Under the pieces are notes generated by a model. It saw only the letters and a program-made list of their open reading frames with translations, ran no database searches and was not told the DNA's origin. DNA of 44,875 nucleotides, taken from contig JAPOUT010000071.1 in the NCBI GenBank assembly GCA_026708545.1, positions 1-44,875 on the forward strand, written 5' to 3'. This document shows positions 1-44,875 of the stretch, piece after piece. This DNA is from Hyphomicrobiales bacterium. Its GTDB lineage: Bacteria > Pseudomonadota > Alphaproteobacteria > JAPOUT01. Numbering within the stretch: position 1 is the stretch's first letter; each line of letters begins with the position of its first letter. The position numbers and the translations under genes are program-made.

Positions 1-2
1 AG

Positions 3-1316
3 GAGGGCGATCCAGCATCTGATGAAATCACCATTGTTTCCGAACAAACCTTCCCGATGGGCAGTTCCAGATTCCGGTTTCCAATCGAAGTGTCTGAAGA
101 CTCCATAGCAGAACCCGATAAGTTGTTTCTCGTTCAAGCTGTTCCTATTTACAAGCCGGCAGGCTACACTCTGGTTCCCGGGGGCACAAGAATTGTTGTT
201 CCCGCGAACGACAATCATGTCGGTTTCGCGGGGGGGAGAAGCGATTTCTCAGAGGGTGCCGGGTTTGGTGTGGACGGCACGGTTGATATTACCTTGACGC
301 TCACCAATCCCGCTCCGGCCGGGGGGCTGCCATTGAGCATATCCTCTGTGCCCGGCGCTGATTCACCGGTTACGTTCACCATCATGCCCGAAGATGGTCT
401 TGCATACACCCACACCATCGATATTAAGGATGACAAGCTTATTGACAAGACGCGGCGTTACGATCTTGTGCTTGGGAAAGGTGAGGGTTTCCCGAACGAC
501 TGGGGAGCGCCGGGCGGGCGTAGGACGCACCATTTGTGGATATATCAGGATGATTTCGGCGAAATAGGCTTCTCGTCGGCGGCAAGCGAGGATCCGGTTG
601 CGGAAGGCAGTACGCATAATGTCGAGATAGAGTTGTCGAAAGCGTTGGCGCCAGGCCTTCATGCTTTCGTGGATATTAGGGCGGTGGAGTCGGATGGCGA
701 TACAAAAAATGACGTTAGCTTTGATAGTGCGGTGAGAGTCGATCCGGGAGTGTTCGAGTTATCTTTCCCCGTTGAAATTGAAGATGACGGTTTATTGGAA
801 GGAGAAGAAGAGGTTGTGTTGCATTTGAGTCCTCGGAGGTCTACCGCAGAAGGTGGTTTTCCCGAAAATTCGGTGACGATTACACAGGGGACATATACAT
901 TTAAGATTGCGGGAAACGATAACGTTATCCAATTCGAAGCACCGACGTCAGTACTGGTCGAAGAGGGTGTCGGCACCCTCAGTTTTAAATTGAAACTCAC
1001 CCAGCCCGCTCCCGAGGGCGGCTTGCCTGTTGAGATTAGACTTCTTGATGGTAATAGCACGTATGCTACTGCGGATGACTTCATCCTTGCCGAATACGGT
1101 GGCCCCTTCACCATCACTCCCGCGGACGGCTTGGAATACACATTCAGCATCACCATTGTCGACAACGACGGGCCGGAGGGAAGAGAGAGTATCCGGTTCG
1201 AACTTTTTCCGGGCGATAGTTTTCCGGACGACTGGGGCGCGGTAGCAGACCGTCCCACGGTAGGAGGCGAGGAGGGAAGCCTTTACACCATCTGGATTGA
1301 GGCGCATAACAGCTGA
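3..1316 (+). CDS. Calx-beta-like repeat protein, C-terminal fragment (frame open to the left edge of the window)
   Basis: Frame stays open upstream of the listed start at 57. Tandem Calx-beta-like modules (LTLTNPAPAGGLPL / LKLTQPAPEGGLPV, IxDD/IVDND) and a repeated FPNDWGA / FPDDWGA motif. Confidence 0.7.
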   Translation, partial: EGDPASDEITIVSEQTFPMGSSRFRFPIEVSEDSIAEPDKLFLVQAVPIYKPAGYTLVPGGTRIVVPANDNHVGFAGGRSDFSEGAGFGVDGTVDITLTLTNPAPAGGLPLSISSVPGADSPVTFTIMPEDGLAYTHTIDIKDDKLIDKTRRYDLVLGKGEGFPNDWGAPGGRRTHHLWIYQDDFGEIGFSSAASEDPVAEGSTHNVEIELSKALAPGLHAFVDIRAVESDGDTKNDVSFDSAVRVDPGVFELSFPVEIEDDGLLEGEEEVVLHLSPRRSTAEGGFPENSVTITQGTYTFKIAGNDNVIQFEAPTSVLVEEGVGTLSFKLKLTQPAPEGGLPVEIRLLDGNSTYATADDFILAEYGGPFTITPADGLEYTFSITIVDNDGPEGRESIRFELFPGDSFPDDWGAVADRPTVGGEEGSLYTIWIEAHNS

Positions 1317-1329
1317 TTTCGGTAAAACA

Positions 1330-1369
1330 GGCTTTTGCCAAGCCGGTTTTTCGGCGTTACGGAACCGGC
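1330..1369. terminator. Possible terminator hairpin between convergent genes
   Basis: GCCGGTT (1342-1348) pairs with AACCGGC (1363-1369); overlapping small stem GGCTT-TTGCC-AAGCC (1330-1344). No strong U-tract. Confidence 0.35.
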
Positions 1370-1397
1370 GGAATGTCGGGTTTCGTCCTTCTTGCGG

Positions 1398-2072
1398 CTA
1401 ACTTTTGGGCGGTTGAACGGGAATGTGGAGATAGCGGAACTGTCCGAATTTTCCGGCAACTTTGGAATAATCCCGCCACATCATTCTGTAACGGCCGTGG
1501 AGCCTGATTTTTGGACATGCACGTTTGGTTTTGGTCGCGGTCCTCGGCAGCCATCTAAGGGTTCCCGACACTATGTTTTTTATTTTCCTGTTGTCCCGGG
1601 TAACGGAATCCGCGATGTTGAATTCTTCACCGACCACGCCTGTTCTCTTCGGCCCTTCCCACAAGAAGGGGTCGTTGGTTAGGGTGATGACGTCTGCGTG
1701 CACTCTTCGGGGTTCTTTCTTTCGAATTTTTTCGAGGAATTCTTCCATCCGCTCAATATCCCTTAGCGTGCCGTACCGGCCGGCGTCCGTCGTCGAGGCT
1801 TTTAATTTGAATGTTTGCCCTTCATTTCTATAATCGAGCTTTTGGCAGACATACTTCAACTCAAGCGCCGTTACCTCCCTGTGCCCCCGAAACAGAACGA
1901 GGTCGTAGGCCTCCTTGGATTCGCGCCGGATGGGATATTCGGCAACGGGGCAGAGTTTTGGATGCATTTTGTGTATCTGGAGTATCAACTCAAGCCGAAA
2001 GTCCGCCTCTGAATGAAAAACGGGACGCCTCTTTGCCAGAGCGCTGAGAATTCTCGGAACGTCAAGTCTCAT
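1398..2072 (-). CDS. Hypothetical protein with PD-(D/E)XK nuclease-like core
   Basis: 224 aa ORF; HSEADFRLEL helix followed by YDLVLFRGHREVTALELKY, i.e. conserved Glu, then D...ExK spacing typical of the PD-(D/E)XK fold. Confidence 0.6.
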   Translation of the reverse strand: MRLDVPRILSALAKRRPVFHSEADFRLELILQIHKMHPKLCPVAEYPIRRESKEAYDLVLFRGHREVTALELKYVCQKLDYRNEGQTFKLKASTTDAGRYGTLRDIERMEEFLEKIRKKEPRRVHADVITLTNDPFLWEGPKRTGVVGEEFNIADSVTRDNRKIKNIVSGTLRWLPRTATKTKRACPKIRLHGRYRMMWRDYSKVAGKFGQFRYLHIPVQPPKS

Positions 2073-2119
2073 GTTCCACCCTCCTTAACGATTGGGAAAG
2101 CTTGCCCGATTCGATTGCA

Positions 2120-2323
2120 TCACATTTTGAAATGCTGAAATGCCGCAAAAATGGCCGGTTTTTTATCTTCCGGGCAGGGCGTTTTTCTCATCGTTTCCGC
2201 ACGGTTATGCGCACGATTGACGGGCAGCCCGTATAGTTCCTTGCAATGGGCAATCCAGCATGTCTTGGGCGTCCGTCCGCATTCCTCTTTAACCCAATCT
2301 TGGATTTTTGCGTATGTCGCCAT
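2120..2323 (-). CDS. Small conserved hypothetical protein (MATYAKIQDWVKEECGRTPKTCWIAHCKELYGLP...)
   Basis: 67 aa from the internal ATG (ORF extends to 2341); 24 nt after grxD and 47 nt before the PD-(D/E)XK-like gene; Cys/His-containing KTCWIAHCKE core. Confidence 0.6.
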   Translation of the reverse strand: MATYAKIQDWVKEECGRTPKTCWIAHCKELYGLPVNRAHNRAETMRKTPCPEDKKPAIFAAFQHFKM

Positions 2324-2347
2324 TGCGGTTGACCCCCCCATCCGTTC

Positions 2348-2674
2348 CTAAGTAACTATCTTTTTCTCGGAGAGGTGCTGCTGGAGCTCTCCGCTTTGAA
2401 ACATTTCACGGACAATGTCGCAGCCGCCGATGAACTCGCCCTTGATGTAGAGTTGCGGGATTGTCGGCCAATCGCTGTACTGCTTGATGCCGTTGCGGAT
2501 CTCATCGTCCTCAAGCACATTAACGCTGTGAAAGTTAACGCCCAGATGGGCGAGCAACTGCGCGACCTGGGAGGAGAATCCGCACTGCGGCGCCTGCGGC
2601 GTTCCCTTCATGAACAAGACGACGTCTTGTTTGCTGATTTCGTTTGCGATGCGTTCGTGTGTCGGAGTATTCAT
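2348..2674 (-). CDS. grxD: Grx4-family monothiol glutaredoxin
   Basis: KGTPQAPQCGFSSQ active site (CGFS), WPTIPQLYIKGEFIGGCDI. Confidence 0.95.
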   Translation of the reverse strand: MNTPTHERIANEISKQDVVLFMKGTPQAPQCGFSSQVAQLLAHLGVNFHSVNVLEDDEIRNGIKQYSDWPTIPQLYIKGEFIGGCDIVREMFQSGELQQHLSEKKIVT

Positions 2675-2686
2675 AGCGTATCCTGT

Positions 2687-2926
2687 TTACTTTTTTGGTG
2701 GTGATGTTTGGAGTGCGAGGGCGTGGAGGTCGTCGCCCATTTTTCCCTTTAGTGCGGCGTAAACCATCTGATGCTGCTGGACCCGGGTTTTTCCCTCGAA
2801 CTTCGCGGAAGTGATGATTGCGGCGTAGTGGTCGCCGTCACCGCCGCCGAGGTCGGAGATTTCGATATCGGCGTCGGGGAACGCAATGCGGAGCAGTTGC
2901 TCGATTTCACCGGCTTTCATTGGCAT
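2687..2926 (-). CDS. BolA family protein
   Basis: 79 aa, GDHYAAIITSAKFEGKTRVQQHQMVYAAL; adjacent to grxD as in many alphaproteobacteria. Confidence 0.9.
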   Translation of the reverse strand: MPMKAGEIEQLLRIAFPDADIEISDLGGGDGDHYAAIITSAKFEGKTRVQQHQMVYAALKGKMGDDLHALALQTSPPKK

Positions 2927-2987
2927 GCTGGCACCTCTTGTGTATGTCCCCGAGCGTAGCAGGAATTCACGGATTTCTCAAGGGGGA

Positions 2988-5180
2988 TTAGTCGGAGCGC
3001 ATGTAGACCGGCATCCACGATTCGAACGCCTCGCGCAGGTCTTTCAGGGTGATGGACGTGACGCCCTCGATGGCTAGATTCGCGTCTCCGGTGGTCCCGA
3101 TCCAGACGGCGGGGACGCCGCCTGCCTTTGCGGCTTCGAGGAGCGTGCCGGTGTTGCCGGAGCTGCAAGTGACGACGTAGCGGGCCTGGTCTTCGCCGAA
3201 AAGGACGCTGTTCGGGTGCGCGTGCGGGGCCGGCGGCGTGATGACGGCGCCGCGTCCGCCGAGCAGCGACATTTGCGCGAGCGCGGCGATAAGCCCGCCG
3301 GCGGAGATGTCATGGGCGGCGCGGATGCAGCCGTTGCGGATGTGTTCAAGCACGAAGGCGCCGTTGCGCTTCTCGGCGTTAAGGTCGACGGGCGGAGGCG
3401 CGCCGTCCGGGACGCCGTTTGCGCGGGCATAAAGGGAGCATTCGAGATGCCCGCGTGTTTCACCGAGCAGCAGGACCGCATCGCCGGCGTCATTGAAGCC
3501 CGCTCCGGGGATTCGCGCGATGTCGTCAATGAGTCCGATGCCGCCGATGCTCGGCGTCGGCGGTATCCCGTGTCCGCGCGTTTCGTTGTAGAAGGAGACG
3601 TTTCCGGAAACAACGGGAAAATCGAGCGCGATGCATGCTTCGCGCATTCCCTCGATGGTGTTTGCGAACTGCCCGATGGTTTCGGGTTTTTTCGGATTGC
3701 CGAAGTTGAGGCAGTTTGTGATTGCAAGGGGCCTGGCCCCGGATGCGACGAGATTGCGGAAGCTTTCCGCAACGGCCTGCCTGCCTCCCTCGAGCGGATG
3801 GGCATGAACATACCGCGGTGTGACATCAACGCTGACGGCAAGCGCGCGCGCGGAGCCGTGAATGCGCACGATGGCCGCATCGGCGCCGGGTGTCCGGATG
3901 CTGTCGCCCATGACGGTTTGGTCGTATTGCTGGTAAATCCACCGGCGCGAGCCGAGTTCGGGAGAGTTGAGAAGTTTAAGCAGGCACTCCCGCGCATCCG
4001 CCTGCACCGGAACCGGTGCCGTTGTCCTTGGCGCCGATGGAACTGCCGCCGGATCCGGGGGCGCCGCGGTCGCCGAGGGCGCCAAGGGTGGTTGTGCGAG
4101 CATATCGAGGGGCAGGCAGGCTTGCCGTTCATTGTGCTGCATGACTTCAAGCTGTTCCGTATCGGTAATCTCCCCGATGTTGATGCAGTCGAGCTGCCAT
4201 TTTTCGAAGATTTGCAGTGCGAGTTTTTCCTTGCCGGGCTTGAGGATGACAAGCATTCGCTCCTGGCTTTCGGAGAGCATGATCTCGTATGCGGACATTT
4301 CGGGCTCGCGCAACGGAACATTGTCGAGGTTAAGCCTGATTCCCACGCCTCCTTTCGCGGCGATTTCAACGGCCGAGGAAGTGAGTCCCGCGGCTCCCAT
4401 GTCTTGTATTCCGACGATGGCGCCGGTTTGCATGAGTTCGAGGCAGGCTTCAAGGAGGAGCTTCTCGGCGAAAGGGTCGCCGACCTGGACGGTGGGGCGG
4501 TTGTCCGTGTCGTCTTCGAAGGAAGCGGATGCCATTGTTGCACCGTGGATGCCGTCGCGGCCGGTTTTGGAGCCGACGTAAAAGACCTGGTTGCCGGGCT
4601 TGCCGGCCCGGGCGTAGAAGATGGCGTCTTGCCGGGCGATGCCGACGCACATGGCGTTGACGAGAATGTTGTCGTCATATTGCGTGTCGAATCCGGTTGC
4701 GCCTCCGAGCATCGGCACGCCGACGCAGTTGCCGTAGTCTGCAAGTCCGGAGACGACCCCGGAAAGCAGGTGTTTCGTCTTCGGGTGTTCGGGATCTCCG
4801 AAGCGCAGGGCGTTGAAGTTTGCGACGGGCCTCGCTCCCATGGTGAAAATGTCGCGCATGACTCCGCCGACGCCGGTTGCGGCGCCGTGGTAGGGTTCGA
4901 TGTAGGAGGGATGGTTGTGGCTTTCCATCTTGAAGACGGCGGCTTTGTTGTCGCCGATGTCGACCACGCCGGCATTCTCGCCGGGGCCGCAGATGACGCA
5001 GTCTCCCTCCGTTGGCAGGCGCGAGAGAAACGCGCGCGAGGATTTATACGAGCAATGCTCGCTCCACATGGCCGAGAAGATTCCCAGTTCCGTGAAGTTC
5101 GGCTCGCGCCGGAGTTTTTCCTTGATGTGTTGGTATTCTTCGGCTTCCAGTCCGAGTTCGAGTGCGATGTTTTCGCTCAT
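2988..5180 (-). CDS. purL: Phosphoribosylformylglycinamidine synthase subunit PurL
   Basis: Start placed at [20 protein letters not shown] (5178-5180) instead of the longer ORF start; [40 protein letters not shown]. Confidence 0.97.
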
Positions 5181-5860
5181 GCTTGAAGCAACCCCCGCAG
5201 CAGGGCTTCGCCGTCGGTGTTGCCGAGGACGGCATCGGCGCAACGCTCCGGGTGCGGCATCATGCCGAGGACGTTGCCGGCGCCGTTGCACAGCGCGGCG
5301 ATGTTATTGAGGGAGCCGTTCGGGTTGGCGTCAATGTTCGCGTTGCCTTCGGCGCTGCAATAACGCAAGACGATGCGTCCCTCGCCTTCGATCCTCTTGA
5401 GCGTTTCGGCATCAACATAATAATTTCCGTCTTTGTGCGCGATGGGCATGGTGACGACAGCGCCTTGACGATACAAATGCATGAAAGGGGATATGTTCCG
5501 TTCGACCAGCAGGTGAACCTCCCGGTATATGAACAGCAAGTCGCGGTTTCGCAGGAGCGCGCCGGGGAGAAGCCCGGCTTCGGTCAGGAGTTGGAATCCG
5601 TTGCAGATTCCCAGGACAGGCATGCCGGCTTCGGCCTTGTTTTTGATTTCGCGCATGATGGGGGAGTGCGCCGCCATGCATCCGGGACGCAGATAGTCGC
5701 CGTAGGAGAACCCCCCGGGCAGGATGACGGCGTCAAGATTCCCGGGGAGCGAGGTTTCGCCGTGGTGGACGAACATTGCGCGTCCGCCAAGCGCCTCGAC
5801 GGCGACGGCGGCGTCGCGGTCGCAGTTGGAAGCGGGAAAGGTGATGACGGCGATGCTCAT
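5177..5860 (-). CDS. purQ: Phosphoribosylformylglycinamidine synthase subunit PurQ
   Basis: [30 protein letters not shown]; 4-bp overlap with purL start. Confidence 0.97.
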
Positions 5861-5872
5861 GCCGGCAGCGGT

Positions 5873-6112
5873 TCAGCCGTGGATTTCGATGTGGTACTCC
5901 TCGATAAGCTCGTTGACGAGGAGTGTTTTGCACATTTTTTCGATGGTGTTGCGTGCTTGCTCGGGGTCCGTCTCGTCGAGGGTGAGGGTGATGCGTTTGC
6001 CCTGCCGGAGGTTTGCGGACGGGAAGCCGAGTCGCTTCAGCGTGTCGGCGGTCGCCCGGCTTTGCGGGTCGAGGATTTCGGCTTTGGGCATGATGGCTAT
6101 GGTTGCCTGCAT
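5873..6112 (-). CDS. purS: Phosphoribosylformylglycinamidine synthase subunit PurS
   Basis: 79 aa from internal ATG (MQATIAIMPKAEILDPQSRATADTLKRLGF...), between purC and purQ. Confidence 0.92.
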   Translation of the reverse strand: MQATIAIMPKAEILDPQSRATADTLKRLGFPSANLRQGKRITLTLDETDPEQARNTIEKMCKTLLVNELIEEYHIEIHG

Positions 6113-6113
6113 G

Positions 6114-6875
6114 TTAACGAACGAGTTGCGGGCCCCGGACATCGGCCTTGTCCCCGGCGAAGACTCCCAGTCGCGTCGCAACTTCCCGGTATGCGTCCGC
6201 CAGTCCGCCGAGTTCTTCACGGAACCGGTCTTTGTCCATTTTTTCGTCGTTGCCGAAGTTCCATATCCGGCATGTGTCGGGGGAGATTTCATCGGCGAGG
6301 ACGATGTGCATGCCGTCGTCTTTATACAACCGCCCGAACTCCAGTTTGAAGTCAACGAGCCGCATTCCCACGGCAATGAAAAGCCCGCCGACGAGATCGT
6401 TGATGCGCAGGGAGAGCGACATGATGTCGTCGATTTCCTGCGGCGTCGCCCAGCCGAAGGCGGTGATGTGCTCCTCGCAGATCATCGGGTCGCCGAGTTT
6501 GTCGGACTTGTAAAAGAACTCGACGATGGAACGGGGGAGTTCGGTTCCCTCTTTGAGTCCGAGTCGTTTGCAGATGCTTCCGGCGGCGATGTTGCGGACA
6601 ACGACCTCGATGGGGATGATGTTAACCTCGCGGATGAGCTGCTCGCGCATGTTGAGAGCGCGGATGAAGTGGGTCGGAATCCCGAATTGGTTCAGGCGCG
6701 TGAAAATGAACTCGGAGATGCGGTTGTTGAGCACGCCTTTGCCCTCGATGATTTCGTGCTTTTTGTTGTTGAAGGCGGTCGCGTCGTCTTTGAAGTGCTG
6801 GACGAGGGTTCCGGGCTCGGGGCCCTCATAGAGGAGTTTGGCCTTTCCTTCGTAGATTCGCTTGCGGTTTTTCAT
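6114..6875 (-). CDS. purC: Phosphoribosylaminoimidazolesuccinocarboxamide synthase
   Basis: [36 protein letters not shown]...; start placed at 6875 (ORF open to 6917). Confidence 0.96.
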
Positions 6876-6941
6876 GGATGCCTTCGCGGGTGGGATTGAG
6901 GTTATCTTATACTCCAAGCGGGGATTGGAGACAATGGAGAG

Positions 6942-6984
6942 GGGGCAAAAAATTATTGCATCCGGCGGGGTTGCTTTTTGCCCC
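6942..6984. promoter_or_regulatory. Long inverted repeat / candidate leader structure between purC and rpmI
   Basis: GGGGCAAAAA (6942-6951) perfectly complementary to TTTTTGCCCC (6975-6984); alternative stem CGGGG (6966-6970) / CCCCG (6981-6985). Confidence 0.5.
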
Positions 6985-7054
6985 GGAAGGTCGTATGACT
7001 AGGGTGCCGTGCATGGGGGGCGGCGATTTTCCTGATTCGGTGGAGCCGAAAGAC

Positions 7055-7252
7055 ATGTCGAAGTTGAAGACCAAGAGCGGGGCGAAGAAACGGTTTCGTT
7101 TTACAGCGAGCGGAAAGTTGCGTTGCGGCCACGCAGGCAAGCGCCACAACATGATCAAGCGCTCGCCCAAGCAGATACGCTCGTTGCGCGGAACGAAGAT
7201 AGTAAGCGCTTCGGACGCTTCGCGCGTCCGTTCGTTTTTACCGTACAAGTGA
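7055..7252 (+). CDS. rpmI: 50S ribosomal protein L35
   Basis: [33 protein letters not shown]; 65 aa from internal ATG. Confidence 0.96.
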
Positions 7253-7259
7253 GGCGACC

Positions 7260-7619
7260 ATGGCTCGGGTAAAACGCGGAGTGACAACCCATGCGCGGCA
7301 TCGCAAGGTGATTGCGAATGCGAAGGGTTATTACGGGCGCCGGAAGAATACCTTCCGTGTTGCAAAGCAGGCGGTCGAGCGCGCCGGGCAATATGCCTAT
7401 CGCGACCGTCGCAACCGCAAGCGTGTGTTTCGATCGCTGTGGATTCAGCGGATCAATGCGGCGGTTCGTTCGCACGGATTGACATACAGCCGCTTCATGG
7501 ACGCGCTGTCGAAATCGGGCGTTGCGGTTGACCGCAAGCAGCTCGCGGACTTGGCCGTGCGCGAGCCGGATGCGTTCGCGGCGCTGGTGCAACAAATCTC
7601 GAAACGCTCGCACGCTTGA
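7260..7619 (+). CDS. rplT: 50S ribosomal protein L20
   Basis: [55 protein letters not shown]. Confidence 0.98.
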
Positions 7620-7620
7620 G

Positions 7621-7666
7621 GATCCGCTTCGCGGAGCGACGGCGCACCGCCGTCGCTCGCGGAATC
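7621..7666. terminator. Compound palindrome between rplT and the convergent autotransporter gene
   Basis: AGCGACGGCG-CAC-CGCCGTCGCT (7635-7657) perfect 10-bp stem, with flanking GATCCGC / GCGGAATC extension and CCGC-TTC-GCGG side hairpin. Confidence 0.5.
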
Positions 7667-7705
7667 GCCGGGTCTGTTTTCCGCCTTTAATCCTTCCCTC
7701 CGGAG

Positions 7706-10700
7706 CTATCGCCTTTTAACGATGGTGATGCTTGCACGTCCTCCTCCGATGGAAGTTTCCATGCCGATGCCTCCGCCGACGGAGAGATAGATGTTCGGCG
7801 TCATGCGGAAGGATCCCGCAAAGCCGAATGCGTTGCTTGTATCGAAATACCCGTATCCCGCGGTTAGGGAGTATTTTTCGTTGAAGAAAAGGGGAGGGGC
7901 TTGCGATGCCATTGCGATGGCAACGCCGTCGGCGTTTTGGCGCACTTGCAGGAAGGTTTCGCCGCCGTCGGTGGCGAGGTTTCCGTAGAGATCTGTGGTC
8001 ACGATCTCAAGCGGTCCGGACTGCTCTTGCTTGGAAAGGTCGGATACGATGCCGGGAAAGGTGTAGGTGTTTGTGTCGCCGCCGAAGATTTGCTGGTTGT
8101 CGCGGTAGGTTCGTGCGCCCGCGCCGAAGGCCGCGGAGTTGATGTGCGAGGCGAGGGAGCCAACACCAATGGCGGTGGATGCGTATCCCAAGGCGGCGGA
8201 TTGGGTGCCTAGCGCCGTGGACGCGATTCCGGAAGCGGTGGCCTGTTGTCCGAGTGCGGTGGCTTGATGGGCGGTTGCGAGGGCTTCTTCACCCAGAGCC
8301 GTCGAACCGGCGCCGGATGCAACGGAGTCGTTACCGACCGAAGTGGCTTGTGTGCCGGATGCAACGGCGTCCTGTCCGATGGCGACGCTCTCGCGTGCGA
8401 GGGCTCTGGCGGAAGCACCCAGCGAGGTTGAGAAGGTTCCTGTTGCGATGCTCTCTCGTCCGACGGCCGTGGTTTCGTCACCCTTGGCGCGTGAGGATTC
8501 ACCCAGTGCAGTGGCCCCGAGGCCGGAAGCCGACGAGCCGTGCCCCAGAGCGGTCGAGTCGGTTCCCGTTGCGGCGGCCTCCTGCCCGACGGCGGTTGAG
8601 TCGATGCCGTCGGCAAATGAGGATTCACCGAGGGCGGTTGCGCGGAGTTTCGCTGCGGTCGCGCCGCGTCCAAAGGCGGAGGATTGTTGCGCAACCGCGC
8701 GCGAGTTGGTGCCGACGGCGGTTGCATCCCGGACGAGGTTGGAGGTTTCACTGTCTTCGTCCCCGGCGAGAGCGTTTTGCCCGATGGCGACGTTTTTGGT
8801 TCCGCTGGCTTGTGCGCCTTCACCCACGGCGGTTGTGTCTTCCCGGTTGGCGATGGCGTTTCTACCAACGGCGGTTGCACCCTCCTCGGTGGCCTGTGCG
8901 TTTTCTCCAACGGCGGTTGGATCTCTCGTGAGGGCTTGCGCGGATTGTCTGATGAGCATGGTATCCGTTGCGGTTGCGCGGTCGCCGGTTGTCTGCTCGG
9001 CTTCACCAACGGAGGCAGTGGCGATTTCATCAGCAAGGTCCTCCTGACCGGGGGCGGTTGCGCTTTCAAACACGGCCCTTGCGTTTTGTCCGATGACAGT
9101 TGTGTCCTTAAACAGGGCTCTCGCGTCTTGCCCGGCGGCGATTGAATCTATCGCGATGACCTGCGCGTCCTGCTCCGTTGCCGTGGAGCGGGTGCCCGTT
9201 GCGCGTAATGCCTGTCCCAGGGCGGTTGAATCTTCCCGCGTTGTTTGCGCATCTTGCTCCGTCGTGGTCGCGCGGTCGTCGGTTGCCTGCGCGGTTTCAC
9301 CAACGGGGGCGGTGGCGATTTCATCAGCAATGTCCTTCTGACCGGGGGCGGTCGCGTATTCAAACACGGCCCTTGCGTTTTGTCCGACGGCGGTTGTGCC
9401 CTTAAACAGGGCTCTCGCGTCTTGCCCGGCGGCGATTGAATCTATCGCGATGACCTGCGCGTCCTGCTCCGTTGCCGTGGAGCGGGTGCCCGTTGCGCGT
9501 AATGCCTGTCCCAGGGAGGTTGAATCTTCCCGCGTTGTTTGCGTATCTTGCCTCGTCGTGGTCGCGCGGTCGCCGGTTGCCTGCGCGGTTTCACCAACGG
9601 GGGCGGTGGCGATTTCATCAGCAAGGTCCTCCTGACCGGGGGCGGTCGCGTCTTCAAACACGGCTCTTGCATTTTGTCCGATGGCGGTTCTGCTTTTAAA
9701 CAGGGCTCTGGCGTCTTGCCCGGCGGCGGTTGAATCTTCCCGCGTTGTTTGTGCATCTTGCTCCGTCTTGGTCGTGCGGTTGCCGGTTGCCTGCGCGGTT
9801 TCACCAACGGAGGTGATGGCGATTTTATCAGCAAGGTCCTCCTGACCGGGGGCGGTCGCGTATTCAAACACGGCCCTCGCGTTTTGTCCGACGGCGGTTG
9901 TATCCTTAAACAGGGTTCTCACGTCTTGCTCGACGGCGATTGAATCTATCGCGATGACCTGCGCGTCCGGCTCCGTTGCCGTGGAGCGGGTGCTCGTTAC
10001 GCGTAATGCCTGTCCCAGGGAGGTTGAATCTTCCCGCGTTGCCTGCGCGGCTTTGCCAACGGCGGTGGCGTCGGCTTTATTGGCAAGGGCGTCTTTACCG
10101 ACAGCGGTTGCGTGTTCAAACACGGATCTTGCATTTTGTCCGACGGCCGTGGTGTAGGTCCGGGTTGCACGCTCGACCTGACCTATTGCTGTGGAGCGAA
10201 TGTTTGTTGCTTGTGCGCCTTGTCCGAGAGTGGTCGATTTAAGTTTGTTTGCGGTTGAAAAATGTCCGAAGGCGGTGGAGTCGTCTTCGTCGGTTTGCAC
10301 GCCGACCCCGACGACCGTGTTTCTGTTTCCGCCTGCGTTCGCAGACTCGTCGTTTCCATCCGTGTCCGGCGTTGTTTCTCCGATTGCGACGGAGTCGTCG
10401 CTTTCAGCGCGTATGTTCTGTCCGACGGCAACGGTATCTTCGTCTGCGGCCCGAGTGTCTTGTCCGATGACGATTTCGTTGTTTTTGGTTTCATCTTCGG
10501 CGCTATCTTCATCGTCGGCGGTTCCCGCAACGGCTTTTTCCCCGATGGCGATGGTGCTTTCCGTGAGAGCCCGCGCACTGTTTCCGAGTGCGATGATTTT
10601 GTTGTCCGAGGCTCGTGCGCCAGCTTCGGCGCCTTCCGTTTCGTTTGTTCCGCCGATGGCGATAGATTTGCTTCCGAGGGCTTGTGCGCCCGAGCCGAGC

Positions 10701-12430
10701 GCCGTGGAACCGGTGTCCGCTGCAGTGGACCCTCTGCCGACGGCGGTGGCGCTGATTTCCCCGGTGGTGGAGGCTCTACCGACGTTGGTTGCGTTTTCAA
10801 TCGCGGCTCGTGCGAATTGTCCGACCGCGGTTGTATCTTTCGCGGCGGTTTGCGCTTTTTGTCCAAAGGCCGTGGTGTTGCTTCCGAACGCGAGTGATTC
10901 CCGACCTGTTGCGATTGCATTTTCACCCCGGGCTGTTGCGCTCTGCCCGACGGCCATGGAGCGCTCGCGGCTTGCCTGCGTGGCCTCGCCGACGGCAGTG
11001 GTGTCAGTGCCGGTGGTGAAGGCGTCTTTACCGATGGCGGTTGCGTCTCCAAACAAGGCCCGTGCGTTTTGTCCGACGGCCGCGGTGTCGGTTCCGTCCG
11101 CGCATGCGGCCTGATCCGTTGCAGAGGTGTTTTGGTCCGTTGCTTGCGCGTTTTGTCCGACGGCCGTGGCGTCGGTCCCGGTCGTGCACGCGGCCTGACC
11201 CGTTGCGGTGGCGCTTTGGTTTGTTGCTTGCGCGTTTTGTTCCTCTGCCGTGGAGTGGTCTCCGGCTGCCTGCGAGGTTTCACCGATGGCGGTGGTATCG
11301 ACCTTGTTGGCAAGGGCGTTTTTACCGATGGCGGCTGCGCCTTCAAACAAGGCCCGCGCGTTTTGTCCGACGGCCGCGGTGTCGGTCCCGGTTGCGCGCC
11401 CGGTCTGACCCGTTGCGGTATCGCCTTGGTTTGTTGCTTGCGCGTTTTGTTCCTCTGCCGTGAAGTGGTCTCCGGTTGCCTGTGAGGTTTCACCGATGGC
11501 GGTGGTATCGGCCTTGTTGGCAAGGGCGTTTTTACCGATGGCGGCTGCGCCTTCAAACAGGGCCCGCGCGTTTTGTCCGACGGTAGCGGCGTCGGTCACT
11601 GTCGCGCGCGCGGGCTGACCCGTTGCGGTTGCATTTTGGCTCGTAGTCCGTGCATTTTGTTCCGCCGCGGTTGCACGGGTTGCGACGTCATCTTCGGCGC
11701 TGTTGTCGGGGTTGTTTGCCGTTTCCGCAATTGACGCCTGGCCCGTCGCGGTTGAATCCGCCCCTCTTGTTCGCGCGTCTTGTCCGGGGGTCGTGGTGTT
11801 GACCCCGGCCGCAAGCGATATCTGCCCCAGCGCGGTTGCGCCCGCTCCTGTTGCTTGCGCATCCTGTTCCGCCATCGTGGAACTCGTGCCTGTTGCCCGG
11901 GCTGAACTTCCTGGCGCGGCTGAATTTTCTCCCGATGCCGTGGATAAATTATTTGATAACTCGAGTGATGACAGGTCGATATTGCTGCCCGGAGGATCTG
12001 TGTCCGCTGTATGTCGAACGAGCCCTGTTTGCACGTCGGACCCGCTCGTGTCATGTCGGGCGACTTGGGGAGGAGGATCAACCGTACTGCCCCGTTCCTG
12101 CGACTGTCGCAGTATCGATGCGGTTCCAAAAGCATCTCCGCCGCTACCCGGGGAGGATTGTGCGCGGGGTGTGGGGGAATCTCCGGGCTTGTTGCCCGGC
12201 ACTGCGGCGGTCTCGTTGGGTTCAACGGGAGCGGAGGGCAGACGGACCGGTAGCTGCGTACCGGTGCTTTCGACGGCCCTGACGAAGCCTCCACCCGGAA
12301 TATCCGAACCTACGGTCCGCGCGTTTGCGCCGGACAGGATATTGGTCTGCGCGAAAACACCATCGATACCGGCGGTCATCACCGAGCAAGCGACAAGCAA
12401 CGAAAACCTCGCGATTTGTCTCATGAACAA
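7706..12430 (-). CDS. YadA-type trimeric autotransporter adhesin with very long head-repeat region
   Basis: 1574 aa; signal-like MFMRQIARFSLLVACSVMTAGIDGVFAQ; dense 14-residue YadA-head-like repeats (TAVGxxAxATGxxS); C-terminal YadA-anchor-like DGVAIAMASQAPPLFFNEKYSLTAGYGYFDTSNAFGFAGSFRMTPNIYLSVGGGIGM. Confidence 0.9.
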   Translation of the reverse strand: MFMRQIARFSLLVACSVMTAGIDGVFAQTNILSGANARTVGSDIPGGGFVRAVESTGTQLPVRLPSAPVEPNETAAVPGNKPGDSPTPRAQSSPGSGGDAFGTASILRQSQERGSTVDPPPQVARHDTSGSDVQTGLVRHTADTDPPGSNIDLSSLELSNNLSTASGENSAAPGSSARATGTSSTMAEQDAQATGAGATALGQISLAAGVNTTTPGQDARTRGADSTATGQASIAETANNPDNSAEDDVATRATAAEQNARTTSQNATATGQPARATVTDAATVGQNARALFEGAAAIGKNALANKADTTAIGETSQATGDHFTAEEQNAQATNQGDTATGQTGRATGTDTAAVGQNARALFEGAAAIGKNALANKVDTTAIGETSQAAGDHSTAEEQNAQATNQSATATGQAACTTGTDATAVGQNAQATDQNTSATDQAACADGTDTAAVGQNARALFGDATAIGKDAFTTGTDTTAVGEATQASRERSMAVGQSATARGENAIATGRESLAFGSNTTAFGQKAQTAAKDTTAVGQFARAAIENATNVGRASTTGEISATAVGRGSTAADTGSTALGSGAQALGSKSIAIGGTNETEGAEAGARASDNKIIALGNSARALTESTIAIGEKAVAGTADDEDSAEDETKNNEIVIGQDTRAADEDTVAVGQNIRAESDDSVAIGETTPDTDGNDESANAGGNRNTVVGVGVQTDEDDSTAFGHFSTANKLKSTTLGQGAQATNIRSTAIGQVERATRTYTTAVGQNARSVFEHATAVGKDALANKADATAVGKAAQATREDSTSLGQALRVTSTRSTATEPDAQVIAIDSIAVEQDVRTLFKDTTAVGQNARAVFEYATAPGQEDLADKIAITSVGETAQATGNRTTKTEQDAQTTREDSTAAGQDARALFKSRTAIGQNARAVFEDATAPGQEDLADEIATAPVGETAQATGDRATTTRQDTQTTREDSTSLGQALRATGTRSTATEQDAQVIAIDSIAAGQDARALFKGTTAVGQNARAVFEYATAPGQKDIADEIATAPVGETAQATDDRATTTEQDAQTTREDSTALGQALRATGTRSTATEQDAQVIAIDSIAAGQDARALFKDTTVIGQNARAVFESATAPGQEDLADEIATASVGEAEQTTGDRATATDTMLIRQSAQALTRDPTAVGENAQATEEGATAVGRNAIANREDTTAVGEGAQASGTKNVAIGQNALAGDEDSETSNLVRDATAVGTNSRAVAQQSSAFGRGATAAKLRATALGESSFADGIDSTAVGQEAAATGTDSTALGHGSSASGLGATALGESSRAKGDETTAVGRESIATGTFSTSLGASARALARESVAIGQDAVASGTQATSVGNDSVASGAGSTALGEEALATAHQATALGQQATASGIASTALGTQSAALGYASTAIGVGSLASHINSAAFGAGARTYRDNQQIFGGDTNTYTFPGIVSDLSKQEQSGPLEIVTTDLYGNLATDGGETFLQVRQNADGVAIAMASQAPPLFFNEKYSLTAGYGYFDTSNAFGFAGSFRMTPNIYLSVGGGIGMETSIGGGRASITIVKRR
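9052..10150. repeat. In-frame DNA repeats inside the autotransporter head (register 42 bp)
   Basis: The TCAAACACGG landmark recurs at 9066, 9360, 9654, 9864 and 10116: spacings 294, 294, 210 and 252 bp, all multiples of 42 bp (14 codons). Confidence 0.9.
11274..11600. repeat. Second in-frame repeat pair in the autotransporter head (210-bp period)
   Basis: GAGGTTTCACCGATGGCGGTGGTATCG.. at 11274 and 11484, 210 bp apart (5 x 42), nearly identical over more than 100 bp. Confidence 0.85.
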
Positions 12431-12792
12431 CCCTTCAACGCTATAGTGCTACTTGCTTTGACGACACACCTGGAACCCCACTTTTCACTCCCAAATTTTG
12501 AGTCGGGAGTCGCGAATTCCCGCCTATTTTCTCGGTTTCTGACTCGTTCCTCCACGCTTTCAGGCACTCATCCCCGCAACCGATGCCCCCGACATCAGCT
12601 TCTAAGAGCACCAGTCGCGTACTGAGACGCGGTTGAATCAAGTCAGGGTCAATTCTGTCACATTTTTTTCCAAAATGCTAGCCTTTTGGCGGAAATTTCC
12701 GAGAACGCCCCGAGTTGCAAAAGAGCCCAAATTAGCCGCTTTGCGACATAAACCCCCTTCCCAAAAGCAGTTTTCATGCGTATATCTTGAGT

Positions 12793-13857
12793 ATGGATAC
12801 CAACAACATCAAACACGAGGTCATCGAGAGCCTCAAAACCGCCCGGACAGCGGGCGATATCGAGGAAATCCGCATCCGCGAGATGGGTAAAAACGGGCGC
12901 ATTTCGGGGCTTTTGAAGAGTCTCGGCGAACTTCCCCCGGAGGAGCGCAAAACCGCCGGCAAGCAATACAATATCCTCAAGACCGAGGTCGAAAAGGCCA
13001 TTGAGGAGCATGCCGCGGCCATCCGCCTTGAAGCCCGGAACGCCGAGATTTTACGCAACAAAGTCGATATTTCCCTGCCGGTGACGGCGGGTGCGGCCTC
13101 AAGGGGGCGGATTCACCCGCTCTCCGAGGTCGGCGACGAACTTCTGGCGATATTCGCCTCGATGGGGTTCGGCGTGGAACAGGGACCCGACATTGAGAGC
13201 GAATATTACAATTTCGAGGCGTTGAATATAGCGGATTCGCATCCCGCCCGCGACATGCACGATACCTTCTACCTCCCCGGAAACAAAGGGCTTTTACGCA
13301 CGCACACTTCGCCGGTTCAGATACGGGCCATGGAACGTCTGGAGCCGCCTTTTCGTTTCGTAGCGCCCGGGCGAACCTATCGGCGCGATTCCGACCAGAC
13401 CCATACGCCGATGTTTCACCAGGTTGAGGGAATGGCTGTGGGCCCGGATATCCACCTCGGGCATCTCAAATGGACGCTGCAGCATTTTCTTGAAACCTTC
13501 TTCGAAACAGAGGTCGAACTGCGTTTTCGCCCGAGCTATTTTCCCTTCACCGAACCTTCCCTCGAGGTGGATGTCCGCTGCGAGCGTGTTGAAGGAGAGA
13601 TTCGAATCGGAACGGGCACGGACTGGCTCGAGGTTCTCGGCTGCGGCATGGTTCATCCCAAAGTTCTCGGCAACTGCGGAATTAACCCGGACACTTTCCA
13701 GGGATTTGCCTTCGGCGCGGGAATCGATCGTCTTGCGATGTTGAAATACGGCATTCCCGATCTCCGCTCTTTCTTCGATGGAGACGTTCGCTGGATTCAG
13801 CACTATGGTTTTGTGCCGCTCCATGCGCCCACTCTTGAGGGAGGGCTTGCGCCGTGA
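12793..13857 (+). CDS. pheS: Phenylalanine--tRNA ligase subunit alpha
   Basis: MGFGVEQGPDIESEYYNFEALNIADSHPARDMHDTFY, HTSPVQIRAM, PMFHQVEG; ATG at 12793 (ORF also has TTG at 12787). Confidence 0.97.
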   Translation: MDTNNIKHEVIESLKTARTAGDIEEIRIREMGKNGRISGLLKSLGELPPEERKTAGKQYNILKTEVEKAIEEHAAAIRLEARNAEILRNKVDISLPVTAGAASRGRIHPLSEVGDELLAIFASMGFGVEQGPDIESEYYNFEALNIADSHPARDMHDTFYLPGNKGLLRTHTSPVQIRAMERLEPPFRFVAPGRTYRRDSDQTHTPMFHQVEGMAVGPDIHLGHLKWTLQHFLETFFETEVELRFRPSYFPFTEPSLEVDVRCERVEGEIRIGTGTDWLEVLGCGMVHPKVLGNCGINPDTFQGFAFGAGIDRLAMLKYGIPDLRSFFDGDVRWIQHYGFVPLHAPTLEGGLAP

Positions 13858-16286
13858 AGTTCACCCGTTCGTGGCTCGACGACCACCTCGATACCGACGT
13901 CGATGACAACGCTCTTGCCGAACATCTCACCCGCCTCGGACTCGAGATTGAAGGCTTGCATGACAATGCAAGGGAATTGCGTGCTTTCACCGTTGCCCGT
14001 GTGATTGAAGCCGAACCGCACCCCAACGCCGATTCGCTGAAACTTTGCCGGGTTCAAACGGGAGAGGGGGAGGTTCAAATCGTTTGCGGAGCGCCGAATG
14101 CGCGCGCGGGCATGCGCGGCGTGTTCGCGCCTCCGGGAACCGTTATCCCCGCAACCGGGAAGACGTTGGCCCCGGCGACCATCCGCGGGATTGAGTCCAA
14201 CGGAATGCTTTGCTCCGAGTTCGAGCTCGGACTCTCCGACGACCATGATGCCATCATCGAGATTGACGAAGATGCGCCGCCGGGAAAAAGTTACGCCGAG
14301 GTTGCCGGCCTGGATGACACGCTTTTCCACATCAACCTCACGCCCAATCGTCCCGACTGCCTGGGCGTGCGCGGCATCGCCCGGGATCTCGCCGCGGCGG
14401 AAATCGGAAAACTCAAGCCCGACAGCATCAAGGCGCCGAAAGCTTCGTTCGATTGTCCCGTCGATATCGAACTGGAATTTCCGAAGGAACACGCTTCGGC
14501 TTGTTCCTTGTTTGTCGCGCGTTATGTTCGAGGCGTGGTGAACCGGGCTTCGCCGCCGTGGCTGCGGCGGCGGCTGATTGCGATAGGACTGCGCCCCATT
14601 GACGCTCTCGTCGATACCACCAACTACATCGCCTTCGATCGTGCCAGGCCGCTCCATGTTTACGACGCCGACAAGCTTGCCGGATCCGTGCGCGCCCGTC
14701 TCGGCCGGAAGGGCGAGCGTTTCGACGCCCTTGACGGCAAAAATTACGAGGTTGACGAAGACATGTGCGTTATCGCCGATGACAACGGCGTATTGGGACT
14801 GGGTGGAATCATTGGCGGCGAGAGTTCCGCCATCGATGCAAATTCCACGAACGTCCTCATTGAGAGTGCTTATTTCGATCCCGCACGAATCCACAGAACA
14901 GGTCGGCGCCTCGCGATTGCATCGGATGCGCGCCACCGTTTCGAACGCGGCGTTGACCCGGCTTTCGCTTCCGCCGGCTGCGATCTCGGCGCAAACATGA
15001 TTCTCTCGCTCTGCGGCGGGGAAGCCAGCGCAAGCACGCAGGCGGGGAGGGCCGCCCCCGCACCCGTTCCCGTCACGCTTCCCCGCGGTGAATGCAAACG
15101 CATCACCGGAAGGGAATACTCCCGGGGGAAAATCGTCAAGACGCTCGCCGCGCTGGGTTTCGATGTCAAAAAGGAAGAAGGCGAGAACGAAGACATTGTT
15201 GCAACGCCTCCAAGCCACCGCGTCGATGTCCACGCCCGGGAGGATTTGGTCGAGGAGGTTCTGCGCATTGACGGCGTCGACAACATCGAGACGACGCCGC
15301 TGCCGCAACAGGATTCGCCTCGTCCCGTCCTCACGCAGCAGCAAAGACGCCTGCGGCTTATTCGACGCGCCTTGTCCGAACGCGGAATGATGGAAGCGGT
15401 GCTGTGGTCTTTCGTCGATGCCGAAGATGCCGCGCGTTTTCAAGAATCCGGCAGCGAAAGCCTGCCGCTCGCCAACCCCATCTCCTCTGCCATGAGCACC
15501 ATGCGGCCGGGGCTGCTTCCGGGGCTGGCGCGTGCCGTCCAGCGCAATCTCGATCGCGGTGCCGATAACATCGCGCTGTTCGAGACCGGTTTCGGTTACC
15601 TCGGCATCGAAGCCGAAGCGCAGCGTTTCTGTGTTGCGGGCGTTCGTTGCGGTCTTGTCGGAGGCGGCGGTCATGGACGGCATTGGCGCGAGAATGCAAG
15701 CGCCGCGGATGTCTTCGATGCAAAGGCGGATGCATGGAGCGTTCTGCAATCTCTCGGAGCGCCCATGGAAAAACTTCGATGCGAGGCCGACGCGCCGTCA
15801 TGGTACCACCCGGGACGTTCGGGCGTGTTGTCCCTCAACCCGAAGCACCAGCTCGCCCGCTTTGGCGAACTTCATCCGGCATTGCTGGAGGAGATGGGAT
15901 TGTCGGCCGTGGTGACGGCGTTCGAGGTCTTCGTTGATCTTCTGCCGTCAATGTCGCGCAAACGCGGCGCGCTCAAATCTTCGGATCTGCCCCTCGTGCG
16001 CAGAGACTTTGCCTTTGTCGTCGAACAGGATGTTCGAGCGCAAGACTTGCTCCGCGCCGTTCAAGCACTCGACAAGGATATCATTGCCGTGGCCGCCATT
16101 GACAATGTGCGCCTGTTTGATGTCTTCACGGGCGGTGAACTCAAGGACACGCAAAAGTCGCTCGCCATCGAAGTCGTTTTTCGTCCGAAAGAGCGGACAT
16201 TACGCGACGAGGAAATCAAAACGCTCTGCGACAAGGTCGTTGCCGCAGCCGGTGCATCCGTGGGAGGCGTTCTGCGGGGAGTGTAG
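13854..16286 (+). CDS. pheT: Phenylalanine--tRNA ligase subunit beta
   Basis: MKFTRSWLDDHLDTD..., VCGAPNARAGM, LTPNRPDCLGVRGIARDLAA; 4-bp overlap with pheS. Confidence 0.97.
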   Translation: MKFTRSWLDDHLDTDVDDNALAEHLTRLGLEIEGLHDNARELRAFTVARVIEAEPHPNADSLKLCRVQTGEGEVQIVCGAPNARAGMRGVFAPPGTVIPATGKTLAPATIRGIESNGMLCSEFELGLSDDHDAIIEIDEDAPPGKSYAEVAGLDDTLFHINLTPNRPDCLGVRGIARDLAAAEIGKLKPDSIKAPKASFDCPVDIELEFPKEHASACSLFVARYVRGVVNRASPPWLRRRLIAIGLRPIDALVDTTNYIAFDRARPLHVYDADKLAGSVRARLGRKGERFDALDGKNYEVDEDMCVIADDNGVLGLGGIIGGESSAIDANSTNVLIESAYFDPARIHRTGRRLAIASDARHRFERGVDPAFASAGCDLGANMILSLCGGEASASTQAGRAAPAPVPVTLPRGECKRITGREYSRGKIVKTLAALGFDVKKEEGENEDIVATPPSHRVDVHAREDLVEEVLRIDGVDNIETTPLPQQDSPRPVLTQQQRRLRLIRRALSERGMMEAVLWSFVDAEDAARFQESGSESLPLANPISSAMSTMRPGLLPGLARAVQRNLDRGADNIALFETGFGYLGIEAEAQRFCVAGVRCGLVGGGGHGRHWRENASAADVFDAKADAWSVLQSLGAPMEKLRCEADAPSWYHPGRSGVLSLNPKHQLARFGELHPALLEEMGLSAVVTAFEVFVDLLPSMSRKRGALKSSDLPLVRRDFAFVVEQDVRAQDLLRAVQALDKDIIAVAAIDNVRLFDVFTGGELKDTQKSLAIEVVFRPKERTLRDEEIKTLCDKVVAAAGASVGGVLRGV

Positions 16287-16289
16287 GCG

Positions 16290-17003
16290 TCAAGCGATGG
16301 CGCGCATCGGCTCGAGGCTCTCTTCCTCGACCGGGTCGCGCAGCACATACCCGCGGCCCCAGACCGTGCCGATGTAGCTTTCGCCGCCGGTTGCCGCCGC
16401 GATTTTTTTGCGCAGTTTGCACATGAACACATCGATGATCTTCAACTCGGGCTCATCCATCCCGCCGTAGAGATAGTTCAGGAACATGTCCTTCGTCATC
16501 GTTATGCCCTTGCGCATCGACAGCAATTCCAGCATTTGAAATTCCTTGCCGGTCAGGGGGATTTGCCTGCCTTCGACCGATGCGGTTTTGGTGTCAATCT
16601 TGACCTCCAAACGTCCGGTGCGGATGACGGATTCGGCGTGTCCCGTCGAGCGTCTCACGATCGCATAAATGCGGGCAATCAACTCCGCCTTGTGGAACGG
16701 CTTCGTCATATAGTCGTCCGCGCCGATGCTCAGGCAATTAACCTTGGTGTCCACGCCGTTAACCCCCGACAGCACCAACACCGGCGTGGAGATTTTGTTG
16801 CGCCGCAGAGTTTTCAACACTTCCTCTCCGTTGATGTCGGGAAGATTCAAATCCAAAAGGATGAGGTCGTACTCGTACAATTTTCCAAGTTCGATGCCCT
16901 CTTCGCCGAGGCGGGCCGTATGCAGGTGAACTCCTTCCGACTTCAGCATTAATTCGACACTACGAACCGTTTCCGGGTTGTCTTCAATGAATAAAATGCG
17001 CAT
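16290..17003 (-). CDS. ctrA: Cell-cycle response regulator CtrA
   Basis: [94 protein letters not shown]; matches the highly conserved alphaproteobacterial CtrA sequence. Confidence 0.95.
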
Positions 17004-17028
17004 GGGTTTCCTTTCTGTGTAAAGTTGC

Positions 17029-17060
17029 GAATCTCGCCATCAGGGTTAACTCTGATTAAC
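17029..17060. promoter_or_regulatory. Candidate ctrA promoter control region: GANTC site plus paired TTAA motif
   Basis: GAATC at 17029-17033; TTAACTCTGATTAAC at 17046-17060 (TTAA-N6-TTAAC, one nt shorter than the usual CtrA TTAA-N7-TTAA box). Confidence 0.45.
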
Positions 17061-17485
17061 AATACTTACAAAAAGGTTTCTAATGTCTATTTTGGGAATT
17101 CCCGCGCCAATGTAAAGTTAACCTTTCGACATCAAAATCACGATAAAGAGCATTTCGATGCAGCGTGGTGTTTGGGTTGTAAAAAATGGGAAACAATGTC
17201 GGGGCTGCATCCATGTGAATGAAACTTTCACGGACCCGCTCGTTCGCAAAAATTTTGAAAGACGCCATGCGGTAGATGCCGCTGCAATGCGGGTCTATGG
17301 CACGAACGCGAAGCCACGAACGTGCGCGGGAGAATTCGAGGAGCGTCAATTTTGAGGCCGCGGGGGCGTCTGCGGGAGGTGCGGATGCGTGCCGAACGCA
17401 TTGCGAAAGAACTTCGGCAATTCGAGCGTTTCAAAGGTTAATTTTCATTCACATTAACGCTTATTCATATTAACATGGGCGAATC

Positions 17486-17971
17486 ATGCCTTCTTTCGAT
17501 ATTGTTTCACGGGTGGAAGTTAGCGAAGTTGATAACGCGCTGGGCAATGTTGCGCGCGAAATCGCCCAGCGTTATGACTTCAAAGGGGCGAAATGCTCCA
17601 TCGAACGGCGCGAGAACGAACTTGTTCTGCTCGCGGACGACGAGTTGAAACTTCGGCAATTACGGGAAATGCTGCAGGGGCATCTTGCGCGCCGGGGAAT
17701 TGAAGTCGGTGCGCTCGATTATCGCAATTTCGAGCGTGCCGCGGGACAGTCGGTCAGGCAGCACGCGGCTCTGCGCCAGGGGGTCGACCGCGATACCGGC
17801 AAAAAAATCATGGCAGGCATCAAGGCCAGCAAGTTGAAGGTGAAGGCATCCGCACGCGGCGAGGAAATCCGCGTCGAAGGAAAAAAGCGCGACGACCTGC
17901 AAGACGTCATTGCGCTGGTTAAAGAGATGTCGCTGGAACTGCCGCTGCAGTATGTTAACTTTCGTGATTGA
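17486..17971 (+). CDS. YajQ family (cyclic di-GMP-binding) protein
   Basis: MPSFDIVSRVEVSEVDNALGNVAREIAQRYDFKGAKCSIE... LPLQYVNFRD. Confidence 0.95.
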   Translation: MPSFDIVSRVEVSEVDNALGNVAREIAQRYDFKGAKCSIERRENELVLLADDELKLRQLREMLQGHLARRGIEVGALDYRNFERAAGQSVRQHAALRQGVDRDTGKKIMAGIKASKLKVKASARGEEIRVEGKKRDDLQDVIALVKEMSLELPLQYVNFRD

Positions 17972-17980
17972 TTCGCATGG

Positions 17981-18763
17981 TCAGCGTCCGCGCCAGACCG
18001 GATCGCGCTTTTCTGCAAAGGCGCGGAAGCCTTCCATCTGGTCTTCGCTGTCATAAAGACGGTCGACCGTGTCCCACTGGCGCCGGGCAATTCGGTTCAT
18101 TGCATCCCCGAATGACATTGATTCGCTTTCCCGCATTACCTCTTTAATCGCGGCAAACACCAACGGCGGTCCGTCTGCCAATAGTTGCGCGGTCTCGCGG
18201 ACACGTTCCATTAACTTATCGCCCGGCAACACTTCGTTTACCAAGCCCCAGCGTTCGGCTTCGGCGACATCCATCCAGCGGCCCGTCAGCAACAGGTCCA
18301 TCGCAATATGATAGGGAACGCGTCTCGGCAGGCGAATGGTCGCCGCATCCGCGAGGGTTCCCGCACGTATCTCCGGCAACGCAAAACTGCTGTGCTCCGC
18401 CGCGTAAATCAGGTCGGCCGAGAGCGCTAATTCGAAGCCTCCGCCGACCGCCATGCCGCTTACCGCCGCTATCACCGGTTTGTTCAAGCCGCGCAACTCC
18501 TGCAGGCCGCCGAATCCGCCGACGCCGTAGTCGCCGTCAACCGCATCGCCGTCCGCCGCCGCCTTTAAATCCCATCCTGCCGAGAAAAACTTTTTTCCCG
18601 CGCTCGACAATATTGCGACGCGCAAGCCGGAGTCGTCGCGAAAGTCGCGGAAGACTTCGCCCAGCATCCGGCTCGTTGCCAAATCAATCGCGTTTGCCTT
18701 CGGGCGGTCAAGAACAACTTCCAATATCGCGCCTTCACGCTTTGTGCTTACCACTTCACTCAT
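17981..18763 (-). CDS. caiD: Crotonobetainyl-CoA/carnitinyl-CoA hydratase-like enoyl-CoA hydratase
   Basis: LDRPKANAIDLATSRMLGEVFRDFRDDSGLRVAILSSAGKKFFSAGWDLKAAADG... EGFRAFAEKRDPVWRGR closely follows CaiD. Confidence 0.8.
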   Translation of the reverse strand: MSEVVSTKREGAILEVVLDRPKANAIDLATSRMLGEVFRDFRDDSGLRVAILSSAGKKFFSAGWDLKAAADGDAVDGDYGVGGFGGLQELRGLNKPVIAAVSGMAVGGGFELALSADLIYAAEHSSFALPEIRAGTLADAATIRLPRRVPYHIAMDLLLTGRWMDVAEAERWGLVNEVLPGDKLMERVRETAQLLADGPPLVFAAIKEVMRESESMSFGDAMNRIARRQWDTVDRLYDSEDQMEGFRAFAEKRDPVWRGR

Positions 18764-18777
18764 GCTTCCTCCTCCGT

Positions 18778-20832
18778 TTATTTGTGGACGCGCACGAGCG
18801 CGTCCGCCACGACCACGCCGCTGTGTTCGGCGCGGACCAATAAGGGGTTGATGTCCAGTTCGGCGAGGCTGCCCCGGTGCTCGCGCGCGAACGCCTGCAA
18901 CGACATTGCCGCGTCAATGATAGCATCGATATCGGCGCGCTTGCCTCCGCGGGCGCCCTGCAACAGCGGATGTATTCGCAGGCCGGCGACGGCTTCGGCG
19001 ATGTCTTCGCGCCGGGCGGGTAACAATACAAGACGCGTGTCCGCGAGCATTTCCGTCCAGATGCCGCCCGCGCCGATGCTCATCACCTGGCCGTAGTCCG
19101 GGTCGGCAAGAATGCCGAGAATCATTTCCGCGACGGCACCCTCAATCATCTGCTCGACCAGCACGCCTTTGCCGAGCGGCAGGAGCGTTTCTACGGCTTC
19201 CTCGAGTTCCTCCGCATTGCGGATGTTAAGGCGCACGGCCTGGTGCTCGCTCTTGTGCGCCAGGCCCAGCGCTTTTGCGACAACCGGATAACCGAGTTTT
19301 TCCGCCGCCGCACGCGCGCCTTTAACGCCGGTCAGTTTTTCCGCTTCGGGAACCGGGAGCGCAAACTTTTTCAGCAAACGCTTGGCATCCCACTCATCGA
19401 GGAGGGTTGCCTCGCCGAAAAGTCGAGCAGGCGCCTGCATGTCTTCGGGGAAAGGCTTGCGCCATGCTTGCGTGATGCGTGCGGCGGCATCGACCGCCGT
19501 CAGCGCGTCATCGATTCCGCACAAAGGCGCGATGCCTTTCTTAAGAAGATCGCGGGCGTGGTGCTCGAGCATGTTTTCGTGGAGCGTCGCGACAACCGCG
19601 CACGGAGCGTTTGTTGCGGCGGATGCATCCCGGAGAGCCCGCACGGCGGGCATCCAGTTGGCGTCAACGCAGCGTTGGGGATGCGGAAAGTCCAGCACGA
19701 GCAGGGAAAGGTCGAAACGCTCCTCCAGCATGGCGGCGAAAGTTGCGCGCAAGCGCTCTTCTTTTCCCCAGTCAAAAGTGTGGTAGTCGAGAGGGTTAGC
19801 GACGTGGACGAGCGGATGGGTCGTGGCCTTGACGCGCTCGATTGCGCTTGCGTCAAGTGCGCGAAAGTTAAGTCCATGTTCGAAGGCGGCATCGCCCATC
19901 AGGGCCGCTTCGCCGCCCGAACAACTGAACGAGCAGATATCCCTGCCGTTGAGAGCGCCGTGGGCGTGCAGAAGCTTGAGCGTTTCCAGCATCGAGGGAA
20001 GCGAGGGCAGCAAGGGGATTCCGATTTTCTCGAAGAAAGCCTCCATGATGCGGTGTTCGCCGGTCAGCGACGCGGTGTGCGAGAGTTTTGCCACACGCGC
20101 CTGTTCCGACTTTCCCACCGTGATGGCGACGACGGGAATGTTGCTTTCGCGTGCTTTGCGTGCGAGGCGTGCGAACTTGCCAATGTCACGGATGCCTTCG
20201 ATATGGAGTCCGATGGCGGTGACACGTTTGTCGTCAAGCAGGGATTCGGCAATGTCGCAAAAGTCGATCTGTATCTGGTTGCCGAGCGCCGCGATATACG
20301 CAAACGGCGTGCCTCGGCGCTGCATCGTCATGTTCATTGCGATGTTGGAAGATTGGCACAACAATGCGACGCCGCGTTCAAGTCTTTCGCCGCCTTGCTG
20401 GTCGGGCCAGCACAGCGCCCCATCGAGATAGTTGACGAGGCCGTAGCAATTGGGCCCGACGAGAGGCATGTCTCCGGCAGCATCAAGAAGCGCCTGCGTG
20501 AGCGAATCGCCCTTGTCGTCGCTCGTTTCGTTGAAGCCGGAGGCATACGAGATTGCCCCGCCCGCGCCCATGTCGGCAAGCGTCTTGACCACGCCGATGG
20601 TTGCCTCGCGGTTGACCCCGATCCAACTGGCATCGGGAGGGGAGGGGAGATCAGCGACGTCCTTGATGCATTTGACGCCCTGGTCTTCCTGTTTTTCCGG
20701 ATGTATTCGCCAGATATCCCCTTCGAATCCGAGCAGGCGGCATTGCCGCAGCGCTTCGGAAGCTTCAACGCCGCCGATCAGGGCAATGGAGCGCGGTCGA
20801 AGCAGCCGGGAAAGGTCGCGCTTGCGCATCAT
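18778..20832 (-). CDS. NDP-forming acyl-CoA synthetase (acetate--CoA ligase family protein)
   Basis: 684 aa with N-terminal CoA-binding domain, succinyl-CoA-ligase-like middle (VGPNCYGLVNY) and C-terminal ATP-grasp (GYPVVAKALGLAHKSE). Confidence 0.88.
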   Translation of the reverse strand: MMRKRDLSRLLRPRSIALIGGVEASEALRQCRLLGFEGDIWRIHPEKQEDQGVKCIKDVADLPSPPDASWIGVNREATIGVVKTLADMGAGGAISYASGFNETSDDKGDSLTQALLDAAGDMPLVGPNCYGLVNYLDGALCWPDQQGGERLERGVALLCQSSNIAMNMTMQRRGTPFAYIAALGNQIQIDFCDIAESLLDDKRVTAIGLHIEGIRDIGKFARLARKARESNIPVVAITVGKSEQARVAKLSHTASLTGEHRIMEAFFEKIGIPLLPSLPSMLETLKLLHAHGALNGRDICSFSCSGGEAALMGDAAFEHGLNFRALDASAIERVKATTHPLVHVANPLDYHTFDWGKEERLRATFAAMLEERFDLSLLVLDFPHPQRCVDANWMPAVRALRDASAATNAPCAVVATLHENMLEHHARDLLKKGIAPLCGIDDALTAVDAAARITQAWRKPFPEDMQAPARLFGEATLLDEWDAKRLLKKFALPVPEAEKLTGVKGARAAAEKLGYPVVAKALGLAHKSEHQAVRLNIRNAEELEEAVETLLPLGKGVLVEQMIEGAVAEMILGILADPDYGQVMSIGAGGIWTEMLADTRLVLLPARREDIAEAVAGLRIHPLLQGARGGKRADIDAIIDAAMSLQAFAREHRGSLAELDINPLLVRAEHSGVVVADALVRVHK

Positions 20833-21993
20833 TCACGAGCCGAGCGGCCGCAGCAGGTCACGACTGATGATGTGCCGCTGGATTTCGGAGGTGCCTTCCC
20901 AGATGCGTTCGACCCGGGCGTCGCGCCAGAAGCGTGTAAGGGGAAGGTCGTCCATCAATCCCATGCCGCCGTGTATTTGAATTGCGGTGTCCGTGACCTT
21001 CGCGAGCATTTCGGTCGCGAAAAGTTTGGCCGACGCGATTTCGCGGTTACACGGGAGGCCGTTTTCGAGCCGCCACGCGGCGTTGAGAGTGAGCCAGTCG
21101 GCGGCGTCGATTTCGGTGACGAGATCGGCGAGTTGAAACGAGACACCCTGAAACTTGCCGATGGTTTGACCGAATTGCTCGCGCTGGGACGCATAATTGA
21201 GGGCGATGTCAAAGGCGCGGCGGGCGCGCCCGACCGCCATTGCGGCAACCGTGATGCGCGTCGCGAACAGCCATTCGTTGGCAAGTTCGAGTCCGCGGTC
21301 GGCCTCGCCGAGGATTTGTTCGTCCGGAAGGCGGCAGTCGTCGAAGGTGAGGATGCAATTGTGGTAACCGCGATGGGATACGGAATTGTATCCCGGTTGG
21401 ATATGAAAGCCCGGCGTGTTCCTGTCAACGAGGAAACAAGTGATGGTTTTACGCTTGCCCCTCGGCGAGTCCTCTTCGCCGGTTGCGACAAACACGATGA
21501 TGAAATCGGCGATGTCGGCGTGACTGATGAAGTGCTTCGATCCATTGAGGATCCAGTCGCCGTTTTCTCGTTTTGCGGAGCATTTCATCGAGCGGATGTC
21601 GGATCCCGCGGAGGGTTCCGTCATCGCAAGGGCGTCGAACTTATCGCCACGCGCCGCAGGGAAGAGGTATTTGTCCCGTTGCGCGTTGTTGCAAGCCATA
21701 AGAATGCCTGAGGGTCTGCCCCAAAACACCGTAAGCGCCATGGATGCGCGTCCGAGTTCGCGCTCGAGCAGAGTAAAGTCGAGGGGCGAAAGTCCCCCGC
21801 CGCCGACTTCCTCCGGAAGGTTCGGTGCGAAAAAACCGAGCTCGTTGACTTTGCGCTTAATGTCTTGTCCGAGCTCTTCGGGGACAACGCCGGTGCGTTC
21901 AACCTCGTCCTCGTGGGGATAAAGTTCCCGCTCTACGAATCCGCGCACGGTGTCAACGATGAGTTGTTGTTCGCTAGTAAGAGAGAAGTCCAT
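20833..21993 (-). CDS. Acyl-CoA dehydrogenase family protein (possible CaiA-type dehydrogenase)
   Basis: MDFSLTSEQQLIVDTVRGFVERELYPHE, AMTEPSAGSDIRSM, IQIHGGMGLMDDLPLTRFWRDARVERIWEGTSEIQR. Confidence 0.92.
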   Translation of the reverse strand: MDFSLTSEQQLIVDTVRGFVERELYPHEDEVERTGVVPEELGQDIKRKVNELGFFAPNLPEEVGGGGLSPLDFTLLERELGRASMALTVFWGRPSGILMACNNAQRDKYLFPAARGDKFDALAMTEPSAGSDIRSMKCSAKRENGDWILNGSKHFISHADIADFIIVFVATGEEDSPRGKRKTITCFLVDRNTPGFHIQPGYNSVSHRGYHNCILTFDDCRLPDEQILGEADRGLELANEWLFATRITVAAMAVGRARRAFDIALNYASQREQFGQTIGKFQGVSFQLADLVTEIDAADWLTLNAAWRLENGLPCNREIASAKLFATEMLAKVTDTAIQIHGGMGLMDDLPLTRFWRDARVERIWEGTSEIQRHIISRDLLRPLGS

Positions 21994-22025
21994 GGAGCGT
22001 TTGCACAAAAAGGGGTTAAACTCGT

Positions 22026-23096
22026 TTAGTCTTCCCAATCATCGTCAAAACTCATTCCATGTGTATCGTCTTGTCCGTAGAGTGCCTGTCGATGCAAATG
22101 GATGTTTACACGCGAAGTTGTATTTTTTTGAGAGGAGTCGATGCCAATTTCCTTGCCAATGGTAGCAGTTCGACGAATCATTTCCACACCCAAGGTGTCT
22201 AAATCGTCATCCCAAATTTCCTTGTTGTGGATAAGTTCTTGCGCTGCTCTTTTAAAATCCCATCCTTCGTTTAAATTTCGCACGATATACCAAGTATCGT
22301 CTAAAGGGTAGTCAATTCGATCTTTGGGAAGGCGGGCAAAATCATTGCCTTCTCGAGGGCGTGTACTGCCCCAATCACCATAGATAATGGAAGATCGGTT
22401 TGATTTTTGTTGGAGTTGTTGCACTAACTGCCTATTATGAAATTGAACTGGGCTGATGCCGCTAAAACGAGAGAATTCTTTAGGTATTGACGCGCATGAA
22501 ACAACGACGGGAATACTGGCATCTATTCTCTGCAATCCTCCGGTTATCAATCCGTCAAACCAAACAGAGAGGCTGAGCACATTTTCCGTCCACCCTCCTT
22601 CCAGAATAACAGTGAAATCTGCCGAGCCTGCAACGGTAAATGCAGAAACAATTTTATCAAAATTATCTGGAAATCGGTTAATCTCAATTCTCATGCAGTA
22701 TTGTCTTCCAAGTTTTTGTGTGGCTTCGATTTGTTGTCTGATTTCTATTTCACTTTTGCCTTTAACTTGGATACAAGGAAATATGTGATCGCTATCCTTA
22801 ATAAACTCAATCCACTCTGTCCAATTTGCAGGGTCAGATAAATAATTTAATTCTTTTTGTGCGGGGTCGTCCAGGTTGGTGTACTGGTAATCTCTATCTA
22901 TGTCTAGAAAGTAATTTCGATTTGGAAAAGCTTTTTCTGCACGTTCAATGGCGCGTTTTAAGGAGCTAGTGCCGACCCAGGGAGCTAGCAGGATACAAGG
23001 TGTCATTCGATCTTTAATTTTTCCCGATAAGAACTCAAGTCCCTTCATTTCACTAGGACGCATCGCTAAGGTGGGCACGTAGTTCTTCGGGAACAT
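22026..23096 (-). CDS. Beta family protein (Beta_protein-like)
   Basis: Starts NYVPTLAMRPSEMKGLEFL; barrel-like CMRIEINRF / FTVILEGGWTE / VVVSCASIPKEF / IIYGDWGSTRPR; adjacent to ImmA/IrrE. Confidence 0.7.
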   Translation of the reverse strand: MFPKNYVPTLAMRPSEMKGLEFLSGKIKDRMTPCILLAPWVGTSSLKRAIERAEKAFPNRNYFLDIDRDYQYTNLDDPAQKELNYLSDPANWTEWIEFIKDSDHIFPCIQVKGKSEIEIRQQIEATQKLGRQYCMRIEINRFPDNFDKIVSAFTVAGSADFTVILEGGWTENVLSLSVWFDGLITGGLQRIDASIPVVVSCASIPKEFSRFSGISPVQFHNRQLVQQLQQKSNRSSIIYGDWGSTRPREGNDFARLPKDRIDYPLDDTWYIVRNLNEGWDFKRAAQELIHNKEIWDDDLDTLGVEMIRRTATIGKEIGIDSSQKNTTSRVNIHLHRQALYGQDDTHGMSFDDDWED

Positions 23097-23121
23097 TTTA
23101 CTTAGCGCCTTCCCGAGACTT

Positions 23122-23628
23122 TTACGAGAAGTTACTCAAGCGAATTTCCATTGCAGCCTTCGAAACTTGAAATCGCTCTGCGAGATTTTCGATTGTCTCT
23201 TCAGTTACCGTTTTATTGAAGTTTTCACGCAGCGTTTCTTCAATTTGAGACGTCGGCATAACAATTTCCGCAGCTAAACGGTTAGCCTCATATTCGGTGT
23301 TTTCTGGTGCACCGGACCTATACAGAACATTGTCGGTAATTCCTTCAGCGGATATGTCGATTAATTTTTTATGAAGCATAAAGTGTGCAAGCTCATGAGC
23401 AATAGTGAATCTTTGCCGCTCTCGTGCTTCATAGCGGTTTACCCGAATGATATATCCGCTTTCTTCATTCTTAATCTGCCCAGAAATCCCCGTAGGCATA
23501 CCGGAAACCTTAATCTTCACATTCAGTTCTTTTGCTATTTGTCCCACCTTTACAGGATATTCTGATAAATATTTTTCGAGTATTTCTCGGTGTTCCTGGC
23601 TTAAGCGATTCCACTCTTTTGGTTTCAT
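23122..23628 (-). CDS. ImmA/IrrE family metallo-endopeptidase
   Basis: RFTIAHELAHFMLHKK (HExxH) plus EYEANRLAAEIVMP third-ligand motif. Confidence 0.92.
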   Translation of the reverse strand: MKPKEWNRLSQEHREILEKYLSEYPVKVGQIAKELNVKIKVSGMPTGISGQIKNEESGYIIRVNRYEARERQRFTIAHELAHFMLHKKLIDISAEGITDNVLYRSGAPENTEYEANRLAAEIVMPTSQIEETLRENFNKTVTEETIENLAERFQVSKAAMEIRLSNFS

Positions 23629-23640
23629 TGTTCCTGGCTC

Positions 23641-24033
23641 CTAACTTGCATTTGTATCGTTCGAAGGAGAACTTTCCCTATCACTTGGTGTTTGTTGCTC
23701 TGGTCCAATTCCAGCGAATACAATTCTGGCGACAAAATCTTTTACATACTTTTCTGTCAGTGTCTCTTCTATCTTGGTGATTGCAGATTTTTGTGCTTCC
23801 TGTTTGATTTCACGGAAAGTGAATACTGCCACGACCGTAATCCCAATAGCAAGAGCTGTCAGAACCACCGTGATGGCTGTCATCATCACACCAATGAAAT
23901 TAATGTAGACAGGTAATTTGAAATCCACTTCCTCTTGAATGCCCGGGATGCTGTTGAGAATACCAAGCGAAATGAACAAATAAACAACCACAGCCCCACC
24001 AATGAAGCTAATGATTCCCACAGTAATCTTCAT
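23641..24033 (-). CDS. Small membrane protein with two predicted TM segments
   Basis: Hydrophobic segments ITVGIISFIGGAVVVYLFISLGIL and NFIGVMMTAITVVLTALAIGITVVAVF, then a polar C-terminal tail; 12 nt upstream of the ImmA/IrrE gene. Confidence 0.7.
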   Translation of the reverse strand: MKITVGIISFIGGAVVVYLFISLGILNSIPGIQEEVDFKLPVYINFIGVMMTAITVVLTALAIGITVVAVFTFREIKQEAQKSAITKIEETLTEKYVKDFVARIVFAGIGPEQQTPSDRESSPSNDTNAS

Positions 24034-24081
24034 GTATTATGCCCCTAGCGTTAGGTTTACGTTTCTTACTTGGTAAGTCTA

Positions 24082-24972
24082 TCATTTCCGCTGTCTTAAG
24101 TCAAGCTTTTTGCGTGTTTCTTCCGGGCTGATGACTCGCGCACCCATGTTCTCGATAATGGTGACGGCTTTTTCCACCAGCGAACCGTTGGAAGCGGGAA
24201 CGCCTTTCTCGATCCAGAGGTTGTCCTCGAGTCCAACGCGCACATTCCCGCCAAGCAAGACGGCTTGTGCGACCATCGGCATTTGTGCCGCGCCAATGCC
24301 AAAGCCCGACCACACTGCTCCGGCGGGGATGCGGTCGCGCATGCTCATCATTGCGGCAGTATCGGCAGGTGCACCCCACGGAATGCCCAAGCATATTTGA
24401 TAGAGGGCCGGATCCTCAAGAAGGCCTTCTTTGTGCATGCGTTCGGCAAACCAAACGTGCCCGCTGTCGAAACATTCGAGTTCGGGACGAACGCCGAGTT
24501 CGCGGATGCGTTTGGCCCCGGCACGCAACATGTCGGGCGTGGAGACGAAAATCATGGACCCGTCGCCGAAGTTCAGCGTGCCGCAATCAAGCGAGCATAT
24601 CTCCGGTAACAACTCTTCCACATGTGCAAGCCGTGTGATGGGACCGACGAGGTCCGTGTTTTCACCGAGTTCGAGGGGTGTTTCGCCGGTGCCGATGTCC
24701 ATGTCGCCGCCCATCCCGGAGGTGAGGTTGATGATGACATCGCGATTGCCGGAGCGTACACGCTCGACAACCTCGCGATAGAGATGGACGTCGCGGCAGC
24801 CTTTTCCGGTCTCGGGGTTGCGGACATGGATGTGGGCGATGGCCGCACCGGCATCCGCCGCCTCAAGTGCGGCGGCGGCGATTTGCTCAGGCGTGACAGG
24901 GATGGCAGGGTGCCTGCCGACGGTATCGCCCGAGCCGGTCACGGCACAGGTGATGAAGACTTCCCGATTCAT
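24082..24972 (-). CDS. BKACE (beta-keto acid cleavage enzyme, DUF849) family protein
   Basis: [76 protein letters not shown]. Confidence 0.92.
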
Positions 24973-24984
24973 GGACTCTCCTAT

Positions 24985-27588
24985 TTAACTTGCGCGTTTG
25001 AGGTTCTCATTGTCGGGCGCATTATGGTTGAATGCAAGGGCATTATCGTCTAGAGAGACGCGTATTTTTGCGCCGTCTTTGAGGGTGCCTTCGAGGATCT
25101 TGCGTGCGAGTGCATCCTGGATGTGCCTTTGAATGATGCGTTTGAGCGGTCTTGCGCCATAGACGGGATCGAAGCCTTTGTCGGCGATCCACTCCTTTGC
25201 TTCGGGTGCGAGATTAATGGCCATGGAGCGCGTCTCGAGGAGTTTCTCAACACGTTCCATTTGTATATCGACGATCGCGTTCATTTGTCCGCGGGTAAGC
25301 CGGTGGAACAGGATAATTTCATCGAGGCGGTTGAGAAATTCCGGACTAAAATGCCCCCGCACGCGTTCCATGACTTGTTCGCGCACATCCGTGCTGTCAC
25401 CGCCTTCGGGTTGTTGCGCGAGCACTTCGGCACCGAGGTTCGATGTCATCACGATGAGGGTATTGGAAAAGTCGATGAGGTGGCCCTGTCCGTCGGTCAA
25501 GCGTCCGTCATCGAGAATCTGCAACAATATATGGAAGACGCCGGGATGCGCCTTCTCGATTTCGTCGAACAGCACGAGTTGGTAGGGTCTGCGGCGGATG
25601 GCTTCGGTGAGCGCGCCGCCCTCTTCATAGCCGACATATCCCGGCGGCGCTCCGATGATGCGTGCGACGGAGTGCTTTTCCATGTATTCGGACATGTCGA
25701 GCCGGCAGATTGCGCTGTCATCGTCAAAGAGAAACCCGGCGAGCGCCTTGGTGAGTTCGGTTTTGCCGACGCCGGTAGGGCCGAGGAAGAGGAACGAACC
25801 CATCGGACGCGATGCGTCCTGCAGACCGGTTCGTGCGCGCCGAACCGCGTCCGATACCGCGCGGACGGCTTCGTCCTGCCCGACAATGCGCTTGGCGAGT
25901 TCATTTTCCATGTTGAGGAGTTTTTCGCGTTCGCCTTCGAGGAGTTTCTCGACCGGCACGCCGGTCCAGCGCGAAACCACGTGGGCGATTTGATCTTCGC
26001 CGACCAACTCTTCACGGAGAGGCGAGTGCGCGCTCGATTCCATTTCTTCGATTTTTTTCTCCAATTCGGGAATGACCCCGTATGCCAGCTCGCTGGCTTG
26101 CTCCAGGCGGCCTTCACGCTTGTTGCGTTCGAGGTCAATGCGGGCTTGTTCGAGGCGCTTGGTTAAATCCTGACCGCGGGAAATTTCGGATTTTTCCTGT
26201 TCCCATTGCGCGTTTTTCTCGAGTTGTTCTTGCTCGAGATCGACGAGTTCGCGCTCGAGCCGCTTGAGTCTTTCTTTCGATGCGCCATCCGTTTCCTTGC
26301 GCAGGGCCTCGCGCTCGATCTTTAACTGGATAACCCGTCGGTCGAGTTCATCGAGTTCTTCGGGCTTGGAGTCCATTTGCATGCGGACCCGGCTTGCAGC
26401 TTCATCAACAAGATCGATGGCTTTATCCGGGAGGAAGCGATCGGTGATGTATCGGTGCGCAAGACTTGCCGCCGCGATAATCGCGGCGTCCGAGATGCGC
26501 ACGCCGTGGTGCGTCTGGTAGCGTTCTTTCAACCCGCGTAAAATTGACACCGTGTCGCTGACACTGGATTCGTTGACGTGAATCGGCTGGAAGCGTCGCG
26601 CGAGGGCCGCGTCTTTTTCGACATATTTGCGATATTCGTCCTTGGTGGTTGCGCCGACGCAGTGGAGGTCGCCCCGCGCGAGCGCGGGTTTCATGAGGTT
26701 GGATGCATCAACGGCCCCTTCGCTTCCGCCCGCGCCCACGAGCGTGTGGATTTCATCAATGAAGAGGATGATTTCGCCGGCGGCGGCATCGATTTCGTTA
26801 AGGACGGCTTTGAGTCGTTCTTCAAACTCGCCGCGGAATTTTGCTCCCGCGATGAGTGCGCCCATGTCGAGGGTGAGGAGTTTTTTGTCCTTTAGGCGTT
26901 CGGGGACGTCGCCATGGACGATGCGCCGTGCGAGTCCTTCGACGATTGCGGTTTTGCCGACGCCCGGATCACCAAGCAGGACGGGATTGTTTTTGGTGCG
27001 GCGGCAGAGCACCTGGATGATGCGGCGGATTTCTTCTTCCCTTCCGATGACGGGATCAAGTTTGCCGCGTTCGGCTCGTTCGGTCAGGTCAAGGGTGAAT
27101 TTTTTCAGCGCATCGTAGGAGTCTTCCGCCGTGGGCGACTGCGCCTTTCGTCCTTTTCGAAGCGACTCTATGGCGTTTTCCAACGCTTTTGCCGTGATAC
27201 CCGCTTTCTTGAGGATGTCGCCGGCTTTTGTTCCATCCGCTTCGATCAATGCGAGCAGCATGATCTCGGCGGTGACGAAGGAGTCTTGTCTTTTTTGCGC
27301 GAGTTGTTCGGCATGCTGGCAGATTCGGCGGGTGGAGTCGTCGAAGTAGAGTTGCGCATCGCCGGAGACTTTGGGCTGTTTGGCGAGATGCGCCTCGACT
27401 TCCGCGAGCGCATCTCCGGCGCGTCCTCCCGCGGCTTGCACAAGGTTTGCCGCGAGTCCTTGTTCGTCGTGAAGCAGCACGCTCAACAAATGTTCGGGCA
27501 ACAAGCGTTGATGGCTGCGGTTGCGCGCCAGGTTTTGGGCGGCAATAAGAAACCCCTTGACTCGTTCAGTGTACCGTTCCATATCCAT
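24985..27588 (-). CDS. clpB: ATP-dependent chaperone ClpB
   Basis: [52 protein letters not shown], two AAA+ domains; start at 27588 or 27582. Confidence 0.97.
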
Positions 27589-27595
27589 GTCTGTT

Positions 27596-27624
27596 ATATG
27601 GTGTTGCGGTAGCATTTTTGCAAG
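27596..27624 (-). promoter_or_regulatory. Candidate heat-shock (sigma-32) promoter for clpB
   Basis: Minus strand CTTGCAA-N14-CACCATAT, resembling CTTGAAA-N(11-15)-CCCCATNT. Confidence 0.4.
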
Positions 27625-27633
27625 AGGTTTGAT

Positions 27634-28413
27634 ATGCAGATTACGGCTTTACAGACATATCCGGTGAAGGGCATGAGCGCTTCGATGCATGCACATGCGC
27701 ATCTGGGGGCTTCGAGTGTGATGCCGGGCGACCGCATCTATGCCGTTCTGCATGAGATGTCCGCCCCGGCGGATGCGCCGCCCTCGCCGAATGTGACGTT
27801 GAACTATCTGACGCTCTCGCGCAATCCGAAGATTGGAGAATTGCAGAGCCGCTTCGATGATTCGAGCCGCCTGTTGCGATTGTACCGGCAGGGCGAGGAA
27901 GTTGCTTCAGGACACTTAAACAACGACGCCGAGCGCAGGGACATCGAGTCGTTTTTGGTCGAGCATATGGGCGAAACCATCCGCGGAGGTTTGCGCATCG
28001 TCGAGAGGAATGTCGAACGCGAAGGTGCGGACTTTTCCTATATGGGACATGCACAGTTTTTATCGTTGATCAATCTGGCATCAATTGCCGCGCTGGAAGA
28101 GGTCGTCGGCGCACGTATTGATCCGTCCCGCTTCCGCGCGAACATTTATTTTCAGGGAGAGACGCCGTGGGAGGAGTTCAAGTGGGTCGGGCGGGATATT
28201 CGTCTGGGAGGAGAAGCGCGCGTCGAAGTGCGCGAGCCCATTGAACGATGCGCCGCAGTGAACATTGATCCCGCCACCGGCGCAAAGGATATGTCACTGG
28301 TGCGCGCCCTGTTCGAAAACTTCGGCCATTGTGATTTGGGAGTTTATGTCCGCGCAACCGAGTCCGGTGACATTGCCGTCGGCGATGCGATGGAGGTTCT
28401 TCCTCAAACTTGA
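27634..28413 (+). CDS. MOSC domain-containing protein
   Basis: ALQTYPVKGMSA N-terminal MOSC barrel; RFRANIYF, PIERCAAVNIDPATG core. Confidence 0.9.
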   Translation: MQITALQTYPVKGMSASMHAHAHLGASSVMPGDRIYAVLHEMSAPADAPPSPNVTLNYLTLSRNPKIGELQSRFDDSSRLLRLYRQGEEVASGHLNNDAERRDIESFLVEHMGETIRGGLRIVERNVEREGADFSYMGHAQFLSLINLASIAALEEVVGARIDPSRFRANIYFQGETPWEEFKWVGRDIRLGGEARVEVREPIERCAAVNIDPATGAKDMSLVRALFENFGHCDLGVYVRATESGDIAVGDAMEVLPQT

Positions 28414-28416
28414 GGA

Positions 28417-28902
28417 TTACTCTTCTTCTTTACTGTTAGCTTTGCTCTGGCGCTTTCCGCCTCGAGGGGCACTTTCCTTGCGGGGGCTGTCATCACGCGG
28501 TCGCGCTTCGCGTTTTGCGCGAGGTTGTTCGCGGAGCTGCTCACGGGGATGTTCACGCGGCTGCTCGGCGTGGGCAGCTCCATTGGGCTGGTCGCCTTCG
28601 CCCCGGGTTTCTCCGTCTTTTTGCTGTTGCGCGGCGTTGTCGTTGTGCTCGTGCATGGCAGAGATGAGTCTTTGGTAGTGCTCGGCGTATTGAAAGTAAC
28701 CCTCGGCGGCAACTCTATCGCCGCTGGACTGGGCGTCGCGTGCGAGCGTGAGATATTTGTCATGAACCTGCATGGCGGTTCCCCGAATCTTCACATCCGG
28801 GCCGTTGCTCTCGAAAACGCGGTTGGGAGAATATCCGCCTCGAGTATTGAGAGGTCTGCGCGCCCGGTTGCGCGGGCGTTTGGAGTATTGGTTTTTATTC
28901 AT
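28417..28902 (-). CDS. DUF4167 domain-containing protein
   Basis: VFESNGPDVKIRGTAMQVHDKYLTLARDAQSSGDRVAAEGYFQYAEHYQRL; Arg/Glu/Pro-rich low-complexity tail. Confidence 0.93.
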   Translation of the reverse strand: MNKNQYSKRPRNRARRPLNTRGGYSPNRVFESNGPDVKIRGTAMQVHDKYLTLARDAQSSGDRVAAEGYFQYAEHYQRLISAMHEHNDNAAQQQKDGETRGEGDQPNGAAHAEQPREHPREQLREQPRAKREARPRDDSPRKESAPRGGKRQSKANSKEEE

Positions 28903-29046
28903 GATTCCTGTTGTTGGTTAATGTGCGGCAGTGTCACTGGACTTTGCCGGCAGTTGCGACAATTTCGCAAAATCCGCCTAGCAGGACGAATCATACTATG
29001 GATTCTGCTTTTGTCCAATTGTTTTAAAATATCCAAATGCACCGAA

Positions 29047-29109
29047 TCGGCGGCCCGTCTCCCTGATTCCCGACACCTTTTTGGTCGGGAGAATCAAGTA
29101 AACCGCCGA
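29047..29109. other. Nested inverted repeat in the prmC-DUF4167 intergenic region
   Basis: TCGGCGG (29047-29053)/CCGCCGA (29103-29109) encloses TGATTCCCGAC (29064-29074)/GTCGGGAGAATCA (29084-29096). Confidence 0.5.
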
Positions 29110-29228
29110 CCGTCAAAATTCCCCCGGTTCCGGACTTCGTTGCGTGTCCGCAACAACAGTGGCGGCCAGGTTCGCAATGTCTCCGGGGCTCGGGAGATTC
29201 GATGACGGATTGCCCGGCGGCAACTTCC

Positions 29229-30137
29229 TTAAATAATTCCCGTTGTTTTTGGGGAGACGCCTTCGATAACTCTGTCAATTCCTGCGAGGTCCTTGTGTTT
29301 TCGAATTTTTTGAAAGGCTTGGTTTTCCATGAAAGAGACGATTTCTCCGGATTGTCCTGCGCCGATTTCGAGAAGCAAACGTCCGTTCGGGCGCAGGAGT
29401 TTCGGTGCTGCAGCGATGATTGTGCGCAGTGAATCCATGCCGTCGCTGCCCCCGTCAAGAGCGATTTGAGGATCGTGCTCGCGCACTTCTTTTTGCAAGC
29501 CGCCAATTTCACCGCTTCGAATGTAGGGAGGATTCGAGACCAGAATATCGAAGCGCTCGCCAATGATGTTATCCATGCGCATGTTCCAGCTACCCGTTTG
29601 GAAGCGCGCCCTGTCCTTGAGGCCGAGCCGTTCGGCGTTGCGTCGTGCCGTTGCAACGGCTCCCGCGGAGATGTCGACGCCCAAGCCTCTTGAGCGTCTA
29701 TATTCATGGAGCAAGGAGAGAAGCAGGCATCCGCATCCGGTTCCCAAATCGAGCAGGCGCAGGGAATCGTCTTTACCGCCGCCCTTGAGGGCGGCTTCTA
29801 TCAAGGTTTCGCTTTCGGGACGCGGAACGAGGGTTTCATCGGAGAGCAAAAACTCGAGACTCCAAAATTCCCTGTGCCCGATTAACCTTGCGACCGGAAC
29901 GCCCCTGCGGCGCCTTTCTCCCAACTCGGCGAGACGCCGTTGTTGAAGGGTGTCAAGCACGGCTTCGGGGGCGCGCAGCAGGGTTTCCCGACTCCATCCC
30001 GTGACATGGCGCAGGAGGATTTCGGCATCAAGCATTGCGGTTTCGATTCCGTCCCGGGCGAGTTGCCGCGCGAGGGCGCGCCAGAGATCTCCGGCGGGTG
30101 CCGAGGCGGATGCGGACGTTCCTGCCGCGGGGGTCAT
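29229..30137 (-). CDS. prmC: Peptide chain release factor N(5)-glutamine methyltransferase
   Basis: [28 protein letters not shown]. Confidence 0.95.
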
Positions 30138-31213
30138 GGGGATTGCGTTGCCGCCTCGAGGCGTTCGACCTGTTCTTGTGCAGCCAGCGCCTCAATGATT
30201 TCGTCGAGCGCTTCACCGTCAAGGATGCGGGGAAGTTTGTGGAGTGTGAGTTCGACGCGGTGGTCCGTGACGCGTCCTTGCGGGAAGTTGTAGGTCCGAA
30301 TGCGTTCGGAGCGGTCGCCGGACCCGACCTTGTCGCGTCGGATGGCCGCGCGCTCGCGCTCGTTTTGTTCGCGCTGGGCGGCATAGATGCGCGAGCGCAG
30401 GATTCGCATGGCTTTGGCGCGATTGCGATGCTGCGATTTTTCGTCTTGCTGCGTGACGACGATTCCGGTCGGGATATGCTTGATGCGCACGGCGGAGTCG
30501 GTTGTGTTGACGGACTGGCCTCCGGGTCCGCTTGAGCGGAAGACCTGGATTTCGAGGTCTTTGTCTTCGTCTATGTTGACATCTATTTCTTCGGCCTGGG
30601 GAAGCACGGCGACGGTTGCGGCGGAGGTGTGGATGCGTCCGGACGCTTCCGTTTCGGGGACGCGCTGAACCCGGTGGGTTCCGGATTCGTGCTTGAGCCG
30701 CGCGAAGGCGCTTTTGCCGGAGACGGATGCGATGGCTTCTTTGTATCCGCCGGCTTCGCTGGCCGAGGCGCTGATGGTTTCGAACTTCCAGCCGTGCAAA
30801 TCCGCGTATCGTTGATACATGCGAAAGAGGTCGCCTGCGAAGAGGGCGGCCTCGGCGCCGCCCGTGCCCGCGCGCACTTCGAGGATCGCGGGCTTGTCGT
30901 CGGCTTTGTCGCGCGGCAGCAGGAGGAGTGCGAGTTCCTGTTCTTTGTTTGTGATTTTTTCGCTCAGTTGCGCGATCTCCTCGCGCGCGAGCTCTTTGAT
31001 TTCGTTGTCGTCGGTCTTGAGTTCGCGCAGTTCCTTGACGGACTCGTCCAGGTCGAGGAGTTCCTTGCTTTTGGCCGCGAGCGTGCTGAGGTTGAGGGCG
31101 GCGTATTCACGTGCAAGGGAGGTGTACGCTTTCGGGTCGGCGTTTGCGTTCATCTTGTCGAGGAAAGCGTCGTTTCGCTCGATGAGTTCTTTAAGGCGGT
31201 TCCGCTCGATCAT
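30134..31213 (-). CDS. prfA: Peptide chain release factor 1
   Basis: [69 protein letters not shown]. Confidence 0.97.
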
Positions 31214-32355
31214 TTTTGATTGTGGATTTGTTGCGCTTTTTCCTCGACCATCTCGACGAGTTTGTCGATCATTTGATCATTGGAGAGTTTATGGTCGATT
31301 TTGCCGTTAACATAGAGCATTCCGGCGTCTTTTCCCCCACCGGTGAATCCGATATCGGTCAATGCCGCCTCTCCGGGTCCGTTGACGACGCATCCGATGA
31401 TGGAAAGAGTGACGGGCTGTGAGATGTGCTCAAGCCGCCGCTCGAGAATTGCCACGGTTTTGATGACGTCGAAGCCCTGCCTTGCACAGGACGGACACGA
31501 GATGATCGTCACTCCGCGTCTTCGCAATCCGAGCGATTTAAGGATTTCGAAACCGGCTTTAATCTCTTCGACGGGGTCCGCGGACAGCGACACGCGAATG
31601 GTGTCGCCGATGCCCTGGCGGAGGAGCATCCCGATGCCGATGGCGGATTTTACCGTGCCGGAGACCGCGCCGCCGGCTTCGGTGATTCCGAGATGGAGGG
31701 GGCAATCGATTTTTTCCGCGAGAATTTGGTAAGATTCGGTCGCAAGGAATACGTCGGACGCCTTAACGGAGATTTTAAATTGATGGAAATCGTTGTCTTG
31801 GAGGATTGCGGCATGTGCGAGAGCGCTTTCGACCATGGCTTCGGGACAGGGCTCTTTGTAGCGTTCGAGGAGATGCCGCTCGAGGGAGCCGCCGTTGACG
31901 CCGATGCGCATCGAGCAGTTGTTGTCGCGCGCGGCTTTGACGACTTCGCGCACGCGGCCGACGTCGCCGATGTTTCCCGGATTGATTCGGATGCAGGCGG
32001 CGCCGGCGTTTGCGGCTTCGATGGCCCGCCGGTAATGAAAGTGGATGTCGGCAACGACGGGAATGTCGGCTTGGCGGACGATTTCCCGAAGCGCGACGGT
32101 GGAGTCTTCGTCGGGACAGGAGACCCGCACGATGTCCGCGCCGGCGTTTTGGATTTGCTCGATCTGCCGGAGGGTTGCGGTTGCATCGGAGGTTTGCGTG
32201 TTCGTCATGGATTGGACGCTGATCGGGGCATCGCCGCCGACGGTGATGCCGCCGACTTGCACGGGATAGCATTTTCGCCGCCGGATATGCCGCCACGGAC
32301 GCATTTGCGTGCATGCGTCGAGGGTATCGGCGGGGGAGGCGAGAATCTCGGACAT
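31210..32355 (-). CDS. ispG: 4-hydroxy-3-methylbut-2-enyl-diphosphate synthase
   Basis: [51 protein letters not shown]. Confidence 0.97.
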
Positions 32356-32440
32356 GGTGTATATGTTTAGGCTTGGAGAAAGATGCTGTGCTATTTTAGC
32401 ATAGGATACCCTGTTTCATGATTAAAAGGAAGATTCGAGG

Positions 32441-33718
32441 TTGAAAGGAACGGTTTTGCAGTTTTTTTCCTGTTTGATTTTCGCGGTTGCCGTTTTTGCC
32501 TGCGGCGAAGCCCGGGCGCAGAGCGTTCCCTCGATTGTGGAGGTTCGCGCGGGCACGCAGGCGAACGGCGAGACCCGGTTTGTCCTGGAGATGAGCGACG
32601 TGTTGTCGTATCAGGTTTTTGTTTTGGAGTCTCCGCCGCGTTTGGTTGTCGTGCTGCCGACGCATGAATGGGAGCTTCCGCGGCAGGGACGCCTGACTTT
32701 GTCGACGTTGCTGAATTCGTACCGTCACGAGAGTTTTGCTTCGGGCGGCGGGCGCGTTGTAGTGACAAGCGAGCAGCCCATCCGGGTGAAGCGGAGTTTT
32801 CTCCTGCCGAAGGAGCAGGACAGGAATGTTCGCATCGTTGTTGATGTCGAGGGCGTCGGTGCAAGCGACATCGAAGACGGGATTGAAGAGGGTTTTTTGG
32901 AAACTGTGCCCCTTGCTCCGTCTGCAACCCCTCCTTCCTCTTCGGTTCCAAGCCGGGCTTCCGATTCCGTTCCTTTGCCTCGCACCCGCGCCGAAACAAC
33001 CCCCCGTCAAACAATCCCCCGCCAAACACCTCCCCGTCATGTGGTCGTCCTGGATGCGGGGCATGGCGGACCGGATCCGGGCGCACTGGGAGTTCTTGGA
33101 ACGAAGGAGAAGGAAGTGGTGCTTGAATTCGTGCACGAGCTGACAAAGCAGTTGCGCGAACACGGGGGATATCACGTCGTGCTGACGCGCGAGGGTGACA
33201 TGGGAGTTGGTCTGGGTTCGCGCGTGCTGCGGGCAAGGGAATCGCAGGCGGCTTTGTTCGTATCGGTTCATGCGGATTCCTTGAAGGAGAAGCATGTCGG
33301 CGGATTTTCGGTCTATACGCTCTCCGAGGTTGCCTCGGACAGGGAAGCCGCCGCGCTCGCCAGGCAGGAAAACGCCGTTGATGCGCTGATTGGCGTTACC
33401 CTCGACCGCGAGGAAGGCGAGGTTCGCGACATTTTGATTGACCTCTCGCTGCGCGATACCAAGAATTTGTCGGTGAAGTTCGCGCGTATGCTTCTCGACC
33501 GCGTCGGCGAAAAGACCCCCCTGTTGAGCAAAAGCCACCGTTTTGCGGGGTTTCGCGTCCTAAAAGCGCCCGATGTCCCGTCGGTTTTGGTGGAATTGGG
33601 CTTTTTGACGAATCGCGAGGATGAGAGTAGAATGGTCTCGTCGGCTTGGCGTAGGATGGTTGCCCGGCAATTTGTGCTTGCGATGGGGGATTTCTTTGCC
33701 GTGCCTGCGACTGAATGA
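32441..33718 (+). CDS. N-acetylmuramoyl-L-alanine amidase with AMIN-like domain
   Basis: Signal peptide, AMIN-like N-terminus, VVVLDAGHGGPDPGALG, FVSVHADSLKEKHVGGFSVYTLS; TTG start. Confidence 0.93.
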   Translation: MKGTVLQFFSCLIFAVAVFACGEARAQSVPSIVEVRAGTQANGETRFVLEMSDVLSYQVFVLESPPRLVVVLPTHEWELPRQGRLTLSTLLNSYRHESFASGGGRVVVTSEQPIRVKRSFLLPKEQDRNVRIVVDVEGVGASDIEDGIEEGFLETVPLAPSATPPSSSVPSRASDSVPLPRTRAETTPRQTIPRQTPPRHVVVLDAGHGGPDPGALGVLGTKEKEVVLEFVHELTKQLREHGGYHVVLTREGDMGVGLGSRVLRARESQAALFVSVHADSLKEKHVGGFSVYTLSEVASDREAAALARQENAVDALIGVTLDREEGEVRDILIDLSLRDTKNLSVKFARMLLDRVGEKTPLLSKSHRFAGFRVLKAPDVPSVLVELGFLTNREDESRMVSSAWRRMVARQFVLAMGDFFAVPATE

Positions 33719-33742
33719 TTTCTTAATATTGGTGGACTTCTC

Positions 33743-36298
33743 ATGCCTACTCGCTTCATTACTTCTGTGCTTGCTCGCCGCCCCCGCATTTCCTTCGGCA
33801 CTTCCACGTGGCGGGTCCTTCTTTACGGAGGGGCGTTTTGCACGCTGGTGGCGATAGTCGGAGGCGCGTGGGTGCTTTACGTGATTTGGGGCTGGCAACG
33901 GCAACTTCCCGACCACAGCTATCTTCTCGAATACGAGCCGCCGATGCAGACGCGCGTTTATGCCGGCGACGGAGCCTTGCTTGCGGAGTACGGGCGCGAG
34001 CGGCGTTTCCATATTCCTTATGACGCGATACCCGACAGAATCATTCATGCCTTTCTTTCCGCCGAAGATCAAAATTTTTTCCGGCACCGCGGCATTGACC
34101 CGAAGGGGATTTTGCGGGCGATGGCGCACAACCTCTCGAATCTGGCGAGCGGCAGGCGCCTGGTCGGCGCTTCGACCATCACGCAGCAGGTCGCGAAGAA
34201 TTTTCTGCTGTCCCGGGAGGTTTCTTTGGAGCGCAAGAGCAAGGAAATTCTCTTGGCTTTATCGATCGAGCGTGCGCTTCCAAAGGAGCGGATACTTGAG
34301 TTGTACCTGAACGAGATTTACCTCGGGTTCGGTTCGTACGGGATTGCGGCTGCGGCGTTCAATTACTTCAACAAGTCTCTGGACGAATTGACGATTGCCG
34401 AGATTGCCTATCTGGCTGCATTGGCGAAGGGGCCTGCGAACTACCATCCGGTTCATGAAAAGGTGCGTGCGCTTGACAGGAGGAACTGGGTCGTTTCGCG
34501 GATGTACGAGGAAGGCTATATTTCCGATCTGGAGGCGACGGTTGCGCGTTCGGCGCCGCTGGAGGCCGAATCGCAGCGCAAGTGGGGGGCGCAATTGTCC
34601 GGGGCGGGGTATTTTGTCGAGGAGATACGCCGGGAGCTTCACGAGGAATACGGCGAAAAGGATTTATACGAGGCGGGGATGCTGGTTCGCTCGACCTTGT
34701 CGCCCCGGTTGCAGAAGATAGCGCAAAGAGCGTTGCGTTCGGGATTGGTTGCGTATGACCGCCGTCACGGCTGGCGGGGGGAGGTGACGAACATTTCCGC
34801 CGACAAGAACTGGCGGAAGAATTGGCAGGCCGCGCTGGGGAACGTGCCCGTTCCGGAAGATTTGGCACCGTGGCGTTTGGCCGTGGTGCTGGAAGCTGCC
34901 GCCGGCGAAGCGAAAATCGGACTTCTCAACAGTCGGCGCGCCGAGGGCATTGAGAGCGGAGTTATTCCTTTCGAGGAAGTCGAATGGGCCGCTCCGTGGA
35001 TTGAAGGCCAGATCACCGGTCCCAGACCGGAGAAGGTTTCGGATGTTCTCGATCCGGGGGATGTCATCTATGTCGAGGCGATCGGGGGAGGTGCGAGCGG
35101 CGTGTCCGCGCGTTATACCTTGCGGCAGCTCCCGGAAGTAAACGGTGCGCTGGTTGCCCTTGACCCGTTTACCGGGCGCGTTCTTGCAATGCAGGGAGGT
35201 TTTTCCCATGCGTTGAGCGAGTTTAATCGCGCGCATCAGGCTCTGCGGCAAACGGGTTCCGCCTTTAAGCCGTTTGTTTATGCTGTTGCGCTTGAGAAGG
35301 GCTACACGCCGGCGAGCATTCTGCTTGATGCCCCTGTCGCGATTGATCCGGGCGAGGGCCTCGATATTTGGAAGCCGGAGAATTACACGCGCAAGTTTTA
35401 CGGACCGTCGACCTTGCGCAAGGGCATTGAGCATTCGCGCAATGTCATGACGGTCCGGCTGGCGCATGCGCTGGGAATTGACAATGTTGCAAGGGAGTTA
35501 CGCGATTTCGACTTGGTTGAGAATTTCCCGCCACTGTTGTCGATGGCGTTGGGCGCGGGAGAATCGTCGTTGATGCGGATGGCGAGCGGCTATGCGACTT
35601 TTGTGAACGGCGGCCGCAAGGTGGAGTTGACCCTGATCGACCGCATCCAGGACAGGTACGGAAAAACGCTGCATCGTTTTGACAGTCGTCGTTGTTCCGG
35701 TTGCTCGAAGGACACATGGCGCGACAGCAGGGAGCCGGTTTTGCACGACGAACGCCCCGAGTTGATGACGCCGCAAACGGCCTACCAGATTGTTTCCATG
35801 CTGGAGGGTGTCGTGCAGCGCGGCACTGCGACCTCGCTGCGTTCGCTGCCCCATCCCGTTGCGGGAAAGACCGGCACGACCAACGAGGAGCGGGATGCCT
35901 GGTTTTTCGGATTTTCGTCCGATTTGGTCGTCGGCGTTTACATCGGTTTTGACGAGCCCCGCCCCCTGGGCAACAGGGAGACGGGCGGAAATGTCGCGGC
36001 GCCGGTGTTTCAAGAGTTCATGGCGCGGGCGCTGGAAGGGCAGCATCCGGTGCCGTTCCGCGTTCCCTCGGGCATTCGCCTGATGCACATTGACTCGACG
36101 ACGGGGGAGCAGGTGTCTCCGGGGTCCAGGGGAAGCATCCTCGAGGCGTTCAAGCTGGATGATTCGGGTCCCAACACGCCGAGCGGGACGGGTTTTGACA
36201 TTCTCAACGATGATTTCATCGGCGGAGGGGAAACGCTTCCGGGACAATTGTTTCAAAAGCCCGGACAATCTTTACTGGGGCTGGATGACGATGCGTAG
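33743..36298 (+). CDS. mrcA: Penicillin-binding protein 1A (transglycosylase/transpeptidase)
   Basis: FLSAEDQNFFRHRGIDPKGILRA, GASTITQQVAKNFLLS, RQTGSAFKPFVYA (SxxK), VAGKTGTTNEERDAWF. Confidence 0.96.
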   Translation: MPTRFITSVLARRPRISFGTSTWRVLLYGGAFCTLVAIVGGAWVLYVIWGWQRQLPDHSYLLEYEPPMQTRVYAGDGALLAEYGRERRFHIPYDAIPDRIIHAFLSAEDQNFFRHRGIDPKGILRAMAHNLSNLASGRRLVGASTITQQVAKNFLLSREVSLERKSKEILLALSIERALPKERILELYLNEIYLGFGSYGIAAAAFNYFNKSLDELTIAEIAYLAALAKGPANYHPVHEKVRALDRRNWVVSRMYEEGYISDLEATVARSAPLEAESQRKWGAQLSGAGYFVEEIRRELHEEYGEKDLYEAGMLVRSTLSPRLQKIAQRALRSGLVAYDRRHGWRGEVTNISADKNWRKNWQAALGNVPVPEDLAPWRLAVVLEAAAGEAKIGLLNSRRAEGIESGVIPFEEVEWAAPWIEGQITGPRPEKVSDVLDPGDVIYVEAIGGGASGVSARYTLRQLPEVNGALVALDPFTGRVLAMQGGFSHALSEFNRAHQALRQTGSAFKPFVYAVALEKGYTPASILLDAPVAIDPGEGLDIWKPENYTRKFYGPSTLRKGIEHSRNVMTVRLAHALGIDNVARELRDFDLVENFPPLLSMALGAGESSLMRMASGYATFVNGGRKVELTLIDRIQDRYGKTLHRFDSRRCSGCSKDTWRDSREPVLHDERPELMTPQTAYQIVSMLEGVVQRGTATSLRSLPHPVAGKTGTTNEERDAWFFGFSSDLVVGVYIGFDEPRPLGNRETGGNVAAPVFQEFMARALEGQHPVPFRVPSGIRLMHIDSTTGEQVSPGSRGSILEAFKLDDSGPNTPSGTGFDILNDDFIGGGETLPGQLFQKPGQSLLGLDDDA

Positions 36299-37398
36299 CG
36301 AGACGCAAGAGATTATCGAGAGCATTGAGCGTTCCCTTGGCCTTCTAGGGAGGTATCTTTGACTGGGACGGGTTGCAGCGTCGTTTTGAAGAGCTTTCGC
36401 AGACCATAGAGGACGAGAGTCTCTGGGAGGATGCCGAGCGCGCGCAGAAGTTGATGCGCGAACGCGCGAGGGTGGAGGAATACATCAACATGTATCGAGG
36501 CTTGGGCGATCGTCTGCGCGAGAACAAGGAGTTGCTCGTGCTTGCCGAGGAAGAGGGCGACGATGCCGTCGTTGCCGAAGCCGAGGCCGCCCTGCGGGCA
36601 TTGCGTTCGGATGCCTACCGTTGCGAGTTGGAGAGCCTTCTTTCGGGCGATGCGGACAGCGGCGACACCTATCTCGAGATTCATGCCGGCGCGGGCGGAA
36701 CCGAAAGCCAGGATTGGGCGGCGATGCTGCTGCGCATGTATATGCGCTGGTCGGAGTCGAAGGGGTATCGCGTGGGTTTGCTGTCACGCAGTGACGGCGA
36801 GGAGGCCGGCATCAAGTCGGCGACCCTGCTCATTGAGGGATTGAATGCGCACGGATGGTTGAAGACGGAATCGGGCGTGCACAGACTTGTGCGAATCTCG
36901 CCGTTCGATGCCAACGCGCGACGCCATACGAGTTTTGCGAGTGTTTGGGTTTATCCCGTTGTGGAGGAAGAGGACATCGAGATCGACAAGTCCGAGGTTC
37001 GTGTTGACACCTACCGTGCGAGCGGGGCGGGGGGGCAGCATGTCAACACGACGGACAGCGCGGTTCGTTTGACACACATTCCGAGCGGGATAGTCGTGCA
37101 GTGCCAAAATGAACGTTCGCAGCACAAAAACAACGCATCGGCCTGGAAGATGCTATACGCGCGCTTGCGCGAAGCGGATGCGCAACGCCGGCGCGAGGAG
37201 TCGCAGGCGTTGCGCGAAGACAAAGGCGAGATAGGATGGGGCAGGCAGATACGTTCGTACGTCCTGCAACCCTACCAGAAGGTAAAGGACTTACGCACGT
37301 CGGTAGAGACCGGAAACCCGGGCGCGGTGCTGGACGGCGATTTGGACGCGTTTATGGAAGCCGCGCTGGCGGCCCAGGTTGATGCCGTCCGGATCTAG
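36291..37398 (+). CDS. prfB: Peptide chain release factor 2, expressed via programmed +1 frameshift
   Basis: ATG at 36291 gives MRSETQEIIESIERSLGLLGRYL then TGA at 36360; +1 shift continues DWDGLQRRFEELSQ... with ISPF (SPF motif) and [23 protein letters not shown]. Confidence 0.96.
36347..36363 (+). promoter_or_regulatory. RF2 programmed +1 frameshift element
   Basis: AGGGAGG-TAT-CTT-TGA-C: internal SD-like sequence 3 nt before CTT TGAC slippery stop, as in canonical prfB recoding. Confidence 0.95.
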
Positions 37399-37856
37399 AT
37401 GGAGGTTATGGGCTCGTTTATCTTTTGCTGCCTGCGGGCCTGGTGCGCCTGGGTGGAGCCGTTTACATTTGCGTCGATGTGTTTGTTGACGCGATGGCAT
37501 TTGCCCTCGAGGGTTGCGCCCGCCTCCATGGACAGGGAATTGTGCTCGAGGTCGCCTACGACGTTTGCACTTCCCGTCAGATGGAGCTTGTTTGCACATA
37601 CGTCTCCGTTAACCCGCCCGCAGATGGTGACTTCGTTTCCGGTGACAGTGCCGATGACTTGCCCTTTTTCGCCGACGGTAATGCTTTTGGCCCGGACAGC
37701 CCCTTCGACTTTCCCTTCGACGTGAAGTTCTCCGTTGGAGATGAGATCACCCGTGATGCAAAGGTCGGCGGAGAGGAAAGAGGGGATATTATCGGCTTTG
37801 CCGGAATCTTCGACTTTCTGGGGGGGATTACTTTCTTTTTGTGCTTTTCGAAACAT
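37395..37856 (-). CDS. Bactofilin family polymer-forming cytoskeletal protein
   Basis: CITGDLISNGELHVEGKVEGAVRAKSITVGEKGQVIGTVTGNEVTICGRVNGDV beta-helical repeats. Confidence 0.93.
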   Translation of the reverse strand: MFRKAQKESNPPQKVEDSGKADNIPSFLSADLCITGDLISNGELHVEGKVEGAVRAKSITVGEKGQVIGTVTGNEVTICGRVNGDVCANKLHLTGSANVVGDLEHNSLSMEAGATLEGKCHRVNKHIDANVNGSTQAHQARRQQKINEPITSI

Positions 37857-39354
37857 AGTGACCTGCCTTTAAAAAGTTCCAAGGGTTTTGCGCCTTTCCA
37901 TTGACTCGGACTTCATAGTGAAGGTGCGTTCCGGTTGAACGCCCGGACGATCCGATGAGTCCGATAGGCTGGCGCGCTTCGACGGTCTCGCCTTTTTCAA
38001 CGAGGAATCCCGCCAGATGTCCGTATCGCGTGACGACTCCGTTGCCGTGGTCGACGTCGATGGTTCGACCATACGGGCCTTTCCACCCGACAAAGGCGAC
38101 GACTCCGGGAGCGGTCGTAACCACGGGGGACTTGTGAGGGGCAATGAAGTCGAGACCGCCGTGAAAGGCGGGCTTGCGTGTGAAGGGGTCGATGCGCATG
38201 CCGTATGCGCTCGAGAGTGCGAATTCGTTGTCTTCGAAGGGAATGGCGAGCGGAAGGCTTCTGATGAGGCTCTGGAGGTTTTCGAGCCGGCCGAGATTGT
38301 TTTTGATGCGGGCGAGTTGGTGTTCCGCGCTGGGGGCGTATCCGTAGGCGTTGCGCGCGTTCGCATCGGCCTCATCGAGCAGGAGCGGACCGCCCGCGCC
38401 GAAGCCTCCTTCCGACGTTTTGGCCGAAGTAATCGATGCGACGACTTCGGGAGCGAAATGGAGGGGGAATCCCGCCATGGAGAGAATCCTCTCGATCTGG
38501 AAAATATCCTCTTCGATCCACTCCTCCACGGAAGACATGAGATAGGACTGCTCGGTGTCGAGTTCGACGATCGCGGAATCGACGGCGCCGCCCATTTCGC
38601 TGATCCATTGCTCCGTCGTGCCCACGTTTTCCTGGATGGTTCGCAGTGTTTCGGGGAATTGTTTTTGGATGATTCCGTGAAATCCCCGGAAATCTTCGAG
38701 CGGGGCTTTGTCTTCGAAGCGGACGGACATGGGAGCGAGGCGCGAGTGCATGACCGGACGCGCGAAAGACTGCGTCGATGCGACCAGCCGGTTGCTTTTT
38801 TGCGAAGGGGAGGTCAGCAGGCGTTCGGATTGCTGCGCGGCTTCGTCATCCAGGGGGGATTCAAAAGCCCGGTAGCGGTCAAGGGCGGAGTGGAGACGGT
38901 GTTGCCGGGTCTCGAGTGCATCAACGGTATCGAAGAATTTGTGCCGCAGGTTTTCGAATCGCCCGTGCAGATTTTCATAACCGTTGTTGAGTTCATCGAG
39001 CTGGCTGCTTGAAAGATTTTCAATGCTTGCGAGTCTGTTCTCGTATGCGGTGATGGTTGTACGGAGCTGTTCGCGCAGTTCCAGGCTTTTGGAGACATGT
39101 CCCTGGATGAATTTTCCGTGCAACGACAAACTCAGCGACCCGGCCGCGAACCACGCAACGAAGAACATGCCGACAACGGCGATGCACGCCTGCGCCCGAC
39201 TCGACAGTCTGACGAATCGAACCTCTTGGTTTGTCCGGAATAGGATTTGCTTCTCGGCGAACAGGCGCGCCACAAACCTATACATCCGACCGGTGATTGT
39301 CCTGTTGATGCTTTGCATATGTTCTACCGAACTTTGTTGAACTGAAGGCGCCAT
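37828..39354 (-). CDS. M23 family metallopeptidase (membrane-anchored, coiled-coil)
   Basis: N-terminal TM, coiled-coil, GMRIDPFTRKPAFHGGLDFIAP ... TGTHLHYEVRVNGKAQNPWNFL (LytM). Confidence 0.95.
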   Translation of the reverse strand: MAPSVQQSSVEHMQSINRTITGRMYRFVARLFAEKQILFRTNQEVRFVRLSSRAQACIAVVGMFFVAWFAAGSLSLSLHGKFIQGHVSKSLELREQLRTTITAYENRLASIENLSSSQLDELNNGYENLHGRFENLRHKFFDTVDALETRQHRLHSALDRYRAFESPLDDEAAQQSERLLTSPSQKSNRLVASTQSFARPVMHSRLAPMSVRFEDKAPLEDFRGFHGIIQKQFPETLRTIQENVGTTEQWISEMGGAVDSAIVELDTEQSYLMSSVEEWIEEDIFQIERILSMAGFPLHFAPEVVASITSAKTSEGGFGAGGPLLLDEADANARNAYGYAPSAEHQLARIKNNLGRLENLQSLIRSLPLAIPFEDNEFALSSAYGMRIDPFTRKPAFHGGLDFIAPHKSPVVTTAPGVVAFVGWKGPYGRTIDVDHGNGVVTRYGHLAGFLVEKGETVEARQPIGLIGSSGRSTGTHLHYEVRVNGKAQNPWNFLKAGHYVSKSTKRK

Positions 39355-39408
39355 TATCTACGATATTTTCTCCATATGCAATAGGATTTTTTGGAGAATT
39401 AGCGTTTG

Positions 39409-39448
39409 AAAAGCGCCGGTAAGCCGTTGGAAACACCGAGGCGCTTTT
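39409..39448. terminator. Bidirectional terminator-like hairpin
   Basis: AAAAGCGCCGGT (39409-39420) pairs with ACCGAGGCGCTTTT (AG bulge) ending near 39448; A-tract and T-tract flank both sides. Confidence 0.55.
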
Positions 39449-39702
39449 TGGGCCGGTCTGCAGGCACTGCCGGGCAAGACCCGGTTCGCCGAAGATGCAG
39501 TCTTTTTGCTTTTAATTCGCTCGGTTACAAGGTTTTCGCGGCGTTTCGGCGGTGTCCGGTCGGCTTCAGAGGGTCCGAAAACCGGTGGAACGGGGCGATT
39601 TGTTCGAATTGAACGGGACTTTTGGCGGAAATGTGAATAGCGGCGGAATTCCTGAATTTCGGGCGGTTGCAAGCCCAGACAGGATGCCCAAAAACCCCAC
39701 GG

Positions 39703-39897
39703 TTATCGCTTGCTTTTCATGATGTTGAGTATAAAAACATCGTGCTCTCTTCGATGAGCTTCGATAAAAGTGTCAAGTTTAATGCCAACCTTTTCGATAT
39801 CGGTCTTGATTGACGATATGCGCCCTGACAAATGCCATACACCGGCTATGACAGCCACTATTACGGTGAATATGATTGACATTGTCGGTATCAGCAC
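39703..39897 (-). CDS. Small hypothetical membrane protein
   Basis: 64 aa: one TM (IIFTVIVAVIAGVWHL) plus charged coiled-coil-like tail; no overlapping stronger ORF. Confidence 0.45.
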   Translation of the reverse strand: MLIPTMSIIFTVIVAVIAGVWHLSGRISSIKTDIEKVGIKLDTFIEAHRREHDVFILNIMKSKR

Positions 39898-40167
39898 TTC
39901 TTTGCCTCCGTTGCAGTCGGACCGCGCTACGGGTGACTCGAATCATTTACATGAATCAAATACCCGCGTCAATCGTAAGCGCACGGGAATCCCGTTGCAA
40001 GTTTTCCCTTATCCGGACATGGAGTAGTTTGGATACGGCATCCGCTACACGATTTTGTCAGGGGTTTGAGTAGCAAATGACTCAAAAGGTGATTCGGGTT
40101 GATTCCCCTGTAACATTCCTTCATCGCCGGAATTATCCCTTTAGTTATACTGATTCGCCGGGTAGTA

Positions 40168-40362
40168 TTAGCCTTGCCCTGATGACAAACCCGCAGAACC
40201 GCCTGTATTGCAGTTAGAGACGCTTGATTCGGTCTCCACAGCCCGCCTATGTTCGGGTTGCTTGCTCGTCCGGAGGCGTTTACGGGTCTGCCGGGCTGTT
40301 TCGGTGAGTAGGCGCAATACTTCGGCGCGTGTAAATGTTTCTTTACTTGCGAAATCGGCCAT
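40168..40362 (-). CDS. Hypothetical small protein (low confidence)
   Basis: 64 aa ORF MADFASKETFTRAEVLRLLTETARQTRKRLR...; no clear RBS. Confidence 0.25.
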   Translation of the reverse strand: MADFASKETFTRAEVLRLLTETARQTRKRLRTSKQPEHRRAVETESSVSNCNTGGSAGLSSGQG

Positions 40363-40450
40363 TGACGATTCGACTTTACCAAGCTTTAATCACGGGTATG
40401 GCTATTGGTTTAGTCAAATCACAAATAAATATTATCAAAGGAGTAGAAAC

Positions 40451-40705
40451 ATGAAGACAATACTGACGACAATCTTCGTAATTGCCGTGATGGTTTTTAC
40501 GTTTAACACGAACCTTGTAATCGCAATTGAAGGCAAGACACCCACTTGTGTTCAAAGAAACGCTAATGGTGATTGTACAAAAACTAGATGGGTGGAAAAC
40601 GAAGTTGACAGACTTAATGACCCCGACCAAGCAGGCAACGAAAACGAAGTGGCCGATTCAAGTGGCGAGGGTGCCGCATCGGCAGCACAGGAAAGCGACC
40701 AGTAA
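40451..40705 (+). CDS. Small secreted/periplasmic hypothetical protein (84 aa)
   Basis: AAAGGAGTAGAAACATG RBS-start; signal-peptide-like MKTILTTIFVIAVMVFTFNTNLVIAIEG; mature part acidic with two Cys. Confidence 0.65.
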   Translation: MKTILTTIFVIAVMVFTFNTNLVIAIEGKTPTCVQRNANGDCTKTRWVENEVDRLNDPDQAGNENEVADSSGEGAASAAQESDQ

Positions 40706-40745
40706 TGGCGTAATCCCCTAACTGCGTCCATTACTTGGGGGCGCA

Positions 40746-40850
40746 AATCAAATCCCCGATTCTGTTAAAATCAGTGTCGGGGGTTTCTTTAAGGAGAAAC
40801 CCTGGCCGAAAAGAAATATTCACAAGAAACGGCTAGGGGTTTATTTGATT
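40746..40850 (+). ncRNA. Candidate structured RNA / terminator complex downstream of the small secreted protein gene
   Basis: Outer stem AATCAAAT (40746-40753)/ATTTGATT (40843-40850) encloses three consecutive hairpins: CCCCGA..TCGGGG (40754-40782), GTTTCTT..GGAGAAAC (40783-40800), CTGGCCG..CGGCTAG (40802-40836). Confidence 0.4.
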
Positions 40851-41092
40851 CTGTTTATCTGCGTAGAAAAGGTCTTGTGATTCTGCCGTTTTTGCCCCGT
40901 CTGTCCGGTTCGGTATAGGCTGCCGGGTTTTGCAGTCTCGCAGCCACCGGCGCATCCGTCCGTTTGCCGGTATCAGTAATCCGTTCCAAATACGAAACAA
41001 ATCCCGGGCTGAGTTGTAGTGGCCGAATTAACGGATTACGGCGGTTGGGACACGAACCTTGAACGAATCCGTCAAAATTGTAGTATTTTCCC

Positions 41093-41488
41093 ATGCGAGG
41101 AGAGAGAATTTTTTCCGGGTCGGTCTACGAGGAGAAAGCGAAATACGCGCGTGCCGCGGTGATCCCGGACGCGGGAGGGGACTGGATATTTGTTTCCGGG
41201 ACGACGGGTTATGATTACGCCACGATGGCGATTGCGCCCGATGCCGCCCGGCAAGCGCGACAGTGCTTTGTGAACATTGCGGCGGCGCTGCGGGAGGCCG
41301 GCGCGAGCGTTGACGATGTTGTACGGATTCGAGTCTATCTTGCAGACAGAAAAGATTTCGAAGCCGTCGCCGTCGAAGTTGCCGCATTCTGCGAATCATC
41401 CCGTCCCGCGAATACGACGGTCATTGCTCCGTTGGTCGATGAAAAGATGCGCGTCGAGATTGAAGTTACCGCCCGTCGTTCCAAATGA
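41093..41488 (+). CDS. RidA family protein
   Basis: RAAVIPDAGGDWIFVSGTTGYDYATMAIAPDAARQARQCFVNIAAALREAGASVDDVVRIRVYL. Confidence 0.92.
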   Translation: MRGERIFSGSVYEEKAKYARAAVIPDAGGDWIFVSGTTGYDYATMAIAPDAARQARQCFVNIAAALREAGASVDDVVRIRVYLADRKDFEAVAVEVAAFCESSRPANTTVIAPLVDEKMRVEIEVTARRSK

Positions 41489-41907
41489 CTCTGCATTTGG
41501 TGAAATTATGTGTCGGGGTTGAAAGCGTTGCGGAGTTGCGCTTTTGGCAGGACAAAAGGGTGAAGGAGGGCGCGCCCCGCGGGTATCCCCGTCCTCCCTA
41601 TCATACAACCCGGATGACTCCGCGCCGTCGCGAGGAACTCCTCAACGGAGGTTCGTTGTATTGGGTGATACAAGGATGGATGTGCGTTCGCCAGCGTCTC
41701 GAAGACGTTGTTCCGTTTGTTGACGGGGAAGGGGTTGGTCGCTGCCATTTGGTGCTGGCGAGGGATTTGGTTTTGGTTGATCCGGTTCCGCGCCGTGCAT
41801 TTCAGGGCTGGCGTTATCTTGCCGGTGCGGATGCGCCCGCTGATTGCGGCGCTGTCGAGAATGCCGGCTCCGGTTTGGGGGAGGAATTGGCGCGGTTGGG
41901 GTTGTGA
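41485..41907 (+). CDS. DUF1489 family protein
   Basis: MTLHLVKLCVGVESVAELRFWQ, TTRMTPRRREELLNGGSLYWVIQGWMCVRQRL. Confidence 0.9.
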   Translation: MTLHLVKLCVGVESVAELRFWQDKRVKEGAPRGYPRPPYHTTRMTPRRREELLNGGSLYWVIQGWMCVRQRLEDVVPFVDGEGVGRCHLVLARDLVLVDPVPRRAFQGWRYLAGADAPADCGAVENAGSGLGEELARLGL

Positions 41908-41923
41908 GCCTTGTTTGCGGGTG

Positions 41924-42775
41924 TTAGCGCACCGGCATATTATCGATCAACCGCACGCTTCCCAGCCGCACCGCCGCCAGAAGCCTCGCCTGTCCGCCGC
42001 CGGACGCCAGCGTTTTCACTGCATCGAAATTTTCCCCGTCGCGCAGTTCGAGGTAACCGACCTTGTCGAATCCTTCCTGCAACAGGCGGCTTTTTCCCCG
42101 TGCCAGAACCTCGGCAATTCTTTCCCCTGCAGAAATCTCTTCGCCGGTCTCGCGCAGGACAACATTCAATCGCCGCGCGACCTCGGTCTGTTCTTTGGAC
42201 AAATACGCGTTGCGCGAGGAGAGCGCCAATCCGAACTCGTCGCGCACAACGGGGCAGGAAAGAATCCGCACCGGAATGTCGAGGTCGCGCACGAGTTGCC
42301 GCACGACCAGGAGCTGCTGGAAATCCTTCTCTCCGAAGACGGCGCTGTCGGGCGCGCACTGGAGCAGGAGTTTCGCTACCACGGTTGCGACTCCGACGAA
42401 GAATCCGGGGCGCTCGTTCGCTTCCAGCCCCTCGCCTGCGCCGCCGACCTCAATGCGCGTGGCAAATCCTTCGCCGTATATTTCTCCGGTATTGGGCGCG
42501 AAGAGAATGTGTCCGCCGCGCGCTTCAACGGCGCTGATGTCGCTTTCGAGGCTGCGGGGATATTGTCGGAAGTCTTCGTTTGGTGCGAACTGCATGGGGT
42601 TGACGAAGGCGCTGACGACAACGCGCTCGGCGTTCGCTTTTGCGATGTCTATGAGCGCGAGGTGTCCCTCGTGCAGCGCGCCCATGGTCGGCACGAGGGC
42701 GACGGACGAATTTTCGCCGCGCCACCGGGCGACGTGCTGTCGCAATGTTGCAATGTCGCGCACGAGGGTTGTCAT
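41924..42775 (-). CDS. panC: Pantoate--beta-alanine ligase
   Basis: VALVPTMGALHEGHLALI, VVSAFVNPMQFAPNEDFRQYPR, FGEKDFQQLLVVRQLVRDL. Confidence 0.97.
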   Translation of the reverse strand: MTTLVRDIATLRQHVARWRGENSSVALVPTMGALHEGHLALIDIAKANAERVVVSAFVNPMQFAPNEDFRQYPRSLESDISAVEARGGHILFAPNTGEIYGEGFATRIEVGGAGEGLEANERPGFFVGVATVVAKLLLQCAPDSAVFGEKDFQQLLVVRQLVRDLDIPVRILSCPVVRDEFGLALSSRNAYLSKEQTEVARRLNVVLRETGEEISAGERIAEVLARGKSRLLQEGFDKVGYLELRDGENFDAVKTLASGGGQARLLAAVRLGSVRLIDNMPVR

Positions 42776-44791
42776 TTATTCCTGCGAGAGTTGCGGAAGG
42801 TTTGCAAAGGCGTCAAGGGCTTCGGGGTTTGCGAGGGCGCCGCGGTTTTTAACTTCTCTGTTGTGGATGATGTCGCGCACGGCGAGTTCGGTGATTTTGC
42901 CGGATTTGGTTCTCGGGATGTCGTTGACCTGGATAACGATCGCAGGTGCGAAGCGGGGGTTGAGTTCTTGCGCGACGGTTTTGCGGATGCGTTGCCGCAA
43001 GGCGTCGTCGAGTGTTTTGCCTTCCGCCATCCGCACGAAGAGGATGATGCGCGCGTCGCCTTTCCATTCTTGCGCGACGGCAACGGCCTCCGTGATTGCG
43101 TCAATGCGCTCGACGACGGCGTAGAGTTCGGCGGTTCCGACCCGTATGCCCGCAATGTTGAGCAACGCGTCGGAACGTCCGAAGATGACAATGCCGTCGC
43201 GTTCGGTGAAGGCGGCGAAGTCGCCGTGCCGCCAGATGCCGGGGAAGTGGTCGAAGTAGGCGGCGCGGTAGCGGCTGTCGCCGGGGTCGTTCCAGAATCC
43301 GACGGGCATGGTGGGGAAGGGCCGGACGCAAACGAGTTCACCCTTTTCGCGTTCGAGGGGCTTTCCTTCGGGCGACCACATTTCCACGGCCATGCCGAGT
43401 CCCTTGCATTGGATTTCTCCCGACCACACCGGCGCGTCGGGATTGCCGAGAACGAAACAAGAGATTAATTCGGTGCCGCCGGAGATGGATGCCAGATGAA
43501 CGTCGGCTTTGATGGTTTCATAAACATAATTGAAATGGTCGTCGAGTAAAGGCGAGCCCGCCGACAAGATGCAGCGCAATGCGTTCAGGTCGCGGGTTTT
43601 GTTCGGCGCAAGTTTGTCGTTGCGCATGGCATCCAGGAGTTTCGGCGAGACTCCCAGATGCGTTGTGCGTGCATCGGCGGCGTAGTCGAGAAGCGTTGCG
43701 CTGTCGGGATAGAGGGGTGACCCCTCGAACAATTGTATCTGCGCGCCGGATGCCAGCGACGAGATCATCCAGTTCCACATCATCCAGCTGCAGGTCGTGA
43801 AGTAGCACATGGAGTCGCCGGGCTTGAGGTCGCAGTGAAGCTGGTGTTCTTTCAGATGCTGGAGGAGAACTCCGCCGGCCCGGTGGATCATGCATTTTGG
43901 CGCGCCGGTGGTTCCGCTCGAAAAGACGATATAGAGGGGATGGTCGAAGGGAAGCGGTTCAAAACGAAGCGGCGGCGTTTTTGTTTCGTTGTCGGGCGAG
44001 ACGATTTTGCTGAAACATTGCGCCCGGGGCAACTGCATTGCCCAGTCGTAGGCGGATGTGTTCGAGGTGGCCGGTTGGATCCAAAGACGGGTTTCGGAGG
44101 GAAGGCTTTCCAACACCTGTTTCAGTTTTTCTGCTTGCGGGAAGTACTTGCCGTTGTATCTGCATGCATCGGCCGCGACGAGAAGTTTCGGCTCGATTTG
44201 AGAGAAACGATCGAGGATTCCCCGCGCGCCGTAATCGGGCGAGCAGGACGAAAAGATTGCACCAACGCTTGCGGACGCGAGTGCCAGGATGACGCTTGCC
44301 GGCATGTTCGGAAGGATTGCCGCGACGCGATCCCCTTTTTTGACGCCGATGTCCCGCAGCGCTTTCTGCGTGAAAGCGACTCGGCGCGTTAATTCGCCCC
44401 AAGTGAGAAAGGAGTCTTCACCGTTGTCGATGCATTCTTCGTCGCGAAAGCGAATGGCAATGTCTTTCTCCCTGCCGATGCCGTGACGCAACAGGTTTTC
44501 GGCGAAGTTTAAATGCGCATCGGCAAAGAATCGTCCTTGCAGCATGGAGTCTCCCGCGACGAAGAAGGGAGGCTTGCCCTTGTCGCCGAGGACGCCGCAG
44601 AAATCCCAGACCAATTCCCAAAAGGCTCCGGGCTCTCGAAGCGACCAGTCGTGGAGCGCCGGATAGTAGGCGGCGGTGTCAATGTCGGCAGAGGTTACCG
44701 CCGCGCCGCACTCCCCGGCACGGGTGGCGAAGCGGCGCAATGCGCCTGCCGTTCGGCGGTCGGAGGAAGGAGTCCAGAGCGGGTGAGACAT
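42776..44791 (-). CDS. Acetoacetate--CoA ligase
   Basis: HLNFAENLLRHG, YIVFSSGTTGAPKCMIHRAGGVLLQHLKEH, ISGGTELISCFVLGNP, VQVNDIPRTKSGKITE. Confidence 0.95.
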   Translation of the reverse strand: MSHPLWTPSSDRRTAGALRRFATRAGECGAAVTSADIDTAAYYPALHDWSLREPGAFWELVWDFCGVLGDKGKPPFFVAGDSMLQGRFFADAHLNFAENLLRHGIGREKDIAIRFRDEECIDNGEDSFLTWGELTRRVAFTQKALRDIGVKKGDRVAAILPNMPASVILALASASVGAIFSSCSPDYGARGILDRFSQIEPKLLVAADACRYNGKYFPQAEKLKQVLESLPSETRLWIQPATSNTSAYDWAMQLPRAQCFSKIVSPDNETKTPPLRFEPLPFDHPLYIVFSSGTTGAPKCMIHRAGGVLLQHLKEHQLHCDLKPGDSMCYFTTCSWMMWNWMISSLASGAQIQLFEGSPLYPDSATLLDYAADARTTHLGVSPKLLDAMRNDKLAPNKTRDLNALRCILSAGSPLLDDHFNYVYETIKADVHLASISGGTELISCFVLGNPDAPVWSGEIQCKGLGMAVEMWSPEGKPLEREKGELVCVRPFPTMPVGFWNDPGDSRYRAAYFDHFPGIWRHGDFAAFTERDGIVIFGRSDALLNIAGIRVGTAELYAVVERIDAITEAVAVAQEWKGDARIILFVRMAEGKTLDDALRQRIRKTVAQELNPRFAPAIVIQVNDIPRTKSGKITELAVRDIIHNREVKNRGALANPEALDAFANLPQLSQE

Positions 44792-44875
44792 GGGGGAAGT
44801 ATACCAGCAGAATCCCGTCGGTGCTCTTGGATATTTCCCTTCAGCGCGTCCCTATGCGTTCGTGGTTTTGTCGGA

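Follow-up and report, generated by a model that had tools for sequence, protein, structure and literature searches.

Introduction

Two described systems come closest to the locus analysed here. The gop-beta-cII genes of P4 protect against lambda and P1, and Gop is toxic when Beta is absent (PMC9122126). PD-lambda-2 consists of a HigB-like protein (A), an Xre-IrrE peptidase (B) and a P4-antitoxin-like protein (C); B is toxic alone and is rescued by A, while C is needed for defence and not for neutralisation (PMC9519451). We found no account in the open-access literature of what Beta does at the molecular level.

ImmA/IrrE (M78) peptidases usually cleave helix-turn-helix (HTH) repressors (PMC2701414; PMC10904395). 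In PprI, a C-terminal GAF-like domain is required for activation by ssDNA (PMC10904395). The paper of Makarova et al., in its available portion, describes Xre and RelE or PIN proteins as partners of COG2856 peptidases and names neither Beta nor a membrane partner (PMC2701414).

Here, we describe an operon that joins a Beta protein to an M78 peptidase and a small protein with two predicted transmembrane segments (the two-TM protein). Its pieces are known, because Beta shares its family with the P4 antitoxin of Gop-Beta-CII and probably with PD-lambda-2 C, but its arrangement (a two-TM protein that is not Gop, an IrrE without Xre, and an optional CII) fits neither system. A first-pass annotation had called the cassette a candidate undescribed defence or stress-switch system. 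'Undescribed' was too strong, since toxin-like partners of a Beta-type protein are already known from both Gop-Beta-CII and PD-lambda-2; we found no description of the TM-IrrE-Beta arrangement itself in the open-access literature or the 2023 PADLOC models, and one may exist elsewhere.

Results

The window, by which we mean the whole 44,875-nt stretch of Hyphomicrobiales DNA that was analysed, is contig C59 of a 2.26-Mb assembly. It carries a co-directional trio on the minus strand, running from the two-TM gene through the ImmA/IrrE peptidase gene to the Beta gene:

23641..24033, minus strand: gene 1, small two-TM membrane protein of 130 aa, the proposed effector (hydropathy, AlphaFold2, homologues 5' of IrrE-Beta)
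23122..23628, minus strand: gene 2, short ImmA/IrrE (M78) peptidase of 168 aa (Pfam, PADLOC capP, zinc-site conservation)
22026..23096, minus strand: gene 3, Beta protein of the P4 Beta family, 356 aa, with a TIM-barrel-like alpha/beta model (Pfam, PADLOC beta, identity to P4 Beta, model)
24076..24104, minus strand: promoter-like TTGACT-17-TAGACT upstream of gene 1 (by sequence; such sites are no more frequent in the region than chance predicts)
21994..24103, no strand: AT-rich stretch, homologous at neither edge to G001, a genome of the same genus, and taken as the extent of the inserted or rearranged segment (GC content and G001 alignment)

The first-pass description of three tightly spaced, co-directional, AT-rich genes is borne out in its coordinates, its gaps of 12 and 25 nt and its composition. 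The cassette has a GC content of 41.9% versus 57.9% in the flanks, with bins of 41-43% in the cassette and of ~57-62% for most neighbours.

The two-TM protein has no significant Pfam family match and no PADLOC match. Hydropathy and modelling predict an N-terminal transmembrane segment, a second at about residues 53-71, a long cytoplasmic helix and a polar tail. The AlphaFold2 model (mean pLDDT 74) places helices at 2-22 and 41-91, the second transmembrane segment continuing as the long helix, and predicts the tail poorly. Against the PADLOC gop model the protein gave no match up to E=1, whereas P4 Gop itself scores 4.8e-70, and hhalign of the TM family against Gop returned a probability of 0.6%.

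Gene 2 matches Pfam Peptidase_M78 (9.5e-22) and has an HExxH motif at residues 78-82, with E112 as the likely third zinc ligand; H78, E79, H82 and E112 are conserved in 84-85 of 86 peptidase sequences. The protein ends after the M78 domain and has neither an Xre nor a GAF-like domain. Its best PADLOC model is capP (2.6e-32, covering only positions 3-153 of 242), and its match to the 402-position PD-lambda-2 B model is confined to positions 292-369.

Gene 3 is a full-length homologue of P4 Beta (26% identity over 99%, tblastn 2e-19) and matches Pfam Beta_protein at 5e-57, PADLOC beta at 6.8e-39 and, over part of the profile only, PD-Lambda-2_C at 3.2e-5. AlphaFold2 models Beta as a TIM-barrel-like fold of alternating alpha and beta elements (mean pLDDT 93). 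The best PDB matches are mostly TIM barrels, all distant (best E 1.2e-3, TM-scores ~0.3-0.4), and there is one strong viral match, to a Gordonia phage protein (E 2.6e-13). We reject a membrane beta barrel on the strength of this model; in that sense, the barrel-like Beta protein of the earlier reading finds no support. Invariant residues include D241, D262, R329, N331, H333 and Q337. Conserved residues are not enriched at strand C-ends, which hold 7 of the 24 conserved polar or aromatic residues versus 25% of all positions, and since they do not cluster as in a TIM-barrel active site we claim no catalysis.

How does the cassette compare with the known systems? Like Gop-Beta-CII, it has a small protein, hydrophobic in its N-terminal segments, encoded directly upstream in an operon with Beta, and a convergent CII (sce7726) gene directly follows Beta in 22 of 85 IrrE-Beta adjacencies. 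Unlike Gop-Beta-CII, it has no detectable Gop homologue, its membrane protein and Beta are separated by an M78 peptidase, and in the window the gene after Beta is an acyl-CoA dehydrogenase gene rather than CII. With PD-lambda-2 it shares a three-gene operon in which an ImmA/IrrE peptidase is directly followed by a Beta-type protein; however, its peptidase lacks Xre and its first gene encodes a two-TM protein, not a HigB-like one. The peptidase also resembles CapP of the CapH/CapP pair that controls CBASS, as its closest PADLOC model, and has the same M78 zinc site as CapP and as IrrE (PprI) of the IrrE/DdrO pair. In contrast to both pairs, the cassette has no HTH repressor partner, CBASS cyclase or C-terminal sensor domain. 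Loci of the PD-lambda-2 B-C type do occur: two Xre-IrrE-Beta loci in the window's class (L009:216-3115 and L015:186-2595, the former with a convergent CII gene) score 8.8e-81 and 7.6e-66 against PD-Lambda-2_B.

The first-pass annotation had proposed asking whether the three genes travel together elsewhere, and they do. A Beta alignment of the window type, scanned over 85,462 species with one genome each, yielded 79 loci. All searches pooled gave 85 IrrE-Beta adjacencies (one split Beta counted twice), and 79 of these have a TM homologue directly 5' in the same direction, a count that is conditional because the query was built from IrrE-linked Betas. The hosts are diverse Alphaproteobacteria and some Gammaproteobacteria. 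The six adjacencies without a TM match comprise two cut contigs (L070, L072), two broken copies (L008, L099), the second of two tandem copies (L051) and one with a diverged hydrophobic ORF (L016). The tandem arrangement, in a gammaproteobacterial MAG (L051:4219-9013), consists of one additional IrrE gene, one complete TM-IrrE-Beta unit and a further IrrE-Beta pair. Chance neighbourhood is rejected by the recurrence of the order in these adjacencies and in IMG/VR. As had been noted from the window alone, no HTH gene belongs to the conserved unit.

The unit is patchily distributed. When the whole Pfam Beta family was searched over 387 genomes of the window's class, 11 had a Beta: five as TM-IrrE-Beta, two as Xre-IrrE-Beta, three with CII and one alone. 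In one of the two Xre-IrrE-Beta genomes (G301) there is, in addition, a TM-IrrE-Beta copy that is broken (L074). Applied to 399 genomes sampled from across the phylum, the Beta alignment found matches in five; three of these were new and carry IrrE-Beta-CII, and in two of the three a TM gene is recognisable.

Aligned promoters of the closest relatives show TTGACA followed by GAAC-N7-GAAC, which is the LexA box of Alphaproteobacteria. Both the window's genome and G001 have this box in front of recA and, in two copies, in front of lexA. Of 74 loci, 36 have a perfect box between positions -150 and +45 relative to the start of the TM gene, compared with 13 of 381 starts of other ORFs at these loci (Fisher P=4e-22, an optimistic value since the loci are related). 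On the Beta tree the box occurs in separate clades, with at least six changes on well-supported branches alone. These sites suggest that LexA probably represses the operon in many alphaproteobacterial hosts. The window's own promoter lacks a box (GTTC-N7-GTTC), its TTGACT-17-TAGACT lying at about the site where many relatives have TTGACA and the box, and the gammaproteobacterial copies have no E. coli-type LexA box within one mismatch. CII-bearing copies form one clade of the Beta tree, mostly without the box. The notion that CII and the LexA box are alternative regulators was dropped, as their anticorrelation is mainly a clade effect.

TM-IrrE-Beta is a real, conserved and mobile three-gene unit. 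It was present in all ten IMG/VR matches, one of them cut off before the TM gene, and the neighbours of these copies include terminase, portal, tail and integrase genes. A conjugative plasmid of Neorhizobium carries the unit too, and insertion-sequence genes break up the copy in a record of Aeromonas caviae. When 135 flanks were compared all-against-all, only nine pairs had more than 300 nt in common. In 69 of 71 loci the AT content of the cassette exceeds that of its surroundings, with a mean difference of 9.5 points. On the Beta tree, copies from different families, and one from a gammaproteobacterial MAG, nest inside otherwise different groups, and the copies nearest to the window's Beta come from Paracoccus and Actibacterium (62% identity).

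The unit also keeps company with defence genes. The proteins encoded immediately beside it, 118 in all, match 113 PADLOC families at E<=1e-8, compared with 10 families, mostly weak (best 2e-36), among 108 ordinary ORFs of the same class; overlapping PADLOC models inflate the 113, so this comparison is qualitative. Very strong matches include GajB, a type III methyltransferase, PD-T7-1, PDC-S06, PDC-S28, MzaA and DRT RTasHel, and Pfam adds integrases, resolvases and EcoRII-C. The mad3 family, equally frequent in neighbours and control, carries no weight.

In the window, the cassette sits at a synteny breakpoint. G001, a sister species and the only same-genus genome compared, has no Beta gene. 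Its acyl-CoA dehydrogenase block aligns up to 21993 on a contig (C46) that ends 59 nt past the start of that gene, and its BKACE block, on a separate contig (C36), aligns from 24104 rightwards and then runs into unrelated genes. A comparison of insertion ends, which the first-pass annotation had recommended, finds homology stopping at both cassette edges, 21993 and 24104. The cassette does lie between the BKACE and acyl-CoA dehydrogenase genes as then described, but the metabolic cluster in which it was said to be embedded is not conserved in G001. Vertical inheritance as part of that cluster is rejected by the absence of Beta from G001 and the break in synteny on both sides. Since DNA identity to G001 is ~85-88% on both sides, each flank belongs to the window's lineage. 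We saw no convincing terminal or target-site repeats at the cassette ends.

Other features of the same assembly may be recorded here. Two further M78 peptidase genes (L144, L145) lie ~2.3 kb apart at G000:C50:10801-13794. In the window itself, a 1574-aa repetitive ORF (7706-12430, minus strand) resembles, by eye, a YadA-type trimeric autotransporter; a 224-aa ORF (1398-2072, minus strand) in an AT-richer stretch has a possible PD-(D/E)XK-like ELK motif; and a second AT-rich stretch (39500-41000, 46-49% GC) holds short ORFs only.

Discussion

What might such a unit do? Our best reading, to which we give roughly an even chance, is a protease-gated, mobile, toxin-antitoxin-like defence operon with a membrane effector. 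A defence role is suggested because the gene order is conserved, the neighbours include phage and defence genes, the unit is AT-rich, Beta has precedents in known systems and many copies have LexA boxes. From relatives and context we infer this role, the toxicity of the TM protein, the substrate and signal of the peptidase, and LexA binding. The two-TM protein would be the membrane-acting effector, and Beta its cognate control protein, whether antitoxin, sensor or both, in the manner of P4 Beta with Gop. The switch would be the short IrrE: triggered by a phage or DNA-damage signal, it would cleave one of its partners, Beta or the TM protein's soluble tail, thereby freeing the effector and arresting the infected cell, a form of membrane-acting abortive infection. 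Where LexA represses the operon, as we propose for many alphaproteobacterial hosts, DNA damage would also raise its dose, and a convergent CII (sce7726) gene is found in one sub-clade. Two observations weigh against this reading: no homology between the TM protein and Gop could be detected, and the window's copy has no LexA box.

The roles may also be distributed differently, because the part of PD-lambda-2 that proved toxic on overexpression is its Xre-IrrE protein and C is not required to neutralise it. By analogy, the peptidase could be the toxic part, the two-TM protein could tether it to the membrane or neutralise it, and Beta could sense phage. We consider this unlikely, though the foremost alternative. 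In PD-lambda-2, B is toxic alone, A rescues and C serves defence only (PMC9519451), and the order of a small first gene, a peptidase and a Beta-type protein is the same. However, the cassette's peptidase has no Xre part and corresponds to only a small portion of the PD-lambda-2 B model, the cassette's first gene is not HigB-like, and in P4 the first, hydrophobic protein is the toxin (PMC9122126).

Alternatively, the unit could serve prophages, plasmids and islands for addiction or for the control of superinfection, stabilising its carrier, with phage protection secondary or absent. Copies on phage contigs and a conjugative plasmid would fit such a role, as would the boxes before the TM gene of many relatives; LexA boxes are also usual in prophage regulation. 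Yet many copies are chromosomal, with no obvious element genes nearby, and adjoin other defence genes, which makes this explanation rather improbable.

A host stress-response regulator of the IrrE/DdrO kind, with a repressor from another locus as the protein cleaved by IrrE and with the membrane and Beta proteins as sensors, is less probable again. It draws on the usual cleavage of HTH repressors by M78 peptidases (PMC2701414; PMC10904395), but the conserved unit has no HTH gene, only 11 of 387 class genomes have any Beta, the flanks are unrelated and the GC content is low. That the window's own copy is decayed or misassembled and functionless is very improbable: it lacks a LexA box and lies where synteny breaks in a fragmented assembly, and about half a dozen relatives are broken, but its three reading frames and zinc site are intact and both flanks are of the window's lineage.

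The cassette could represent a third, widespread branch of Beta-centred immunity. We advance this broader idea tentatively, and it may well prove wrong. In such a branch an M78 peptidase would act on a non-HTH partner, Beta or the membrane protein, and unleash a membrane effector, with expression tied to SOS in many of the hosts; the core common to Gop-Beta-CII, PD-lambda-2 and the cassette would be Beta, joined by CII in some branches. Gop-Beta-CII and PD-lambda-2 were reported separately, and an operon that keeps Beta and swaps its partners offers a comparative handle on Beta. It also offers an ImmA/IrrE peptidase without a repressor partner in its own operon, and its boxes would link the Beta-IrrE module to the SOS response in Alphaproteobacteria.

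A minor observation concerns CII. The CII/sce7726 proteins of three loci (L005:1746-2540, L014:76-858, L016:855-1451) have only weak Pfam matches, to HSDR_N_2 and SduA_C, and share an RRxDxA...EIKSD motif like that of PD-(D/E)XK nucleases. Going by this motif, the 'CII' of P4 may have a nuclease fold and not be a regulator of the CII type.
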